Of a stretch of DNA of 64,000 nt, positions 1-64,000 are shown in pieces (positions within the stretch are counted from its first letter, which is position 1; each line of letters opens with the position of its first letter). Position numbers and translations under genes: made by a program. Source of the stretch: Tolypothrix sp. PCC 7910 (GTDB taxonomy: Bacteria > Cyanobacteriota > Cyanobacteriia > Cyanobacteriales > Nostocaceae); contig NZ_CP050440.1 in the NCBI RefSeq assembly GCF_011769525.1, positions 7,302,001 to 7,366,000 of the forward strand. Reading direction: 5' to 3'. The notes beneath the pieces are model-generated. The model was not told where the DNA came from. It saw nothing but the letters and a program-made list of their open reading frames with translations, and did not search any database.

Positions 1-17
1 CCATTGAGCTATGGGGC
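1..17 (-). tRNA. 5' end of a further tRNA, cut by the window edge
   Basis: Read on the minus strand these bases give an acceptor strand GCCCCAT followed by AGCTCAATGG, which is the usual start of a D-arm. The anticodon lies outside the window, so the specificity is unknown. It shows that the tRNA array continues to the left. Confidence 0.6.
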
Positions 18-28
18 ATTGTGCCAGT

Positions 29-104
29 CCCCTAGGTCAGAATCGAACTGACGACCTCTGGTTTTTCAGACCAGCGCTCTCTACCAAAACTGAGCTACTA
101 GGGG
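29..104 (-). tRNA. tRNA-Phe (GAA)
   Basis: A complete cloverleaf: acceptor CCCCTAG/CTAGGGG, D-arm GCTC/GAGC, anticodon stem CTGGT/ACCAG around loop CTGAAAA, and T-arm GTCAG/CTGAC with a standard TTCGATT loop. No CCA is encoded. This gene has no T-loop insert and serves as an in-array control for the interrupted genes. Confidence 0.93.
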
Positions 105-111
105 ATAAAGC

Positions 112-208
112 GAGAACGGAAGGACTTGTTCACCGAAGGTGTTCCCAAAGGGTACCTTCACTTTTCAGTTTCGTAGACTGATGTGTTATCCAGTTACACC
201 ACGTTCTC
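112..208 (-). tRNA. tRNA-Arg (ACG) with an insert in the T-loop
   Basis: Acceptor GAGAACG/CGTTCTC, D-stem GTGT/ACAC, anticodon stem TCAGT/ACTGA with loop CTACGAA (anticodon ACG), a 5-nt variable loop and T-stem GAAGG/CCTTC all pair correctly. The T-loop is 31 nt instead of 7: after T54 comes a foreign 26-nt stretch (129-154) and the loop resumes at C56 as CAAGT. The rest of the molecule is intact. Whether a mature tRNA forms cannot be told from sequence. Confidence 0.8.
129..154. repeat. palindromic element inside the tRNA-Arg T-loop
   Basis: A 26-nt element with two potential hairpins (CACCGAAGGTG, and CCC-aaa-GGG before the TA end). It shares the GGGTA end with the elements in the Ser, Tyr and Trp genes but differs in the other half. 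Confidence 0.7.
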
Positions 209-214
209 AAAGGC

Positions 215-328
215 GGAGAGGACAGGATTTGTAGACGCGGAGCGGCTTCTCGAAGAGTACCTGCGACGGGCTTTAAAACCCGTTTCCTCTTAGCAGGAGG
301 ACGCTTTGAGCCACTCAGCCACCTCTCC
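215..328 (-). tRNA. tRNA-Ser (GCT) with an insert in the T-loop
   Basis: Acceptor GGAGAGG/CCTCTCC, anticodon stem TCCTC/GAGGA around CTGCTAA (anticodon GCT), and a long class II variable arm ACGGG/CCCGT. T-stem GCAGG/CCTGT encloses a 33-nt loop. The loop is interrupted after T54 by a 28-nt element and resumes as CAAAT. Confidence 0.82.
232..259. repeat. palindromic TA...TA element inside the tRNA-Ser T-loop
   Basis: A 28-nt element nearly identical to the one in tRNA-Trp. It differs by a paired change: the hairpin CCC-gaa-GGG of the Trp copy is CTC-gaa-GAG here, which keeps the stem. A second small hairpin (GCGG-ag-CCGC type) occupies the other half. Confidence 0.8.
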
Positions 329-334
329 AACAGA

Positions 335-405
335 CGCGGGAGAAGGAATCGAACCTTCCTAGACAAGCTTATGAGACTTGTGAGTGACCACTACTCTATC
401 CCGCT
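335..405 (-). tRNA. tRNA with CAT anticodon (Met or Ile2)
   Basis: Anticodon stem CAAGT/GCTTG with loop CTCATAA; T-arm GAAGG-TTCGATT-CCTTC; acceptor AGCGGGA against TCCCGCG with a mismatch at 1-72. The three G-C pairs of an initiator anticodon stem are absent, so it is not a standard initiator. Elongator Met or lysidine-type Ile cannot be separated by eye. Confidence 0.8.
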
Positions 406-407
406 AT

Positions 408-506
408 GGGTCGGGCTGGAATTGTAGCTTGCTTCCCGAAGGGTACCAGCAAAGCAAACGCGGCGGTTTTACAGACCGTTGCCCACACCAGTAGGCGAGC
501 CGACCC
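408..506 (-). tRNA. tRNA-Tyr (GTA) with an insert in the T-loop
   Basis: Acceptor GGGTCGG/CCGACCC, anticodon loop CTGTAAA (GTA), a class II variable arm, and T-stem GCTGG/CCAGC. The T-loop is 26 nt: T54, then a 21-nt element, then CAATT. This is the shortest of the four inserts. Confidence 0.8.
425..445. repeat. short palindromic TA...TA element inside the tRNA-Tyr T-loop
   Basis: 21 nt, with the same hairpin half (CTTCCCGAAGGG) and TA ends as the Trp copy but a shorter second half beginning TAGCTTG. Similar TAGCTTG-type elements stand alone at 25228-25249 and 55047-55069. Confidence 0.75.
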
Positions 507-598
507 TCAACTTTGAGTAATTACTTGAGATTTCTGGGTGAAATAAAGGAATGGAGAGACCAGTTTTCCTGCTCTCTGCCATCCCAACTCAAGTCAGC

Positions 599-671
599 AG
601 TGCCGACGGGAATTGAACCCGCAATCTCCTGCTTGAAAGACAGGTGGCTTTACCAATTTGCCTACGGCACC
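599..671 (-). tRNA. tRNA-Glu (TTC)
   Basis: Acceptor GGTGCCG/CGGCACT (G-U at 1-72), D-stem GGC/GCC, anticodon stem CCTGT/GCAGG with loop CTTTCAA, T-arm GCGGG-TTCAATT-CCCGT. An uninterrupted gene. The gaps on either side (507-598 and 672-734) show no further tRNA. Confidence 0.88.
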
Positions 672-734
672 AGGAGTGAAATTTCTACCACGTGTAAGTT
701 TGAGAAGCTGTTTTTAACAGCCTCCAGGTTTGGC

Positions 735-797
735 GGAGGCTGTAGGATTTGAACCTACTCTGATTGATAAAATCAGATGACCAGTTTGTAAGCTTCT
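735..797 (-). pseudogene. degenerate tRNA-like sequence (apparent TAT anticodon)
   Basis: A good T-arm (GTAGG-TTCAAAT-CCTAC) and 3' acceptor AGCCTCC are present, but the matching 5' acceptor pairs at only about five of seven positions, the D-arm is collapsed, and almost no variable loop separates the anticodon stem (CTGAT/ATCAG) from the T-stem. The span is 63 nt rather than about 73. An internal deletion in a former tRNA gene fits best. Confidence 0.55.
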
Positions 798-820
798 TAT
801 GTTGGGACACGCAGTAGAAC

Positions 821-916
821 GCGCAGACAAGGATTTGTAGACGCGGAGCGGCTTCCCGAAGGGTACCCTGACTAAAGGTTTTGGAGACCCTGGTGCTGCC
901 GTTACACCATCTGTGC
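821..916 (-). tRNA. tRNA-Trp (CCA) with an insert in the T-loop
   Basis: Acceptor GCACAGA against TCTGCGC (one A-C mismatch), D-stem GTGT/GCAC, anticodon stem AGGGT/ACCTT with loop CTCCAAA (anticodon CCA), T-stem CAGGG/CCTTG. The T-loop is 33 nt: T54, then a 28-nt element, then CAAAT. Confidence 0.8.
838..865. repeat. palindromic TA...TA element inside the tRNA-Trp T-loop
   Basis: A 28-nt element starting TAGACGCGGAGCGG and ending CTTCCCGAAGGGTA. A free-standing copy with one base changed lies at 50771-50798, so this is a dispersed repeat and not a tRNA-specific sequence. Confidence 0.85.
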
Positions 917-919
917 ATT

Positions 920-994
920 TGGTCGCAGCGGCGAGATTTGAACTCGCATACTCTCGGTTATGAGCCGAGTACCTTACTTTTAGGTGACACTGCA
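920..994 (-). tRNA. tRNA with CAT anticodon (Met or Ile2), CCA encoded
   Basis: Acceptor TGCAGTG/CGCTGCG followed by A and an encoded CCA; anticodon stem CTCGG/CCGAG with loop CTCATAA; T-arm GCGAG-TTCAAAT-CTCGC. It differs clearly from the other CAT tRNA at 335-405. It is the only gene here where a 3' CCA is plain. Confidence 0.85.
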
Positions 995-1003
995 ACGTTT
1001 GGA

Positions 1004-1074
1004 GTCCGAGGTGGGAATTGAACCCACGATGATTGATTTTGCAGACCAACGCCTTACCACTTGGCTACTCGGAC
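1004..1074 (-). tRNA. tRNA-Cys (GCA)
   Basis: A clean cloverleaf: acceptor GTCCGAG/CTCGGAC, D-arm GCC/GGC, anticodon stem TTGGT/ATCAA with loop CTGCAAA, T-arm GTGGG-TTCAATT-CCCAC. No insert. Confidence 0.92.
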
Positions 1075-1083
1075 ATTTTTAGA

Positions 1084-1157
1084 AGCCTCGACGGGAGTTG
1101 CACCCGCTTCTCTGTGACTGAGAATCAGAGCGACTTAATCTACTCGTCCACAAGGCT
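1084..1157 (-). tRNA. tRNA, best read as Glu (CTC)
   Basis: Acceptor AGCCTTG/CGAGGCT and T-arm GCGGG-TGCAACT-CCCGT pair well. The anticodon arm is irregular: taking loop TTCTCAG gives anticodon CTC with a C-C mismatch in the stem, and the D-arm does not fit neatly. The tRNA identity is likely; the amino acid is uncertain. Confidence 0.6.
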
Positions 1158-1164
1158 ACAAGGC

Positions 1165-1238
1165 GGGGATGACGAGACTTGAACTCGCGACTTCCTGTTC
1201 GACAGACAGGCACTCTTAACCAACTGAGTTACACCCCC
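1165..1238 (-). tRNA. tRNA-Asp (GTC), first gene of the array
   Basis: Acceptor GGGGGTG/CATCCCC, D-arm CTC/GAG, anticodon stem CCTGT/ACAGG with loop CTGTCGA, T-arm GCGAG-TTCAAGT-CTCGT. It is the gene nearest the array promoter at 1325-1353. Confidence 0.93.
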
Positions 1239-1590
1239 ACATTGGGTGGCAATTATTTAGTTTTCATGGTTCAGAGGTGTTAGCGTTGTGCCTTTTGCAG
1301 AGGCTCTTTTGCTTCACTACATTTATACTACACAAATACTACAAAAGTGTCAAGGGTATACTACAAATTTTTTTTCGAGGGTGAGAGGGCAGTATTATGT
1401 AATCGCTGTATGGCTATCTCTCACTGGGTTTAAGGGAACTAGTTCAATACAGTTGCGATGAAAAATTGAATCGTGTTCTTGTAGTATGTCCGAAAAAAGA
1501 AAGCAGAAGAAGAATCTCTCCCTCTGCTTTCTCTTCTTCCTCTGCTGCCTCAATGAAGAGATATCTTAACCAAACGGTATTAGGAGTGAA
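1239..1590. other. regulatory gap between the HNH gene and the tRNA array
   Basis: It holds the array promoter and four of the nine TGTAGTA/TACTACA 7-mers (1326, 1337, 1359, 1480). No coding region is supported: the small ORFs here have no ribosome-binding site or recognisable product. Confidence 0.6.
1325..1353 (-). promoter_or_regulatory. predicted promoter of the tRNA array, overlaid by TGTAGTA motifs
   Basis: On the minus strand TTGACA (1353-1348) is followed after exactly 17 nt by TAGTAT (1330-1325), a near-consensus sigma-70 type promoter pointing into the array. Three exact copies of TGTAGTA on the minus strand (1332-1326, 1343-1337, 1365-1359) cover the -10 box, the spacer and the bases upstream of the -35 box, as an operator would. 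Confidence 0.65.
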
Positions 1591-2127
1591 TTACTCATTC
1601 TCAGTGAGGCGTTGTGCATTCCAAAACTGTTCTGCAAATGCAACAGCTGGGTGAATTGGAGCTTTGGGTTTGGTTTTAAGTACCATTCCTGCTTCATGTG
1701 GTAGGCGATCGCTCTTAGTTGAGTTGCAACGTTCACAAGCTGTAACAACGTTATTCCAGGTATGCTGACCACCTTTAGAACGGGGAATTACATGGTCGAG
1801 GGTGAGACGCTTAGTGCTTCCACAGTATTGGCAGGTGTGTCCATCACGTTTGAGTACTTCACGTCTATTTACAGGTGGTACTTTCCAATGACGTTCAGGA
1901 TTGCCAAATGTTAGACGAATGTGTTCGGGAACTTGTAGTACGAAGCTAGGAGAGCGAACTTCCCAAAGCTTAGTACTGCCAAACTCTAGTGATTCTGCCT
2001 GTCCGGTGACTAAAAGCACAATGGCTCGTTTAATGTTAACCCGTGCTAATGGTAGGTAGTTCTTAGAGAACACGACCACCGAATTTTGTAGTATGTGTGA
2101 TTTCTGAGTCTGTGGTTGAGCTTCCAT
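1591..2127 (-). CDS. HNH endonuclease of the common cyanobacterial type
   Basis: A protein of about 178 residues with the HNH/treble-clef signature, numbered from the upstream GTG at 2139: CxxC (103, 106), the LDH motif (115-116), the paired Asn (129-130) and a second CxxC (135, 138). The N-terminal segment SVVVFSKNYLPL is typical of cyanobacterial HNH proteins. The ATG at 2127 is preferred because GAGGAG sits 11 nt upstream, whereas the in-frame GTG at 2139 overlaps that site. Two TGTAGTA 7-mers lie inside the coding region (1934, 2087). The family presumably nicks or cuts DNA; its target is unknown. Its position directly upstream of the tRNA array, with shared motifs, suggests common control. 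Confidence 0.88.
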   Translation of the reverse strand: MEAQPQTQKSHILQNSVVVFSKNYLPLARVNIKRAIVLLVTGQAESLEFGSTKLWEVRSPSFVLQVPEHIRLTFGNPERHWKVPPVNRREVLKRDGHTCQYCGSTKRLTLDHVIPRSKGGQHTWNNVVTACERCNSTKSDRLPHEAGMVLKTKPKAPIHPAVAFAEQFWNAQRLTENE

Positions 2128-2144
2128 AAGTGAATTCACTCCTC

Positions 2145-2184
2145 AAAAAATAACCCCCGCCTCTAGTCATTCAGGAGCGGGGGT
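2145..2184 (-). terminator. rho-independent terminator after the 89-residue ORF
   Basis: On the minus strand an 8-bp stem ACCCCCGC/GCGGGGGT is followed by TTATTTTTT. It overlaps the TGA of the ORF at 2184-2453 and precedes the HNH start codon, so it would end or attenuate transcription between the two. Confidence 0.75.
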
Positions 2185-2453
2185 CAAGTAGTTAATACTC
2201 TTGGCTTTATAGTTGGCACAAGAAAGCACTTGCACCTCCCGCTCTGTATCAGTCGATTTGGATTTAGCCAGAGCGCGATTGCTCCTACGATCCCTTGATT
2301 TGCAGATTTACTGCCCACAAACCGATATATTCCCTCAAATGCCAATAGCCCATACAAGCTAGCGGCTTTACAGAATGCGATCGCTTTACCTAAACCCTTG
2401 CTGGGTAGGCAATCTATCGCGCACTTATATGTTGAGGAAAATCTGCGGTTCAT
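2184..2453 (-). CDS. hypothetical 89-residue protein
   Basis: I do not recognise this protein. It has several Cys residues and no clear membrane segment or motif. Support for it being expressed comes from context: a predicted promoter 45-75 bp upstream (TAGACA, 17 nt, TATTAT at 2526-2498) and a strong terminator exactly at its stop codon. The coding claim itself is weak because there is no good ribosome-binding site, and the transcript could instead be a small RNA. Confidence 0.35.
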   Translation of the reverse strand: MNRRFSSTYKCAIDCLPSKGLGKAIAFCKAASLYGLLAFEGIYRFVGSKSANQGIVGAIALWLNPNRLIQSGRCKCFLVPTIKPRVLTT

Positions 2454-2497
2454 TGAAATTCTGTAGTATGTGTGATTAAGACTAATAACTAATATTT

Positions 2498-2526
2498 ATA
2501 ATACAGTTGTAGTATAAAATTGTCTA
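2498..2526 (-). promoter_or_regulatory. predicted promoter with TGTAGTA inverted pair
   Basis: On the minus strand TAGACA (2526-2521), a 17-nt spacer and TATTAT (2503-2498). TGTAGTA motifs lie across the -35 box (2525-2531) and in the spacer (2508-2514) as an inverted pair, with another copy downstream at 2462-2468. The layout mirrors the tRNA-array promoter. Confidence 0.55.
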
Positions 2527-2910
2527 CTACATATTGTAACTAATATCAATACTTGTTGGTAAAAGGGCAAAAGGTTAACGGGAAAAGGGAAATCAAATAC
2601 CTGACCGGGATTTGCACTCAGCACGTTCCAGTCAGCCATTCACGCTCCTGTTTTGGCACAACCGAGGATGAAAATATTAATCCTTCCTTCTGCCTCTTGC
2701 CCTCTGCCTCCTGCCTTATTTTCAATACAGGACTAAAGCTGATAGAGCGTGTAGAATTGTCACTTGCAGTCTTGACGTTATTAGTGTCTCGGGTGAGAAC
2801 AGGTTTCATTGGCGACCAACTTTATGATGTGTAAGCTTGCTTAAAATCATCCTGAAGTAGAAGCACTATGTACCAAAAGTTAATCTATACACTAATTTAG
2901 GAGAATAATT
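2527..2910. other. intergenic region upstream of the patatin gene
   Basis: Beyond one end of the TGTAGTA inverted pair I see no gene. Stretch 2600-2660 has a vague tRNA T-loop look (GGGATTTGCACTC) but no foldable tRNA. AGGAGA just before 2911 is the patatin ribosome-binding site. Confidence 0.5.
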
Positions 2911-4092
2911 ATGTCCTTCAAAATCCTCAGTATGGATGGTGGCGGGATGCGTGGAGTAATTACTGCACGGATACTCCAAGAAGTTGAACAACAGATTAGA
3001 AGACAGAAAGGACAGTCTTTACATGAATATTTCGACCTTATTGCTGGTACTTCTACTGGATCAATTTTAGCAGCGGGAATTGCTTTAGGTAAAACTAGTG
3101 CAGAACTAATAGATCTATATGTGAATAAAGGTAAATACATCTTCCCCCTCAAAATTAAAAACCGCTATAAAAGGTTTCCATCTTTCATACAACCCATTTT
3201 GGAGGCATTGTCACCTAGCAAATATTCTCACGAAGGGCTGATTAAAGTTCTGATAGATGAGTTGGGATACCGCAGAATTCAAGATATAGAAAGTCCGATT
3301 ATTTTGATTTTGGCTTACGATACACTTTATCGCAATACAACATTTTTTACGAATTGTCATCCTGATTTAGGCTACCGTTGGTACGATGAATGTTATTTAT
3401 GGCAGTTATGTGTCGCCTCTGCATCAGCTCCTTCGTTTTTTCCACCTTATAATTTAGAGCCTGTTAATAAAGAGAAATTTGGCAATTGGGTATTTCCACA
3501 TATTGATGGTGGCGTATCAGCTAATAATCCGGCTTTGGCGGCGCTAAGTTTAATTATGAGAATTAGTCAATGTTCAGATCGGGTTGTTTCCCAAGAAACA
3601 AAGTGCAAATATAAGCTACAAAACCTCCAGATGGAAGACATATCTATTCTTTCGATTGGCACTGGTCAAACTGGCGAACCTTATCAATTTGAGCAAATCA
3701 ATAAGTGGAAACCTTTAGACTGGGCACAACATATTCCTGATATTTTTATGGAGCCTACATCTGAGGTTAATAGCACTATTTGTCGGCAAATTATGGGTGG
3801 ATATGAATCTCAAAGGTATTTACGCCTGCAATTTGATTTAAATGAGAGATTTAAGGCGAAGCCAGGAGAAACATATAAAGACAGTAGAGTCTTATTGCGC
3901 CCAGAAGACCGGAAAAATAAATATACAGATATAAAAGTGAATGAAGACATAGATAACGCTCACAGAGACATTATTGCACAATGGATAGATACTACATCTG
4001 CATACATAGATGAAGGCCATACATACTATACAAGAGACGATGTTGGGCCTAAGGTAAAAGATGCGATCGCATCTTTTATTGCTCTTAACTAG
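2911..4092 (+). CDS. patatin-like phospholipase
   Basis: A 393-residue patatin-family lipid acyl hydrolase. The oxyanion loop DGGGMRG is at 9-15, the nucleophile elbow GTSTG at 46-50 (Ser48), and the second catalytic residue is Asp199 in the DGG motif (199-201), so the Ser-Asp dyad is complete. There is no signal peptide or transmembrane segment, so it would act in the cytoplasm on membrane lipids. A good AGGAGA precedes the ATG. It stands alone: no nucleotide cyclase, Cap2/Cap3 or other CBASS gene is within the window, so a defence effector role is possible but unsupported. Two hairpins follow the stop. Confidence 0.9.
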   Translation: MSFKILSMDGGGMRGVITARILQEVEQQIRRQKGQSLHEYFDLIAGTSTGSILAAGIALGKTSAELIDLYVNKGKYIFPLKIKNRYKRFPSFIQPILEALSPSKYSHEGLIKVLIDELGYRRIQDIESPIILILAYDTLYRNTTFFTNCHPDLGYRWYDECYLWQLCVASASAPSFFPPYNLEPVNKEKFGNWVFPHIDGGVSANNPALAALSLIMRISQCSDRVVSQETKCKYKLQNLQMEDISILSIGTGQTGEPYQFEQINKWKPLDWAQHIPDIFMEPTSEVNSTICRQIMGGYESQRYLRLQFDLNERFKAKPGETYKDSRVLLRPEDRKNKYTDIKVNEDIDNAHRDIIAQWIDTTSAYIDEGHTYYTRDDVGPKVKDAIASFIALN

Positions 4093-4146
4093 TTGCATCC
4101 ACTTAAAAGCATATAAAAAATATAATCCTTAAGGCTATTTAGATAG

Positions 4147-4187
4147 AAATCTCGTATGTTTACGAGATTTTCGCGTATTTATACGCG
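4147..4187 (+). terminator. tandem hairpins after the patatin gene
   Basis: A 10-bp stem (AAATCTCGTA/TACGAGATTT, loop TGTT) is followed at once by a second perfect hairpin CGCGTAT-TT-ATACGCG. The T-run is short, so termination may be weak or the hairpins may protect the 3' end. Confidence 0.55.
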
Positions 4188-5816
4188 CCACAATCAGGAT
4201 TTTTGTGTTTGTTTCAGTAAGAGCTACATATTGATGATAAAAATTTCGGTTTCTGAATGTAGGATTCAATTAGATTATTAAATATATTAATCTCTACACA
4301 CAAATTTTATCTGTATAAATATTTAATTTCTCAGCAAAATAATCTACCTAAGCCTAAGTTATACTGCTGAAATGAGTTTGGTAATTTTGAAACTTTTAAA
4401 TAATATATTTAGGGATTTAAGTATTATGGGCATTATCTCAGTAATTTGAGAAAGTCTGACTAGACAATAAATCTCTGTTAGTTATGTATAAACTCTGTTT
4501 TCAAGCAATCAAAAATACAGATATGCTTAGATAACAAATCTTAAAATTTGCTAAAATGCAAACCAAATATTAGATTTAACAGTATTGTGCCAACAGGCTG
4601 ATTACTGTTGTAAAAGATTAAATTAGAACCACCCAGCAATCATTACAACAAGCTCAGAACTCCATCTTCTTAAGGTAATTTAAGGATGATAAAGCATAAT
4701 GCCAGCAGCTTACAAAATCCCGGCAATATTAATAGCAGAACGAAAATAAATTCTAAAAAGAGTTGTTTTTGAATGCAGGCATTGATTAAATCTGGTAATT
4801 ACCAAGCACTGCTATACAGAAATCAATCAATTTTAGATTTGCGTTAGCGAATCGATAGCTTTGCATAGTTTCTTATAGAGAGGAACAAGTATCTTTTTGA
4901 TACGCTCGAAATAAAAGTGGTGTCGAGTAAACAAAAACCAATCCAAAATCTAAAATTTCTACAGTCAAAAGCAGCCAGATGTTAGTTCATCAAACTTCTA
5001 CCACCAGAGAAACCTGATCTCTATGGTATGTAAACTATGCGTGGCATTTCCTTCGCCAGCAGGATAGCAACTAGCATTTAAAAGTCAAACATTGTTTATT
5101 CTAAAATTTTGTCTTGACTTTGAAACTTTAGGTAGTCATAAAACATCTTTCCTTAAAGTGGCGATACTAGATATCCCCTATGAAAGAATTGCGCTAGCCA
5201 AATGCGTTGAGTCCAGTGTAATTCATCTACTCTTAATTTCTGCTTAAGCAAAAAATTAATTGTGGATACAAACGGTGTGTCTATCTTTTGTCATGTGGAT
5301 ATTGTGTACATTTAGCAAACAAATTAGGTAAGATAACAATGTTAATTAATTCCTCAGATGAACGTGGTAGCGGCAGATAGCACAAGCATAGATTCCCTCT
5401 TAGCTATTTGCAAAATTTGATTCAGTTTATGGGTGCTGAGTACAAGGAAAAATCGCTCAAGCTAGATGATTGAGCAAATCAGAAATTTATTTTTTGAAAA
5501 TAGTTAAAGCTAGAAGAAAGCTGCAAAGAAGGTCATCCTGCTTCGCCTACTTCCGATGGCTACTAATCTATTTGTATTGTGTAGAAGCCTTTACTAACCA
5601 AGTACTCAGCATCTAGTTACATACAAAATAATTGTCTATGAGTATAGGGCATTGGAATGCAGACTAGGGAATACACCTGTCAGCTTCAATGCCCTGTCTC
5701 TATAGAGTTAATCTTTGTTTATAACCAGAGAAAGATGTAAAGATTACTCAATTTGTGGAAATTTAGGTAGTAGAGATGAAAATTTATCACATCTTGGCAA
5801 AGCTACTAAATCCTCC
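4188..5816. other. 1.6-kb AT-rich region without recognisable genes
   Basis: There is no ORF with a start, ribosome-binding site and recognisable product on either strand. One copy of the dispersed AATCCAAAATCTAAAAT repeat lies near 4940. The region could hold decayed genes or a small RNA, but I see no firm signal. It is the largest such gap in the window. Confidence 0.5.
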
Positions 5817-6935
5817 ATGCAAAATAATCTGGTTATGTTCCCTAGCCTGAAGGTAGCAGGGAATAATTCACACGCAACGCAAACAAAGCCTACTAAGTAT
5901 AACTATGCTGAGCAGCTGTTTATAGAACTGCTAGCAACAGAAAATTTAGATGAACAAATAGAAAATGTTGCTGGGAAAGCCAAGGCGTTTGAACAGACGC
6001 TGTCAATAGCAATTCATGCAGCTTATGAAAATAGCTGTGGTGAGCAAGATGCTCATCTGTTTTTACAAAGAATACTTTATCGCATTAATCGACTGAATTT
6101 GTTTTGGTATGACGATTTGCGACATTATGACAATGAGCGATCGCTTTACTTGTCTTCATGTCGTAATCAAATTGAAGCTGCTTGGCAAGCTTGGGAACTA
6201 GCGCAATTCGATTTGCTAAAATTACAAAAATTGAATGCCAAACAAGCACTTACTGAACGTGCATCTTTTGATGTTGATCCACCCTTATCGCCGGATAGTC
6301 GCTATCTTCGTGAAGAAATGAGCGAGGTTGGCTATCGTCACTTATTAGCGATCGCATCTTTTGATGGCTTGGTAGAAGGTAGCCGTATGACCAACATTTT
6401 GGGTGGTGCGGCGAATGAAGTGCAATGTACGCTGGTGCGGGTCTTTTTGGAAGAATACGGCAACGGTCGCTTACCGCGCAAGCACTCAACATTTTTTGCC
6501 CAAATGTTAGATGAGTTTGGGATGAATACTAAACCTGAGGGATATTTTGATTTAGTACCTTGGGAAGTTTTAGCTTGTGATAACCATAATTTCTTAACTA
6601 CACAGCGTAAACGCTATTTTCTGCGCTACAGTGGTGCGTTAACCTATTTTGAAGTTGCGGGCCCAGCTGCTTATCGAAATTATTTGACGGCGGCGCAACG
6701 ATTGGGATTGTCACAAGCAGCGATGGGTTATTGGGAACTGCACATTAAGGAAGATGAACGCCACGGTCGTTGGATGTTGGATGATGTGGCTTTACCTTTG
6801 GCAGATAAGTATCCCCATGATGCTTGGGAATTGGTACTAGGTTATGACCAAGAGAAATTTATGGGCGATCGCGCTGCAAAAGCTGTTGTTCGTTCAATAC
6901 GTGAAGTTGAACAAGCTGCTTTAGGCAGTAGATAA
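5817..6935 (+). CDS. iron-containing redox enzyme family protein (haem-oxygenase-like diiron fold)
   Basis: The C-terminal two thirds resemble the haem-oxygenase-like diiron oxidase/oxygenase family. The stretch WELHIKEDERHGRW holds spaced His/Glu residues of the H...ExxH kind that bind the metal pair, with helical segments throughout. Such proteins oxidise small metabolites or free amino acid-derived substrates; the substrate here is unknown. The frame is open from a TTG at 5715, but the upstream 34 residues look non-coding, so the ATG at 5817 is chosen (372 residues). It is followed 166 bp downstream, on the same strand, by a methyltransferase, which suggests joint action. Confidence 0.75.
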   Translation: MQNNLVMFPSLKVAGNNSHATQTKPTKYNYAEQLFIELLATENLDEQIENVAGKAKAFEQTLSIAIHAAYENSCGEQDAHLFLQRILYRINRLNLFWYDDLRHYDNERSLYLSSCRNQIEAAWQAWELAQFDLLKLQKLNAKQALTERASFDVDPPLSPDSRYLREEMSEVGYRHLLAIASFDGLVEGSRMTNILGGAANEVQCTLVRVFLEEYGNGRLPRKHSTFFAQMLDEFGMNTKPEGYFDLVPWEVLACDNHNFLTTQRKRYFLRYSGALTYFEVAGPAAYRNYLTAAQRLGLSQAAMGYWELHIKEDERHGRWMLDDVALPLADKYPHDAWELVLGYDQEKFMGDRAAKAVVRSIREVEQAALGSR

Positions 6936-7101
6936 ATATAGCCCTGAAAATAGTATTAGTTTCATCCTACTAATTTACTCAAAAATAGCTTTCTTTAGTA
7001 ATCAATTTGTTACTAAAGAAACAGTTTTTATTGCCTGAATATATTCGTCGCAGTATTTTTTCTGCAAGTTTGATTATACCTTAAATTGGAATCGAGGTCA
7101 C

Positions 7102-7797
7102 ATGAAAGATATATTTTTCTGCCCAGAAGAATCTAATTTTTACTCAAATTGTTTAGAAACCTTAGTTCTGAGAAATTGTCAAGATCCTGAGTGTATTGTT
7201 GAGTTTGGCTCTGGCGATGGTAGCCCTGTCATCAACTCATTATTGAGGAATAAATTTGAAGGTGTAATCCACGGATTTGAGTTAAATACCTCTGCCTGGA
7301 AAGCTGCTAATTTAACAATCGATGAGTATAACCTGACCAATAAATATATTATCAATAATTCCTGTTTATTTACATCTGAAAAACCCAAAGGCAAATATCT
7401 TGTAGCCAATCCGCCATATCTCCCTGCGCCCGATAAAGATATTTATATGCCCCTATTATTTGGTGGTATTGATGGTGCGACAATTACTAATGAACTTTTA
7501 TCTTTAGACTATGAAAATGTACTTGTTTTAGTTTCGAGTTTTTCTAATCCTACAAGTACCATTGCTCAAGCGCAAGAGCATGGATATGTTGTAAATAACT
7601 TTGTTGTTTTACCTTTAAAGTTTGGCTACTATAGCTCAGAACCAAAAGTTAAAAAGCACATTGAAAATTTACGTAAACATAAAATGGCATTTTATTCTGG
7701 TGACTATTACTTCTTGGCAGGGGTTTTATTTAGTAAATCCCAACAAGATACACCAGATTTATCTAAAGAATTAGCCCAGGTCATGACCAGTTTATAA
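7102..7797 (+). CDS. class I SAM-dependent methyltransferase with NPPY motif
   Basis: 231 residues. Motif I is VEFGSGDGS (about 33-41, SAM binding) and motif IV is NPPY (about 107-110), which in PrmC/HemK-like N5-glutamine methyltransferases and in N6-adenine DNA methyltransferases positions a planar amide or amine. It is much shorter than DNA methyltransferases with a recognition domain and lacks the PrmC N-terminal helical domain, so a protein or small-molecule target is more likely. GAGGT precedes the ATG. The upstream diiron-type oxidase gene is the only near neighbour on the strand. Confidence 0.75.
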   Translation: MKDIFFCPEESNFYSNCLETLVLRNCQDPECIVEFGSGDGSPVINSLLRNKFEGVIHGFELNTSAWKAANLTIDEYNLTNKYIINNSCLFTSEKPKGKYLVANPPYLPAPDKDIYMPLLFGGIDGATITNELLSLDYENVLVLVSSFSNPTSTIAQAQEHGYVVNNFVVLPLKFGYYSSEPKVKKHIENLRKHKMAFYSGDYYFLAGVLFSKSQQDTPDLSKELAQVMTSL

Positions 7798-8139
7798 TTT
7801 ACAGCAAATTGCGAGTTGGTGAGGTACAGATAATTTTAGGGCAAGGCACTGCCCATTGGTGTCAACTTAAGCTAAAAGCTATATAGGGCGGGCGTTGTAC
7901 AAATCCCCTGCGCCCTCATCCCCTAACCCCTTCTCCCTCAGGGAGAAGGGGAATTGAATCTCTTGCTCCCTGCTCCCCTGCTTTTTCAGGTCAGGTTGGA
8001 GCAATTAAAGATAACTGAAATTCCCGTAGTATCTTTGACAGTAGAAAGCGATCGCATCCAAAATCATAGCTTGGAAATTACCTATGAAATTACAAGGATT
8101 TCAAAGCTGAAGCCACGTTAAACGCGAATTATCAATTCC
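7798..8139. other. intergenic region with a dispersed palindrome
   Basis: Convergent 3' ends. 7927-7951 is a 25-nt palindrome with 12-bp arms (CCCCTTCTCCCT / AGGGAGAAGGGG). A fragment GCAATTAAAGATAACTG near 8000 resembles one end of the 54751-54998 element. No gene is visible. Confidence 0.5.
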
Positions 8140-8811
8140 TTAGTTTTCTAACCAAGTGCGGTAGGAATTTGCGATGATCGCGGCCTGGGTGCGATCGCGC
8201 AGGTTCATTCTCGTTAAAATATGGGTAATGTGATTTCTGACCGTTCCTTCAGATAAATGCAGTTTTTGGGCAATTTCGCGGTTATTTGACCCTTTTGCTA
8301 GCAATAACAATACTTCTCGCTCTCTATCTGTTAATTCCGTTAAGCCTGGCGGTAATGGCTTGGATGAGTTTGCCTTTGTCAATGGCGCTTCTGCAATTAC
8401 TTTTTCCACAATTCCCGGGCCAAATTGGGTATAGCCTTGGTGAACTGATTGAATCGCTTTGGCAAGTTCATCGGCGGGAGTATCTTTTAACAAATATCCC
8501 TTCGCCCCAAAACGCAGCGCTTCTGCGACATAGTCTGTATCGTTAAATGTAGTCAGAATCAAAACTTTGATATCTGGAAATTGCTGACAAATTATTTGTG
8601 TGGCTTGTACACCATTCATCACAGGCATTCGGATATCCATCAGCACCACATCAGGAAATTGGTTGATTTCCTGCAAAGCCGCGAGTTGTGCGATCGCACT
8701 TTGTCCATTATTAGCCTCACCCACCACTTGCAAACCCGGCTTTGACTCTAACAGCGTCTTCAAACCCTGTCGCACAATTTCTTGATCCTCAACAAGTAAT
8801 AATTTAATCAA
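8140..8811 (-). CDS. NarL/LuxR-family response regulator
   Basis: 223 residues. An N-terminal receiver domain has the acidic pocket (Glu8, Asp9), phosphoacceptor Asp59 in LMDIRMP and a conserved Lys near 108 (LLKDTP). A C-terminal LuxR-type helix-turn-helix (about 155-220) begins LTDREREVLLLLAKG. It would bind DNA as a dimer when phosphorylated. The gene lies 218 bp downstream of a NarX-type kinase on the same strand, so the two very likely form a two-component pair. The promoters it controls are not evident. Confidence 0.92.
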   Translation of the reverse strand: MIKLLLVEDQEIVRQGLKTLLESKPGLQVVGEANNGQSAIAQLAALQEINQFPDVVLMDIRMPVMNGVQATQIICQQFPDIKVLILTTFNDTDYVAEALRFGAKGYLLKDTPADELAKAIQSVHQGYTQFGPGIVEKVIAEAPLTKANSSKPLPPGLTELTDREREVLLLLAKGSNNREIAQKLHLSEGTVRNHITHILTRMNLRDRTQAAIIANSYRTWLEN

Positions 8812-8813
8812 AT

Positions 8814-8869
8814 TTGGTGTTGGGTGTTTGGTAATGGGTGTTTGGTAATAGGTAATTGGAATTTTGCAT
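8814..8869. repeat. degenerate short tandem repeat (TTGGTGT / TTGGTAA heptads)
   Basis: Heptad-type repeats between the regulator and kinase genes; one of many such loci in the window. Confidence 0.6.
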
Positions 8870-8938
8870 TTTTTCTTTCTCCATCATCTCCCAATACTGT
8901 TTGGTTAAGAATTTTTCGTGATGATTTTGGGGTTGGAA

Positions 8939-8958
8939 AGACGCGATTAATCGCGTCT
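8939..8958. repeat. perfect 20-nt palindrome
   Basis: AGACGCGATTAATCGCGTCT is its own reverse complement and is followed by CTAC. An identical 20-mer occurs at 50717-50736, so it is a dispersed palindromic repeat. Confidence 0.8.
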
Positions 8959-9029
8959 CTACAGGATTTAAATGTCAATCGATTTATCTTATCCAAACTG
9001 TATTGCCTCATCTTCCCAATCCCCAATCC

Positions 9030-10172
9030 CTACTCCTCCCCCCTAGGAAAATGTGCCATAATTCGACACCCAGCACCGGGTTTACTAAAAAATTCTATCT
9101 GTCCCCCCATTGCAGCGGTTCGTTCGCGCATTCCTTGTAGTCCAAAGCCTGTCACCGCTTGATCGGAATCAAAGCCTTTGCCGTTATCTTGCAGTATGAG
9201 CAATAATCCATCATCTCTGGTTTGGAGTTTGATTTGCACATTTGTGGCGTTGGCATATTTATAAATGTTGGTTAGCCCTTCCTGAATAATGCGAAATACT
9301 ACATGATTCACAGTATTAGATAAGGGTTGTGATAAATCAATTTCGCACTCTGGCTGGATATCGGTGAGGTGATAAAATTCCTCCGCAAGGTTGGCGATCG
9401 CAGTTTCGAGTAATTGTCCTTGGAGTGGATCGGAACGAATGGATGAAACTGATTCCCTGACTTCTCTTAGGGCTGCAGAACCTAGTTTTTTTGCTTCGAT
9501 TAAAAACTGCTGCGCCCGTTCGCGATCGCTGTGCCACAGTGTTAATACTGTTTCCATTTGCACATTCAGCGCTACTAAAGAATGCCCTAGGGAATCATGG
9601 ATATCACGGGCAATGCGATTGCGTTCTTCTAGGGCTACCATTTCCTCAATGCGTTGATTTAGCGCCCGTTCTTGTTCTAGCGATCGCCTCAGTTCTGCTT
9701 CTTTTTCTTGTAAACGCTGATTTTGTTCTTGGAGTTGCAGCTGTAAGCGGCAAAGTTTTAGTTGCACTTCAATTCGCGCTAGAACTTCCTCAATTTGAAA
9801 AGGTTTAGTAATAAAATCTATACCGCCAACAGAGAAGGCTTTTACCTTATCAAAGACTTCATTTAAAGCACTAATAAAAATGACGGGGATCTCTTGCGTT
9901 TGCGGATCGGACTTGATGTGTTCGCATACTTCGTAGCCACTCATTCCGGGCATATTAATGTCGAGCAAAATTAAATCTGGTGGTTGAGCTTTTATGCCAA
10001 TTAATGCCATTGCTCCATTTGTAACACTCCGTACTTCATAACCTTGCTCTGTCAGCATTGCTGATAGTAAACGCAGGTTATCTAGGGTGTCGTCAATGAT
10101 GAGAATATCTCCTTTGCTTGACGGGTTAAATTGCATACTTCTCAACGAGCTAAGAGAATCATTAATTATCAA
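9030..10172 (-). CDS. receiver-histidine kinase hybrid (HisKA_3, NarX type)
   Basis: 380 residues, no transmembrane segment. An N-terminal receiver domain (about 20-140; Asp27, Asp28, Asp71, Lys123) is joined by a coiled coil (about 140-180) to a HisKA_3 dimerisation domain with phospho-acceptor His192 (RIARDIHDSLGH) and a HATPase domain (N-box and GFGLQGMRER near the end). The cognate regulator gene follows downstream. The receiver at the N-terminus suggests that the kinase is itself an intermediate and takes input from another kinase, as is common in cyanobacteria. Confidence 0.92.
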   Translation of the reverse strand: MIINDSLSSLRSMQFNPSSKGDILIIDDTLDNLRLLSAMLTEQGYEVRSVTNGAMALIGIKAQPPDLILLDINMPGMSGYEVCEHIKSDPQTQEIPVIFISALNEVFDKVKAFSVGGIDFITKPFQIEEVLARIEVQLKLCRLQLQLQEQNQRLQEKEAELRRSLEQERALNQRIEEMVALEERNRIARDIHDSLGHSLVALNVQMETVLTLWHSDRERAQQFLIEAKKLGSAALREVRESVSSIRSDPLQGQLLETAIANLAEEFYHLTDIQPECEIDLSQPLSNTVNHVVFRIIQEGLTNIYKYANATNVQIKLQTRDDGLLLILQDNGKGFDSDQAVTGFGLQGMRERTAAMGGQIEFFSKPGAGCRIMAHFPRGEE

Positions 10173-10764
10173 TTTCAGACATTTTATATTTTAGATTTAT
10201 GAAAATGATTTTGTTGAGTGTTGGCTGCGAATAAGAAAATCTGTCTTTCCTATGCGCCATGCTCCATGCCCATTTTTAAACTATAAAGGAAAAGAAGAAT
10301 TTTATATTTACTTCTCTAGTTGTGTACCTCATTTGGTTGCAAACTACTATATATTCATGAATCAAATTGAATTGCTATACTGAAATTAATTTTATTAGCA
10401 GCGATCAAGAACTTATCGCCAACGCCTTCTACAATTTACATTTATTAATATTATTGATGGTTCTAAGGTTTTTAGCTTGACCCAAAAATAATGCGAATAA
10501 CTGCATAATTTTTAGGAAACTTGCTGTTAAATAAATTCGGTTTTGGACTGACACCAAATTGTAGATTTGTTGTGTTGCCATTAAAGGTGGTTTTAGTCCC
10601 CCAGATTATTACATAGTACATTCTTATTGCATACTACCCTATGGTGTAGTTTTATCTCAGACAGCCGATCCTCTATATTATGCTTAAGCAATTTATTGCC
10701 ATTGGGAAGCTTCTGAGCCAGCATTCGCATCTACAGATTGCTGTTTCATTAAAGGAGTTTAAAG
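10173..10764. other. divergent intergenic region between two kinase genes
   Basis: 592 bp, AT-rich, presumably holding both promoters. AAAGGAG 8 nt before 10765 is the ribosome-binding site of the hybrid kinase. No small gene is seen. Confidence 0.5.
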
Positions 10765-13700
10765 ATGCGTCCTTTCACCCATCAATTTGCAACAGTTGTT
10801 AAAAGTTTACACTTGCGCCACGTTCTCGTGGTGCCTTTTATAGTGCAAATTTCTTTAGCTGTTGGGTTGACTGGATGGTTATCAATTTATAATGGTCAAC
10901 GCGCAGTTAATGAGGTAGCCGTTGAACTCCGCAATGAAATCATGGCGCGCATTCAGCAATATCTGAAAACTTATGTAGAAACACCTCATAAAATCAACCA
11001 GATTAATGCTAACGCTATCCGCTTGGGTGAAGTGAATCTACAAGATTTAGCTGCATTAGAAAGACACCTTTGGTATCAAATTGAAACATTTAATACAGTC
11101 ACAGCAGTTTACATTGGCTCGAACTATGGCGAACATGTTGCTGTGGAGAAGGGTGATCATGGTGGCTTTCAGGTCAAAATTTCTGGTGACTCTACCAATC
11201 ACGAAATCCGCATTTATGCTGCAGATAAACCAGGAAATCACACAAAACTTTTAAGATTTAAACCTAATTACGATCCGCGAACTCGTCCTTGGTATACATC
11301 AGCAGTTAAGTCTAAAACAGCAAACTGGGGCGGAATTTATCGGCTATTTGCGACACCTAAATTTGTTTTAAACGCTAGTTTGCCAATTTATGACAATCGC
11401 CAAAATCTTTTAGGTGTAGCGGCTGTAGATTTTTCCTTGACTGAGATTAGCCAATTTCTCCGGAGTTTAAAAATTGGGCGATCGGGTAAAACGTTTATTG
11501 TGGAACGTCAAACAGGATTGTTAGTTGGGAGTTCTACCACCCAACAACCATACGAAATTGACAATCCCAATGCACCAATTACTAAGCAAAATCCGATTCG
11601 CATTCAGGCGATAGATAGCAAAGATCCGTTGACGCAAAACACTGCTAAATATTTGCAGCAACACTTTGGTAGCTTCAGCAAGATTGCACAAAAGCAACAA
11701 TTAGATTTTGACATTAAAGGTCAACGGCAATTTTTACAAATTCTGCCGATGAAAACTGAGCAAGGTTTGGACTGGCTAATTGTTGTAGTTGTCCCAGAAG
11801 CAGATTTTATGGATCAAATTAATGCCAACACTCGGACAACTATTATACTTTGTATAGCCGCATTTGTACTGGCAACGGGATTGGGGGTGTTAACGGCCCG
11901 TTGGATTACTCAGCCGATTTTGAAATTGGGAAGTGCAGCCAAAGCGATCGCATCTGGGAATTTAAACCAAAGAGTTGCTGTGCAAAGCACCACTGAGTTA
12001 AACGATTTAGCCAAGTCTTTTAACCAAATGGCACTACAATTGCGCGCATCCTTTGACGCTTTAGCTCAAACCAACGAAGAATTAGAAAGCCGTGTAGCCG
12101 AAAGAACCACAGAACTGGGTGAGAAAAATGCCCAACTTCAGCAAGAAATTCGCGATCGCCAAAAAGCAGAAGCAGCGCTATCCAAATCTGAAGCGGAACT
12201 ACGGTTAATGTTTGCGGCGATGACTGATATGGTTGTGGTTTTTGATAGCGAGGGACGTTACCTCAAGTATGTACAAACCCAATCCTATAGTTATAAACCT
12301 GATGTAGACCGCATTGGCAAAACAGTTCACGAAGTTTTGCCTAAAGAAGTCGCTAATCTCATCTATGATGCCATTCAACAAGCACTGCATTTGCGAGAAG
12401 AGCGAGACAACTCTGATAAAACTCGCAAAAGTGTTTATTTGGAATATCACTTAGCTGTGAAGAATCGGGAAACTTGGTTTTTAGCTAGTGTTTCCCCATT
12501 GTCTGAGAATACAGTGCTGTGGGTAGCCCGTGATATTAGCAAGCTGAAAAAGACCGAAATTGCCCTCAAGCAAGCCAAAGAAGCTGCAGATGCTGCCAAC
12601 TTAGCTAAAAGTCAATTTCTTTCTAACATGAGCCATGAACTCAGGACTCCCCTGAATATTATCCTGGGCTTTACCCAACTGCTGCTGCGAAATCACTCGC
12701 TCAATTCCCAGCAACAAGACTATATAGATACGATTAACCGCAGTGGCGAAGACTTGCTGACATTAATTAATGATGTCTTGGAAATGTCTAAAATTGAAGC
12801 CGGTCGCGTCACCCTCAACGAAACGAATTTTGATTTGTGGAACCTGATTGAGCGATTGCAACAGATGTTTGCACTTAAAGCCCAATCTAAAGGGTTAGAG
12901 TTAATTGTCGTGCGATCGCCCTCTGTTCCCCAATATATCCAGGCTGATGAAAGTAAAATTCGTCAGGTGCTTGTGAATCTCATTGGCAACGCGATTAAAT
13001 TTACACAGTTAGGCACAGTAACATTACGAGTAGATACTGGCAGCCAAGTCGTTACCCCCAACCAAAAACTTACCTTGTGCTTCAGCGTCCAAGATACAGG
13101 CTGCGGAATTGCCTCGACTGACTTTGAGAAGTTATTTGAGCCATTTGTACAAACCGAGACAGGTTACAAATCCCAAGAAGGAACTGGGCTAGGATTACCC
13201 ATCAGCCAGCGATTTGTGCGGTTAATGGGTGGAGATTTAAGGGTAAATAGCGAAGTGTGCAAAGGCTCAACTTTTACCTTTGATATCCCCACCCGGGCAG
13301 TAATTTTAGATACATTGCCTACACCCCAAGAAACTCGCCAAGTCATCGGTTTAGAACCAGGACAACCCAGTTATCGGATTTTAATTGTTGAAGATAAACT
13401 AGAAAATCGGCGGTTGTTGGTGGAATTGTTAACCCCCATCGGCTTTGAAATTAAAGAAGCCGTCAACGGCGAAGCGGCGATCGCACTTTGGGAAAGTTGG
13501 GCACCTCATTTCATTTGGATGGATATCCGAATGCCTGTAATGAACGGCTTTGAAGCCACTCAACACATTAAAGCTGTAGGTAATCCCGCCCCGATAATTG
13601 TGGCTTTAACTGGTAGCGCCTTTGAAGAAGACAGATTAACAGCCTTATCCTTGGGCTTTGATGACTTTGTGAGGAAACCATTCCGAGCAAATATCATTTT

Positions 13701-14034
13701 TGAGAAAATGGCAGAGTACTTGGGTGTGCGTTATGTTTACGCTGACGAGGCGAATAAACAGCACAACATCGAAATCGGCTCTACGGTAGCTAATGGTGCA
13801 TCCGCCACAGGTAATTTATTAACAGTTGCAGACTTAGAAGTAATGCCTAGTGAATGGATTGAACAACTGCATCAAGCAGCGCTAAGAGTTAATAGTAAAG
13901 AAGTTCTGAGATTAATTCAGCAAATTCCGCAAAAAAGCGATCGCCTTGCCAAAGCCTTGACTGATTTAGTTGATCGCTTTGGTTTTGAAGAGATGATCGA
14001 ATTAACCAAACAGCAGCAGAAAGCATTTAAATAG
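10765..14034 (+). CDS. hybrid sensor histidine kinase (dCACHE-HAMP-PAS-HisKA-HATPase-REC)
   Basis: 1089 residues. In order: a transmembrane helix (about 20-42), a periplasmic double-CACHE-type sensor domain (about 45-350, with RPWY typical of small-ligand sensing), a second membrane helix (about 355-378), HAMP, a coiled coil, a PAS domain (about 475-595), HisKA with His624 in SHELRTPLN, a HATPase domain (GTGLGL box), and a receiver with Asp920 in MDIRMPVMNG. The tail of about 90 residues is helical. It would sense an extracellular small molecule and pass phosphate to a separate regulator, which is not adjacent. Confidence 0.93.
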   Translation: MRPFTHQFATVVKSLHLRHVLVVPFIVQISLAVGLTGWLSIYNGQRAVNEVAVELRNEIMARIQQYLKTYVETPHKINQINANAIRLGEVNLQDLAALERHLWYQIETFNTVTAVYIGSNYGEHVAVEKGDHGGFQVKISGDSTNHEIRIYAADKPGNHTKLLRFKPNYDPRTRPWYTSAVKSKTANWGGIYRLFATPKFVLNASLPIYDNRQNLLGVAAVDFSLTEISQFLRSLKIGRSGKTFIVERQTGLLVGSSTTQQPYEIDNPNAPITKQNPIRIQAIDSKDPLTQNTAKYLQQHFGSFSKIAQKQQLDFDIKGQRQFLQILPMKTEQGLDWLIVVVVPEADFMDQINANTRTTIILCIAAFVLATGLGVLTARWITQPILKLGSAAKAIASGNLNQRVAVQSTTELNDLAKSFNQMALQLRASFDALAQTNEELESRVAERTTELGEKNAQLQQEIRDRQKAEAALSKSEAELRLMFAAMTDMVVVFDSEGRYLKYVQTQSYSYKPDVDRIGKTVHEVLPKEVANLIYDAIQQALHLREERDNSDKTRKSVYLEYHLAVKNRETWFLASVSPLSENTVLWVARDISKLKKTEIALKQAKEAADAANLAKSQFLSNMSHELRTPLNIILGFTQLLLRNHSLNSQQQDYIDTINRSGEDLLTLINDVLEMSKIEAGRVTLNETNFDLWNLIERLQQMFALKAQSKGLELIVVRSPSVPQYIQADESKIRQVLVNLIGNAIKFTQLGTVTLRVDTGSQVVTPNQKLTLCFSVQDTGCGIASTDFEKLFEPFVQTETGYKSQEGTGLGLPISQRFVRLMGGDLRVNSEVCKGSTFTFDIPTRAVILDTLPTPQETRQVIGLEPGQPSYRILIVEDKLENRRLLVELLTPIGFEIKEAVNGEAAIALWESWAPHFIWMDIRMPVMNGFEATQHIKAVGNPAPIIVALTGSAFEEDRLTALSLGFDDFVRKPFRANIIFEKMAEYLGVRYVYADEANKQHNIEIGSTVANGASATGNLLTVADLEVMPSEWIEQLHQAALRVNSKEVLRLIQQIPQKSDRLAKALTDLVDRFGFEEMIELTKQQQKAFK

Positions 14035-14494
14035 TATACGGATTCATGAAAAACTCCACCCACAAGGGGATATGGGGTATGGGAAAGATATTGCCGTGTA
14101 CCACCACAAGCCCCATGCGACTATCCAGATAATTTTGCATTTTAGATTCTGGGATTTTGGATTTTATTGAGTGCGATCGCCTATATTCAATAGCCCCAAA
14201 GTCAGGAATTAGTGAAGATTGGCATAGATGCTGAGAAACAACCGCTCAAAGAGACTTGACTAGCCGAATCGGGCTTTTAAAACCCCGAATTTTCTGTTCG
14301 TTTCTGAAGGCTGAGTAACGTTTGTATAGTCGCAAAACTATATCTACCAAGGCCAAAACCCAAAATTTTCATGCTAATAGAGATTACATCAATTCTGAAA
14401 ATTATGTTTTTTACCGATTCTTAGCTTGGGGAGTTTTGCTAAGTTCGGGGCTGCTATTACAATGGAAACTGATCGATATGAGGATACATCAAGA
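14035..14494. other. intergenic region upstream of rpsU
   Basis: 460 bp with one HIP1-like GCGATCGC and a degenerate TTTTAGATTCTGGGATTTTGGATTTT repeat stretch near 14142-14166. No gene or clear terminator is seen. Confidence 0.45.
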
Positions 14495-14674
14495 ATGACC
14501 CAAGTGGTTTTAGGAGAGAACGAAGGAATAGATTCAGCACTGCGTCGGTTTAAACGCCAGGTTTCCAAAGCTGGAATATTAGCTGACGTTAAGTATCATC
14601 GGCACTTTGAAACACCGTTAGAAAAGCGTAAACGTAAGGCAGTAGCAGCTAGACGTAAACGCCGTTTTAAATAA
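14495..14674 (+). CDS. rpsU: 30S ribosomal protein S21
   Basis: 59 residues, [20 protein letters not shown] and then a basic C-terminus ending in RRKRRFK, as in cyanobacterial S21 proteins. The frame is open upstream to 14426, but family members begin at the MTQVV methionine, so the ATG at 14495 is used. S21 binds near the 3' end of 16S rRNA in the small subunit and helps initiation. It is monocistronic here. Confidence 0.93.
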
Positions 14675-15142
14675 ACTTATTACTGGTAGTGCTAAAGGCT
14701 GGCTTGTTCTAGATATCGGCTCCCGTACTCACTATATTGATGGTACTCACGGTGTGGGCAAGGTATCGAGGACAAAATAACCTGATAAGGAACAGAGATG
14801 GCTGCTAAAGTCTAGCCTGGAATCTCTTAAAGGTTGCAAGGCCTCCAGACGCTGTATAAGACTCATGGGATTTTGAGCCAAACATTTAGCAATGAATGCA
14901 CCCCATAGAGCAACGGTGAGCGAGTTTTGCAGCTCCGACTTAGGCCTGTGGGCAAGTCGGAGTAGTACACGCAAGCAAAAAACACTTCCATGATTGTCAA
15001 AAAAAATCACAAAGACTTACCGCACCCCTGATAGGGGTGTGAGTTAGTCTATTTGTATAAATTTGCTGGGTCTCAAGTGTGTGAGTATGGTTGGATGGAG
15101 TAGGGGACAATCGCTGCCCATCAACCAAATTCAAACAATCAA
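14675..15142. other. intergenic region between rpsU and pth
   Basis: 468 bp between convergent genes. A hairpin CACCCC-TGATA-GGGGTG lies at 15034-15050. An 87-codon minus-strand frame (14747-15010) has no recognisable product and I do not call it. Confidence 0.45.
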
Positions 15143-15784
15143 CTAAGATTCTGAAATCTCAATAGTGCGGCTGTTACAACGGTTCATTGCTTTTTCTACT
15201 CCTTGTTTGAGGCTAAGTTCTATACACTCAACTACAAACTGAAGTACAAGTGACATTGTTTGATTTTCGGTGGCTGTAAAACGTCCTAGCACATGGGAAA
15301 CAGCTCCCGAATCATCGTTATTAGCTGCACCTTTTGGTTTCCCAATACCAATGCGTAACCGTGGAAAATTTTGGGAACTTAAATGAGCGATCGCACTTTT
15401 CATACCATTATGACCCCCAGCAGAACCAGACAAACGGAGGCGAGTCTTTCCTAACGGTAAATCCATCTCATCGTAAACTACCAAAACCGACTCGGGCGGC
15501 AATTTATACCAACTAGTTACTGCTTGTATTGCTTGTCCTGAGCGATTCATGTAAGTTAATGGCTTCAGCAAGCGGATTTTACCCCCTACAGGCGCAACCC
15601 CTTCACCATACTCGCCTTGAAACTTTTTATTTTCTGCTAAAGGAATTTGCCAAGCACGTGAGAGTGCATCAACGGCTGCAAAGCCAATATTGTGGCGCGT
15701 TTGGTCATACTTAGGCTCTGGATTTCCCAACCCGACAATTAGCTGGGGAATCACCAAAGCTGGTTTTGTAACAGCCTCTGTCAT
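15143..15784 (-). CDS. pth: peptidyl-tRNA hydrolase
   Basis: Releases peptides from prematurely dropped peptidyl-tRNA. The family signature VGLGNPEPKYDQTRHNIGF holds the catalytic His; further motifs are the YMNRSG segment and the Asp of VYDEMDLPLGK; SGSAGGHNGMKS is also typical. The ATG at 15784 (213 residues) is preferred over one 15 bp upstream because GAGAG lies at a suitable distance. Its co-direction with tatA and psbH on the minus strand fits a common cyanobacterial arrangement. Confidence 0.95.
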   Translation of the reverse strand: MTEAVTKPALVIPQLIVGLGNPEPKYDQTRHNIGFAAVDALSRAWQIPLAENKKFQGEYGEGVAPVGGKIRLLKPLTYMNRSGQAIQAVTSWYKLPPESVLVVYDEMDLPLGKTRLRLSGSAGGHNGMKSAIAHLSSQNFPRLRIGIGKPKGAANNDDSGAVSHVLGRFTATENQTMSLVLQFVVECIELSLKQGVEKAMNRCNSRTIEISES

Positions 15785-16115
15785 TTTGACTCTCATCAAT
15801 CAATTTTGGATTTTGGTCGCATCGGTGCGATTCCCGCACAACTTAGATTTTGGATTTTCATTAGAATTCCATCTTCAATGGATGAAGCTTGAGAATTTGA
15901 GATTTGTTTTACCTACAAGAACTAGATATAAATACTCAAATTACAGCAATCTAAAATCGGCAATCTAAAATTGCCAAAGCGCGGTTAAACCAAACTATGT
16001 CAGTTTATGTAGGGGAAAACGGAGAAGGGGGAAGGAATACAGGTTTTTCTCTTTTACCCTTTCCTTTCCCCTTATCAAAATAGTTATGTTTATATCCGCC
16101 AACCTACTAACCTCT
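15785..16115. other. intergenic region with dispersed AT-rich repeats
   Basis: 331 bp containing several TTTTGGATTTT / AATCTAAAAT type repeat units (near 15805-15970). No gene seen. Confidence 0.5.
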
Positions 16116-16376
16116 CTAGCTTTTAGCAGTGTCATGCTGCGCTGGCGCTGGTTCGATTTGTTTGGGTTCAAGTTCCGCAGTAGTTTTTACAGCTTGTTCT
16201 ATTTGTTCAGCTTCCCGCTTAAACTCACTTTGAAATTCATTTGAGGCTTCTTGAAAGCCGCGAATTGCTTTACCTAAACTACGCCCAACCTCTGGAAGCT
16301 TTTTCGGCCCAAAGATTAACAGTGCTACTACAAAAATTACAGCCATTTCCGGTAAACCAATACCAAAGATATTCAT
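16116..16376 (-). CDS. tatA: twin-arginine translocase subunit TatA/TatE
   Basis: 86 residues: one N-terminal membrane helix (about 6-22) ending in FGPKKLPEVGRSLGKAIRGF, the conserved TatA hinge and amphipathic helix, then an acidic tail. It forms the protein-conducting part of the Tat pathway in thylakoid and plasma membranes. The tail is longer than in the shortest homologues, which is normal for cyanobacteria. Confidence 0.95.
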   Translation of the reverse strand: MNIFGIGLPEMAVIFVVALLIFGPKKLPEVGRSLGKAIRGFQEASNEFQSEFKREAEQIEQAVKTTAELEPKQIEPAPAQHDTAKS

Positions 16377-16684
16377 GGATTTTTCCGATAAATTTACACG
16401 TCAAGCAAAACCACAAGAAGAATATCATCTTCCTATTTATATTATGTTGGCAGAAGAAAGGCTCAAGGATAAAGTATCAAGGATGAAGTGAAAATTGCTA
16501 CGCACCCGTAAGCGAACAATCAAGTCTTTATTAATGGTTGACCCATCCTCAAATTACTAGCATAATTTCATACTTCAGCCTTCATTTAGCTAATTTTTTC
16601 ACTATTCAAATAATAAAAAAACCCGGATGAGCCGGGTGTCGCTGCGCTTATTCTATAAGCTCAAGAGCTTTAGCTTTGTCAAGA
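16377..16684. other. intergenic region with the psbH terminator
   Basis: 308 bp between psbH and tatA, transcribed leftwards. Apart from the terminator at 16612-16637 nothing is seen. Confidence 0.5.
16612..16637 (-). terminator. rho-independent terminator of psbH
   Basis: On the minus strand ACCCGGCTCATCCGGGT followed by TTTTTT: a 6-bp GC-rich stem with a full T-run, about 45 bp after the psbH stop. Confidence 0.9.
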
Positions 16685-16888
16685 TTAACGGCCTACTGTG
16701 CGCCAATCTACAAATACATCCTGGATCAGGATGGTCTTGTTATAGACTTGTAGAATAATCAGCAGAAAAACGAAGAATAATAGCATAAAAACAGCCATTA
16801 CAGGTGTCGTTCCCCAACCCGGAGCAACTTTACCATACTCTGAGTTCAGGGGTCTCAATATATCTCCCAACCTTGTCCTTTGTGCCAT
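16685..16888 (-). CDS. psbH: photosystem II protein PsbH
   Basis: 67 residues, [20 protein letters not shown] and then a single membrane helix (about 30-50), the standard cyanobacterial PsbH. It is a small photosystem II core subunit needed for stable binding of the second quinone and for assembly with CP47. AGGTG precedes the ATG. It faces away from psbN, the usual psbH-psbN arrangement. Confidence 0.97.
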
Positions 16889-17336
16889 AGTTCACCTAAG
16901 ATTACTTGCCAAAGCTTTTTTTTATGTTCTGTAATATTTTTTGACACTCACTTGATAAAAATCAAGTAATTCTTGGTTTTACGAGGTTGCTTGCTTTAAT
17001 AGAACTTATCCAATTAAAGTTTAGTCACCTTATTTACGCCAGTCGCTTTAACTTTGGAAACCAAAGCAAGCATACTGACTACCAAGCATAAATTCCGACG
17101 TGCCCCGCCGTACTCTTACTAATGAGTTTTTGTGTTTGTTTGATTTCGTAAGCTACTCAATCGTAAGATTGATTGACGCAGTATTTCGACTGTGAAACAC
17201 TTTTTGCGTTGCTTACTTATTCTTGATTACATTACAATAACATAATAAAGACTCTTTAAAACCTGCTTACATTTTTGAGCAGAACACTTAATTTACAGTC
17301 TTTTCAGGCAATTTTCTTATAACATATCCCGCAATT
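16889..17336. other. divergent psbH/psbN promoter region
   Basis: 448 bp, AT-rich, presumably with both promoters. No further small photosystem gene is seen on either strand. Confidence 0.5.
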
Positions 17337-17468
17337 ATGGAACCAGCAATAGTTCTTACCATTTCTGTCGCCGCCGCTGTTATTGCCATCACTGGCTGGG
17401 GAATCTATATATCATTTGGGCCTCCTAGTAAAGAATTAGCAGACCCTTATGAAGACCATGAAGATTAA
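17337..17468 (+). CDS. psbN: PsbN, photosystem II assembly protein
   Basis: 43 residues, too short for most ORF calling: MEPAIVLTISVAAAVIAITG, then WGIYISFGPPSKELADPYED and HED. One membrane helix and the conserved FGPPS-LxDP-xxHED tail mark it clearly. PsbN is not a stable subunit but is needed for assembly and repair of photosystem II. It is encoded opposite psbH, as in other cyanobacteria. Confidence 0.96.
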   Translation: MEPAIVLTISVAAAVIAITGWGIYISFGPPSKELADPYEDHED

Positions 17469-17579
17469 CTAAAGGCTAAAGACTCAAGTCTAAAATTATC
17501 CTACAAATAAAGGAATGAAGCATGAAGATTGAAAAAACTCTTCATACTTAATCCTTGATAGACTAGACTACTTGGAAAA

Positions 17580-20500
17580 TCAGGGATCATTCCCTGGTTT
17601 CATCCTAAAACTAGCAATTTTCCAAGGCTGTATATTCAGTATTTCTTGCTCAGATGAGAATTTCGTAGTTGTAGAACGCTCCAATAAATCTACACCATCT
17701 CCTAAAATTAAGCCGATATCACTTTGAAAAGATAACTGGGCTGCGTCTCCGTGACATTCATAAAAACGCAGAATCAATTGCTGGGAATCATCTTCAGCTT
17801 GCTTGAGTGTCATCAAGATTAAGTTATCAGCCGATAAATTCAGGAAACTCCTGGTTTGAGGAGTGCTGAATGCTGAGTTGTGAGTTGTGAGTGGGTGAAT
17901 AATTACTTGGAGTGGGATATTCAACTCATAGCCACGTTTGACAGTTTGGGCTGATTCCCAACTACCAGCATGAGGGTACAAAGCATAAGTAAATTCGTGA
18001 AAACCTCTGTCAGCTTCAGGATTTGGCCAGTTAGGGCTGCGTAATAGCGTTAGACGTAATTGATTAGGTTGGCTGTCATAACCGTATTTACAATCATTCA
18101 GCAAACTGACACCGTAATAATTGGGGTTTGGGGAATTTTCTGCTGTTGCTTCCTCAGTTAAATCAGCCCAACGCAAAGCCGGAACTTCCCACTTAGCTTT
18201 TTCTGCGGGGGTTTGCGGTTTGGTTGTGCGGCGAATTGCGCCACAGGGAATTTCATAGGTAGCAAAGTCTGCTTCGAGGTTGAGAGGGAAAGCTGCTTTG
18301 ACCAATACATGATTTTCTTGCCAATTTACAGTTGTGGCAATTTTCAGTGAAGGTTCTCCGACTGACAGTATATAGTCTTGGCAAAATTCCGAGTTACCCA
18401 ACTGGCGCACCACTTGCAAGCGACTTTGTACTGCACCTTGTTCTAGCCACTCAATTGATTTGAGAGTAGTTGGCGGTAGGGGATGTTGGGCATAATTGGG
18501 GTCGATATTCCAAGCATCCCAATATTGGCCGCTATCTTGAAAAGCTTGCAGTTGATTACCCGCACCACTTAACACTTCCCGTTGCTGAGTTTTATCAAAT
18601 ACGCTAGCTAAATCTCCAGTGTTGGGATTCACAGTAACTCGCAGAAATTCATTTTCTAGTACCCAGTCAGATGAAAGCTGTGGTGAGGGAGGAAGGGAGG
18701 AAGTAGGGACAAGCCAAAATAGGCGATAGCCGACGGATGGAATATCGCTAGCGAAAAATAGCAGAGTCGATGATTCACTAATTTGTGATGGTACTTCCTT
18801 TCCAGCAACATCGTACACTTGCCATTGTTGGTTAGCTGTTTCTGTTTGGGGTAAGCTGACAGAAACAACCTCAGAACGTTGCCAATTCAAGGAATTGAAC
18901 ACAACAACAGGCAAACTATCTGGTTGTGGTGGTTGTGGTAGGGTAATCTGAGATGCGATCGCTAATAATGATTGTTGTAATATTTTCGTTCCTACTTGTT
19001 CTACTTGCTGCCATTGCGGTAGAGCATCGACATACACTTGAGTAATAGAAGAACCAGGCAAAATATCGTGAAACTGCTGAAATAAGACCTGTTTCCAAGC
19101 TTTTTCGATTTCTGCTTTGGGATATTCCACACCACAGCTAATATTTGCCAAACTCGCAAATAATTCAGCTTGGTATAGTAAGCCTTCACAACGCCGATTC
19201 CAACGTTTTTGATCCCCGTGGGTAGTGTAACAACCGCGATGGAATTCTAAGTAAAGTTCATCGTCCCAAACTGGGTGGTGGTTGTGAGTGATAGTTTCTT
19301 TTATTTGCTGGAGATATTTTTCTGCGGTAGTAAATTCTAAATCTGGGAAGAAGGGTGAAGTTTGCCAGCGTTGGGCAGTTTCTAACATATCACGGGTAGG
19401 GCCGCCGCCATGATCGCCTACACCAGGGAGCCAAAGGGCATCTTTTAACCCAGTTTTAGTTTCCCATTCATAGGCATAATTTGCCATCTTCACCGGGTCG
19501 ATACCTTCACCAATAGCTGCAGACATCAGGCTAAATACTTCACTACCGTCAGGCGATCGCCACCAAAAAGCCCCATAATCAAATTTAGTAGTATCGTTCC
19601 ACTGCAGCTTTTGGGTAACAAAATATTCCACCCCAGCGTTAACGAAAAACTGCGGTAAAGTTGCACAGAAACCAAAACTATCAGGAACCCAAACGATAGG
19701 CGACAGCTTACCAAATTTTTCTTCTATATAGCGCTGACCATACAATAGCTGACGAGCGATGGATTCACCAGCAATTAAATTTAAGTCTGGTTCCACCCAC
19801 GTAGCACCGATAACTTCCCAACGTCCAGCCGCTACAGCTTGTTGAATTGCTTTAAATAAATCGGGGCGATGTTCTTCAATCCAAGCATACAGCGCTGGTG
19901 TGGAATGGCAGTAAATTAACTCTGGAAAATCTGCTTGTAACTTTAGCGCAGATTCAAAAGTATGCTGTGCTGCATTCCAGGCTTCACTCACAGGCCATAG
20001 CCATGCTAAATCTAAATGAGCATGACCCAATAAGTAGATTTTAGATTTTAGATTTTGGATTTTGGATTGAAGTAGATTATTGCGGACAGATAAAAGTAAT
20101 TTTGCCCACTCTTCTTTCTCTAGCTCTGTGTTCTCTGCGCCTCGGTGGTTCGTTATCTCTTCTACCAACCCCGCCAAAACCTCTAACTTTTCTGGCGCAA
20201 ACCTTTCCAAATAAAGCTGTACCACAGCAAACTCATTCGCAACAAAACCCGCATCCGGACGATTATAATCAGGAGATTCGTAAACCAGGAGCGATCGCAC
20301 TAAAGCACCATTATCATGTCCCGGACTCACCAGCCGCAAAGCCACAATAAATTCTTCACCTGGCGTTACCCCCTGACTCAACAGCACTCTCGGCGAACAA
20401 TCAAATAAATCTCCCTCCAGCACTAATTTCCCATTTACATAAATCTCAGCAGCATCTGCCCACCAAAGCAATGCTAACCGCAAAGATAACCCAGCCAAGG

Positions 20501-20762
20501 GATAACCCTGTAAATCTTGGGGAACTACTAACTTTTGCGCCAACCATAAAACTTGCTTTCCGGTTTTCCAAGCAATATGGCCTTTATCATTTAGCTGCAC
20601 GGGGTTCCATGTAGACAAATTCGATGCATTACCCTCAGTAATATCACAGTCAGATTCCTGGTATAGCCAGGTAGACTGAAGATTTACTTGACAACAAGAG
20701 CGTAATTGCTCAATTGCCTCAGAGATTAATTTAGTATGAGATTCAGTTACTGATGGGGTCAT
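17580..20762 (-). CDS. alpha-mannosidase, glycoside hydrolase family 38
   Basis: About 1060 residues. The GH38 catalytic domain has the zinc site HAHLDLAWLWP and a His in DHGGG, and the nucleophile Asp in WVPDSFGFCATLPQ; a long beta-rich C-terminal part follows. It releases alpha-mannose, probably from intracellular glycans or oligosaccharides. The frame is open from a TTG at 20840, but the first ATG (20762) precedes the part that looks conserved (LISEAIEQLRS). A dispersed DNA repeat is inserted in frame just before the catalytic motif (see the repeat at 20035-20072), apparently without breaking the protein. Confidence 0.9.
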   Translation of the reverse strand: MTPSVTESHTKLISEAIEQLRSCCQVNLQSTWLYQESDCDITEGNASNLSTWNPVQLNDKGHIAWKTGKQVLWLAQKLVVPQDLQGYPLAGLSLRLALLWWADAAEIYVNGKLVLEGDLFDCSPRVLLSQGVTPGEEFIVALRLVSPGHDNGALVRSLLVYESPDYNRPDAGFVANEFAVVQLYLERFAPEKLEVLAGLVEEITNHRGAENTELEKEEWAKLLLSVRNNLLQSKIQNLKSKIYLLGHAHLDLAWLWPVSEAWNAAQHTFESALKLQADFPELIYCHSTPALYAWIEEHRPDLFKAIQQAVAAGRWEVIGATWVEPDLNLIAGESIARQLLYGQRYIEEKFGKLSPIVWVPDSFGFCATLPQFFVNAGVEYFVTQKLQWNDTTKFDYGAFWWRSPDGSEVFSLMSAAIGEGIDPVKMANYAYEWETKTGLKDALWLPGVGDHGGGPTRDMLETAQRWQTSPFFPDLEFTTAEKYLQQIKETITHNHHPVWDDELYLEFHRGCYTTHGDQKRWNRRCEGLLYQAELFASLANISCGVEYPKAEIEKAWKQVLFQQFHDILPGSSITQVYVDALPQWQQVEQVGTKILQQSLLAIASQITLPQPPQPDSLPVVVFNSLNWQRSEVVSVSLPQTETANQQWQVYDVAGKEVPSQISESSTLLFFASDIPSVGYRLFWLVPTSSLPPSPQLSSDWVLENEFLRVTVNPNTGDLASVFDKTQQREVLSGAGNQLQAFQDSGQYWDAWNIDPNYAQHPLPPTTLKSIEWLEQGAVQSRLQVVRQLGNSEFCQDYILSVGEPSLKIATTVNWQENHVLVKAAFPLNLEADFATYEIPCGAIRRTTKPQTPAEKAKWEVPALRWADLTEEATAENSPNPNYYGVSLLNDCKYGYDSQPNQLRLTLLRSPNWPNPEADRGFHEFTYALYPHAGSWESAQTVKRGYELNIPLQVIIHPLTTHNSAFSTPQTRSFLNLSADNLILMTLKQAEDDSQQLILRFYECHGDAAQLSFQSDIGLILGDGVDLLERSTTTKFSSEQEILNIQPWKIASFRMKPGNDP
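20035..20072. repeat. dispersed AT-rich repeat inside the alpha-mannosidase gene
   Basis: TTTTAGATTTTGGATTTTGG-type repeat units, common between genes in this window (about 4940, 14142, 15840, 61748), here read in frame as SKIQNLKSKI between residues of the N-terminal and catalytic domains. Confidence 0.75.
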
Positions 20763-20867
20763 ATTTTGGCTAAAATCAGGGCACTGACTATAATTAACAG
20801 TTTCTCTTTTTGGCTGTGCGGTGAGAGTCTCGTAACTCAATCAAGCTCTAACTAACAAATCATTACC

Positions 20868-22523
20868 ATGTCTTCCGGTTCCTCTGGTCGTTATCAAAGC
20901 AGAATTTTTAACTTCGTCCACCAGCAATCTCGGCGGTTGACAGAACAGTTGGAACACACCATTCGGTATGTACAAGTTGCTACAAAATGGGGTGTTGAGT
21001 TAATACTTTACCCGATATACCTGCTGTTGCAGCCAGATCAATCATCAGAGAGAACTCTGTCTAGTAAAGAACCGCCAACAAGGTTACAGTTAGAAGCCGA
21101 AACTCCTCCACCTGCTGACACCCCCATTCAGAATGTACTAGAGACTGTCAAAAATTTGCCATTTACGGAAACTACAACCACACCCTCAAACAGTATATCT
21201 ACAGTTAAAAAACCCTTAGTTTTTTTAGAATCTCTGTGGTTACAATTTTTACCTAAGTTACCAAGCGATAATTCTACTTCTTCTCAAGCATTAACTATTT
21301 TAGAGAATCCGGCAGGGAGTCTCAACCCCTCACCGCAATATCAAATGGTGCAGGGAATTGCGACAGATGTAGAAAATCGCAATTTATTACTTATTGCTGC
21401 CGATAATGAAACTCTAGATATTTTAACCCCGCAACAGCAAGCAAAATTAGAAAATTTAATTATTAGTGAAGTTGCTAACTATTGGCGTGCTTGGCGTTTA
21501 TTAGAAACCAAAAAACAAGCTAATTTATTACCAGAAATTGAACGCTTATTAACCAAGCTGACTGGTGGTATACCAGAAGAAACACCAGCCTTAGCGCCTG
21601 GCGATGTAATTGAAGAGGTCGTAGCACCAGAACCTTTACCAACTGCCCCAAAAGCGTTAGCATTTTTAGATAAAGTTGTTGCCAATTGGGAATCAAATAT
21701 AGTAGTACCAATGCAACAACGTAGCCAAGAAATTATCCAAGTCGCTCAAACTCAATTTAATATCTTTCTTTACGGTAAAGAAGAACTAGCAGCTAGAGGA
21801 CAATTAACAGTCCCGGCTGATAGTTTAGAAACTCAAACGCCAAATATTCCCGATTTGATAGCGGCGGCGATAAATTATTTTTTTGGTAGTGGTGGTGATA
21901 AAAAACTAGGTATTAAAGAAACGAGAAATCAGCTTCCAGGTAAAAAATTACCCCATCTTCCTACTAAATCGCCTAAAAATCATCCAGTAGTAAATGAGGT
22001 TTCTACACCAGACCCTTGGTTGACATGGGATGATTTATTTGGTGAATCTGACACTGCTGTAGTACAGCCAGCTAATCTTTCCACAAAACCAAATTCTGCT
22101 TTACCTGCTAATCCATCAGCAATACCTACTCCACCAAAAAATTTAGTTAAGAGTTATCAAAACTTTTTACAACAACCACAAAAAGATGCTGGGTTAGTAC
22201 AACAGAAAAAACCTACTCGCCATCTTACTTCTACTCAAAAAAAATCTAACAAAGTTACTTCTAGCAAGCGAACTCCTGCGTCTATTTCTCAACCTAAACC
22301 TCAAACTACCAGCGTTAGTCAAAAAGGCGAAATTTCTCAGCGTCAGCAAAATACCCAAGTTGAAGCGCAGCCAGATTGGATAGAAACTAAAGCTACCCTA
22401 ATTGAATATGAAAAGCACATCTTAGAGAAAGTTCTAGAATGGCTCGATACTATTATGCTGTGGTTAGAACAAATAGCTTTAAATCTGATTAGTTTTTTAA
22501 AAGGTTTATTGCGAATTAAGTAA
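20868..22523 (+). CDS. conserved-looking hypothetical protein, 551 residues
   Basis: I do not recognise a known domain. The N-terminus (about 10-55) is basic and amphipathic with a hydrophobic patch (GVELILYPIYLLL). The middle is acidic and Pro/Thr-rich, with a segment PWLTWDDLFGES near 385, then a Lys/Ser/Gln-rich linker. The C-terminus (about 515-551) is hydrophobic and may contact a membrane (WLEQIALNLISFLKGLL). The good codon use over the full length makes it a real gene. It is divergent from the alpha-mannosidase. Confidence 0.75.
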   Translation: MSSGSSGRYQSRIFNFVHQQSRRLTEQLEHTIRYVQVATKWGVELILYPIYLLLQPDQSSERTLSSKEPPTRLQLEAETPPPADTPIQNVLETVKNLPFTETTTTPSNSISTVKKPLVFLESLWLQFLPKLPSDNSTSSQALTILENPAGSLNPSPQYQMVQGIATDVENRNLLLIAADNETLDILTPQQQAKLENLIISEVANYWRAWRLLETKKQANLLPEIERLLTKLTGGIPEETPALAPGDVIEEVVAPEPLPTAPKALAFLDKVVANWESNIVVPMQQRSQEIIQVAQTQFNIFLYGKEELAARGQLTVPADSLETQTPNIPDLIAAAINYFFGSGGDKKLGIKETRNQLPGKKLPHLPTKSPKNHPVVNEVSTPDPWLTWDDLFGESDTAVVQPANLSTKPNSALPANPSAIPTPPKNLVKSYQNFLQQPQKDAGLVQQKKPTRHLTSTQKKSNKVTSSKRTPASISQPKPQTTSVSQKGEISQRQQNTQVEAQPDWIETKATLIEYEKHILEKVLEWLDTIMLWLEQIALNLISFLKGLLRIK

Positions 22524-22680
22524 GCGGTGCAATTAAAGATAGCTGGTAAAGGCTGTTATTAGTCATTAGTCATTAGTACGCACCATTTTTATCGATGCGT
22601 TACGCTATCGCTAACGCATCCTACAATTTAAAGTTTACTGAACCGTATTGCTTTATAAAGCATCTCTCATCCTTTTTTTA

Positions 22681-24303
22681 CTATTCAACTTGCTTGAGTA
22701 ATTTCTGGACTAATTCAACCGCGAGAGTTTTGTACCCGAATTTTTCAAACAGAACCACCATTTTATCTGCTTCATAGCGCATCACTTGCCCTTTACCATA
22801 GCTAGTATGAATTACATAGCTATTAATGGGAAAAGGTTGAAACGTATCTGTCTCAACAGTAATTCCCGCTTGGCAATTGTCACAAAAGCCACATTTATTT
22901 TCTACTGATTCACCAAAATAGTTGAGCAGGAACTCACGCCGACAATCGCGTAGTTCAGCATAGTTTCGCATCATTTCCAGACGCGATCGCATAAATTGTT
23001 GTCGTCGTTGTTGTGCTAGGGTGGCTGCTTGTACGGAAGCAGCTTGGTTAACTTCAACTTCACTGGTGGTGACTTCACCTGTGGGTAAAATTGCCACCGC
23101 TTCTACTTCTTGCAAACGACTCACAGCTTTTGTCAGTTTGCTGCGAGATAAATCTGTTGCTTCCTGTAAATCTTCTAAATTCAGTGGCTCATCAGCCTGC
23201 TGTACAGCTTCGGCTACTTGTAATACTTCATCAACATCTATTTTGCCACCACTAGCAAAAAAGCGGCGAATCTGCAAATCATTAGGACAGTAGAACAAAA
23301 TTGCTTCTGCTTGCTCTCCATCTCTACCAGAACGTCCAATTTCCTGATAATAGGAGTCGAGAGAATCGCTGATGTCGTAGTGATAAACAAAGCGCACGTT
23401 TGATTTATCTACACCCATGCCAAAAGCACAGGTAGCAACAATCACATCTAATTCATCTGCCATAAAAGCAGCTTGTACCTTTTCTCTTTCTGCTGCCTTC
23501 ATACCTGCATGATATGCGTTAGCTTTGATACATCTTTCCTGTAAAACTGCTGCCAAATCTTCTGTATGCTTGCGGGTGGCGGCGTAAACTATCCCTGGCT
23601 TTTCCGCAGCCGCAAGATACTTGAGTAATGCATTCAGCTTTTCGCCTTCCTCATGGAATGTCTCAACACCCAGCCAAATATTCGGTCTGTCAAAGCCACG
23701 CACAAATATTTGTGGTTCGCGCATCTCCAAGCGTTCGACAATTTCATCGCGGACTAACGGGGAAGCTGTAGCTGTTAGTGCTAATACAGGTGGATGACCA
23801 AGTGCTGCAATCACAGCACCCAACCGTAGGTAATCAGGACGGAAATCATGTCCCCACTCACTAATACAATGAGCTTCATCAATTACAAATAGAGAAGGTT
23901 TGGCATTAACCAATTTTTCTACTACTTCTTGATTGTTGAATTGCTCTGGAGAGAGAAACAGAAATTCTATTTTTTGGTTTTCTAGTTCAGCGAAAATTTC
24001 TTGGCGTTGAGAATTAGAAATCGTCGAGTTAACCGCAGCTGCTCTTGCTATATTTTGTTCTTTTATTGCTTCTACTTGGTCACGCTGAAGTGCTAGCAAG
24101 GGAGAAATAACTATTGTTATACCAGGAATTAATAGCGCTGCAATTTGATAAATTGCCGATTTCCCTGAACCAGTAGGCATTACAGCTAAAGTATCTCGTC
24201 CCTCAAGAACTGCTTTTATCACTTCTTGTTGTGCAGGACGTAAGCGATCGTAGCCAAAGGTTTGTTGAGCAATCTGGTGAAGATTTTGTCGCTGTTTAGC
24301 CAT
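22681..24303 (-). CDS. recQ: RecQ-family ATP-dependent DNA helicase
   Basis: 540 residues. Superfamily 2 motifs: Walker A MPTGSGKS, DEAH box VIDEAHCISEWGHDFRP, motif III ALTATAS, motif VI QEIGRSGRDG. The zinc-binding subdomain follows with C-(16)-C-x2-C-x2-C (CRREFLLNYFGESVENKCGF then CDNC). No HRDC domain; instead a short tail with GKGQVMRYEADKMVVLFEKFGYK. It unwinds 3'-5' in recombination repair. The start ATG is not in doubt. Confidence 0.93.
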   Translation of the reverse strand: MAKQRQNLHQIAQQTFGYDRLRPAQQEVIKAVLEGRDTLAVMPTGSGKSAIYQIAALLIPGITIVISPLLALQRDQVEAIKEQNIARAAAVNSTISNSQRQEIFAELENQKIEFLFLSPEQFNNQEVVEKLVNAKPSLFVIDEAHCISEWGHDFRPDYLRLGAVIAALGHPPVLALTATASPLVRDEIVERLEMREPQIFVRGFDRPNIWLGVETFHEEGEKLNALLKYLAAAEKPGIVYAATRKHTEDLAAVLQERCIKANAYHAGMKAAEREKVQAAFMADELDVIVATCAFGMGVDKSNVRFVYHYDISDSLDSYYQEIGRSGRDGEQAEAILFYCPNDLQIRRFFASGGKIDVDEVLQVAEAVQQADEPLNLEDLQEATDLSRSKLTKAVSRLQEVEAVAILPTGEVTTSEVEVNQAASVQAATLAQQRRQQFMRSRLEMMRNYAELRDCRREFLLNYFGESVENKCGFCDNCQAGITVETDTFQPFPINSYVIHTSYGKGQVMRYEADKMVVLFEKFGYKTLAVELVQKLLKQVE

Positions 24304-24519
24304 AGGTTATTGCTACCGCTTATAGGGTTCCTGATCGCTACTACCTGCGATTTTATTACCTCAGACTTTCAGGTGTTTCTGTCTATGGATGGGGGTATGA
24401 AATAGCTAGGAGGAAATATTGTTGGTAATTGGGGGAATGGGATCAGCCAACGAAGGCATAAAAATATCTCTACTCTGTCAACAGTCAACATTTAACAGTC
24501 AGCACAATTTTTCAGGCAA

Positions 24520-25101
24520 ATGGCAAGTAATATGCAAACCGAAACAGAAGCGCGATCGCTCGCACCAGCAGTTCAAGGAATCGCTAATACTCTTCGCCTC
24601 ACAGGTTGGCTTACCTTGTGGGTACAGTTGGGATTAGCTGTGGTTTCTGGCTTATCTTTGTTGTTTGCGGCGACTGGTCGAGGCTTTAGCGATCAACCAA
24701 ATACAGGTCTTGGGGTAGGCATATTTTGGGCTGCCGCTGGAATTATCGTGTTGTTATTCAGCGTCTATTGGAATTTTCGTTATACACGCCTAGGTAAGCG
24801 TTTAGGAAATCCTAATCCAGCTCTACATCCCAGCAAAGCAGATACAGTAAGTGCAATTCGCCTAGGAATTATCGCCGCTTTAATCGGTATACTGTTAAGC
24901 CTTTTGGGTGCAGGTGCAACTTTGGGAGTATTAGTAGCAAAATCTATCTCCCAGCCTCCAGGAGTTGCATTCACCGATCCTTATAAAATTATTCGCGCCC
25001 TTGATGTCTTTGTAGCAGTAGCGAATATCAACGGAATTGCGGCTCACTTTGTCGGTGCTGTCGCTTCGCTATGGCTATTAGAACGGGTACATCAACACTA
25101 G
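24520..25101 (+). CDS. DUF3611 family membrane protein
   Basis: 193 residues with four predicted membrane helices (about 28-48, 66-86, 111-135, 160-185). The pattern of N-terminal RSLAPAVQGIANTLRLTGWL and C-terminal helix matches a cyanobacterial and plastid family known as DUF3611, whose function is not established. The first ATG is used; a second lies four codons later. Confidence 0.8.
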   Translation: MASNMQTETEARSLAPAVQGIANTLRLTGWLTLWVQLGLAVVSGLSLLFAATGRGFSDQPNTGLGVGIFWAAAGIIVLLFSVYWNFRYTRLGKRLGNPNPALHPSKADTVSAIRLGIIAALIGILLSLLGAGATLGVLVAKSISQPPGVAFTDPYKIIRALDVFVAVANINGIAAHFVGAVASLWLLERVHQH

Positions 25102-25111
25102 CTTGAAAATG

Positions 25112-25147
25112 AGCATGGGGCATTGGGCATTGGGCATTGGGCATCGG
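25112..25147. repeat. GGGCATT short tandem repeat
   Basis: Four near-perfect 7-bp units GGGCATT. Confidence 0.75.
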
Positions 25148-25227
25148 AAACACAGATTTTCATGCTTGGTTGTGCCAAAATCTGGCGTGAAAGGCTAAAG
25201 CATGTACCCCTGCGGAGATGCCACTCG

Positions 25228-25249
25228 TAGCTTGCTTTTCGGCAGGATA
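25228..25249. repeat. free-standing palindromic TA...TA element
   Basis: A 22-nt relative of the tRNA-Tyr T-loop insert: begins TAGCTTGCTT and ends GGATA. Confidence 0.6.
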
Positions 25250-25433
25250 AGTACGAAGTATAAAATAAAATTCAAATACAAACTAATTACGTAAATTAAC
25301 GTGGGTTAGCTCCTTGCAATGCTTGCCAAGATAACCTTTTACCGACGAATACATAATATAGCAGTGTATGAAGAATTACCCAATGGTATCTTCAATTTTG
25401 AATTTTGAATTTTGAATTCCTTAACGGGGTTGA

Positions 25434-26825
25434 CTATTCTATTTGTAAAACAACCAAAGTCATGTCATCGGTATTTTGTTTTTCATCACCGATGAATTGT
25501 TGAACTTGGTCGAACAAGTAATCTACAATTTCTTCTGGCCCATCACAATACCGACAAGCAGCGCTGAAGGAAGCAACGAAGTTTTCTTCATCAAAGCGAT
25601 CGCCTCCGGCGGCGGCGGCATCTGTTAAGCCATCTGTATAGTAAATAATTGTATCTCCAGGTTCTAGTTGTGCCTGGGCATCTTCATATTGGCTGTTGGC
25701 ATCCAAACCAATCAGCATCCCCAAGGTATCTAACCGAGTTACGGTTTTTGTAGCTGCGTGCCACCATAAAGGTGGATTATGTGCCGCATTACTGTAAGAC
25801 AAAATTCGGGTGTAGGGATTATATTCTGAATAAAATAGTGTCACGAATCGGTGCGAATTTTCTAAATCCGCATACATGACTCTATTTAAATTTTGCAAGA
25901 TCCGCGATGGAGAATTACCGTGTAATACTTCTCCCCTCAACATTCCTCGCATCATCGTCATAATTAGGCCAGCGGGGACTCCTTTACCCATCACATCCCC
26001 AATTACTAAACCCCAAGAACCAGTTTCTAAACCATTCTGATTATTTAAATTAATTTGATTTTGATTGGTAGCAATAAAGTCGTAGTAATCTCCGCCTACA
26101 CGATTAGCTGGTTTACAACGTGCAGCTAAGGCTGCACCAGGAATTGAGGGACATTGACGTGGTAGCAGTCGGCGTTGAATTTCTGCACCAATTTCTAATT
26201 CTTGATCTAAACGTTCTTTTTTTCTCAGTTCTACTGCTAGTTCATCGTTTTCAATCGCTACAGCAGTTTGATCTGCTACTAGTCGGACTAACTTTTGTCT
26301 AGTTTCTGTCCAACTATATTCAGGATCGCGGCTTAAAACATAAAGCCATCCCCGTTCTGTATGCTTTACCAAAATTGCTGTGCCAAATATTTGCACATCT
26401 GGCCCCAAATAACGATGCATCTGATCGTCTAAAATTCCCGTGGCGGTTGTTAGTGGGGCGCTATTTTGTAAAAGTGTGATTTGACTAGTAGCTGTTTCTA
26501 AGGCTTTACGAATATTCCGACGCTGTCCGCTGTCTTGCCAGTGTAGTTGTTCTAATCTGACTTGACCGTTTGGTTTATAAAGAAATAGGGCGCTGCCATC
26601 CCCATCTGTAACTCTGGTTGCCATCAGCGGTATCAATTCCAAAAATTGATTCAAATTATTAAAACTTCTGAGGGCAAATCCTAAAGAACTTAACAAATCC
26701 TGAATTTTGTTCTGTTCACGGTGCAGCCTTGCCACGAGTTCTTTCAATGCGACAACTGGAGTTACATCCGTCGTAGCACCATTATTACTATCAGTGGGTT
26801 GAGAGGGCAGTTGAGACACAATCAC
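25434..26825 (-). CDS. GAF-SpoIIE/PP2C-type serine phosphatase
   Basis: 463 residues. A GAF-like domain (about 30-200) is followed by a short coiled segment and a SpoIIE-type PP2C phosphatase domain: CKPANRVGGDYYDF, then WGLVIGDVMGKGVPAGLIMT with the metal-binding Asp, and DTIIYYTDGLTDA near the end. Such proteins dephosphorylate anti-sigma factor antagonists in partner-switching regulation. No anti-sigma kinase or antagonist gene is adjacent. The start is a GTG; another in-frame GTG lies two codons later. Confidence 0.9.
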   Translation of the reverse strand: MIVSQLPSQPTDSNNGATTDVTPVVALKELVARLHREQNKIQDLLSSLGFALRSFNNLNQFLELIPLMATRVTDGDGSALFLYKPNGQVRLEQLHWQDSGQRRNIRKALETATSQITLLQNSAPLTTATGILDDQMHRYLGPDVQIFGTAILVKHTERGWLYVLSRDPEYSWTETRQKLVRLVADQTAVAIENDELAVELRKKERLDQELEIGAEIQRRLLPRQCPSIPGAALAARCKPANRVGGDYYDFIATNQNQINLNNQNGLETGSWGLVIGDVMGKGVPAGLIMTMMRGMLRGEVLHGNSPSRILQNLNRVMYADLENSHRFVTLFYSEYNPYTRILSYSNAAHNPPLWWHAATKTVTRLDTLGMLIGLDANSQYEDAQAQLEPGDTIIYYTDGLTDAAAAGGDRFDEENFVASFSAACRYCDGPEEIVDYLFDQVQQFIGDEKQNTDDMTLVVLQIE

Positions 26826-28067
26826 AGGTATTATTACATTTTAATAAAGGCAAACTTTTAGATTACTGATAAATCCTTTGGCTTTAGCATTGCTAAACCA
26901 TATTGGGGCAAGATTTGTCATTTTAGCAAGAGTAGAAAGACGTAAGCCATTAATTATATAAGTATTGCATTTGCTGATTATATTTCTTGTTAAAGATAGT
27001 AATTATAACTAATGTAATTTTCTTCATAAACTACAACGTCAAACTCCGCAGTTTCCGGCAGACACTAGCAAAATTGTAATTTTTTCATAAGCTAATTACT
27101 CAGTTGTATATCTGGCAACAGAAAAATTCTTTTTAACAAAAATAATATATTACTTTGCCAGTTGGATTTTTGGGGGTGAGGGGTATTAGGTATGAGGGGT
27201 CTCGGGGTCTATCGATAGGTTGAGACTATGTAAATGACCGCTATCCCAAAGGTTAAAAATATGTAAATAAAATGTGCTGGAGCTTGCTGGCAAATGCAAG
27301 ATGGCTAAGGGATTCGCACACCTTTGAGAATATCAGCCCTTAACTTTTAAGCCTAAAGGCTGAGGCAGAATTTTGTATTTTTATAAACATATTTTACACC
27401 TTTAAATTTTGTACAGAGAATAATCGGAGACTTCATAAAAAGTAGAGACTGATAATACACTTAAGAGTTTCTACGGATTGCTGACAACAATGTACTGTTG
27501 ACTGAGCAATTATGCAAAGGGTTCTGGGTACTTACTTTGCCTAGAAACGAGCCTAAATTTACACAGGAATGCCTGAAACTTTCTGCTGGTCAGGGTTTAA
27601 GGATATCCCAATCATTAAAATCTGAAAACCTCTACACCCTTATACCCTGAAACTTTTTTTCAAGTACCTGTAAAGCTAGGAAAACTAGTAAGGCTATCAC
27701 TAGGTTGGTAGCTAACCTAAGCGATGAATAGCCTTTCGCCTGTGGAAAAGGTTACAGAGTTTTCTCAGCGGCAAGTAACTATTGCCATGCTACTAGTAAC
27801 TTCATCATTAGGAAGTTAAAAACGCAGCATTAGAGTAGAATTCTAGCAAAGGTTGTACGAATGTGCGAAAAAACAATTTTTTTTAGAATTTAATCTATTG
27901 ATGCGAAGTTACTAGTACTGAGAATCGAGTACTAAAACCAAAGCGGTAAGGTGAGGTCAAGATAATTGTAGGGGCACAAATATCTTGTGCCCCTAGACTT
28001 GTACTTCATCTACCAGAAATACACTGTATGAGTTTTCCAACAGAAATCCTAACTGACAAATTTTCAA
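26826..28067. other. 1.2-kb intergenic region without protein genes
   Basis: No ORF is supported. Notable parts are a nested inverted repeat at 27692-27733 (GGCTAT...ATAGCC enclosing TAGGTT...AACCTA) in a GC-richer stretch, and the stem at 27970-27994 downstream of ftsY. A structured RNA gene is possible. Confidence 0.5.
27970..27994. repeat. 10-bp inverted repeat downstream of ftsY
   Basis: AGGGGCACAA-ATATC-TTGTGCCCCT, about 75 bp after the ftsY stop. It may serve as a terminator but lacks a T-run, and could equally be a dispersed palindrome. Confidence 0.55.
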
Positions 28068-29777
28068 TCAGCCATTCAGGAGTGCTTCGACAAACTCGTA
28101 GCTAGAAAAGGGACGCAAGTCTTCAATACCTTCACCCGCACCGATAAAGCGAATGGGTAAACCTAGCTGCTGCACCACAGCCAACGCCACGCCTCCCTTA
28201 GCAGTACCATCCAACTTAGTTAAGACTACGCCACTGAGTTGAGCTGCTTGGGAGAAAACCTCAGCTTGCCGCAATCCATTTTGACCTAAAGTAGAGTCGA
28301 GAACTAGCAGTGATTCGACTTTGGCATTAGGAGCTTTTTTATCGATAATCCGGCGAATTTTACTAAGTTCATCCATTAAATTTTTCTTGTTTTGTAATCG
28401 CCCTGCGGTATCAACCAGCAGTAACTCAGTGTCCCTAGCTTGGGCAGCTGCGATCGCATCAAATACCACGGCGGCTGGATCTGTATTTTTTCCGGGATTA
28501 GAAATTACTTCCACACCGCTTCTAGTACCCCACACTTTCACCTGTTCCACAGCCGCAGCCCGGAAGGTATCAGCAGCACCAATTAAGCATTTATAACCAG
28601 ATTTTTGGGCGAGGTGGGCGATTTTACCAATAGTCGTAGTTTTACCGGCACCATTTACACCAGTAATTAACCAAATATTTAAGGTTTCCTTTTCTGGGGC
28701 AAAGTTGGGTTTGTGGGTTGTTTTTACGGGATTATCCAACATATCCCGGAGAATTGTTTTCAGATAAGCGATCGCTTCTTCTGGACGGGTAACTTCTTCG
28801 CGTAATTTTTGTTGTAGCGAACTAATAATTAAATCTGTCGCCTCCACACCTACATCTGCTTGTAGGAGTAATGCCTCAATTTCTGCTACAGCAGCTTGGT
28901 TTAGCGGCCCTTGACCAACAATCGCCTTTAGTTGGTTTAAAATATTGCGCCGGGTTTTATCTAATCCTTGGCGTAACTTTTTCAACCAAGTAATTTCTTC
29001 CAGAGAAATATCTTCTGCTCGCCTACCTTGAGCTGCTAAGATTTCTGCTGACCAGACAAAACCTTCATCAAAGTCCAGTCCGAGAATTTCTGCAGTTGTC
29101 TGTGGTGTAGGGGTTGATGTCGCCGCAACTGGCTGTACTATCTCCGGTTCTGGTACTTCAATAGCGCTGGCGATTAATCTTTCCTGCTTTGCTTGTCGTT
29201 CCGCCGCCGCCCGTTCTAAAAAGGACAAGTTTGCTGCTGTTGGCTGTGCTGTTTCTGGGGTAGTAACAGATTCTTCGGTGGTTGCTGTTTCTACCGCATT
29301 CACTGTTAATTCTTCTGGGCTAGCAACATCTGGTGTTGCAGCAATTTCTTCTATAGAAGAAACCGCTACAGTTTCTGGTTCGTTACCAGATAATTCCTCA
29401 ACATTTGTTGACTCACCAATTGCATCTAATTCTAAGGGTTGCGTAGTTTCTGCAACTGCCGCAGGTTCCTCAGTAATTGTTTCACTCACACTGGCATCTA
29501 ATTCTTCTGATGATGCTGTTTCTGTTAATGCTGCTGGTGCAGTTTCAACTTCAGCCTCAGCAGGAGAAGTCTCCACCTCTTGAGATTGCTGTTTTTGCTG
29601 AATATTTTTATAAGCGGCTTTCGCAAAAGCTAACAAATCTGCCGCTGTGTCTGGTGTAGTTGACGTTTCTGCTGGTTCTGGTTGGGGTTCGGAAACAGCA
29701 GGGGTTTCTTCCTGCTGTTGTTGCGAGGGAACATCAGAGGAATCGTTATGTTGACGGCGGAACCAATTAAAAACCAT
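28068..29777 (-). CDS. ftsY: signal recognition particle receptor FtsY
   Basis: 569 residues. The N-terminal 250 residues are acidic and low in complexity (Glu/Ala/Thr/Val-rich), typical of FtsY, followed by the NG domain: GVNGAGKTTTIGKIA (G1), a DTAGR motif (G3) and TKLDGTAKGG (G4). It docks ribosome-SRP complexes at the membrane for co-translational insertion. nusB and a DUF502 gene lie just upstream on the same strand, a grouping conserved in cyanobacteria. Confidence 0.96.
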   Translation of the reverse strand: MVFNWFRRQHNDSSDVPSQQQQEETPAVSEPQPEPAETSTTPDTAADLLAFAKAAYKNIQQKQQSQEVETSPAEAEVETAPAALTETASSEELDASVSETITEEPAAVAETTQPLELDAIGESTNVEELSGNEPETVAVSSIEEIAATPDVASPEELTVNAVETATTEESVTTPETAQPTAANLSFLERAAAERQAKQERLIASAIEVPEPEIVQPVAATSTPTPQTTAEILGLDFDEGFVWSAEILAAQGRRAEDISLEEITWLKKLRQGLDKTRRNILNQLKAIVGQGPLNQAAVAEIEALLLQADVGVEATDLIISSLQQKLREEVTRPEEAIAYLKTILRDMLDNPVKTTHKPNFAPEKETLNIWLITGVNGAGKTTTIGKIAHLAQKSGYKCLIGAADTFRAAAVEQVKVWGTRSGVEVISNPGKNTDPAAVVFDAIAAAQARDTELLLVDTAGRLQNKKNLMDELSKIRRIIDKKAPNAKVESLLVLDSTLGQNGLRQAEVFSQAAQLSGVVLTKLDGTAKGGVALAVVQQLGLPIRFIGAGEGIEDLRPFSSYEFVEALLNG

Positions 29778-29926
29778 TGCAGCTAGTGAGATTAGTTGTA
29801 ATTTAAGTAAGAGTTATAAGTTATGAGTGTAATTGAATTCCTGACTTTTTCTTGGTGTGAAAACCGCCAGGAGATCATCACTACTCATATCTCACCCTTA
29901 ACTCAAAACTTAGCACTAATAAAACG

Positions 29927-30556
29927 CTATGCAGTCTTTTTCTGCTCCGTGAATCGGCGCAGTACGCCATTAATAAACCGATGACCTTCGTCTCCGCTGT
30001 AGCGTTTGGCTAATTCCACTGCTTCATTGATAGCTACACTATCGGGTAAGCCTAAAAACAGCATTTCTGCGACAGCAATTCTTAGAATATCCCGATCAAT
30101 TTGAGCCAAGCGAGTTACTTGCCAATCTACTAGTGCAGTAGAAATATGTTCATCGATAATATTTCGTTCTTCGTTAACTGTCTTAACAATTTGGATAGCG
30201 TATCTGCTAACTGTTTTATCTTGATTGGCGAGTTGAATCAGTTCCGGAAACTCTACGGCTGCACCCAATTGATTGATGGCAGTTTGGGTTGCGGCGATCG
30301 CTTCTTGTAACATTGTCCTCGCACTATTTAAATCAGACGCACGCGTTTGACTAGTTAAAAGGCGATCGTGACTGCGTTGTAGTTCACCTGCTGCATTATC
30401 CAAATTATCTTGGACTTCTGATCTCAGAGTACGTACTGCCGCTAATACTAACTTGGGGAGTTGTTCTTCTGTGAGTTTCTTGGGGTTAACTGGCAACTGA
30501 CTGAGGCTTAACAGCGCTAGTTCACGCGCCAGTTGCTGTGGTTTACGGTCTTGCAT
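29927..30556 (-). CDS. nusB: transcription antitermination factor NusB
   Basis: 209 residues, all-helical; [13 protein letters not shown] at the N-terminus and the segment [40 protein letters not shown] near the C-terminus are characteristic. It binds boxA RNA with S10 and promotes rRNA transcription. It is longer than the E. coli protein because of an insertion of about 60 residues in the first half, as in other cyanobacteria. Confidence 0.93.
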
Positions 30557-30648
30557 AAAAGTAAGTTGGAGTTAGTTAAGACTGATAAAAGTAGGGAGAA
30601 CGAATTGAGGAGTCTATAGATTTTGCTATAGTCAGACAACCATATTAT

Positions 30649-31383
30649 CTATTTGTTGGTAACTTTCTCCGAGTGATTTGAATTTTCTACTAGGGGGATG
30701 ATTTTTGACTTTGTTTCTAGTGCTGTTACGTCCTCTTGAGAGATGGCTCTAACTGTATTAGGGGCGACAATGCCACCAGAAACTACTATTTTAAAAGCAT
30801 CTTCTATGGACATCGAAAGGGATATCACCTCATCTTCAGGAACGATCGCATACCATCCTGTAGTGGGGTTGGGAGTTGTGGGGATAAAAACACTCAACAT
30901 CGGACGAGACATTTGAGCTTGAATCTCATTGCTGATGATACCCGTCACAAAAGCGATCGCCCATACTCCTCGCCTGGGATACTCTAACAAAATTACACGG
31001 CGGAATTTGCCAGGAGAATCTTTGAGCAGCGTTTCCAAAAGCTGTTTTAGAGTTTTATATACCTGTCCCGCTAGAGGAATTGCCTGTAAAACCTGTTCGC
31101 CAAAATCTAGTAACCACCGCCCCGCAATATTTCGCGCCATCAAGCCAATTACAAGAATACTCAGCAGTGGTACAGCTAACCCAACTCCTAAATTCAGTAT
31201 ATTTACTAGTATAGGATGCAATCCCTCAAACGGGTTGAGTTGTTTGGGAATTTGGGTAAGAAAGTTAATGACCCAACTTGCAATGGTAATAGTTAGCCAG
31301 ATTGTAGTTGCTAGGGGAATTACTACCAACAACCCAGCAATCAGGTCATTTTTTAAGTCCTGTTTTAGGCGATTCATTACCAA
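30649..31383 (-). CDS. DUF502 family membrane protein
   Basis: 244 residues with two N-terminal membrane helices (about 14-40 and 60-85) and a soluble part with GVWAIAFVTG and FIPTTPNPTTGWY, which identify the DUF502 family (also found in plants as LCV-like proteins). Function not established. The TTG at 31383 has AAGGAG 9 nt upstream; an ATG two codons later is the alternative. It heads the DUF502-nusB-ftsY group. Confidence 0.85.
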   Translation of the reverse strand: MVMNRLKQDLKNDLIAGLLVVIPLATTIWLTITIASWVINFLTQIPKQLNPFEGLHPILVNILNLGVGLAVPLLSILVIGLMARNIAGRWLLDFGEQVLQAIPLAGQVYKTLKQLLETLLKDSPGKFRRVILLEYPRRGVWAIAFVTGIISNEIQAQMSRPMLSVFIPTTPNPTTGWYAIVPEDEVISLSMSIEDAFKIVVSGGIVAPNTVRAISQEDVTALETKSKIIPLVENSNHSEKVTNK

Positions 31384-31849
31384 GTCCCGATTCTCCTTGC
31401 TTAGGCTAGTGGAACTTTTTTATCAGTCTTGATACCAACCGATTTATACCAGCGTGTAGACATAATTTAAGGTACAAGCTACCACAAGCAAATTTTGCCA
31501 ACGCTTTTAATTGCATAGTAGATCGCTACGAAGTGCGGCGGCGCTAAGTGGCTGAGAAAATGTTACTTTTCTTCACTATATTTGTAAAATATTATTACAA
31601 ATTTTTTCAGCCTTATGAGGACTACCGCGCCTAATTAAAAGCTGCTAATACTTCTGAAAGTACAAGCAGATAGTCGTAAAGCCGTTTTTGATGTTAAATC
31701 TGTTTTAGAGAGACAAGAGTAACTTTTCTAAAAAAATTATATAAAAAAATATTAATTTATCATAACGGAGATTGGGAACAGCAGAGGGGCAGGGAGCAGG
31801 GGCGAAATCAGTAATAAAAAACACCAAACACCAAACCCCAAACGCCAAA
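31384..31849. other. intergenic region upstream of the DUF502 gene
   Basis: 466 bp, AT-rich. It carries short ACCAAAC/CCCAAAC heptad-like repeats at 31820-31850 next to the glycosyltransferase stop. No gene seen. Confidence 0.45.
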
Positions 31850-32725
31850 TTAAACCACATCAACCTGTGTACTTGTTTGTGCAACAGACACTTTTGTCTC
31901 TAAGCTAGGGACGGGCATATGCTTCATTTCCCATGCTTTCAGCAAAATTAAGTATTCGTAGAATGCCTGTAATGTACACCAAGCCATGCCAGCGCGTCCA
32001 TCTAAACAGCCGCCTAATAAAAAATACATATAAAAGAAGCGTACCAGTGGCCTAGCAGGTAATCGCAAAGATAAGTCTTTTAAGGCGCGGCGTTTTTCTA
32101 CCTCTGATTTACCAAAAAATAAATCTCGCCATTTCACATCTCCTTGTTCTATTTGATGCAGTGTTTCTATGGCTTCATCAGTAGAATAACGGTTATGTTT
32201 CTCAATCCAACGGCTCAAACCCTTGCTACAAGTATAGTGGGGATAAGTTTCTTTTAAAAAGCTGGTTGCACCATTACAAACTTCACGTTCAGTATGTCCG
32301 TAATCAGAAAACCACACTTTACCATGACGGAAAAGACGTAGTTGATAACGGGGATATTGGGTACTGTGGCGAATCCAACGATTCATAAACATAACACGTT
32401 CTGCAACGTAGTAACCAATGTAGTCTGGATTTTGCGTTGCTTGTTCGCATTCTGCAAACAGTTCTGGTGTCATACGTTCATCAGCTTCTAGAATGTAGAC
32501 CCATTCATACTTAGGCATAATCGACTCTAGCATCCAAGTACGCTGTCGCCCGTGGCTTTCAAAAGGGTGTTCAAAGACGCGAACTGGATAGCGATTGGCA
32601 ATTTCTACAGTGCGATCGCTGCTGCATGAATCCACAACAATAATGTCATCCGATAACATTGCTGATTCTATACAAGCAGCAATGTCTAATTCTTCGTTAT
32701 AAGTCAGTATAAAAACAGAAAACAT
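31850..32725 (-). CDS. family 2 glycosyltransferase (WaaE/KdtX-like)
   Basis: About 291 residues. The GT-A fold is shown by SVFILTYNEELDIAACIES at the start, VVDSCSSDRT, and the LEADERM segment that plays the DxD role in metal and nucleotide-sugar binding. The C-terminal half with FYMYFLLGGCLDGRAG is like glycosyltransferases that add heptose or glucose to lipopolysaccharide core. It would act at the inner face of the plasma membrane on surface polysaccharide. The ATG at 32725 is preferred over a TTG two codons upstream. Confidence 0.87.
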   Translation of the reverse strand: MFSVFILTYNEELDIAACIESAMLSDDIIVVDSCSSDRTVEIANRYPVRVFEHPFESHGRQRTWMLESIMPKYEWVYILEADERMTPELFAECEQATQNPDYIGYYVAERVMFMNRWIRHSTQYPRYQLRLFRHGKVWFSDYGHTEREVCNGATSFLKETYPHYTCSKGLSRWIEKHNRYSTDEAIETLHQIEQGDVKWRDLFFGKSEVEKRRALKDLSLRLPARPLVRFFYMYFLLGGCLDGRAGMAWCTLQAFYEYLILLKAWEMKHMPVPSLETKVSVAQTSTQVDVV

Positions 32726-33064
32726 TCTCAACTCTTAGTAAAAATATTTATACCCAATCAAGCTACATATTAGTTAATTTCCTCTCAGTTACCCACGGTA
32801 AAAACCCACAATTAAAGGATAAAATATCTCTTTTATAGCCTCTAGCCCCTATTTTTTAGTTGAACCTCTATGTGATAAATCACACAATAAATGCATAAAA
32901 TCTTTCCTGTCCCCAGTTTCTAGTCCCTATTTTTCAGTTTTTATGGGAAAAGGGTAAAGGATTTGCCCTTTTCCCCTTTACCCTTTAACCTTTTCCCTTC
33001 TTCAGGTTGCTTATTAATACTGGGTTTTTCATTTTGAATTTTGAATCAGCGAATTTTGCCTTAC
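32726..33064. other. intergenic region between glycosyltransferase and HpsJ-like genes
   Basis: 339 bp with imperfect CCCTTTTCCCCTTTACCC repeats (about 32945-33000) and TTTTGAAT units. No gene seen. Confidence 0.45.
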
Positions 33065-33907
33065 TTAACGAGGTGCAGGAGTTTTGCGTCCACTATTTTG
33101 GAAGCTTCCCATACCTTTTAATCCTGTCCAACCGATGATGATGTAACCAAGAGATAACAGCAAACTGCTAATACCAGTTCGGATTCCAGATTTCCAAGCA
33201 TTGTCTTTAGCTTGTTTCTCGGCTTCTTCCTTACGCTGACGAACTAGGCTCAGTTGTTGGTTACGTTGCGCTTGAATATCTGTTTGTTCTTGAATAGCTT
33301 TGTCGAGTACTTTTGGATCTGCCTTAGCTTTCTTCAACAAATCTTTAACAGCTGCGGGGACTTGAGGGCTTTCTAGTGCTTGCTTATATTTTTGCTCGTC
33401 CTTAAGTATTTCAGTCAACTGAGCTTTGGTTTGATTTCGCAGTTGTTCTAGCTGTGCTTTTCCTTGCTCAGTATTCAGTTGTGCTTGCAATTGCGATAAG
33501 CGATTGTTGAGTTGATTTTCTGCCTGATCTGCATCTTGGTTAATTTGATTTACGGCTTGAGCCTTCGCTTGATTCACATTATTGAGATGCAGGGGGAAAA
33601 TTAACAAAAACATTAAGCCTAAGATACTTGATAGTACGAAAGCAGGGAATCTCAGATCGAGACTGGGTGCGCGATCGCTATCACCATCAGTCTCAATCCA
33701 ATAAGCCGCAAACAGTATCCCAAAACCTACCAATGGTACAATCCCCCGATCTACAAGGGCTGTAGCCAAAGCAATTTGCCATGTGCGATCGGTTGGTTGG
33801 AAGGGTAACAACAGAATCGCAAAATCTAGCAAAAAGGACAAAATTAGGATAATGCCCACCACCTTTAATGTCAGGGCAGTGTTCACGGTAGTAAAACGTT
33901 TCACCAT
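33065..33907 (-). CDS. HpsJ-like membrane protein
   Basis: 280 residues: membrane helices at about 12-35, 47-67, 85-105 and 248-268, with a long Gln/Lys/Ala-rich coiled coil (about 110-240) between the third and fourth. The layout and N-terminus LTLKVVGIILILSFLLDF resemble HpsJ, a protein of the hormogonium polysaccharide locus of Nostoc punctiforme needed for gliding motility. The nearby glycosyltransferase fits a polysaccharide role, but the other hps genes are absent here, so this is a family-level call. Confidence 0.65.
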   Translation of the reverse strand: MVKRFTTVNTALTLKVVGIILILSFLLDFAILLLPFQPTDRTWQIALATALVDRGIVPLVGFGILFAAYWIETDGDSDRAPSLDLRFPAFVLSSILGLMFLLIFPLHLNNVNQAKAQAVNQINQDADQAENQLNNRLSQLQAQLNTEQGKAQLEQLRNQTKAQLTEILKDEQKYKQALESPQVPAAVKDLLKKAKADPKVLDKAIQEQTDIQAQRNQQLSLVRQRKEEAEKQAKDNAWKSGIRTGISSLLLSLGYIIIGWTGLKGMGSFQNSGRKTPAPR

Positions 33908-34322
33908 AGTTTTTTAGTCTTTGAGTAAATCAGAGTGATTGTCCTATATAAAGTTACTGGAATATTGTTCCCATAACCGTACTTGTTATAAGCCAATAAA
34001 AAGTAGATGTAACACAATTACATAATGTCGGTACTCAATGGCTCAAAAGCCGCGCGCCGCCATCAATTATCAATACTTACTAGTTTTGACTATTAACTAA
34101 TTAACGCAAAATCTTACCCCTTATCAGGGATAAGCACAGAGATTCTCCGCCTCTTGCAATACAACTACACCAAAGTAGCACTTGTCATCATAAGTGTCCT
34201 CAGAATTTACCTAGTGTTTTGCAACACTTTTATTAAGTTCATCCCACTCCCTTTTAGGGAGGCTAGGGGGGATCGAATTCTATGCAGCCTCATAAAAAAT
34301 TGGTATGACTCGTATTAATACC
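33908..34322. other. intergenic region between HpsJ-like and MoxR genes
   Basis: 415 bp. Nothing beyond AT-rich sequence and a CCCTTTTAGGGAGGCTAGGGGGGATC stretch of dispersed-repeat type near 34250. Confidence 0.4.
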
Positions 34323-35273
34323 TCATCTTGGTACAGGTACTTGATTAATTACAGACGTAATTACTGCATCAATTTGTAAACCATCAAGCATAGCTTCTGG
34401 TTTTAAAATCAAACGATGACGTAATAAAGGTGAGGCGACAGCTTTCACATCATCTGGTGTGACAAAATTCCTTCCTGCTAACCACGCAGCAGCTTGCGAT
34501 GTCTGCAACCAAGCACCAGCAGCGCGAGGTGATGCACCCAAAGCTAATTCGGGATGTTGACGTGATGTTTTGACTAAAGCTAGTAGATAATCAATTATTG
34601 ATTCAGATACTTTAACTTCTTTGACTGCTTGCCTTGCTTGCAAAATTTCGCTGACTGTTGCTATGGGTTCAAGCCGATTAATATCTCCTCTTCGTGCTGC
34701 AAACCCTGCTTGACGATTGAGTAACATTTGCTTTTCTGCTGCTTGATCGGGGTAATCTACAGCTAACTTAAATAAAAACCTATCTAACTGCGCTTCTGGT
34801 AAAGGATAAGTACCCTCAAATTCTAGGGGATTTTGTGTAGCAATGACCCAAAATAATTCTGGCAAGGGTAAACTTTCACCATCTAAAGTTACCTGCATTT
34901 CTTCCATTGCTTCTAACAACGCCGCTTGCGTTTTTGGTGGAGTGCGGTTAATTTCATCTGCTAATAGCACTTCGGTAAAAACCGGGCCTTTTTTCAAAGT
35001 AAAACTGCGGCTATTCAAATCAAAAATATTTGTCCCAGTAATATCTGATGGTAAGACATCTGGTGTTAGTTGAATCCGGCGAAAATCAGCTTTAATTAAC
35101 TGCGCTAATACCTTAACTAAGAGAGTTTTACCAGTTCCCGGGACTCCTTCTAAAATTATATGTCCACCTGCTAGCAGCGCTACTAGTAACTGTTGCACCA
35201 GGCTAGATTGCCCAACAATTACCTGGTTAAGACCTTTCCCTAGGCGAATTAAAACAGAATTTATTTCATTCAT
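34323..35273 (-). CDS. MoxR-family AAA ATPase
   Basis: 316 residues. Walker A GVPGTGKT (about 43-50), Walker B LLADEINRTPPKTQAALLEAMEE and the sensor 1 segment WVIATQNPLEFEGTYPLPEAQLDRF are standard for MoxR proteins, which act as chaperones that help assemble or insert cofactors into partner complexes. The upstream genes encode DUF4350 and DUF4129 proteins, the usual partners; the DUF58 protein often found with them is not in the window. Confidence 0.93.
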   Translation of the reverse strand: MNEINSVLIRLGKGLNQVIVGQSSLVQQLLVALLAGGHIILEGVPGTGKTLLVKVLAQLIKADFRRIQLTPDVLPSDITGTNIFDLNSRSFTLKKGPVFTEVLLADEINRTPPKTQAALLEAMEEMQVTLDGESLPLPELFWVIATQNPLEFEGTYPLPEAQLDRFLFKLAVDYPDQAAEKQMLLNRQAGFAARRGDINRLEPIATVSEILQARQAVKEVKVSESIIDYLLALVKTSRQHPELALGASPRAAGAWLQTSQAAAWLAGRNFVTPDDVKAVASPLLRHRLILKPEAMLDGLQIDAVITSVINQVPVPR

Positions 35274-35505
35274 ATTAAACTAATTCGTAATTTATAATTC
35301 GTAATTCGTAATTAGGATACTTAAATATAATTTTGATTTAGGTGTTATAAATTGCTGTTTAATTTTAGAGTATTAATATAAATTATCTTGTTTGTTTAAC
35401 AATTTGTAATTATTAATTACATTATGGAAATACGGCACCCAACAAGAATAAACCCTTTTTGAGCGAAATAAACTCGCAGCATAATTACGAATTACGACTT
35501 ACGAA

Positions 35506-36594
35506 TTAGTCATTATTTTTGATTGTTCGCCATTGCCTCAACCAGCTTAACAGGTCTCGTTCACGCATGGGTCGTTTTTGCGATTGTAGCTTTAAGACTG
35601 TAGTTAGTTCAGCAGAACTTGTGCCTGTTTTCTCTACCCAGACATCGATTAAAGCTTTGGGTTCTAGTAAAATTGGCCCTAATCCTAAAGCTTTTTGTAG
35701 TTGTAGTTGTTCTTCTTTCCCCACCATTTCAACCACAAAATCGCTAGATTCAGCTTTTTGTAATACCCCTGCTAAAGCTTGGATATAAGCTTCGCTGTTA
35801 TCTAAAACTGGTACATTTAAAACTTCTGGCTTACCAAAGCGGCGATTTTGCGCCCAAATTAAGACTATTAATAAGATACCTACCTGTAATAACGCCACGA
35901 TCAAAGGTTGTTTAGCAAAATAACTCAATAAGTTACCTTTCCCTTCTTGTTCTCGCACATCAGCATCTTTATAACCGTGAATGTATTCATTCACAAAAAT
36001 GGCGTTCTTTTGTTTGGTAACTAAATCTGCAAGAAATTTAAAATTACTTAAATAATCTTGATAAGCATTAGCTGCTAAATAGGGAGTAGTGGAAAAAATC
36101 ACTTTTCCCTTACCATACTCTTCTTCCCACACTACAGCACCGAAGCGATCGCCTAATTTAATCTCTTCTTTATCGGCTTTATCATGCCTTCTAGTTGTAT
36201 CAATTTTTACATCTCCAAGGGGCGATTTTTGCATAGTGTGAAAATCAGCCGCAGTCACGGGGTAACGCACACCTAAAATTACCAAGGTATTACCTTTTTG
36301 TAACCATTCCCGTTTTGCAGAATTGATGATTGGAGAACCGAGACTGCTATTTACCTCTAACAATGTCATCGGGTTTTTTTGCGCTTCGATATCCTTCCAA
36401 GGCTTTTGCCAGCGCTTGATTGTAGTTCCTTGCTGCTGCATATAAGCATACCAAGCCCCATAGCCATCAGCAGCACGGTTATAAGTTGAACCACTATTAA
36501 TTGTGCTATTGCGGGGAGCCGCTATCAAGCTTAATACAATGATAATCGCTAGTGCGATCGCCCCCAGCCAAGCCAAGCGGTTTGAGCGCTTCAT
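35506..36594 (-). CDS. DUF4350 domain-containing membrane protein
   Basis: 362 residues. An N-terminal membrane helix (about 8-28), a soluble domain on the outer side with YNRAADGYGAWYAYMQQQG (the DUF4350 hallmark), a second helix (about 232-250), then a cytoplasmic helical tail. It is part of the MoxR-linked group, whose role is not established. The spacing to the MoxR gene is 232 bp, with an AT-rich tract of TAATTCGTAATT repeats (about 35283-35320). Confidence 0.85.
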   Translation of the reverse strand: MKRSNRLAWLGAIALAIIIVLSLIAAPRNSTINSGSTYNRAADGYGAWYAYMQQQGTTIKRWQKPWKDIEAQKNPMTLLEVNSSLGSPIINSAKREWLQKGNTLVILGVRYPVTAADFHTMQKSPLGDVKIDTTRRHDKADKEEIKLGDRFGAVVWEEEYGKGKVIFSTTPYLAANAYQDYLSNFKFLADLVTKQKNAIFVNEYIHGYKDADVREQEGKGNLLSYFAKQPLIVALLQVGILLIVLIWAQNRRFGKPEVLNVPVLDNSEAYIQALAGVLQKAESSDFVVEMVGKEEQLQLQKALGLGPILLEPKALIDVWVEKTGTSSAELTTVLKLQSQKRPMRERDLLSWLRQWRTIKNND

Positions 36595-36642
36595 GTAATG
36601 TACAGCTTTATACTTAATTTATGGATATTGTAGATAGTAATG

Positions 36643-36706
36643 CAGTAATGGGGAATGGGTAATGGGTAATGGGTAATGGGTAATTGGTGATTGGTAATTG
36701 GTAATA
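36643..36706. repeat. AATGGGT / AATTGGT short tandem repeat
   Basis: Seven or more 7-bp units between the DUF4129 and DUF4350 genes. Confidence 0.75.
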
Positions 36707-36786
36707 GTATTTGTCGTTTATTCTTTCTCCCTTATCTCCCTCATCTCCCTCATCCCCTTGTCTCCCTTCTCCCTCATCCCCAATTC

Positions 36787-37395
36787 TTATTCCCCCGCAA
36801 TCTCCCGAAACGCTTGCTGACAATGCTCATAATTTTCTGGCAGAATTTCCGCATCACCAAAACATAATTGTTCGTGAGTTGTGATTAATGTTTCATAAGG
36901 CTGGATAGGCGTTATGGATGCTCGCAGCAATTGCAAATATTCGCCATCAGTGCGGCTGGATTTGTGGTTGATAACGTTGCTATCATGCAAGCGCTGTAAT
37001 ATTGCCATATATAAGCAACGGCAAGCTTCAGGGTAATTACCTTGACGATAATACTCTTGCGATCGCGCTAACCATAAAGGCACAGATAATTCAGTATCGC
37101 TGATATTTGTAACAGATCTATAACGATTGCCGCTTCTATTCAACCAAGAATATAGATAAGGGCTAAATTCTCGCCATAACAGCCAAAGCAACCAAACTAC
37201 AAATAAACCTAATATTAGCCAAAATAGAAATTTTAACAGTTCACTTAACCAAGGACTGATTGACCATCCGGGAGGCAATTGTGGTAAAGCTGATTCTAAG
37301 CGGGAAAATTGGTACTCAATCCATTCTCCTACTTGTTGTTGCATCTGAGAAAGTTGCCAATCCCAGGTATTTTTTTCAAAAGATTCTGTGGGCAT
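36787..37395 (-). CDS. DUF4129 domain-containing protein
   Basis: 202 residues with one membrane helix (about 54-74, FLFWLILGLFVVWLLWLLW). The C-terminal part with ARSQEYYRQGNYPEACRCLY and YLQLLRASI is the DUF4129 signature. It precedes the DUF4350 and MoxR genes on the same strand and probably works with them at the membrane. Confidence 0.85.
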   Translation of the reverse strand: MPTESFEKNTWDWQLSQMQQQVGEWIEYQFSRLESALPQLPPGWSISPWLSELLKFLFWLILGLFVVWLLWLLWREFSPYLYSWLNRSGNRYRSVTNISDTELSVPLWLARSQEYYRQGNYPEACRCLYMAILQRLHDSNVINHKSSRTDGEYLQLLRASITPIQPYETLITTHEQLCFGDAEILPENYEHCQQAFREIAGE

Positions 37396-37425
37396 TGGGT
37401 AATTGGTAATTGGTAATTGGTAATG
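37392..37425. repeat. AATTGGT short tandem repeat
   Basis: Four 7-bp units directly upstream of the DUF4129 start codon. Confidence 0.7.
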
Positions 37426-37473
37426 GGGACAAATGAAAAGTCACTTTTGACTTTTGACCCTTGACATCAAAAT

Positions 37474-38337
37474 TTAGCTATTAGAAAAATTCGCTAAAAT
37501 CCTCTCAGATTGTTGACACAACTCCTGATGATATAGACCATTACTCGCTAGTAAACCACCCCATTGACTAATATCACCTGTGTTGTACTGTAATGGTGTA
37601 CCATCAAAATGAGTAAACTTACCGCCTGCTTCCGTTAAAATTAATTCTGGTGCTGCTATATCCCAGTCTTTAGGGGCAGATGAGCCAGATAAAGAAATAT
37701 AAATATCTGCTTTTTGTTCAAGAATAGTTGCAATTTTACAACCCACACTACCAACAGATTTATGATTTTGGCAGGGTAAATTTTCTAATAAATAATTTAA
37801 TCTTTGGTTACGGTGAGAGCGACTTACTACTAAAGTTAAATCTTCTAAAGGCTTTGTGTCTAAATTTAAAGATATTTGTAAGGGAATAGAACTATTACGA
37901 GTTTCCACAAATGTACCGCCGCCCTTGGTAGCATAATATAACTTTTCGGCTTCTGGTAATGCTACAACTGCCAGTAACGGACGGTTTTCTGTAACTAAAG
38001 CAATGTGAATTGCATAGTCTCCAGTTCTATCAATAAAATCTCGTGTACCATCTAAGGGGTCAATAATCCATACATATTGAGAGTTATTTTTACCCTGTTG
38101 CGATTTATAAGTTTCCTCACTAATATAAGCAAAATCTTCGTTACCTAAAGCTGCTTGTAAATTGTCTAAAATATATTGACTGGTAGCGATATCTGCAGCA
38201 GTTACAGGCTCATTTTGTTTATATTCAATTTCTAAATTAGAATCTTTAATAGTCCCGTGATAATAAGACTGTAATATATCGGCTGCTCCCCATCCTACCT
38301 GACAAGCGATCGCTAAAATTTCTTGTAAATCTTTCAT
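37474..38337 (-). CDS. inositol monophosphatase-family phosphatase (CysQ-like)
   Basis: 287 residues. Metal-site motifs are EETYKS, WIIDPLDGTRDFIDR and DWDIAAPELILTEAGG, in the order and spacing of the IMPase/CysQ superfamily. It is either a 3'(2'),5'-bisphosphate nucleotidase clearing PAP from sulfate assimilation or a sugar/inositol phosphatase; motifs alone do not decide. A PfkB-type kinase gene ends 31 bp upstream of its start on the same strand, so the pair is probably co-transcribed. Confidence 0.88.
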   Translation of the reverse strand: MKDLQEILAIACQVGWGAADILQSYYHGTIKDSNLEIEYKQNEPVTAADIATSQYILDNLQAALGNEDFAYISEETYKSQQGKNNSQYVWIIDPLDGTRDFIDRTGDYAIHIALVTENRPLLAVVALPEAEKLYYATKGGGTFVETRNSSIPLQISLNLDTKPLEDLTLVVSRSHRNQRLNYLLENLPCQNHKSVGSVGCKIATILEQKADIYISLSGSSAPKDWDIAAPELILTEAGGKFTHFDGTPLQYNTGDISQWGGLLASNGLYHQELCQQSERILANFSNS

Positions 38338-38368
38338 TCATTTTGCCTTATCTGAGTGAAATCTCTAA

Positions 38369-39232
38369 TCAGTGCTTGGCTTCCATCCAACGGCGTGTGC
38401 CGAAAAATTGGCAAGCATTAGCGGCAACTTTCGCAGCCTCAGCCAGCGCATCGGTAAAATTTGCTTGTAAAATGTGATGACAGAAAGCACCGTGAAAAAT
38501 ATCTCCAGCACCCAGTGTATCAACTGGTTGAATCTGTGGCACATTCACAACGCCACTATCACCACAACTTAAGTATTCAATTGGTTGTTCGCCGTGAGTA
38601 ATAGCGATGTGGGGAATTTTCAAAGCACTGAGATAGGCGAAAGCTTCTGCGGCTGTTTGATAGTTGGGGGGATGAAAGTTAGCAGAACAAATCGCGTAAT
38701 CAACAAAAGGTAAGAGTTCCTCAAATCCACTTTTCCAACTACCACCATCAATCACAATGGGGATATTCTGAGCCTTAGCCATTTGAGCAATTTCGATACC
38801 CACAGCCATTTGATGCCCATCAATTAGCACTATATCAATGTTTTGCAAAATATCAGCCGGGATTGAGGAACTACTAGCTTGAGTTTTTACCGCATTAATG
38901 GAAACTACTGCTCGTTCGCCTGTAGATTGGGTAACAATGATGGAAGATACAGGTACAGCAGCATTAGTGGTAGGGTAAAGATCCGCGATCGCTACTTTGT
39001 AAGCTGCCAAATCTGTGCGAATTAGCTGCGTCATCGGGTGAGAACCCACTACACCCAAAATAGTAGCTTGATTCCCCAAATGGCTAAAAGTGACAGCCGC
39101 ATTTGTAGCCGGGCCCCCTGCTGCCACTGTATAGTCAGTAGCAACAATCTTCTGATTATTCTGGGGAGGCGAATCAGCCAAGTAAATCAAATCCAAGGTT
39201 ACTAAACCTACAAATAAGCCGTTATTTGTCAT
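38369..39232 (-). CDS. PfkB-family sugar kinase
   Basis: 287 residues. AAGGPATNAAVTFSHLG near the N-terminus and the ATP/anion-hole motif DTLGAGDIFHGAF near the C-terminus (catalytic Asp in GAGD) define the ribokinase/PfkB family. The substrate, a sugar or nucleoside, is unknown. The start ATG falls inside a TCATTTG repeat tract: the repeat unit read on this strand, ATGACAA, provides the first codons (MTN). It is linked to the IMPase-like phosphatase downstream. Confidence 0.88.
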   Translation of the reverse strand: MTNNGLFVGLVTLDLIYLADSPPQNNQKIVATDYTVAAGGPATNAAVTFSHLGNQATILGVVGSHPMTQLIRTDLAAYKVAIADLYPTTNAAVPVSSIIVTQSTGERAVVSINAVKTQASSSSIPADILQNIDIVLIDGHQMAVGIEIAQMAKAQNIPIVIDGGSWKSGFEELLPFVDYAICSANFHPPNYQTAAEAFAYLSALKIPHIAITHGEQPIEYLSCGDSGVVNVPQIQPVDTLGAGDIFHGAFCHHILQANFTDALAEAAKVAANACQFFGTRRWMEAKH

Positions 39233-39285
39233 TTGTCATTTGTCATTTGTCATTTGGTAATGGGTAATTGGTAATTGGTAATAGA
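39224..39285. repeat. TCATTTG then TTGGTAA short tandem repeats
   Basis: Five TCATTTG units followed by TTGGTAA-type units between two divergent genes. The first unit overlaps the start codon of the PfkB kinase. Confidence 0.8.
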
Positions 39286-39299
39286 AATTTATCTCCTTG

Positions 39300-39361
39300 T
39301 CCCCCAATCCCCAGTCCCCAGTCCCCAATCCCCAGTCCCCAGTCCCCAATCCCCAGTCCCC
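39300..39361. repeat. CCCCAGT / CCCCAAT short tandem repeat
   Basis: About nine 7-bp units ending at the rsmI start codon. They are open in the rsmI frame and can mislead start prediction. Confidence 0.85.
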
Positions 39362-39362
39362 C

Positions 39363-40220
39363 ATGCAGACAGATCCAAAACCAGGAACACTTTACGTTGT
39401 CGGTACACCGATTGGCAATCTGGAAGATATCACCTTTCGGGCGGTGCGAATTTTACAAAATGTGGATTTAATTGCTGCGGAGGATACACGCCACACGGGG
39501 AAACTTTTACAACATTTCCAAGTTCAGACTCCCCAAATTAGCTATCACGAACACAATCGTAATAGCCGGATTCCAGAATTATTAGAGCATTTAGCTAATG
39601 GTAAAGCAATTGCTTTAGTGAGTGATGCGGGTATGCCAGGAATTTCCGATCCGGGATATGAACTGGTGACAGCTTGTATAGAAGCGGGGATAACAGTCGT
39701 ACCAATTCCGGGGGCGAGTGCGGCAATTACAGCTTTAAGTGCATCTGGATTACCTACTGATCGGTTTGTGTTTGAAGGCTTTCTCGCCGCTAAAACTCAA
39801 CAACGCCGAGAATATTTAGAATCGCTACAAACAGAATCTCGCACCATAATTTTCTACGAATCGCCCCATCGTTTACGCGATACTTTACAAGACTTAGGAG
39901 AAATATTAGGAAGCGATCGCCAAATTGTCCTGGCTAGGGAATTAACAAAATTTTATGAGGAATTTTGGCGGGGAACTATTGCCGAAGCGATCGCCCACTA
40001 CACCCAACGGGAACCCCAAGGCGAATATACTCTTGTAGTGGCGGGAATTCCACCCAGCCAACCCCAGTTAACAGAAGCAGAACTCAAAGCTGAACTTGCA
40101 CAATTAATCCGTCAGGGAATATCGCGATCGCAAGCTAGCCGTCAATTAGCAAAATTCACTTCCTTATCCCGTCGTCAACTCTATCAGTTAGCCCTTTCTA
40201 TTGATGTGAGTCCTGAGTAG
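39363..40220 (+). CDS. rsmI: 16S rRNA (cytidine(1402)-2'-O)-methyltransferase RsmI
   Basis: 285 residues from the ATG at 39363. The tetrapyrrole-methylase-like fold shows in LYVVGTPIGNLEDITFRAV, AEDTRHTGKLL, SDAGMPGISDPGYELV, PIPGASAAITALSASGLP and FYESPHRLRDTL, all RsmI hallmarks. It 2'-O-methylates C1402 in the decoding centre. The frame stays open upstream, but those 22 codons are only the CCCCAGT tandem repeat, so they are excluded. Confidence 0.95.
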   Translation: MQTDPKPGTLYVVGTPIGNLEDITFRAVRILQNVDLIAAEDTRHTGKLLQHFQVQTPQISYHEHNRNSRIPELLEHLANGKAIALVSDAGMPGISDPGYELVTACIEAGITVVPIPGASAAITALSASGLPTDRFVFEGFLAAKTQQRREYLESLQTESRTIIFYESPHRLRDTLQDLGEILGSDRQIVLARELTKFYEEFWRGTIAEAIAHYTQREPQGEYTLVVAGIPPSQPQLTEAELKAELAQLIRQGISRSQASRQLAKFTSLSRRQLYQLALSIDVSPE

Positions 40221-40243
40221 TCAACCGTCAACAACCATAGAAA

Positions 40244-41035
40244 TTACACCATAGATTTAGCTTTAGCACCCATAACTTGTTTTGCGATCGCACTGATTGT
40301 TTCAGTCCAAGGATGATTGGGATACTGTAAGCTGAAAATGCCACTACTGCCTAAATTAAACATCTCTTCACTCACAGGTAAAATTCCAGCTACAGGGGTG
40401 GCGTAAGTATTTTGTACTTTTTGCCGTAACTCATTAAAATTTAAAGATGGTAGTGCTTTATTAATTACTAGCAGCATTTTCGGTACTTCTAATTTCTTTG
40501 CAACATCAACTGCTACGGCTGTTCCTTGGTAATCTTGTTTATCGGGGCGGAGAATCAACACCAAAACATCAGACATAATAATCGACAGCAAAGTTTCTTC
40601 GTTAATACCAGGGTGAGTATCAATTAATAGATAATCTAGTTTTAAACGCTTAACTAAATGATGTAAACCATCATTTAGCAAACGTGCGTCATAACCTTCG
40701 CGTAAAATCCGAGAAATATCGCTCATCTTAATACTAGAAGGCATAAGATAAATACTTCCCTGACGACCAAATAAGGATGGTTTTTGTTTGAGAATAGAAC
40801 TCACATCATAAACTGCATCTTCAATCGCGCAACGTCCCCATAAATAATCATTCAGGGTATAGCGAATTCGTTCTTCTTCTAACCCAAACAAAACATGAAT
40901 TCCAGGAGATTGAATATCTGTATCAACGACTCCCACCCGCTTTCCAGAACGAGCAATTAAAGTAGCCAGATTACTTGTAACGTTTGATTTACCAGTTCCG
41001 CCACGGAATGAATGCACAGAAATTATTTCAGACAC
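40244..41035 (-). CDS. MinD/ParA-family ATPase
   Basis: 263 residues from a GTG. The deviant Walker A is FRGGTGKSN (about 10-18, with Gly-Thr before GKS), switch I VVDTDIQSPGIH, and Walker B LDYLLIDTHPGINEETL. It lacks the C-terminal amphipathic helix of MinD, so it may bind a protein partner rather than the membrane. The gene lies 116 bp downstream of a haem-motif sensor on the same strand, which suggests that the ATPase works with that sensor. Confidence 0.88.
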   Translation of the reverse strand: MSEIISVHSFRGGTGKSNVTSNLATLIARSGKRVGVVDTDIQSPGIHVLFGLEEERIRYTLNDYLWGRCAIEDAVYDVSSILKQKPSLFGRQGSIYLMPSSIKMSDISRILREGYDARLLNDGLHHLVKRLKLDYLLIDTHPGINEETLLSIIMSDVLVLILRPDKQDYQGTAVAVDVAKKLEVPKMLLVINKALPSLNFNELRQKVQNTYATPVAGILPVSEEMFNLGSSGIFSLQYPNHPWTETISAIAKQVMGAKAKSMV

Positions 41036-41046
41036 GATAAATCCTC

Positions 41047-41130
41047 AATGGTAATAGGTAATGGGTAATTGGTAATGGGTAATTGGTAATAGGTAATTGG
41101 TAATAGGTAATTGGTAATTGGTAATTGGTC
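41047..41130. repeat. AATTGGT / AATAGGT short tandem repeat
   Basis: About eleven 7-bp units between the MinD-like and sensor genes, the longest simple heptad tract of this type here. Confidence 0.85.
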
Positions 41131-41151
41131 TTTGTTTTCCTCATCCCCTCA

Positions 41152-42213
41152 CTAACTTGCTGCATTGCGTTTATTTCTCATCATTCTTGCTTCTTCTTGT
41201 AATTGTTGGAATGATTCTGATTCAGCAATTTCTGCAACTTGACGCGCACGTCTTGTTTCATCAATTTCAATTCTGAGTTTTTGTAATTGCTGCGTCATTT
41301 GTTGTTCACGAGCATAAATTTCATGCATCATGCGTTGAAAAACTCTCCCCATCTGTCCTAATTCATCATTGCGTTTAACAATGGGTGTGAGCTTTTGGCG
41401 GTCAAATTCTTCTGCTTCTTCTGAACTAATTTGAGCCATAGACATTTTTTGAGCTAGTTGTGCCATCGGTTTGAGGGGTTGTAGCACATTGCGTTTCAGT
41501 AAATAATTAATTAATAAAATTACTACAGCGAAGATACCAATAAATAAGCTAATGAATAATATAAAAGCACGGTTAGCATCATCAAATACCTTTTTAGCAG
41601 GAAGGTAAATGATTTGAGTACCTAGCACTTTATTGAGTTCCCATCCATAGCCATTTTCGGAACCGTAACTTAAAACATGACTTTTTGGCGCAGCTTCTGG
41701 TGTACTATGGCAGCGTAAACAAGTAGGGTTTTTAACAACAAAAGGACGAGCGCTATAGAACAGTTTTTCTTCAAAAGAATCGCGAAATCCCGAAATGTTT
41801 TTCAGTTCTGGTTCATTGCGAAATCGCTCAATAACCTGCATCTCAAATGTATCTGCTTTATCCCTCATATTTGTGGGATTGAGATTGGCATCTTTATAAA
41901 AGTAATCTTTATATTCCGGATTTTTCCGCAGAGTTTCAAACACTTCTCTAACTGCATAACTGGGAATTGTTTCCGGAACAAAGGTCGATTGAGTTTCCAC
42001 CATCGGTAATAGCAGAGGGCTGATTTTTGTGTTAGTGAAGTTTCTGATAGAGTCCATCGTCTCCGCCAGAATTTGGCTACGGTAACCAATTTCGGCTTCC
42101 GCCTTCTGTTCTAGTGCATGAGATAAAGTAAAACCACTGACTGCGATCGCGCAGAGGAAAACCAGCGATAGAAGAAAGGTAAATTTGGTTGCTAATTTAA
42201 ATCTGTTTAACAT
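41152..42213 (-). CDS. membrane sensor with Tll0287-like (DUF3365) domain, haem c motif and HAMP domain
   Basis: 353 residues. A membrane helix (about 10-30), a periplasmic domain with a c-type haem motif CLRCH (Cys165, Cys168, His169), a second helix (about 218-240), a HAMP-like stretch and a C-terminal coiled coil. The periplasmic part resembles the Tll0287-like/DUF3365 family found in cyanobacteria. Haem c points to redox or gas sensing at the lumen or periplasm. There is no kinase domain, so output must go through another protein, perhaps the MinD-like ATPase downstream. GAGGAAAC precedes the ATG. Confidence 0.85.
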   Translation of the reverse strand: MLNRFKLATKFTFLLSLVFLCAIAVSGFTLSHALEQKAEAEIGYRSQILAETMDSIRNFTNTKISPLLLPMVETQSTFVPETIPSYAVREVFETLRKNPEYKDYFYKDANLNPTNMRDKADTFEMQVIERFRNEPELKNISGFRDSFEEKLFYSARPFVVKNPTCLRCHSTPEAAPKSHVLSYGSENGYGWELNKVLGTQIIYLPAKKVFDDANRAFILFISLFIGIFAVVILLINYLLKRNVLQPLKPMAQLAQKMSMAQISSEEAEEFDRQKLTPIVKRNDELGQMGRVFQRMMHEIYAREQQMTQQLQKLRIEIDETRRARQVAEIAESESFQQLQEEARMMRNKRNAAS

Positions 42214-42759
42214 AGCTGTTTCCTCTTTGTTTATAAAATGGTTACCACTTCATGCACATTTAATTAATTGGATAGCTTGAGTTTTTATTATTTTTTTAAT
42301 TATCCAAATACTAACCTTTGCTAATAGTATTTAGTCCCATAAATTAATAACGCGGGTTTAGCGGTGGTTAGATACCCGACTTCTTCAAGAAGTCGGGTAT
42401 CTGGATAACAGGCAACAAATCACAATTCATAATTACGAATTACGAATTGATGAACTATGTCTATTCATACTGTGAGAAAGCTGGAAATTCCAGGTTTCAA
42501 GGCAAATTCAGTACTTTTGTAGGAACTACTCCCCTCAGCCTATAACTAAAGTCTTAGTCATTGCTCAACTTCATAAGCGAAAGTCAGACAACATCTATTT
42601 AATTAGCTTAGGCAAAATGTTAGACGTTTTTCAGATGTGGATAGCGGGGTTGAATTCTTACTATAGGGACATCAAGCAAGGAAAGCGATAAGCAAAGAAC
42701 AAACACATCGCTCTCTGCGCTAGATACAAAACAAACCCAAATATTAAGGAGAAAAAATC
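42214..42759. promoter_or_regulatory. divergent region upstream of the peptide cluster
   Basis: 546 bp between the sensor gene and the first precursor gene. It contains the 33-nt palindrome at 42370-42402 and must hold the promoter for the cluster. The last 36 bp before the first start (AACAAACCCAAATATTAAGG and the ribosome-binding site) recur before other precursor genes. Confidence 0.6.
42370..42402. repeat. 33-nt near-perfect palindrome
   Basis: Two 16-nt arms AGATACCCGACTTCTT / AAGAAGTCGGGTATCT around a single C. A palindrome of this kind is a typical dispersed repeat of Nostocales genomes. Confidence 0.85.
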
Positions 42760-43011
42760 ATGTCTGACAACAAACCAATGGAACTATCTGCTGAAGAACT
42801 AGATAACGTTGCTGGTGGTGCAGTTAGCGAAGTTGCTGCTGTTAGCGATATCAACTTAGATACTCAAGCAAGTCTGTTGAACATCGGTGCTGGTGGCGGT
42901 ATTCAATCTGCTCAAACTCAAACTACAACTGAGTCTAAACAAGCTCTCAACGAACTCAAACTCACTGGAGAATTCCCTGGTGTTCCTAGTGGCTTCTTTG
43001 GCTCCAAATAA
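42760..43011 (+). CDS. double-glycine precursor peptide, type A copy 1
   Basis: 83 residues, resembling the group annotated as CTB-family bacteriocins in cyanobacteria. The leader MSDNKPMELSAEELDNVAGG ends in the double glycine (19-20) where the C39 peptidase is expected to cut; the 63-residue core is rich in Gln, Thr and Gly (GAGGGIQSAQTQTTTESKQ) with no Cys. AAGGAG precedes the start. Downstream transporter genes on the same strand would export it. Function (antimicrobial, signal or adhesion) is unknown. Confidence 0.9.
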   Translation: MSDNKPMELSAEELDNVAGGAVSEVAAVSDINLDTQASLLNIGAGGGIQSAQTQTTTESKQALNELKLTGEFPGVPSGFFGSK

Positions 43012-43076
43012 TTGAGCTTGTACAAAACTCAATCAATCACTTCACTTCATAAACCACACCTTAAGGAGAAAACATC

Positions 43077-43328
43077 ATGTCTGACAACAAACCAATGGAA
43101 CTATCTGCTGAAGAATTAGATAACGTTGCTGGTGGTGCAGTTAGCTTCACCAATGCTGTTGCTGAAAACAAATTAGATACTCAAGCAAGTCTAGTGAACA
43201 TCGGTGCTAATGGCGGTATTCAATCTGCTCAAACTCAAACCACAACTGAGTCTAAGCAAGCTCTCAACGAACTCAAACTCACTGGAGAATTCCCTGGTGT
43301 TCCTGGTGGTTTCTTTAGCGCCTCATAA
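43077..43328 (+). CDS. double-glycine precursor peptide, type B copy 1
   Basis: 83 residues with the same leader as the type A peptide. The core differs from type A mainly at residues 23-32 (SFTNAVAENK instead of SEVAAVSDIN) and at the C-terminus (GGFFSAS instead of SGFFGSK). Its own ribosome-binding site AAGGAG precedes the ATG. Its unit starts 317 bp after the previous one, which marks a tandem duplication. Confidence 0.9.
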   Translation: MSDNKPMELSAEELDNVAGGAVSFTNAVAENKLDTQASLVNIGANGGIQSAQTQTTTESKQALNELKLTGEFPGVPGGFFSAS

Positions 43329-43400
43329 TTACACGGTGCATCTATCAAATCATCTCGCTAATTGATACAAAATAAACCCAAATATTAAGGAGAAAAAATC

Positions 43401-43652
43401 ATGTCTGACAACAAACCAATGGAACTATCTGCTGAAGAATTAGATAACGTTGCTGGTGGTGCAGTTGGCTTAACCAATGCTTTTGTTGAAAACAAATTAG
43501 ATACTCAAGCAAGTCTAGTGAACATCGGTGCTAATGGCGGTATTCAATCTGCTCAAACTCAAACCACAACTGAGTCTAAGCAAGCTCTCAACGAACTCAA
43601 ACTCACTGGAGAATTCCCTGGTGTTCCTGGTGGTTTCTTTAGCGCCTCATAA
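43401..43652 (+). CDS. double-glycine precursor peptide, type B copy 2
   Basis: 83 residues, differing from type B copy 1 only at residues 23, 24, 28 and 29 (GLTNAFV instead of SFTNAVA), directly after the double glycine. Both the coding and flanking DNA are otherwise almost identical; the start-to-start distance is 324 bp. The changes are thus confined to the first residues of the mature peptide. Confidence 0.9.
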   Translation: MSDNKPMELSAEELDNVAGGAVGLTNAFVENKLDTQASLVNIGANGGIQSAQTQTTTESKQALNELKLTGEFPGVPGGFFSAS

Positions 43653-43724
43653 TTACACGGTGCATCTATCAAATCATCTCGCTAATTGATACAAAACAAA
43701 CCCAAATATTAAGGAGAAAAAATC

Positions 43725-43976
43725 ATGTCTGACAACAAACCAATGGAACTATCTGTTGAAGAACTAGATAACGTTGCTGGTGGTGCAGTTAGCGCAGTTG
43801 CTGCTGTTAGCGATATCAACTTAGATACTCAAGCAAGTCTGTTGAACATCGGTGCTGGTGGCGGTATTCAATCTGCTCAAACTCAAACTACAACTGAGTC
43901 TAAACAAGCTCTCAACGAACTCAAACTCACTGGAGAATTCCCTGGTGTTCCTAGTGGCTTCTTTGGCTCCAAATAA
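43725..43976 (+). CDS. double-glycine precursor peptide, type A copy 2
   Basis: 83 residues, almost identical to type A copy 1 (Val for Ala at 11 in the leader, Ala for Glu at 24 in the core). Its downstream flank matches that of copy 1, its upstream flank that of type B copy 2, as expected if unequal recombination built the array. Confidence 0.9.
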   Translation: MSDNKPMELSVEELDNVAGGAVSAVAAVSDINLDTQASLLNIGAGGGIQSAQTQTTTESKQALNELKLTGEFPGVPSGFFGSK

Positions 43977-44041
43977 TTGAGCTTGTACAAAACTCAATCA
44001 ATTACTTCACTTCATAAATCACACATTAAGGAGAAAACATC

Positions 44042-44293
44042 ATGTCTGACAACAAACCAATGGAATTATCTGCTGAAGAATTAGATATCGTTGCTGGTGG
44101 CGCAGTTGCCGCAACTGATGCTAGCAATTCCCAGATCCTTGATGAGCAAGCTAGCGTAGTAATTATCGGTGCTAATGGCGGTATTGCATCCTTCAATACT
44201 CAGAAAACTGCTGCCTCTCAACAAAAATTGCAAGAAATCAAATTCACAGGTGATGAGATTTCTGGAATTCCTGGTGGTTTCTTTTCAGTCTAA
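44042..44293 (+). CDS. double-glycine precursor peptide, type C
   Basis: 83 residues, with the same leader but Ile for Asn at 16. The core is clearly different (AVAATDASNSQILDEQASVV) but keeps the IGANGGI segment and the terminal GIPGGFFSV. It represents an older split from types A and B. Confidence 0.88.
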   Translation: MSDNKPMELSAEELDIVAGGAVAATDASNSQILDEQASVVIIGANGGIASFNTQKTAASQQKLQEIKFTGDEISGIPGGFFSV

Positions 44294-44369
44294 TAATTAA
44301 GCTGGCACGAAACAAAATGAGTGAAGAGTTCACACTCACACCCCAATGAAAACTATAAGGAGAACGACA

Positions 44370-44606
44370 ATGACAATAGAGAACTCACAGCGCCATGAAG
44401 CGCTGGAACTATCTAACCAAGAACTCGATGATATTGCCGGCGGCGCAACTACTACTGATGTGTTCGGGAGAAATCTCAATGCCGAAGATAATCAGCTTGG
44501 TTATGTAGAAATTTATCCAACAGGTGGTATTAAAAGCGTTACCTTTCAACAGAGCTTTTTCTCTGAGCAAGATCTTAAAGAGTTTAAGGAAGCTGGTATT
44601 TCTTAG
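44370..44606 (+). CDS. double-glycine precursor peptide, type D
   Basis: 78 residues from the ATG at 44370, which follows TAAGGAGA; the frame is open 24 bp further up but without a ribosome-binding site. The leader has the common EALELSNQELDDIAGG pattern. The core TTTDVFGRNLNAEDNQLGYV and on shares YPTGGI with the GANGGI of types A-C. Confidence 0.85.
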   Translation: MTIENSQRHEALELSNQELDDIAGGATTTDVFGRNLNAEDNQLGYVEIYPTGGIKSVTFQQSFFSEQDLKEFKEAGIS

Positions 44607-44725
44607 ATTGAATTTCTCAGTTTGAAGGATTGCAGCAGGAGGGTTGATTAACCAAGTTGCTGGCAGGCTCATGGTAATTTCCCTCCGCCTCATTCAACTT
44701 TAACACGTCACATCAAGGAGCTTAT

Positions 44726-45022
44726 ATGTCAGGTGACGAAAATACTCCGAATGATGCAGCCATCGAACTAACGGATGAGGAGTTAGATGAAGTAGCAGGT
44801 GGTTTCAGTATGAAGTTGACATTTGGCAGCTTTTACAAATCGACTATTGGATCTGTCCATGACACATCAGGAAAGTCAAGAGGTTCAACCCACTCGGCGT
44901 TTCAGTCAGAAACAACAGAATCGGCTCTACTCCAACTCACCATCATTGATGCAACAACTAAGGATCTCGAAATTATTGGCGAGTTATTTGGAGATGCATC
45001 TGCACTCGATGGTTCTGCATAA
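44726..45022 (+). CDS. double-glycine precursor peptide, type E
   Basis: 98 residues, with leader AIELTDEELDEVAGG and a core FSMKLTFGSFYKSTIGSVHD and on, rich in Ser and Thr, without Cys. AAGGAG lies upstream of the ATG. It is longer than the other precursors. Confidence 0.85.
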   Translation: MSGDENTPNDAAIELTDEELDEVAGGFSMKLTFGSFYKSTIGSVHDTSGKSRGSTHSAFQSETTESALLQLTIIDATTKDLEIIGELFGDASALDGSA

Positions 45023-45047
45023 ACGGAGTTTTTGAAATCAATGAATC

Positions 45048-45080
45048 GCAGTTGAGCAAGTTTTGTTCAACTGCTTTCTG
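45048..45080 (+). terminator. hairpin between precursor genes E and F
   Basis: GCAGTTGA (45048-45055) pairs with TCAACTGC (45067-45074) and is followed by TTTCTG. A weak terminator or processing site is possible. Confidence 0.35.
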
Positions 45081-45244
45081 AAATTGTTCTGCTGTCAACT
45101 GAAGGATGAAGTATGAAATTACTCCCATAAATAGAAGATGGGTCATGAGCGAGAACAAACTTAATTGTTTCAACTAAAGCTACTTCATTCTTTTTTCTAT
45201 TAATCAATGTTGAATTGCAAATTAGTCATAAAGGAGAAACAATC

Positions 45245-45475
45245 ATGGAAAACGAAAAGGAAATGGAAGCACTTGAGTTAACAGTTGCCGAACTAGCAAC
45301 AATTGCAGGTGGTATAGCTGTTGGTGAACCTTATCCCGGCCAGTATCAGCCTAGCGATATTTATAGCGAAGTGAATGAAGCGATCGCAAAACAGTTAGAG
45401 AATATCAAAATTCCTAATTGGAAAGATAAGTACGAATATTCTCACACTTACAACAGCGAATCATCTGGCGCATGA
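45245..45475 (+). CDS. double-glycine precursor peptide, type F
   Basis: 76 residues from the ATG at 45245 (AAAGGAGA 9 nt upstream). The leader EALELTVAELATIAGG is recognisable, the core GIAVGEPYPGQYQPSDIYS and on is acidic and Tyr-rich, unlike the others. It is the last precursor before the export genes. Confidence 0.82.
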   Translation: MENEKEMEALELTVAELATIAGGIAVGEPYPGQYQPSDIYSEVNEAIAKQLENIKIPNWKDKYEYSHTYNSESSGA

Positions 45476-45639
45476 GAAGTGTTGAGTTTTGAGTTTTGAG
45501 TTCTGAGTATTAATGAGGATTCCTACTCATTACTCGTTACTCACCACTCAGCATTGGTTAAGTGATGGGGAGATTGATCGGTCGTTATTTCTGCACTCCC
45601 CATTTCTCTCCCGTTAGCAGAACAGAAGGAATTTAAATT

Positions 45640-46737
45640 ATGACAGAAGTTCTACTGAAGGAACTCACAAATAGTGATATTGACTGGATATTAGCAACGG
45701 GTCACAGAGAAGAAATTACTGCCGGCACGATTCTCATCCGCCAAGGAGCACCGGTTGATGCACTCTATATTTTACTCGATGGTGCATTGTCTGTTTCTGT
45801 TGCTCAAGCTGACGATAACCCCATTGGTCGAGCATTTGCAGCCTTAGAAGGCGGTGAATTATCAGGACGGGAGATTACAAGACTGACAAATGGGGAAGTG
45901 GTGGGAGAAATGCCTTTCTTAACATCCTACCAGTCTGCAACGACAATTAAAGCTGCGAAAAAGTCTCTAGTGCTGATGGTTCCGCAGCAGGAATTGGTGA
46001 AAAAATTACAAGAAGATATTACCTTTGCGGCTCATTTTTATCGTGCGATCGCAGTTTTACTGGCTCACCGTTTAGAGCAAATTGTCAGCCAAATTGGACA
46101 AAGCACGATTGTACTTTTCCAACCGCAAATTCGCGAGATTTTATTTACATTTGCGGAATTAAGCGATAGCGATATTGGCTGGATGATTGCAGCCGGCGAA
46201 GCTAAGAGAATTATGGCGGGAGAAGTTTTATTCCAAGCTGGACGACCTGTTGATGCATTTTATATTTTATTAGATGGCAAAATGGTGGCTTCCACTGCCG
46301 AAGATGCTAGCAACCCCCTCACTCGAGCCTTTTCTAATTTAGAAAACACAGAAACCATCGAAACAGAATTTGCCAGATTATCGCGCGGTGACATGGTAGG
46401 CGAAACTCCCTTTGTCGAAGCCAGTCCACCACCGATGACAATTCGCGCCATTGAAGATGCGATCGTCCTTTCCATTCCCCGTTGGCGATTAGCGGCAAAA
46501 CTGCTACACGATGTTGGCTTTGCTGCTCGATTCTATCGAGTGTTAGCGATATTGCTAGCAGACAAACAGCAAGGAATTATCAATCGCCTGGGTTACGGCA
46601 GAATTACATATAGCTCTGGTAAATCTTTAGACAGTAATCTCACGTATGAAGATGAACTAAGTTCCGGCTTTTTAGCCCAAGTAACCCTAGCAGGAACGCG
46701 ATTTGATTGGATGTTGAAGCAGTTGAAGGCGAATTGA
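45640..46737 (+). CDS. bacteriocin-transport-associated protein with two cyclic-nucleotide-binding-like domains
   Basis: 365 residues made of two related halves: each has the cNMP-binding beta-barrel pattern (AGTILIRQGAPVDALYILLDG at about 29-49, AGEVLFQAGRPVDAFYILLDG at about 194-214) and a following helix. The phosphate-binding cassette (GEVVGEMPF, GDMVGETPF) lacks the canonical Arg of cAMP/cGMP sites, so ligand binding is doubtful. Proteins of this form are found next to NHLP-type peptide exporters; they have no HTH domain, so they probably regulate or scaffold the transporter. Confidence 0.85.
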   Translation: MTEVLLKELTNSDIDWILATGHREEITAGTILIRQGAPVDALYILLDGALSVSVAQADDNPIGRAFAALEGGELSGREITRLTNGEVVGEMPFLTSYQSATTIKAAKKSLVLMVPQQELVKKLQEDITFAAHFYRAIAVLLAHRLEQIVSQIGQSTIVLFQPQIREILFTFAELSDSDIGWMIAAGEAKRIMAGEVLFQAGRPVDAFYILLDGKMVASTAEDASNPLTRAFSNLENTETIETEFARLSRGDMVGETPFVEASPPPMTIRAIEDAIVLSIPRWRLAAKLLHDVGFAARFYRVLAILLADKQQGIINRLGYGRITYSSGKSLDSNLTYEDELSSGFLAQVTLAGTRFDWMLKQLKAN

Positions 46738-46829
46738 GGGATTGGGGATTGGGGAGATGAGGGAGAAATTCCAATTACCCATTACCCATTACCCTTTCCC
46801 CCATGCCCAATGCCCCATGCCCCATGCCC
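46738..46829. repeat. GGGGATT and CCATTAC/CCCATGC short tandem repeats
   Basis: Heptad-type units in the gap before the HlyD-type gene. They are open in its frame and create a spurious N-terminal extension. Confidence 0.7.
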
Positions 46830-46849
46830 TATTTATATTTGGAGTCACT

Positions 46850-48292
46850 ATGGTTACGGCTCAAAAAAACAATATATTTCGTAAAGAAGCACTGGATCGT
46901 TTATCTTCCCCGGAACGGCTGGATCAATTGATGCAGGTGGTGCAGCCGAAGAAATGGATTCCTTTGGCGGCGTTGGGTTCCTTGGTGGCGGTGGGAGTGG
47001 CTTGGAGTGTTTACGGTCGCATTCCCATTACTGTAAATGGACAAGGGGTGGTAGTTTTCCCTAGTAAGGTTGTGCCTTTTCAGTCTCCGAGTTCTGGGCA
47101 GATTTTGAATTTATTGGTGCGTCCAGGCGATCGCGTTAAGAAAGGACAGGTGATTGCAACTATCGACCAAACAGAATTGCAAGAAAAGCTGGATTTGGCA
47201 CGGGCGAAGCTGTTGCAACTGCAAGAACAAGACCGCAGTGCCAATTCATTGCAAGCGCAACGCACAGTTCTGGATCAGGGTGCAACGCAACAACAGCGTC
47301 AAGCACTGTTACAAAGTTTAGACACTACTAAATCCGTCACGCCAATTCTGCGGGAGAAGGGTTTAGAGTCGATTCGCCAAGAACGGCGGACTTTAGAGCA
47401 ACAGTTGGCAACTACACAAAAGCTAGTCCCGACTTTTCAAGAACGCTTTCAATTACGGCAACAATTACGCCGTGAAGGTGCTGTGTCTAGTGATACCGTA
47501 CTGCAAGCAGAACAGGAATTTCTCAATAGTAAAAGTCGCATTGATGAAATTCAATCACAACTCAAACAACTTGATGTCAAAGAAGCCGATGCCCAAAGGC
47601 AATATTTAGCCAACTTAAACGCTACCAAAGAACTACAAGCCCAGTTAGCAACATTAGATACTAAATTAGCTTCCCAAGCCGAACAAGATTTAGCGATCGC
47701 CACCAATCGTAAAAAAGAAATTCAAGAAACCGAAAGAGCGATCGCGCAATTAAAATCGCAATTAAAAGATAGAAACAAAGTTATTAGCAGCTTCAACGGT
47801 CAAATCTTAGAACTGACGGTTGTTCCCGGACAAAACTTGGAAGAAGGGGCGCGTATTGGCACCATCCAAGCTCAAGATTCCACTGATAAATTAGTGGGAG
47901 TCGCATTCTTCCCAGTCAGTGAAGGTAAAAAGATTCAAAAAGGTATGGAGTTGCAAATCACTCCTTCTACTGTGAAGCGCGAACGCTTTGGCGGAATCGT
48001 CGCCAAGGTAACCAGCGTTTCATCGTTCCCTGTCACCAAAGAAAGTGCATCCAGCGTTGTCGGTGGTGCAGAAATTTTGCAAGGCTTAACCTCCCAAGGG
48101 CCGCAAATTCAAGTCTTCGCTGAACTCGATACAGATCCCTCAACTAAAAGCGGTTTTCGCTGGTCATCTTCAAAGGGGCCAGAAGCCAAAGTCACCTCAG
48201 GAACCACCTCTTCAGTCCGCGTAAAAGTTGACGAACAATCCCCAATTTCCTTTGTCTTCCCCATACTCCGTTCTTGGAGTGGAATGTATTAA
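46850..48292 (+). CDS. HlyD-type secretion adaptor (NHLP bacteriocin system)
   Basis: 480 residues from the ATG at 46850 (GGAG just upstream); the 36 codons before it are tandem repeat. One membrane helix (about 46-66), a biotinyl-lipoyl-like segment FQSPSSGQILNLLVRPGDRV, a long coiled coil (about 120-340, Gln/Leu-rich) and the second lipoyl half (SFNGQILELTVVPGQNLEEG). It would bridge the two ABC transporters and the outer membrane or periplasm. Confidence 0.9.
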   Translation: MVTAQKNNIFRKEALDRLSSPERLDQLMQVVQPKKWIPLAALGSLVAVGVAWSVYGRIPITVNGQGVVVFPSKVVPFQSPSSGQILNLLVRPGDRVKKGQVIATIDQTELQEKLDLARAKLLQLQEQDRSANSLQAQRTVLDQGATQQQRQALLQSLDTTKSVTPILREKGLESIRQERRTLEQQLATTQKLVPTFQERFQLRQQLRREGAVSSDTVLQAEQEFLNSKSRIDEIQSQLKQLDVKEADAQRQYLANLNATKELQAQLATLDTKLASQAEQDLAIATNRKKEIQETERAIAQLKSQLKDRNKVISSFNGQILELTVVPGQNLEEGARIGTIQAQDSTDKLVGVAFFPVSEGKKIQKGMELQITPSTVKRERFGGIVAKVTSVSSFPVTKESASSVVGGAEILQGLTSQGPQIQVFAELDTDPSTKSGFRWSSSKGPEAKVTSGTTSSVRVKVDEQSPISFVFPILRSWSGMY

Positions 48293-48357
48293 TTGGGTGT
48301 TTGTCATTTGTCATTTGTCATTTGCTAATTGGTAATAGTAATTTCTCCCTCGTCCCA

Positions 48358-48394
48358 ATCCCCAGTCCCCAGTCCCCAGTCCCCAATCCCCCCT
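48358..48394. repeat. CCCCAGT short tandem repeat
   Basis: About five 7-bp units before the transporter gene, preceded by TCATTTG units at 48299-48337. Confidence 0.8.
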
Positions 48395-48423
48395 CCCCGA
48401 CAAATCCTTACTGAACACGAATC

Positions 48424-50673
48424 ATGTGGCGAACTCTTCAATCCCAGCTTGGGCTTAGATTAAAAAAAATTCGGCGGCTGATTAGCCCTCCCGATCGCCG
48501 TCGTCGCACTCCTACTCTGTTACAAATGGAAGCGGTGGAATGTGGTGCTGCCGCGTTAGGAATTATTCTTGGTTACTACAATCGCATTGTTCCCTTGGCA
48601 GAACTCCGTCAAGCTTGCGGTGTGTCGCGGGATGGGAGTAAAGCGTCAAATATTCTCAGTGCAGCCCGGATCTATGGGATGCAAGCCAAAGGCTTTAAGG
48701 TCGATTTGGATGGGTTACGTAAACTCGAATGTCCTTATATTATCTTCTGGAATTTTAACCATTTTCTAGTTGTTGAGGGATTTAGCAAAGATAAGATTTA
48801 TCTGAATGATCCGGCTACTGGCCCCCGCACCGTTTCCCCCCAAGAATTTGATCAGTCTTTTACTGGTGTCGTCCTAGTTCTGGAACCCAGCGCAGAATTC
48901 CGCCCAGGTGGACGCAAGCCCAGCCTGACACTAGCTTTATGGGACAGATTGCAGAGTTCGTTGGGTGCTTTGGTTTACTGTGTAATCGCCGGATTATTAT
49001 TAGTAATTCCAGGATTAGCTATTCCTGCCTTTTCGCAAACCTTTGTCGATCATGTCTTAATTGAAGGCAGAAATGATTGGTTGCGTCCCTTAATTCTCGG
49101 CATTATTTTAACTGCTATCTTAAATGGTTTTTTAACTTTACTTCAGTTGCAATTTTTACGCCGTTTAAAAATTAAGCTGGCTGTGGGGATGTCTAGTCGC
49201 TTTTTGTGGCATATTCTCCGCCTACCAGTGAGTTTTTATGATCAACGGTTTGCGGGGGAAATTAGTAACCGGGTTCACCTCAACGATAATTTGGCGAATT
49301 TGCTTTCCGGTAGATTAGCTACCACAGTGATTTCTATTTTCACTGTCGTCTTTTATGGCGCAGTCATGCTGCAATATGATGTTGTTCTGACTTTAATTGG
49401 TATTGCCTTTGTAATTGTCAATATTACCGTGTGGCGCTGGGTTTCTCGGCAACGTGTCGATGCCAATATGCGATTAATGCAAGAACAAGGCAAAGTTAGC
49501 GGTGTAGCCATTTCCGGCTTGCAAAGTATGGAAACCCTGAAGGCTTCAGGGCTAGAATCAGAATTCTTTTCCCGATGGGCTGGCTATTATGCCAAATCGA
49601 TTAACGCCCGTCAGGAAATGGATACTACTAATCAAACTGTCGGTGTTTTACCATCATTTCTCACCTCAATTACCTCAATGCTGTTGCTGGTGGTGGGAGG
49701 GTTGCGGGTAATGGATGGCGTACTCAGTATTGGGATGTTGATTGCCTTTCAAGCCTTAATGCAAAGATTCCTCGAACCTGTGAATAGTTTGGTGAGTCTG
49801 GCTGGTGAACTTCAAGAAATGGAAGGTAACCTCAATCGCCTAGATGATGTTTTACATAATGCGATCGATCCAGCAGTGAGTGAAGAAAAACCCCTACCAG
49901 CAACTTATGATGTACCGAAGGCAAATGTGCGGTTGCAAGGTTATGTGGAACTCCGCAACATCACATTCGGCTATAATCGCTCTGCTGCTCCCTTAATTGA
50001 AAATCTTAATCTTTCACTCAAACCAGGGCAACGTGTGGCGTTAGTTGGTGGTAGTGGTTCTGGTAAATCAACCGTTGCCAAGTTGGTATGTGGATTATAC
50101 GAACCTTGGGCTGGGGAGATTTTATTTGATGGGAAATCGCGAAAAGATATTCCCCGTTCGATTATTAATCATTCACTGGCGCTGGTGGAACAAGATATCT
50201 CGATGTTTGCTGGGAGTGTGCGCGATAATCTCACGCTTTGGGATTCGACGGTACCTTTTAGTAATTTAGTCCGCGCTTGTAAGGATGCAGAGATTCAGGA
50301 TGTAGTGCTTTCTATGCCTGGCGGTTACAATGCTGACTTGGCAGAAGGGGCGACTAACTTAAGTGGGGGACAGCGTCAAAGGTTAGAAATTGCCCGCGCT
50401 TTGGTGAATAATCCGGCAATTTTGGTGATGGATGAAGCTACAAGTGCGCTGGATTCTGAGGCGGAGAAGTTAATCGATCGCAAGTTGCGGGAACGGGGTT
50501 GTACTTGTGTTATTGTTGCCCACCGCTTAAGTACTATTCGCGATTGTGATGAGATTATTGTGTTTGATAAGGGCAAGGTGGTGCAACGAGGTACTCATGA
50601 ACAATTGCAGCAGGTGGAAGGGAAGTATTTGGAGTTGATTCGCAGTGAAGGGGAAGCGGTTGAGGCGGCGTGA
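48424..50673 (+). CDS. C39 peptidase-containing ABC transporter (NHLM/NHLP type)
   Basis: 749 residues. N-terminal C39 peptidase with the complete triad: Cys40 (QMEAVECGAAALG), His113 (NFNHFLVV), Asp129 (LNDPATG). This domain cuts after double glycine, matching the precursor leaders. Then come a six-helix membrane domain (about 180-470) and an ATPase domain with Walker A VGGSGSGKST, signature LSGGQRQRLEIARAL and Walker B ILVMDEATSALD. It both matures and exports the peptides. Confidence 0.95.
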   Translation: MWRTLQSQLGLRLKKIRRLISPPDRRRRTPTLLQMEAVECGAAALGIILGYYNRIVPLAELRQACGVSRDGSKASNILSAARIYGMQAKGFKVDLDGLRKLECPYIIFWNFNHFLVVEGFSKDKIYLNDPATGPRTVSPQEFDQSFTGVVLVLEPSAEFRPGGRKPSLTLALWDRLQSSLGALVYCVIAGLLLVIPGLAIPAFSQTFVDHVLIEGRNDWLRPLILGIILTAILNGFLTLLQLQFLRRLKIKLAVGMSSRFLWHILRLPVSFYDQRFAGEISNRVHLNDNLANLLSGRLATTVISIFTVVFYGAVMLQYDVVLTLIGIAFVIVNITVWRWVSRQRVDANMRLMQEQGKVSGVAISGLQSMETLKASGLESEFFSRWAGYYAKSINARQEMDTTNQTVGVLPSFLTSITSMLLLVVGGLRVMDGVLSIGMLIAFQALMQRFLEPVNSLVSLAGELQEMEGNLNRLDDVLHNAIDPAVSEEKPLPATYDVPKANVRLQGYVELRNITFGYNRSAAPLIENLNLSLKPGQRVALVGGSGSGKSTVAKLVCGLYEPWAGEILFDGKSRKDIPRSIINHSLALVEQDISMFAGSVRDNLTLWDSTVPFSNLVRACKDAEIQDVVLSMPGGYNADLAEGATNLSGGQRQRLEIARALVNNPAILVMDEATSALDSEAEKLIDRKLRERGCTCVIVAHRLSTIRDCDEIIVFDKGKVVQRGTHEQLQQVEGKYLELIRSEGEAVEAA

Positions 50674-50716
50674 GAGGGGGACAAGGGGGATAATTTTTAA
50701 CTCAGAACTCTTGTAC

Positions 50717-50736
50717 AGACGCGATTAATCGCGTCT
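50717..50736. repeat. perfect 20-nt palindrome
   Basis: Identical to the palindrome at 8939-8958. Confidence 0.8.
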
Positions 50737-50770
50737 CTGTAAATGAACTACATCTTTTTTATCTCACGCA

Positions 50771-50798
50771 TAGACGCGGAGCGGCTTCCCGCAGGGTA
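50771..50798. repeat. free-standing palindromic TA...TA element
   Basis: 28 nt, one base different from the insert in the tRNA-Trp T-loop (GCAGGG instead of GAAGGG). It lies between the two transporter genes. Confidence 0.8.
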
Positions 50799-50836
50799 GA
50801 CGCAAAGGCGCAAAGTAAGAATTGAAGAGGGATATT

Positions 50837-53758
50837 ATGTTGGATCAAGTTCGCATTGTTAGCTTGCCGGGAGAATATTATCAAATCAAGGGTAATGAGC
50901 CGATTATTCTGGATGATCCGGAGACTATTTGGGTTGTAAAATCTGGTTCATTGGCAGTATTTGCCATTCCGTTGAAGGAAGGAGTGGCGGAAGGTACTCG
51001 CCGTTATTTGTTTACTACCCGCACCAGACAGGCGATGTTTGGTATTCCTAGCGATTCGCAACCATTACCTTACCAGTTGGTGGCGGTGTCGATTGAGGAA
51101 ACTGAACTTTTAAAGGTTTCGGTAACAGATTTTCGGGAATTTCTTGCTGATGGTCATGGCGAAGCTTTAACTTTAATTGAGGGTTGGATTGAGCAGCTAG
51201 GGCTGGCTTTATCTGTAATTACTCCCCCTGGATTACCGTTTCAAGAAGAAGGGGTACGTTATTTTTCCCTGAGTAATGGGCAAATTTTTCAACCACAGCG
51301 CGAGTTGGTATCTTGGGTACAAATCCAAACTGGTTATGCAACTTGGATGGGGTTTGAGGAACTGTTGATTACAGGGCGATCGCAATTTTTGCCTTTGAGT
51401 GCAGATATGTGGTTTCAAGCTGAGGATATGGTTGAGCTTGAATCTCTCAGTACTGCTGATATTCACGATCCTGATACTCTGCTGGCGGGGATGGCGCACC
51501 TGCATATATATGTTTTGGGGAGCCTGTATCTTTTAGAACAGGAAGAAACTGAGGCAGAAGCCCAACGCTTTCAAGAACGCCAACACCTCAATTCTCAGGT
51601 GATGGAGGAAACGCTGAGTGAGTTAGCTTTTTTACTCAAGCCTGCTGATAGTGGTAATTTTGAGGTAGGAATTGTTAACGATCCCCAGCAAGCTTTGTTG
51701 ATTGCGGCTGGTGCGGTGGCGCGGACTTTGGGTGTAACCATTCGTCCGCCAGCGAAGTCGGAAGATATGAAACGGATTCAAGATCCGCTACAAGCGATCG
51801 CCCGTGCTTCTCGTTTGCGGATGCGAACAATTTCTTTACAAGGTAAGTGGTGGAAGAAAGATAGCGGTGCAATGCTAGCTTACACCTTGGAAGATAATCA
51901 TCCAGTGGCGTTGTTACCTGTATCAGATACCCGCTATGAAATGTTCGATCCCATTAGGCGATCGCGCACACTAATTAATGCGAGAACTGCGGCGAGATTG
52001 GCGCAGACTGGTTACACTTTTTACCGTCCCTTACCAGATAAAGTCCTCAGTACCCTGGACTTGTTAAAGTTTGCCCTGGAAGGACATTACAAGGAATTGA
52101 TGGTTGTCGTGATTGCGGGTGTGGCGACGACTTTATTAGGGATGATTACGCCCCAAGCTACCGCCATCTTAATTGATAGTGCCATTCCTGATGCCGATCG
52201 CGGTTTGTTAGTGCAAATTGCTTTAGGACTTTTGGCTACAGCTTTTGGTAGTACGCTGTTTCAATTAGCTCAAGGTTTCGCCATTATGCGGGTAGAAACC
52301 TTTGCTGATGCTACTACCCAAGCGGCAGTTTGGGATCGGCTGTTGAATTTGAAAGCTTCGTTTTTCCGTAAGTTCTCAATCGGGGATTTAAATTCACGGG
52401 TAAGTGCAGTAAGTCAAATTCGCCAAAGGCTGAGTAGTACGGTTTTAAGAAGTATATTTACCAGCTTATTTGCATTATTAAATTTAGGATTACTGTTTTA
52501 TTACAACGGTTCCCTAGCGTTAATTGCTTTAGTTGTAGCGCTGGTGAATATTGGTGTAACTTTATTTTCCGGCATTTCTACCCTGCGGAAAGTCCGCCCC
52601 TTACTAGAATTACAAGGGCAACTTTTAGGGGTGATGGTGCAGTTAATTAACGGTGTTACTAAATTAAGAGTTGCTGGTGCTGAAGCCCGCGCCTTTGCTT
52701 TTTGGGGTAAACAATATAGTCAGCAAATTAAATGGATGCTGAGTACCCAAAATATTGAGGATATTGTGGCGGTAATTAATAAAATTCTGCCAGCATTAAC
52801 CACAGCTTGTTTATTTTGGTTTGCCACCAGTTTAATTCAGGAATCCCAATCAGGTAGTTTATCTACAGGTGTATTCTTAGCCTTTAATGCCGCATTTGGT
52901 ACTTTTATTGGTGGTGCTACTAGTCTCAGCAGTACAGTTGTAGATGTGCTACAAATCGTACCATTGTGGGAACGCGCACAGCCGATTTTGGCAGCCAAAC
53001 CAGAAGTAGATACAGAAAAAGCTGATCCTGGGCGACTTTCTGGGCGGGTAGTAGTAGATCATGTGATTTTCCGCTATCGCGATGACGGGCCTTTGACCTT
53101 AGATGATGTTAGTATTCACGCTGAACCCGGAGAATTTATCGCCTTTGTGGGTGCTTCTGGGAGTGGAAAATCAACTTTGTTCCGCTTATTACTGGGGTTT
53201 GATGCGCCAGAATCAGGGACAATTTACTTTGATGGTCAAGATTTAGCTGGGTTAAATGTCCATGCAGTCCGCCGACAATTAGGTGTGGTGATGCAAAATA
53301 GCCGCTTAACATCTGCATCGATCTTTGAAAATATCGCCAGTGGTGCGACAATCACAATGGATGAAGCCTGGGAAGCAGCGCGGATGGCTGGCTTTGCTGA
53401 AGATATTGAATCCATGCCAATGGGAATGCACACCGTAATTAGTGAAGGTGGTAGCAACCTTTCCGGCGGACAACGCCAGCGTTTATTAATTGCGCGATCG
53501 CTCGTTTTAAAACCCAAAATCCTGCTATTTGATGAAGCCACCAGCGCTTTAGATAACCGCACCCAAGCAATTGTCAGCCAAAGTTTAGAACGGTTAAAGG
53601 TGACAAGAATTGCGATCGCCCACCGTCTCAGTACCATTCGCAACGCTGATCGCATCTATGTATTCCAAAATGGCCGTGTAGTTCAAGAAGGTAGTTTTCA
53701 TCAACTCGCCAACCAACCAGGACTCTTTGCTCAACTCATGGCGCGACAAAAACTTTAG
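50837..53758 (+). CDS. second ABC transporter of the export system (NHLM type, no C39 domain)
   Basis: 973 residues from the ATG at 50837, with GAAGAGG upstream. A large N-terminal part (about 1-410) begins with a cupin/cNMP-like stretch (EPIILDDPETIWVVKSGSLAVF) and has no catalytic Cys, in contrast to the first transporter. A membrane domain (about 420-720) and an ATPase domain follow, with GASGSGKST, LSGGQRQRLLIARSL and ILLFDEATSALD. Pairing with the C39 transporter suggests a heterodimer or two-step export. Confidence 0.93.
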   Translation: MLDQVRIVSLPGEYYQIKGNEPIILDDPETIWVVKSGSLAVFAIPLKEGVAEGTRRYLFTTRTRQAMFGIPSDSQPLPYQLVAVSIEETELLKVSVTDFREFLADGHGEALTLIEGWIEQLGLALSVITPPGLPFQEEGVRYFSLSNGQIFQPQRELVSWVQIQTGYATWMGFEELLITGRSQFLPLSADMWFQAEDMVELESLSTADIHDPDTLLAGMAHLHIYVLGSLYLLEQEETEAEAQRFQERQHLNSQVMEETLSELAFLLKPADSGNFEVGIVNDPQQALLIAAGAVARTLGVTIRPPAKSEDMKRIQDPLQAIARASRLRMRTISLQGKWWKKDSGAMLAYTLEDNHPVALLPVSDTRYEMFDPIRRSRTLINARTAARLAQTGYTFYRPLPDKVLSTLDLLKFALEGHYKELMVVVIAGVATTLLGMITPQATAILIDSAIPDADRGLLVQIALGLLATAFGSTLFQLAQGFAIMRVETFADATTQAAVWDRLLNLKASFFRKFSIGDLNSRVSAVSQIRQRLSSTVLRSIFTSLFALLNLGLLFYYNGSLALIALVVALVNIGVTLFSGISTLRKVRPLLELQGQLLGVMVQLINGVTKLRVAGAEARAFAFWGKQYSQQIKWMLSTQNIEDIVAVINKILPALTTACLFWFATSLIQESQSGSLSTGVFLAFNAAFGTFIGGATSLSSTVVDVLQIVPLWERAQPILAAKPEVDTEKADPGRLSGRVVVDHVIFRYRDDGPLTLDDVSIHAEPGEFIAFVGASGSGKSTLFRLLLGFDAPESGTIYFDGQDLAGLNVHAVRRQLGVVMQNSRLTSASIFENIASGATITMDEAWEAARMAGFAEDIESMPMGMHTVISEGGSNLSGGQRQRLLIARSLVLKPKILLFDEATSALDNRTQAIVSQSLERLKVTRIAIAHRLSTIRNADRIYVFQNGRVVQEGSFHQLANQPGLFAQLMARQKL

Positions 53759-53883
53759 ATTTGGTGAACAAAAAGAGCAGGGGGAGATGGGAAGTGCCTT
53801 GCCCTGGCAATTATCTGTACTTCAACAACTGGAAATAAGCTGTATATAATCCTTGAGAAAGGTTCCTCAACCCGATGGACTTG

Positions 53884-53903
53884 CTACTGTTACATAACAG
53901 TAG
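53884..53903. repeat. 9-bp inverted repeat
   Basis: CTACTGTTA / TAACAGTAG in the gap between the transporter and the hydrolase genes. No T-run, so probably not a terminator. Confidence 0.5.
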
Positions 53904-53923
53904 AAGCAATTTACCAAGTCATC

Positions 53924-54724
53924 GTGAATGAGGTTATGGTTCTGGAATCCCAATTAACTAATCATCGGGTTGATTTAGCAGATGGCACTATTTTTTATCA
54001 GCAAAGTAGGGTTGAGCCGAGTCAAATCCCTATCCTATTTCTACACGGATGGGGAATCTCTACTGAGCCTTATCAAGAAGTGCTGAAACTACTAGCACAG
54101 CACCACACGATAATTGCTCCTGACTTGCCCAGTTTTGCGAGATCAACTTATTCTGAGCTAATTCCCGATTACGTTACCTATAGTAAATTTCTCCTTTCAT
54201 TTCTGGAAGTTTTGAATTTACAACAATTCCATATAGTAGGACACTCATTAGGCGGAGGTATTGCTATTACTTTAGCTTCACTTGTTCCAGAGAAAGTCAA
54301 AAGTGTAATTTTGGTAGATAGTACAGGGATTCCCACGCCATCTATACCGGAGATGATAGCGCGCAGGGCAATCGAAATGACAGTTCAAATGTTTCTACCA
54401 AGAAAGAGATTGAAATTAGTTGATATTCCTTTAGTTTTCTCTCATAACTTGTTATTCAATACAGGAAATGTCATTCAAGGATTGCTAATTTCTTTATACG
54501 AAGATATCAGTCATCTGCTACCAAAAATCCAAGCTCCCTGTTTATTATTATGGTCAGAAAAAGACCTAACTACACCATTAAGTAATGCCCAAGAAATGGC
54601 GACAATTATTCCCAACTCTAAATTAATTACTGTAGAAGAAGGTTTGCACGAATGGGGACTCTGGTATCCGGATAAATTCACATTTATCATCCTGGATTTT
54701 ATTAGCCAATTTGAGCAATGTTAA
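53924..54724 (+). CDS. alpha/beta hydrolase
   Basis: 266 residues. The oxyanion-loop motif FLHGWG and nucleophile GHSLGGG with Ser, Asp in LLLWSEKDLTTPL, and His in EGLHEWGLW give a full triad. It is a soluble esterase- or lactonase-like enzyme of unknown substrate. It follows the transporter gene by 165 bp on the same strand and could belong to the peptide cluster, but also occurs as an ordinary housekeeping enzyme. The start is a GTG; an ATG four codons later is an alternative. Confidence 0.85.
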   Translation: MNEVMVLESQLTNHRVDLADGTIFYQQSRVEPSQIPILFLHGWGISTEPYQEVLKLLAQHHTIIAPDLPSFARSTYSELIPDYVTYSKFLLSFLEVLNLQQFHIVGHSLGGGIAITLASLVPEKVKSVILVDSTGIPTPSIPEMIARRAIEMTVQMFLPRKRLKLVDIPLVFSHNLLFNTGNVIQGLLISLYEDISHLLPKIQAPCLLLWSEKDLTTPLSNAQEMATIIPNSKLITVEEGLHEWGLWYPDKFTFIILDFISQFEQC

Positions 54725-54750
54725 TACAGTAATCTCACTTTTAAACAATT

Positions 54751-54998
54751 AAGTAGGTCGGCGAAATTAAAGATAACTGGCTGAGGCTGTCATTCTTACA
54801 AAGTTCTGATGCCTGCGGCAACCCCTTCGGTGTACGGAGGAAACCTCCGCTCAGACTTTGCGCTTTGTCCTTGGTCATTGGTGAGCCACTGCGTTGGACG
54901 GGTTCCCCGGCTTGAAGCAAGTGGCGACATTGGTAAGGATTTCAAGCCTATTTAAGTTTCTTAACATAGTTTGGTTTATTTCCACCGAGTTACTTAGG
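54751..54998 (+). mobile_element. about 250-bp dispersed element, copy 1
   Basis: Its ends (AAGTAGGTCGGCGAAATTAA through GGCTGAGGCTGTCATT; and GTAAGGATTTCAAGCCTATT through CCACCGAGTTACTTA) match, in opposite orientation, the ends of the segment at 61801-62003. The middle differs: here it holds palindromic sequences (CCTTCGG, CCTCCG...CGGAGG). It has no coding capacity, so would be a non-autonomous element. Confidence 0.65.
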
Positions 54999-55046
54999 TA
55001 GAGGCACAACATCTCTGGCAGTACGACCCTACAACTATGACTGATG

Positions 55047-55069
55047 TACCCCTGCGGGCAAGCAAGCTA
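55047..55069. repeat. free-standing palindromic TA...TA element
   Basis: 23 nt, TACCCCTGCGGG then CAAGCAAGCTA; the reverse complement of the TAGCTTG type seen in the tRNA-Tyr T-loop. Confidence 0.6.
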
Positions 55070-55277
55070 CGCGTAGCGTCTTTGCAGGAGAAGGGTGAAG
55101 TATGAAATTACCCTAGCCATCAATGGATAGGGTATGATTAAGGGAAAGCTGGATTGTGTTCTACAAAGGCTTGTGCCAATTCTCACTTCATCGTTTATCC
55201 TTTCTTCGGTCAATTTTTTAATCTACAAATACCTAAAAATTTGGAACAGGGAAAAGTCAGCCATATTGACTCTGCTG

Positions 55278-55928
55278 TCAAATCTTGCAAGATACCCAAA
55301 TACCACGCCCATGTTTTGCAAATTCATCGATGGTTTGCCCTGAAAGCTCATGATTGGTGATGGTTTGCAGCATCGCTAAAGGTAGAGTGAGAGAATTTGC
55401 ACCCGCTTGCAGAGAAGCCACTGCTTCTTCTGGAGATTTAATACTAGCCGCCATAATTTTTGTATCGCTACCTTTCACCACATTAGCCATTTGCTGCACT
55501 AAGGCTATGCCATCACCTAAAAGTTTAGTAGCCCGATTAACATAGGCGATCGCATATTTTGCACCCGCTTCTTTGGCTACGGCGGCTTGCGCTGCACTAT
55601 ATATTCCTGTCACCGCACAGGGAATTTCCCCCTGTAATGCTGCAACAACCTGAAAACCAACTAATGCTGCAGGAATTTTTAATATAGTTTGCTGACCAAT
55701 AATTTCAAAAGCCGCCCGCCCTTCGGCTAACATCTCATCAAAATCAGATGACATTAACTGATAAAACACTGGGCCTGTAGTTAACTGTGCCAATCGTTTG
55801 AGTGTAGTCTCTACTGGTAAATCGCTTTTTGCCAAAAGAGTTGGGTTGGTCGTGATACCCTTTACCCAACCCAATTCCTTAGCAGCCTGGGCTTCAGCGA
55901 TAATTGCCGAATCGAGATAAATGCTCAC
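55278..55928 (-). CDS. fructose-6-phosphate aldolase / transaldolase-like protein
   Basis: About 216 residues, the short TalC/FSA type. The Schiff-base Lys is in TILKIPAAL (residue 88 counted from the upstream TTG). GITTNPTLLAKSD and AVTGIYSAAQAAVAKEAGAKY are typical. It cleaves or forms a carbon bond in sugar phosphates (dihydroxyacetone transfer). A GTG at 55928 with GGAG upstream is preferred over a TTG at 55940. Confidence 0.9.
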   Translation of the reverse strand: MSIYLDSAIIAEAQAAKELGWVKGITTNPTLLAKSDLPVETTLKRLAQLTTGPVFYQLMSSDFDEMLAEGRAAFEIIGQQTILKIPAALVGFQVVAALQGEIPCAVTGIYSAAQAAVAKEAGAKYAIAYVNRATKLLGDGIALVQQMANVVKGSDTKIMAASIKSPEEAVASLQAGANSLTLPLAMLQTITNHELSGQTIDEFAKHGRGIWVSCKI

Positions 55929-55977
55929 GTCTTGCTCCAAAGAAAGGTTGTGTCGCTGTCATTCTACAGCAGATATT

Positions 55978-56066
55978 AAGGGGAATGGGGAATGGGGACT
56001 GGGGACTGGGGATTGGGGAACTCGGGGCCCCCTCTGGGGATAAGGGGTAATGGGGACTGGGGATTG
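55978..56066. repeat. GGGGAAT / GGGGACT short tandem repeat
   Basis: About nine 7-bp units in two blocks between the aldolase and glutamine-synthetase-like genes. Confidence 0.8.
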
Positions 56067-56194
56067 GGAAAAGGCTGACACTCAGAACTGTTGCCAGTAT
56101 ACTTAGCTTCGCAAAAATCAAAAATTAGTTCTATCTCAATACCTTATATATATTTAATATATTTCGTGGGCAGAACCACAAGATGGGGTGAGCG

Positions 56195-57544
56195 ATGGGA
56201 GCAAACTATACAGTTAAGAAAATCAAAAAATCCCTTCACGAGGCGGGTGTAAAGTTTGTCCGCATTCTCTGGTGTGATAATGCCAACATCATTCGGGGAA
56301 AAGCTGTGCATTTAGAGATGCTGTCTCACTATTTTGAACATGGTGTGGGCATATCAGCAGGGAAACAGGGAATACCTGTAATGTATGATGCGATCGCACC
56401 TGATTGTGGTTTGGCTCCTGTGGGTGAAATCCGCTTGGTTGCAGATTGGGATAGCTTGACTCCTTTACCATACGCCCCTGGTCATGCCCGTGTGCTGGGA
56501 AATATGATACTTGATCGGCAACCTTGGGCGTTTTGTCCGCGTAATTTTCTCATGGAGATGATCGCCGCCGCCAAACGTGAGGGATTGGAAGTAAAAGCCG
56601 CCTTTGAAAACGAATTTTATCTATTGCGACAAACATCTGAGGGGATTGTACCTACAGAATCCACGGTGTTTGCTGCTACTCAAGCAATGGATATTAATCG
56701 GGAAGTGATTGATGCGATCGCAGATGCTTTAATTGCCCAAAAAATCCCTGTAGAGCAGTATTATCCAGAATCCGGCCCCGGTCAGCAGGAAATTTCCATG
56801 CGTTATACCGACGCTTTGCGTGCCGCTAACTACCAAATTGCCTTTCGAGAAACCGTCAGAGCGATCGCGCGTCATCACAATTTGACAGCTTCTTTCTTAC
56901 CAAAAATCTTTCCAGAAGCAGCCAGTAGCGGTTGTCACATCCATCTCAGCTTGTGGCGTGACGGGGAAAACATTGTACCCGATGCTCAAGGTGCTGCAGG
57001 TCTTTCCCAGACAGCCAGAGCATTTATTGCAGGTATTCTGCATCATCTACCAGCACTGATGGCTATCACTACCCCTAGTTCTAATTCTTACCGCCGCATT
57101 CGTCCTCACACTTGGAGTGGTGCTTTCCGTTGTTGGGGAATAGATAACCGCGAAGCCGCCGTGAGAGTTCCCAGCGACCCGGAATTTGGCAATCCGACAC
57201 ATTTCGAGGTCAAAACTGTAGATGCAACCGCGAATCCTTTCTTAGCTATAGGTGCAATCATTGCAGCCGGACTAGATGGGATACAACGCAATCTTGAACT
57301 TGCAAACCCTGTCAACGAAGACCCAGGAAATTTACCCATCGAACAGCGCACAGCCAATGGTATTGACCCCTTACCCACAAATTTAGGGGAAGCGTTAGAA
57401 AATCTTAGACAAAATAATGTCCTATTAAATGCGTTAAATCCCCAATTATCACAAGCCTTTGTCGCAGTCCGTCAAGCCGAATGGCTAGCAATGAAAGATT
57501 GGGACTTAGATGCAGAAGTAAAGTTGTTATTGGAGAGGTATTGA
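56195..57544 (+). CDS. glutamine-synthetase-like protein (C-terminal half of a FluG/NodGS type pair)
   Basis: 449 residues. The beta-grasp domain (about 10-105) includes VKFVRILWCDNANIIRGKAV. The catalytic domain has FENEFYL, ESGPGQQEISMRYTDALRAAN, SGCHIHLSL and NREAAVRVPSDPEFGNPTHFEVKTVDATANPFLAIG, all active-site loops of the glutamine synthetase fold. It is not the main GlnA: the loops resemble the plant nodulin/glutamine synthetase-like proteins, which ligate an amine other than ammonia. The gene is followed by the amidohydrolase that forms the N-terminal half of such proteins. Confidence 0.85.
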   Translation: MGANYTVKKIKKSLHEAGVKFVRILWCDNANIIRGKAVHLEMLSHYFEHGVGISAGKQGIPVMYDAIAPDCGLAPVGEIRLVADWDSLTPLPYAPGHARVLGNMILDRQPWAFCPRNFLMEMIAAAKREGLEVKAAFENEFYLLRQTSEGIVPTESTVFAATQAMDINREVIDAIADALIAQKIPVEQYYPESGPGQQEISMRYTDALRAANYQIAFRETVRAIARHHNLTASFLPKIFPEAASSGCHIHLSLWRDGENIVPDAQGAAGLSQTARAFIAGILHHLPALMAITTPSSNSYRRIRPHTWSGAFRCWGIDNREAAVRVPSDPEFGNPTHFEVKTVDATANPFLAIGAIIAAGLDGIQRNLELANPVNEDPGNLPIEQRTANGIDPLPTNLGEALENLRQNNVLLNALNPQLSQAFVAVRQAEWLAMKDWDLDAEVKLLLERY

Positions 57545-57615
57545 GGGGAATGGGCATGGGGGATAGGGCATGGGGCATGGGGCGTTTGTCAAAGGTCAAG
57601 GGTTAAGGTTGGAAT

Positions 57616-58011
57616 GTGGGTTTCAAAGGTGCAGCTTTGCAGATAAAAGGTGTAATTTCCAGGCTCAAAGCAGTAACTTTGGAGATAAAAGCTGCAACAT
57701 TCAGGTTCAAAACTGCAAATTTGCAGATAAAAGCTGTAATGTCCAGGTTCAAAACCGCAACTTTGAAGATAAAAACTGCAATGTCCAAGTTCAAAGCCGC
57801 AAATTCGCAGCTAAAAGGCGCAATGTCTAAGTTCAAAGCTGCAACTTCGCAGCTAAAAGGTGCAACGTTCAGGCTCAAAGCTGCAACTTCCACCCTCAAA
57901 ACCTCAACCTCCAGGCTCAAAAGTAGAAACCCCACCCTCAACACCTCAACCTCCAAGTTCAAAGCTACAACTTCCACCCTCAACACCCGAATTTCCCCGC
58001 TTAAAACCTAA
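57616..58011 (+). CDS. ORF made of 7-residue repeats (coding status uncertain)
   Basis: 131 codons from a GTG, consisting of about 18 tandem 21-bp units that read as heptads of the form K-[TA]-A-x-x-x-[FLI] (KAATFRF, KTANLQI, KTATLKI and so on). The result would be a very basic amphipathic helix or fibre. The same tract is also open in other frames and on the other strand, because 21 is divisible by three, so an open frame is no evidence of coding. No convincing ribosome-binding site. Confidence 0.25.
   Translation: MGFKGAALQIKGVISRLKAVTLEIKAATFRFKTANLQIKAVMSRFKTATLKIKTAMSKFKAANSQLKGAMSKFKAATSQLKGATFRLKAATSTLKTSTSRLKSRNPTLNTSTSKFKATTSTLNTRISPLKT
57621..58005. repeat. 21-bp minisatellite, about 18 units
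   Basis: Tandem units with alternating endings GCAGATAAA and CAGGTTCAA, so there is a 42-bp higher-order period in the first half. Units later in the tract have degenerated to CACCCTCAA. It sits between the glutamine-synthetase-like and amidohydrolase genes. Confidence 0.85.
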
Positions 58012-58036
58012 TCATTGTCTCTACCTTCCCCAATCC

Positions 58037-58079
58037 CCACTACCAATTACCAATTACCAATTACCAATTACCAATTCCC
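58037..58079. repeat. CCAATTA short tandem repeat
   Basis: Five 7-bp units before the amidohydrolase start codon. Confidence 0.8.
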
Positions 58080-58094
58080 CCTTCCCCAATCCCC

Positions 58095-59213
58095 ATGCAA
58101 CTCAACCTCACCGACATTCCCCTCATCGACCAACACGCGCACAATATACTTAGGCCGGAAGTCGCGGCGCGTTATCCGTTTGCGGCTGCTTTTACGGAAG
58201 GATATGACGAGGAAATAGTTAATCATCATGCGCGTCACACGTTCTTTTATCGCCGCAGTCTGAGAGAAATTGCGGCTTTATTAGAATGTGAAGCGGAAGA
58301 AAGTGCGATCGCAGCTCGGCGGGAAAGTTTAGGATTAGAAAATCTGACGCGGCTTTATTTCCAAGCTGGGAACCTAGAAGCGATTTATTTGGATGATGGA
58401 TTAGACACTGAAAGTATCCTACCGCTGTCATGGCACGAACAATTAATTACCGTCCGTAGAATTCTGCGGTTGGAAGTAATTGCAGAACAGCTAATTCCTC
58501 AAGTCGCCAATTTTGAGGATTTTCTCGCCAGATTCCACAGCGAAATCGATCCGCCGCCACCTGGAGTTATTGGTTTTAAGAGTATTGTTTGTTATCGCAG
58601 TGGTTTAGATGTCCAGCCTGTGAGTTATGAAGTGGCTGCGTTTCGCTTTGATGAGATTAGACAAACACTCAATAATCAACCAGTGCGTCTGGTTGATAAA
58701 CAATTGATTGATTTTTTACTGCAAGAAGCCTTGTTAATTGCGGCGAAATATCAGCTACCTGTGCAGTTACATACTGGTTTTGGTGACCCCGATTTAGATT
58801 TACGCTTAGCTAATCCCCTACATTTGCGATCGCTTTTAGAATTACCCCAATATCGTCAAGCGCCTTTGGTATTGTTACACGCTGCTTATCCTTTCATGCG
58901 AGAAGCGGGATATTTAGCGGCTGTTTATCCCCAAGTCTATTTAGATTATGGTTTGGCAATACCATCTTTAAGTGTATCGGGAATGCGTGAAGTCATCAGG
59001 CAATTGTTAGAGTTAGCGCCTACTAGCAAACTCATGTATTCTTCTGATGCTCATTCCATCCCCGAATTGTATTATTTAGGGGCAAAATGGGGTCGCCAGC
59101 TATTACAAGAAGTACTCACCCAGGCTATCCAAGATACCGATATTACTGTCAAAGAAGCAGAAGCGATCGCTCTAGCAATTTTACGCGAAAATTCCTTATC
59201 TCTGTATCAATAA
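58095..59213 (+). CDS. amidohydrolase (N-terminal half of a FluG/NodGS type pair)
   Basis: 372 residues, metal-dependent hydrolase of the TIM-barrel amidohydrolase superfamily: metal His in IDQHAHN, then VIGFKSIVCYRSGLDV, PVQLHTGFGDPDLDLRLANP and VLLHAAYPFMREAGYLA, and an Asp in MYSSDAHSIPELYYLGAKWG. These match the amidohydrolase half of fungal FluG and plant nodulin/glutamine synthetase-like proteins. It lies 550 bp after the glutamine-synthetase-like gene on the same strand, in the reverse order of the eukaryotic fusions. The actual substrate is unknown. Confidence 0.85.
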   Translation: MQLNLTDIPLIDQHAHNILRPEVAARYPFAAAFTEGYDEEIVNHHARHTFFYRRSLREIAALLECEAEESAIAARRESLGLENLTRLYFQAGNLEAIYLDDGLDTESILPLSWHEQLITVRRILRLEVIAEQLIPQVANFEDFLARFHSEIDPPPPGVIGFKSIVCYRSGLDVQPVSYEVAAFRFDEIRQTLNNQPVRLVDKQLIDFLLQEALLIAAKYQLPVQLHTGFGDPDLDLRLANPLHLRSLLELPQYRQAPLVLLHAAYPFMREAGYLAAVYPQVYLDYGLAIPSLSVSGMREVIRQLLELAPTSKLMYSSDAHSIPELYYLGAKWGRQLLQEVLTQAIQDTDITVKEAEAIALAILRENSLSLYQ

Positions 59214-59311
59214 GCCAGGGGCAAAGGTCAGAGAAAAGGAATAGTAGTGATGAGTCTACAAATTTGGATAATTTATTTGAGTAATCCTATTTCAGTTGAG
59301 AAAAATACCGG

Positions 59312-59354
59312 GGTTGACTGTTGATGGTTGACTGTTAACGGTTGACTGTTGACT
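59312..59354. repeat. GTTGACT short tandem repeat
   Basis: Six 7-bp type units, some imperfect, between convergent genes. Confidence 0.7.
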
Positions 59355-59397
59355 TCCGCACAGAGGTACTAGGTTCCTAGCCCCCAATCCCCAGTCC

Positions 59398-60795
59398 CTA
59401 GCTATTGCCTACTAAGGTAGCTTTATCTTTAGATGTATGCAGTTCGCTAGTGGTAACTACGATATTGTTAACAGCATTAGGATTGTTAACAGTTTTGATT
59501 TCTACAAAAGCTTCGCGATTTGTAATCAATCGAGAGCGACGGTTCCGAGTAATATAGTTCCACGCCCACTGGAATACTACTAGTAATTTAGTGTCAAATT
59601 CAATTAAGAAGTAGATGTGAACTATTAGCCAGAATACCCAAGCTAAGAAACCTGTAAGTTTGAGGAAGCCTAAATCGACAATTGCTAAATTTTGCCCAAT
59701 CATTGCCAAACTACCAACGTGGTTGTAGTGGAATTCTGGCAAAGTATAACCTTGCAGACGTAGTTGGATGAGTCTGGCTACATACTCACCTTGTTGTTTA
59801 GCTACGGGTGCAACACCAGGTAAGGGTTTACCATCTTGATGGGAGAAGTTGCCTAAATCTCCGATGACGAAAATGTTGTCATAACCCTTGATAGTCAAAT
59901 CAGGTTCGACAATCACACGTCCAGCTTTATCGCACTCTACACCTGTACGTTTTGCCAGGACTCTCCCCATTGCGGAACCCTGAACACCAGCAGCCCATAA
60001 GATTGTTTTTGAGGGAATAGAGGTGATTTCGTCGCCTTGCTTGTAAGTAACGATGTCATTTTCAATATTTGTGACTCTGGTGTTGGTTTGAATATCCACA
60101 CCCAATTTTCGTAGAGATTTTGCTGCTACTACTGATAAATCTTGTGAAATGTGTGGCAGGATGTAATTGCCACCTTGTAATAAGACAATTTTCGCTTCTG
60201 CGGTGTCGATGTTGCGGAAATCTTCTTTGAGGGTTTTGTATGCCAATTCTGCGATCGCACCTGCTAATTCTACCCCTGTAGGGCCACCACCCACAATCAC
60301 AAAGGTTAACAAAGCACGGCGTTTTTCTTCATCAGTTTCTTTTTCTGCGGCTTCAAATGCTGAAAAAATCCGGCGACGCATTTCGATTGCATCTTCAACG
60401 GTTTTCAAGCCAGGGGCAAATTTTTGCCAATTATCTTTACCAAAATAGGAATGGTTAGCACCTGTCGCAACAATTAATGTATCGTAAGGTACTTCTTTAT
60501 CATTCAAAATAACTTTTTGTGCTTTGGGATCGATATCGCTTACTTCTCCCAGCAAAACTTGTGTATTCTTGCTTTTGCTGAATACAGCGCGCAAAGGTGA
60601 GGAAATATCAGCAGGTGAGAGCGCACCTGTGGCAACTTGATATAAAAGTGGCTGAAATAGGTGAAAGTTACGTTTATCGATGAGAGTAACTTTGACATTT
60701 GCATTAGCAAGATTCTTTGCTGTATAAAGTCCACCAAAACCACCACCAATGATTACCACTTCATGTGGTGCTTTTTTCTCAAGTTTGCTTGCCAT
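59398..60795 (-). CDS. type II NADH dehydrogenase (NAD(P)/FAD-dependent oxidoreductase)
   Basis: 465 residues. Two dinucleotide-binding motifs: VIIGGGFGGLYTAKNL (about 14-29, FAD) and VIVGGGPTGVELAGAIAEL (about 166-184, NADH), and a quinone-side segment near the C-terminus with hydrophobic helix (GFLAWVFWLIVHIYFLIEF, about 380-400). It passes electrons from NAD(P)H to plastoquinone without pumping protons. Cyanobacteria have several Ndb paralogues; which one cannot be told here. Confidence 0.92.
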   Translation of the reverse strand: MASKLEKKAPHEVVIIGGGFGGLYTAKNLANANVKVTLIDKRNFHLFQPLLYQVATGALSPADISSPLRAVFSKSKNTQVLLGEVSDIDPKAQKVILNDKEVPYDTLIVATGANHSYFGKDNWQKFAPGLKTVEDAIEMRRRIFSAFEAAEKETDEEKRRALLTFVIVGGGPTGVELAGAIAELAYKTLKEDFRNIDTAEAKIVLLQGGNYILPHISQDLSVVAAKSLRKLGVDIQTNTRVTNIENDIVTYKQGDEITSIPSKTILWAAGVQGSAMGRVLAKRTGVECDKAGRVIVEPDLTIKGYDNIFVIGDLGNFSHQDGKPLPGVAPVAKQQGEYVARLIQLRLQGYTLPEFHYNHVGSLAMIGQNLAIVDLGFLKLTGFLAWVFWLIVHIYFLIEFDTKLLVVFQWAWNYITRNRRSRLITNREAFVEIKTVNNPNAVNNIVVTTSELHTSKDKATLVGNS

Positions 60796-61078
60796 AAGAC
60801 ATATTTCCTTGTGTTAAGAAGCTGTAACTATTCTTAACAAACATGTAACAAGATTATGAAAGGAATTGCCGTTTCTTTAAGAACAATTAAGAAAACAAGA
60901 AAAGTAATCTAAGATACTGAATCGAAAACTTTTGTGATTTTTATACTGAATAAGGTAGAGGATTTACCCAACGAGGCAGAATGATTTGATGCGATCGCTT
61001 TTAACTTAGGTATTCTACATTTACCCTATCCAAAAAAAAGCGATCGCTAAATCTTTTGAACTACTCAAATCCCTATTT

Positions 61079-61618
61079 CTATGGTGCTACTTTAGCCTTA
61101 GCCTCATTTTCAATTAATGCCAAAAACTGCGAAATGTCTTCAATCGATTGAATATGATAGACATTTTTCATGCTTTGAGCCTGCTTAATATATTCGCGAT
61201 ATCTTGGGGTCAAATATTTGTAGCATAACCAAAGTGCGCGGTAGCTATTAAGCGAACTTTTAAATATGGGGCTGTTTTGTGGCCAGCCTTGTGGCGGTTT
61301 AAAGTAACCAGTGATTAGTCGTTTAGTTACCCACCAAAAATGTACATATAGCGGTAAATCGACAAAAACCAGGCTATCTGCCTCATTTAGCCTTGGCCAA
61401 AGGGTTTCCATTGAACCAAACCCGTCAATAATCCATTGGTCACTTACTAAAATTTGCTGATGGGCGCGTTTATAATCTTCATCTGGAACCTCCGCACCCC
61501 CTGATTGATATTTAATTTTGTCCAAGACGTAAAGCGGTAAGCCAGTTATTTGGGATAATCTGTTGCTGAGAGTTGATTTACCGCCTCCTGCATTGCCAAA
61601 CACTGCTACTTTTTTCAT
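61079..61618 (-). CDS. adenylate-kinase-like P-loop NTPase (FlaR-like)
   Basis: 179 residues. Walker A GNAGGGKST (8-16) near the N-terminus, then a segment WIIDGFGSMETLWPRLNEAD that holds the lid-type Asp. The protein resembles small kinases sometimes named FlaR (DNA topology modulation protein) that phosphorylate small molecules. The specific substrate is unknown. Confidence 0.8.
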   Translation of the reverse strand: MKKVAVFGNAGGGKSTLSNRLSQITGLPLYVLDKIKYQSGGAEVPDEDYKRAHQQILVSDQWIIDGFGSMETLWPRLNEADSLVFVDLPLYVHFWWVTKRLITGYFKPPQGWPQNSPIFKSSLNSYRALWLCYKYLTPRYREYIKQAQSMKNVYHIQSIEDISQFLALIENEAKAKVAP

Positions 61619-61800
61619 CCCACTCTCCTGTTAGTGCAATCAAGTGACTTTGTAGACTAGTGGTTCATTACAAAAGTGTTTATAAGTTCGTAGCCAGAAC
61701 TAAATTCCTGACTAAGAATTTATTCAAGACCCACAAAGGCAATTCCGAATCCAAAATCTAAAATCGTATAACAACCCCTTGTACTAAAAGGGCTAATTAG

Positions 61801-62003
61801 TAAGTCAGTGGAAATAAACCAAACTATGTTAAAGAACGTAAATAGGCTTGAAATCCTTACCAATGACCAATGACCAATGACCAATGACTAATGACCAATG
61901 ACTAATGACTAATGACTAATGACCAATGACTAATGACCAATGACCAATGACTAATGACCAATGACAGCCTCAGCCAGTTACCTTTAATTTCGCCGATTTA
62001 CTT
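61801..62003 (-). mobile_element. about 200-bp dispersed element, copy 2
   Basis: Both ends match the element at 54751-54998 in reverse orientation, nearly base for base over about 40 and 65 bp. The centre is different: here it is filled by a heptad tract (CCAATGA/CTAATGA, 61858-61965). It ends at the nucleoside hydrolase stop codon. Confidence 0.65.
61858..61965. repeat. CCAATGA / CTAATGA short tandem repeat
   Basis: About fifteen 7-bp units, the longest heptad tract in the window, lying inside element copy 2. Confidence 0.9.
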
Positions 62004-62927
62004 TCATCTTGCCCATTGTTGCAAGATATAAGCATAAAAAGCTTCTTTATCTACTTGATCCATTGCATAAATCTTGCGACCACCAGGTACTACTTTAGTC
62101 CGTCCTTGACTAGACCCAGTAGTAATAATTTCTGTTTCCCATTCCCGCAATTGATAAAATTCTGGATGTCCTAAATAAGCTGTCGCCAACACATCCCAAA
62201 AATAATAATCTTGGGGAATAACTAAGGCATAACATTGTCCCGCTAAATCAGAAATAGGATAGTGGCGTTGCTTTCCCATCTTTTGCACTAAATCTGATGT
62301 TACGGGTACATTATTAGTTAAATCCAAAGGACACATAATAATTTCAATTTGACTTTCCCATACCCGCGCTGCAGAAACTGCGTCCCAATAAACATTCCAT
62401 TCTGCAGAACCATCTTGTCCTGGTTCCCAATTTTTTTCTACATTTCCAGGAACATTTAAAGCACCCCCCATCCAAACAATCTTTTGAATTTTCGCTTCAA
62501 TATCTGGTGCTTGATCTAAAGCCGTTGCTACGGTAGTCAATGGCCCTGTTACCATCAGGGTTACTGGTGCAGTCGCTTCACGCAACACCTTCACCATAAA
62601 ATCTTGCCCTGTCTCCGCAACCAAGCGTGTTTTCATAGTTTCGTTTTGATTGAGAATTGGGAGATGGTCAACTACAAAAGAATCACGGCGATAGAGATAA
62701 GGAAAAGCATTAATACCCCGCACCGTGCTTTCCGCCACCGGGATATGCGAAAATCCCATCAAGTCTAAAATTTTACGCGTAGCACTAACAGCAGGTTGCA
62801 CATAGCAATCAGCCGGAGTCACAACCACACCCAGTAATTCCACATGATCCATCGTCAACAACAGCATAGTTGCTAGATAATCATCTACACCGCCATCGTG
62901 ATCCATTAATACCAGTTGTTTGGACAT
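62004..62927 (-). CDS. nucleoside hydrolase
   Basis: 307 residues from the ATG at 62927. The calcium-binding motif MDHDGGVDDYLATML (the DxDxGxDD type) and VTGPLTTVATALDQAPD, KIVWMGGAL and EWNVYWDAVSAARVW segments mark the inosine-uridine nucleoside hydrolase family. It splits nucleosides to base and ribose. The frame is open 23 codons upstream, but that would run over the ribosome-binding site and start of the divergent deaminase gene. Cytosine deaminase and ribokinase genes next to it complete a salvage route. Confidence 0.9.
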   Translation of the reverse strand: MSKQLVLMDHDGGVDDYLATMLLLTMDHVELLGVVVTPADCYVQPAVSATRKILDLMGFSHIPVAESTVRGINAFPYLYRRDSFVVDHLPILNQNETMKTRLVAETGQDFMVKVLREATAPVTLMVTGPLTTVATALDQAPDIEAKIQKIVWMGGALNVPGNVEKNWEPGQDGSAEWNVYWDAVSAARVWESQIEIIMCPLDLTNNVPVTSDLVQKMGKQRHYPISDLAGQCYALVIPQDYYFWDVLATAYLGHPEFYQLREWETEIITTGSSQGRTKVVPGGRKIYAMDQVDKEAFYAYILQQWAR

Positions 62928-62945
62928 ACAAGGAGCATTAAATAA

Positions 62946-63377
62946 ATGGATGAATTTATGCAAGCTGCAATTCAAGAAGCAAAACAAGGTAGACAAGAAG
63001 GGGGAATCCCCATTGGTTCAGTGCTTGTCAAAGATGGCAAAATTCTCGGCAGAGGACACAACAAGCGCGTACAAGATGGTGATCCTGTAACCCACGCCGA
63101 AATTGATTGTCTCCGCAACGCTGGGAGAGTAGGTAACTACAGAGGTACAACACTCTATTCAACCTTAATGCCATGCTACTTATGCGCTGGCGCAGTCGTG
63201 CAATTTGGCATTAAAAAAGTCATCGCCGGAGAATCGAGAACCTTTCCAGGTGCTAAAGAATTTATGATATCTCACGGCGTAGAAGTAATTGATCTGAGCC
63301 TAGATGAATGCGAACAAATGATGAGCGAATTTATAGAAACTAATCCCGAATTGTGGAATGAGGATATTGGGAAGTAG
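62946..63377 (+). CDS. cytosine deaminase (yeast Fcy1-like)
   Basis: 143 residues. The zinc site is His50 and Glu52 in VTHAEID and Cys77 and Cys80 in MPCYLCAGAV, as in the cytidine deaminase-like fold. The length and segments YRGTTLYSTLMPCYLC and GGIPIGSVLVKDG are closest to fungal-type cytosine deaminase rather than tRNA adenosine deaminase. It deaminates cytosine to uracil. AAGGAG is 11 nt upstream of the ATG. The gene diverges from nucleoside hydrolase with 18 bp between start codons. Confidence 0.9.
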   Translation: MDEFMQAAIQEAKQGRQEGGIPIGSVLVKDGKILGRGHNKRVQDGDPVTHAEIDCLRNAGRVGNYRGTTLYSTLMPCYLCAGAVVQFGIKKVIAGESRTFPGAKEFMISHGVEVIDLSLDECEQMMSEFIETNPELWNEDIGK

Positions 63378-63386
63378 TCATTTGGG

Positions 63387-63420
63387 GTTTGTCATTTGTC
63401 ATTTGTCATTTGTCATTTGC
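63387..63420. repeat. TCATTTG short tandem repeat
   Basis: Four to five 7-bp units just after the cytosine deaminase stop. Confidence 0.75.
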
Positions 63421-63483
63421 TGAGTTGTCCTTCTTCCGTCATCTCTCTTGCTTAGAAATATCAGCGTGCTATATTAATGCACC

Positions 63484-63668
63484 GGGATGCAATGCCATTG
63501 TATTGCCTGACATTGTTAATGTATCCAGATGCAATGCCATTGTATTGCCTAACATTGTTAATGTATCCGGATGCAATGCCATTGTATCGGCTGACATTGT
63601 TAATGTATCCAGATGCAATGCCATTGTATAGGTTGACATTGTTAATGTATCGGGATGCAATGTAATTT
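63484..63668. repeat. 42-bp tandem repeat, four and a half units
   Basis: Units of 42 bp (GATGCAATGCCATTGTA...TGACATTGTTAATGTATCC) at 63486, 63528, 63570, 63612 and a partial unit at 63654. Both strands are open across it, since 42 is divisible by three; no gene is called. Confidence 0.9.
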
Positions 63669-63717
63669 TATTAGGCAATAGTCAATCTTTTGCTTCCTCA
63701 TCCCCCTCATCCCCAAA

Positions 63718-64000
63718 CTAAACTCCCCTCTCTTTCAGAAACGCATCAAACGTTAACCTATCAGGTAAAGAAGTTTGCGCTCCTGATTTTGTCGCAGCCA
63801 AAGCACCCGCAGCAGCACCCCAAACAACCGCCTGATGTAAAGGAAGGCCTTCATAAAGTGCAGCTGCTAAACCACCATTAAAAGCATCACCCGCCGCAAC
63901 CGTATCTACAACCTGGATGGGAAAGACTGGGACAAAGAAACTTTCTTCAGCAGTGGCGCAGAAAACACCCTTAGCGCCGAGTTTGACGATCGCACATTTC
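63718..64000 (-). CDS. ribokinase (PfkB family), C-terminal part, truncated by the window edge
   Basis: 94 codons visible, ending in TAG at 63718. The text has the anion-hole motif DTVAAGDAFNGGLAAAL followed by LPLHQAVVWGAAAGALAATKSGAQTS, as in ribokinases; the Asp of AAGD is the catalytic base. The N-terminal two thirds lie outside the window. It is on the same strand as the nucleoside hydrolase and would phosphorylate the released ribose. Confidence 0.85.
   Translation of the reverse strand, partial: KCAIVKLGAKGVFCATAEESFFVPVFPIQVVDTVAAGDAFNGGLAAALYEGLPLHQAVVWGAAAGALAATKSGAQTSLPDRLTFDAFLKERGV

Follow-up and report, generated by a model that had tools for sequence, protein, structure and literature searches.

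Short dispersed hairpin elements have been described in several bacterial systems. In cyanobacteria, the small dispersed repeats SDR1-8 were reportedly described by Elhai et al. in 2008 from Nostoc punctiforme and its relatives. They are said to be dispersed copies of 21-27 nt, found in a subgroup of cyanobacteria, that fold into hairpins with compensatory changes and can be nested. To our knowledge, the way in which elements of ~20 nt move was left open when they were first described. One member, SDR5, inserts precisely between nucleotides 3 and 4 of the HIP1 palindrome (as cited in PMC4390886). In the REP/REPIN systems, tiny hairpin repeats, some of them GTAG-tagged, are thought to be moved in trans by RAYT, the REP-associated Y1 transposase (according to PMC3116915 and PMC3733652), and GTAG-tagged REPs are reported from filamentous cyanobacteria (PMC3733652). 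The T-loop of tRNA genes serves as attB for phage integrases, for example that of mycobacteriophage Ms6 (PMC1762012). Finally, according to the main text of PMC10272220, Anabaena sp. PCC 7120 carries a 26-gene trn operon under repression by TrcR. The TrcR site, TGTAGTAT, lies across the -10 box; the operon is turned on by translational stress, and the TrcR regulon comprises rtcB and HNH genes in addition to the trn operon.

We analysed a stretch of 64,000 nt (C1:7302001-7366000, hereafter the window) from a genome of 8.76 Mb in 7 contigs. The window opens in a tRNA array with 24 genes recognised by ARAGORN (locus L009) and four more that are filled by inserts, and the features discussed below are collected in Table 1. 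With the TGTAGTAT motif as defined in PMC10272220, we counted 9 occurrences within the window against 1.47 expected. Like the cyanobacterial trn operon and other long arrays (PMC10272220), the window array is long and redundant and has a TGTAGTAT motif at its promoter, and we class it as trn-operon type, a type defined by a TGTAGTAT promoter followed by about two dozen redundant tRNA genes. Similar arrays were found on named plasmids of Nostoc, Calothrix, Tolypothrix and Kovacikia. In 12 of these plasmid arrays, the position held by the HNH gene in the window is occupied by an annotated HNH gene in 7, and in 3 by a hypothetical protein of equal size; there is nothing in 1, and 1 record lacks annotation. 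The arrays thus resemble the trn operon in being often plasmid-borne, with an HNH gene usually upstream in the records examined. By analogy with Anabaena, we infer that TrcR controls the window array, and this supernumerary set is probably TrcR-repressed. The analogy supports an array that is silent, redundant and tolerant of insertions. A phage origin of the array was considered and rejected, as the similarity covered only 5-7% of the query in the phage records listed, 20 out of 24.

Table 1. Features of the window, with positions counted from its first nucleotide.
Feature	Position	Strand	Basis or remarks
tRNA array, promoter-proximal part	1..1238	-	carries on beyond the first window nucleotide, to about C1:7300593
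Three TGTAGTAT motifs immediately 5' of the array	1325..1365	-	resemble the TrcR site found at the trn operon in Anabaena
Gene for an HNH endonuclease, upstream of the array	1591..2139	-	PF14279, PF01844
tRNA-Arg(ACG), 31-nt T-loop	112..208	-	RF00005 48.3 bits; acceptor 7/7, T-stem 5/5, anticodon stem 5/5
Arg insert, 25 nt, two hairpins, AA-tailed class	129..153	-	between T54 and C56
tRNA-Ser(GCT), 33-nt T-loop	215..328	-	RF00005 39.6 bits
Ser insert, 27 nt, TCTA-tailed class, hairpin 1 CTC/GAG	232..258	-	between T54 and C56
tRNA-Tyr(GTA), 26-nt T-loop	408..506	-	structure-based scan
Tyr insert, 20 nt, AAGCTA-tailed class	425..444	-	between T54 and C56
tRNA-Trp(CCA), 33-nt T-loop	821..916	-	structure-based scan
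Trp insert, 27 nt, TCTA-tailed class	838..864	-	between T54 and C56
Free-standing element, TCTA class	50771..50798	-	sequence
Free-standing element, AAGCTA class	55047..55069	+	sequence
Free-standing element, AAGCTA class, degenerate	25228..25249	-	sequence

A first-pass annotation of the window had drawn attention to the Arg, Ser, Tyr and Trp genes, stating that their T-loops are 26-33 nt long, that the extra sequence starts right after T54 with the loop resuming at C56, and that the genes are otherwise well paired. We found the same. The loops measured 31, 33, 26 and 33 nt, and the boundaries are identical in all four genes. With G-U scored as a pair, all four T-stems are complete (5/5), and the acceptor and anticodon stems have one mispair each, in the acceptor stem of Trp (6/7; 7/7 in the others) and the anticodon stem of Tyr (4/5; 5/5 in the others). 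None of the four genes was recognised by ARAGORN, and two, Arg and Ser, were found with the Rfam tRNA model at its gathering score. The inserts were also said to belong to one dispersed palindromic family, which is borne out by the three free-standing copies at 50771, 55047 and, in degenerate form, 25228.

An un-nested element is ~20-32 nt long (20-27 nt for the window inserts) and consists, in order, of A or AT, hairpin 1, AA or AAGC, hairpin 2, and AA or TA (often TCTA); one class, which has the AAGCAAGCTA tail, shows a reduced hairpin 2. Of 134 un-nested copies, 127 had a recognisable hairpin 1, and its loop reads TTC, TGC, TAC or TCC in 119 of these 127. Its stem is CCC/GGG in 94 copies, TGCGC/GCGCA in 5, TCTCC/GGAGA, TCC/GGG and CTGC/GCAG in 4 each, and a singleton type in five. 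The remaining 11 have CTC/GAG, so that the paired change against CCC/GGG previously noted in the Ser copy is real and recurrent. Hairpin 1 stem types covary across classes; moreover, in 39 arms of the TCTA class we counted 9 double-change cells over hairpins 1 and 2, against a maximum of 5 in 500 shuffles. Copies were found in T-loops and anticodon loops of tRNA genes, in intergenic DNA and inside other elements, the hairpin 1 loop of nested copies being itself filled by an element (e.g. L058 Met, L072 Gln and L122 Glu).

Empty counterparts of the filled genes exist in the same genome. Contig C2 (78.7 kb) carries a second tRNA array in which Arg, Ser-GCT, Tyr and Trp all have ordinary T-loops (GGTTCAA). 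Conversely, the C2 His-GTG gene has an element at the same T-loop point, whereas the chromosomal His gene is empty and otherwise identical outside the T-loop. A single genome therefore offers five filled/empty pairs, in both directions between the window and C2 arrays. In all five, T55 is gone, and the TTC of the empty site has become T-A...A-C. Since both ends of the insert are A, its exact boundary is ambiguous: either T55 would have been replaced, or the element would have entered between 55 and 56 with a change of T55 to A.

Comparison with relatives extends this picture. Among seven chromosomal arrays of the same genus, the insert sets largely differ, and other genes are filled in the relatives, mostly at the same T-loop point (Ala-TGC in 3/7 and Val-TAC in 3/7). 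The homologues of the window Arg, Tyr and Trp inserts are empty in 6/6 other same-genus arrays, in a table with many unassigned cells, including that of the window Ser-GCT. Because the insert sets differ between close relatives, the insertions are polymorphic and we take many of them to be recent. Inserts in Tyr, Leu-CAA and Gly-TCC also recur among related species, so that not all need be young.

A genome-wide search for the element, which the first-pass annotation had proposed, was made with a pattern that covers the two commonest classes and does not extend to the AA-tailed class. The pattern was present in 61/192 genomes of the family and the reversed control pattern in 0/192, so chance does not account for it. 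A structure-based scan of the fetched loci yielded 146 unique filled tRNA genes of many isotypes and 1,030 unfilled ones, a filled share of 11% that is biased upwards, as loci were picked by array similarity or insert pattern. The 146 are what is left of 154 script candidates after removal of 8, one of which (L169 Ala, loop starting TAACC) looks genuine. Another 108 candidates, which do not show the TA...A-C form, were excluded; those listed mostly resemble chance pairings or joins between adjacent genes. In a count by homology, 47 array loci with 888 ARAGORN tRNAs were surveyed by aligning the gaps to 718 distinct intact tRNAs. With a minimum length of 12 nt, 97 insertions emerged, of which 88 are unique. 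The T-loop event makes up 73 of these (71 assigned by script and 2 by eye, L066 Asp and L076 Gly). The rest were sorted by eye: 9 are elements of this type at other places in a tRNA, and 6 are different or unclear insertions. A T-loop insert is present in at least 32 of the 47 loci, which are partly non-independent (the pairs L053/L097 and L055/L100 each represent one plasmid or two almost identical ones). Arrays with inserts also occur in at least 6 other families of the order (L031, L041, L046, L047, L049 and L076), and 5 of these 6 arrays hold the AA-tailed class. Surroundings were fetched for 85 pattern matches (2 flagged as duplicates), of which 62 lie amid at least 6 tRNAs within 1 kb. 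Another 17 have no tRNA within 1 kb; by eye, they comprise 11 odd tRNA-like units, 5 non-tRNA contexts and an isolated Ser-like gene (L146). By Rfam identity the odd units are RF00005, and YrlA was rejected for them because it scores far under the gathering score.

The phenomenon is thus real, recurrent and unusually precise. Recurrence of the same T-loop point across species indicates a site preference and not random decay. Ordinary pseudogene decay or an assembly artefact would have to hit one and the same site in 146 genes across numerous genomes. Group I introns have a catalytic core of at least about 200 nt and usually lie in the anticodon loop, and the inserts, at 20-27 nt, are far below ribozyme size and sit in the T-loop, in line with the first-pass remark that their position is unlike that of such introns. 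For Nostoc sp. PCC 7524, a published survey nevertheless reports a group I intron of 22 nt at nt 39-60 of Arg-ACG (PMC5733544). In the array of that strain, we found that Arg-ACG carries a 21-nt element of the same kind, in reverse orientation, at nt 44-64 of the gene; judging from this match, the reported intron is very probably the present element misnamed. We give almost no credence to decay, artefact or group I introns as the explanation.

The first-pass annotation had suggested that the element targets the T-loop consensus. The fixed point in the T-loop stood, the T-loop as such did not: the sequences point to T^C-R as the insertion site (^ marking the point of entry), which in tRNA is mainly T54-T55^C56-R57. 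Elements lie at T-T^C-A in the Glu anticodon TTC (L056), at T-T^C-G in the hairpin 1 loops that receive nested copies, at GCGAT^CGC in HIP1 (L010, one case) and, in reverse orientation, in the Phe anticodon GAA (L058, L067 and L101) and in Arg-ACG (L057, L065, L094 and L102). Among 74 elements outside the script's T-loop class, about 28 of which are T-loop copies by eye, the next base is C in 67 and the following one R in 69. The occurrence of both orientations and of targets outside tRNA suggests an event at the level of DNA rather than splicing into tRNA.

The rule T^C-R predicts that tRNA genes with a TGC T-loop stay empty. This T-loop type is found in 72 of the 1,030 intact genes and in none of the 146 filled ones, whose nearest intact homologue reads TTC in 146/146 cases (TTC versus TGC, 146:0 filled against 957:72 intact; Fisher p = 1.2e-4). 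Glu-CTC, which has TGC in 43/44, had no filled copy. An intact tRNA contains on average 2.70 TTC or GAA sites; 37% of these sites lie in the T-loop, which received 73 of the 82 element insertions in the array survey. A longer context, GTTCR, can explain this excess, as these genes have it almost nowhere but in the T-loop (GTTCR/YGAAC, 1.09 per gene).

The T-loop, the hairpin 1 loop and HIP1 can each be drawn as a stem, two bases and then ^C. A hairpin context as a general need was considered and dropped, since several free-standing copies have no flanking stem by eye; four Arg-ACG insertions at the anticodon stem/variable loop also contradict it.

Each filled gene was compared with its nearest intact homologue, which has the same anticodon for 137 of the 146 and an identical T-stem for 117. 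Filled genes match their own isotype, which indicates that the bare element moves and not a T-arm. Local gene conversion within arrays, spreading inserts from one T-loop to another, could explain why a single array can hold identical inserts in two tRNAs (Leu-GAG and Val, L054) and why the window Ser and Trp inserts differ in hairpin 1 only. We consider it highly improbable, given the retained T-stems, the different insert classes held by single arrays, and the elements of the same kind that obey T^C-R outside tRNAs too.

It is also conceivable that the elements are REP/REPIN-like and moved by RAYT. The reverse strand of TCTA and AAGCTA elements has GTAG at the foot of the hairpin, starting with it when the flanking G is counted, which the AA-tailed class lacks, and the present genome has one RAYT above the model cut-off, together with a weak partial match that adjoins two elements. 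The RAYT above cut-off, however, is flanked by a different palindrome, and G031 and G182, both of which carry a T-loop insert, gave nothing with the RAYT model at E<=0.001. RAYT is therefore rejected as a required partner. The model scores above cut-off in 136/192 family genomes, and a cognate RAYT flanked by the same repeat, the hallmark of a REPIN, was not found. A RAYT might have moved the elements in the past; as an account of the family, we regard this origin as unlikely.

Whether the inserts are removed from the RNA, tolerated or inactivating was a question raised by the first-pass annotation, and the sequences answer it in part, favouring inserts that are probably inactivating but tolerated. 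In this genome, ARAGORN recognised 47 distinct scattered tRNA genes of ordinary length (T-loop sequences were read for all except Ala-CGC, Arg-CCT and Glu-TTC), among them intact copies of Arg-ACG, Ser-GCT, Tyr-GTA, Trp-CCA and His-GTG. The pattern, which leaves the AA-tailed class aside, gave 3 matches in the genome, all in the window array and none in scattered tRNAs; because ARAGORN misses filled genes, scattered tRNAs are called spared here on the basis of the intact copies found and the lack of a pattern match. In minimum free energy (MFE) folding, the T-stem was kept in 18% of filled and 77% of intact genes, a weak test for tRNA that 23% of intact genes fail. Taken together, intact isoacceptors, a pattern restricted to the array and a spoiled predicted T-stem argue for inactivation that the cell tolerates.

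Filled genes show no excess decay. Their identity to the nearest intact homologue (0.947, n=143) equals that of intact genes (0.948, n=1,150; p = 0.59), mean mispairs are 0.48 against 0.41, D-loop GG is present in 141/146 against 959/1,030, and stems, U8 and A14 are about equally conserved, in sets that share pairing thresholds and so under-count decayed genes alike. As the insert sets differ between close relatives, we read this lack of decay as recency, although retained function would look the same. Filled tRNAs would work if the hairpins protruded from a rebuilt T-loop, or if the insert were excised and the ends joined, leaving TACAANT. The equal conservation of stems, U8, A14, D-loop GG and overall identity is in keeping with such activity, as is the A at both ends of the insert, since excision retaining one A would give a 7-nt loop. 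Moreover, in Anabaena the regulon of TrcR unites rtcB and HNH genes with the trn operon (PMC10272220). On the other hand, no excision can restore T55, most filled genes lose the T-stem in MFE folding, and the pattern is missing from the scattered tRNAs of this genome despite the same TTC. Nor are we aware of a bacterial enzyme able to cleave at this T-loop point. Working filled tRNAs are for these reasons decidedly unlikely. A bolder version, with the T-loop as a sanctioned docking site whose insert is accommodated by a rebuilt elbow, or cut out and re-ligated by co-regulated RtcB under translational stress, is very unlikely in our view. If true, it would be the first bacterial T-loop interruption dealt with at the RNA level, and the filled genes would be conditional tRNAs, which would explain their lack of decay.

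The reading that we favour, and hold to be likely, is that micro-elements insert at T^C-R and are tolerated in a redundant array in which filled genes are most likely inactive. The inserts would be non-autonomous micro-elements, presumably mobilised in trans by some enzyme. They start with hairpin 1, which has a TNC-type loop, and an A-rich linker joins it to hairpin 2, after which comes AA or TA. Upon entry at T^C-R, T55 is lost or turned into A. A filled gene would give a tRNA with a T-loop of at least 26 nt and no normal contact between T-loop and D-loop, most likely an inactive molecule. Elements could pile up in the spare array because the scattered housekeeping tRNAs would keep translation going, and filled genes would arise and be replaced fast.

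These arrays, with 20-30 similar target hairpins and orthologous empty and filled sites in many species, give exact insertion footprints. The footprints show the base that is lost, the T-loop type that is left empty (TGC), both orientations and nesting, and thereby make the mechanism testable; in numerous filamentous cyanobacteria, repeated hits on spare array genes thus document, as in a natural archive, a mobile element that ranks among the smallest kinds known. Our results also suggest that, within an inducible set of spare tRNAs, some genes are disabled by parasites that annotation has overlooked or misnamed. Array contents may be misread in many genomes, given that ARAGORN misses four genes here and that one element was published as a group I intron.

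The main text of PMC10272220 does not contain the words 'T-loop' and 'pseudogene', and a literature search with incomplete coverage of journals found no T-loop insertions of this kind. The T-loop is a recombination target here as it is at attB sites of the Ms6 type. Integrases, however, restore the tRNA end and bring in kilobases, whereas 20-27 nt remain within the gene in our arrays. Like REPs and REPINs, the present elements insert into or beside each other (PMC3116915 and PMC3733652). They differ in the lack of a consistent link to RAYT and in their precise T^C-R site. Several features reported for SDRs are found in our elements: short copies dispersed over unrelated contexts (20-27 nt, up to ~32 nt), conserved hairpins with compensatory changes, nesting and, in one case, precise insertion into HIP1. 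On the other strand, the HIP1 site of SDR5 reads GCGAT^CGC, which is again T^C-R, and L010 has such a copy. The T-loop target, the loss of T55 and the unfilled TGC genes were not found in the SDR descriptions consulted. Likened by description and not by consensus sequence, the SDRs of Nostoc would be the closest kind; the kind of element appears to be known. Within the literature searched, its target, the rule on bases and the lack of filled genes of TGC type appear to be new.

Nearly all array Glu-CTC genes (43 of 44) have TGC in place of TTC in the T-loop, as do 24 of the 82 array Met genes, and the TGC T-loop looks like an allele that is proof against insertion of the two-hairpin T-loop element. 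In several array tRNAs (Thr, Val, Leu, and Tyr), CTCTT (GCTCTTTCAAYTCCTG type) substitutes for the 5' strand of the T-stem. This replacement recurs among cyanobacterial array loci (L053, L055, L091, L092, and L096) and is perhaps the scar of a lost element. Element-bearing Tyr, Leu-CAA, and Gly-TCC orthologues of related species are near-identical except at the central base of the hairpin-1 loop (TNC), which varies. Either the element inserted several times independently, or this base is a hotspot of mutation.

Unusual tRNA-like units were also observed. Both units of locus L217 contain a conserved motif (ACATCCTT, GGCCGAC, GGGTTAYCG) in place of the anticodon region, with the motif order swapped from one unit to the other. 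One L217-type unit is a tRNA by Rfam, and similar units of other genomes carry the T-loop element (L116, L135, L136, L138, L139, L156, L167, and L172). The unit of the window array, which may be a permuted tRNA-like gene, has GGAGGCTG after the 3' acceptor strand CAGCCTCC and is flanked on either side by AAGCTT/AGCTT-type sequence. Its relatives are present in many arrays, where ARAGORN names some of them Lys(ctt) or Pyl(cta).

Coordinates of the features discussed (positions within the window or the named locus; G000:C1 is NZ_CP050440.1 of Tolypothrix sp. PCC 7910)
Feature	Position	Strand	Remark
Two adjoining tRNA-like units	L217 about 1350-1670		One of them is G000:C1:1924547-1924667
tRNA-like unit	window 690-815	-	Between Trp and Glu
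TGTAGTAT motif copies	window 2462, 2508, 3989, 9296		Among the nine
RAYT (REP-associated Y1 transposase)	L175 1440-2110		Sole one over cut-off in the Tolypothrix sp. PCC 7910 genome

The window holds nine TGTAGTAT motifs, against 1.47 expected, spanning 1325-9303. The four copies in the table may mark further TrcR-type genes (TrcR represses the Anabaena trn operon).

Copies of a palindrome, GATGCGTTA...TAACGCATC, flank the RAYT of L175; this palindrome is a repeat family other than the T-loop elements. A published survey of cyanobacterial tRNAs (PMC5733544) calls the interruption of Arg-ACG of Nostoc sp. PCC 7524 a 'group I intron'. On the plasmid of that strain (L094), a reverse-oriented element of 21 nt very probably accounts for this 'intron'.
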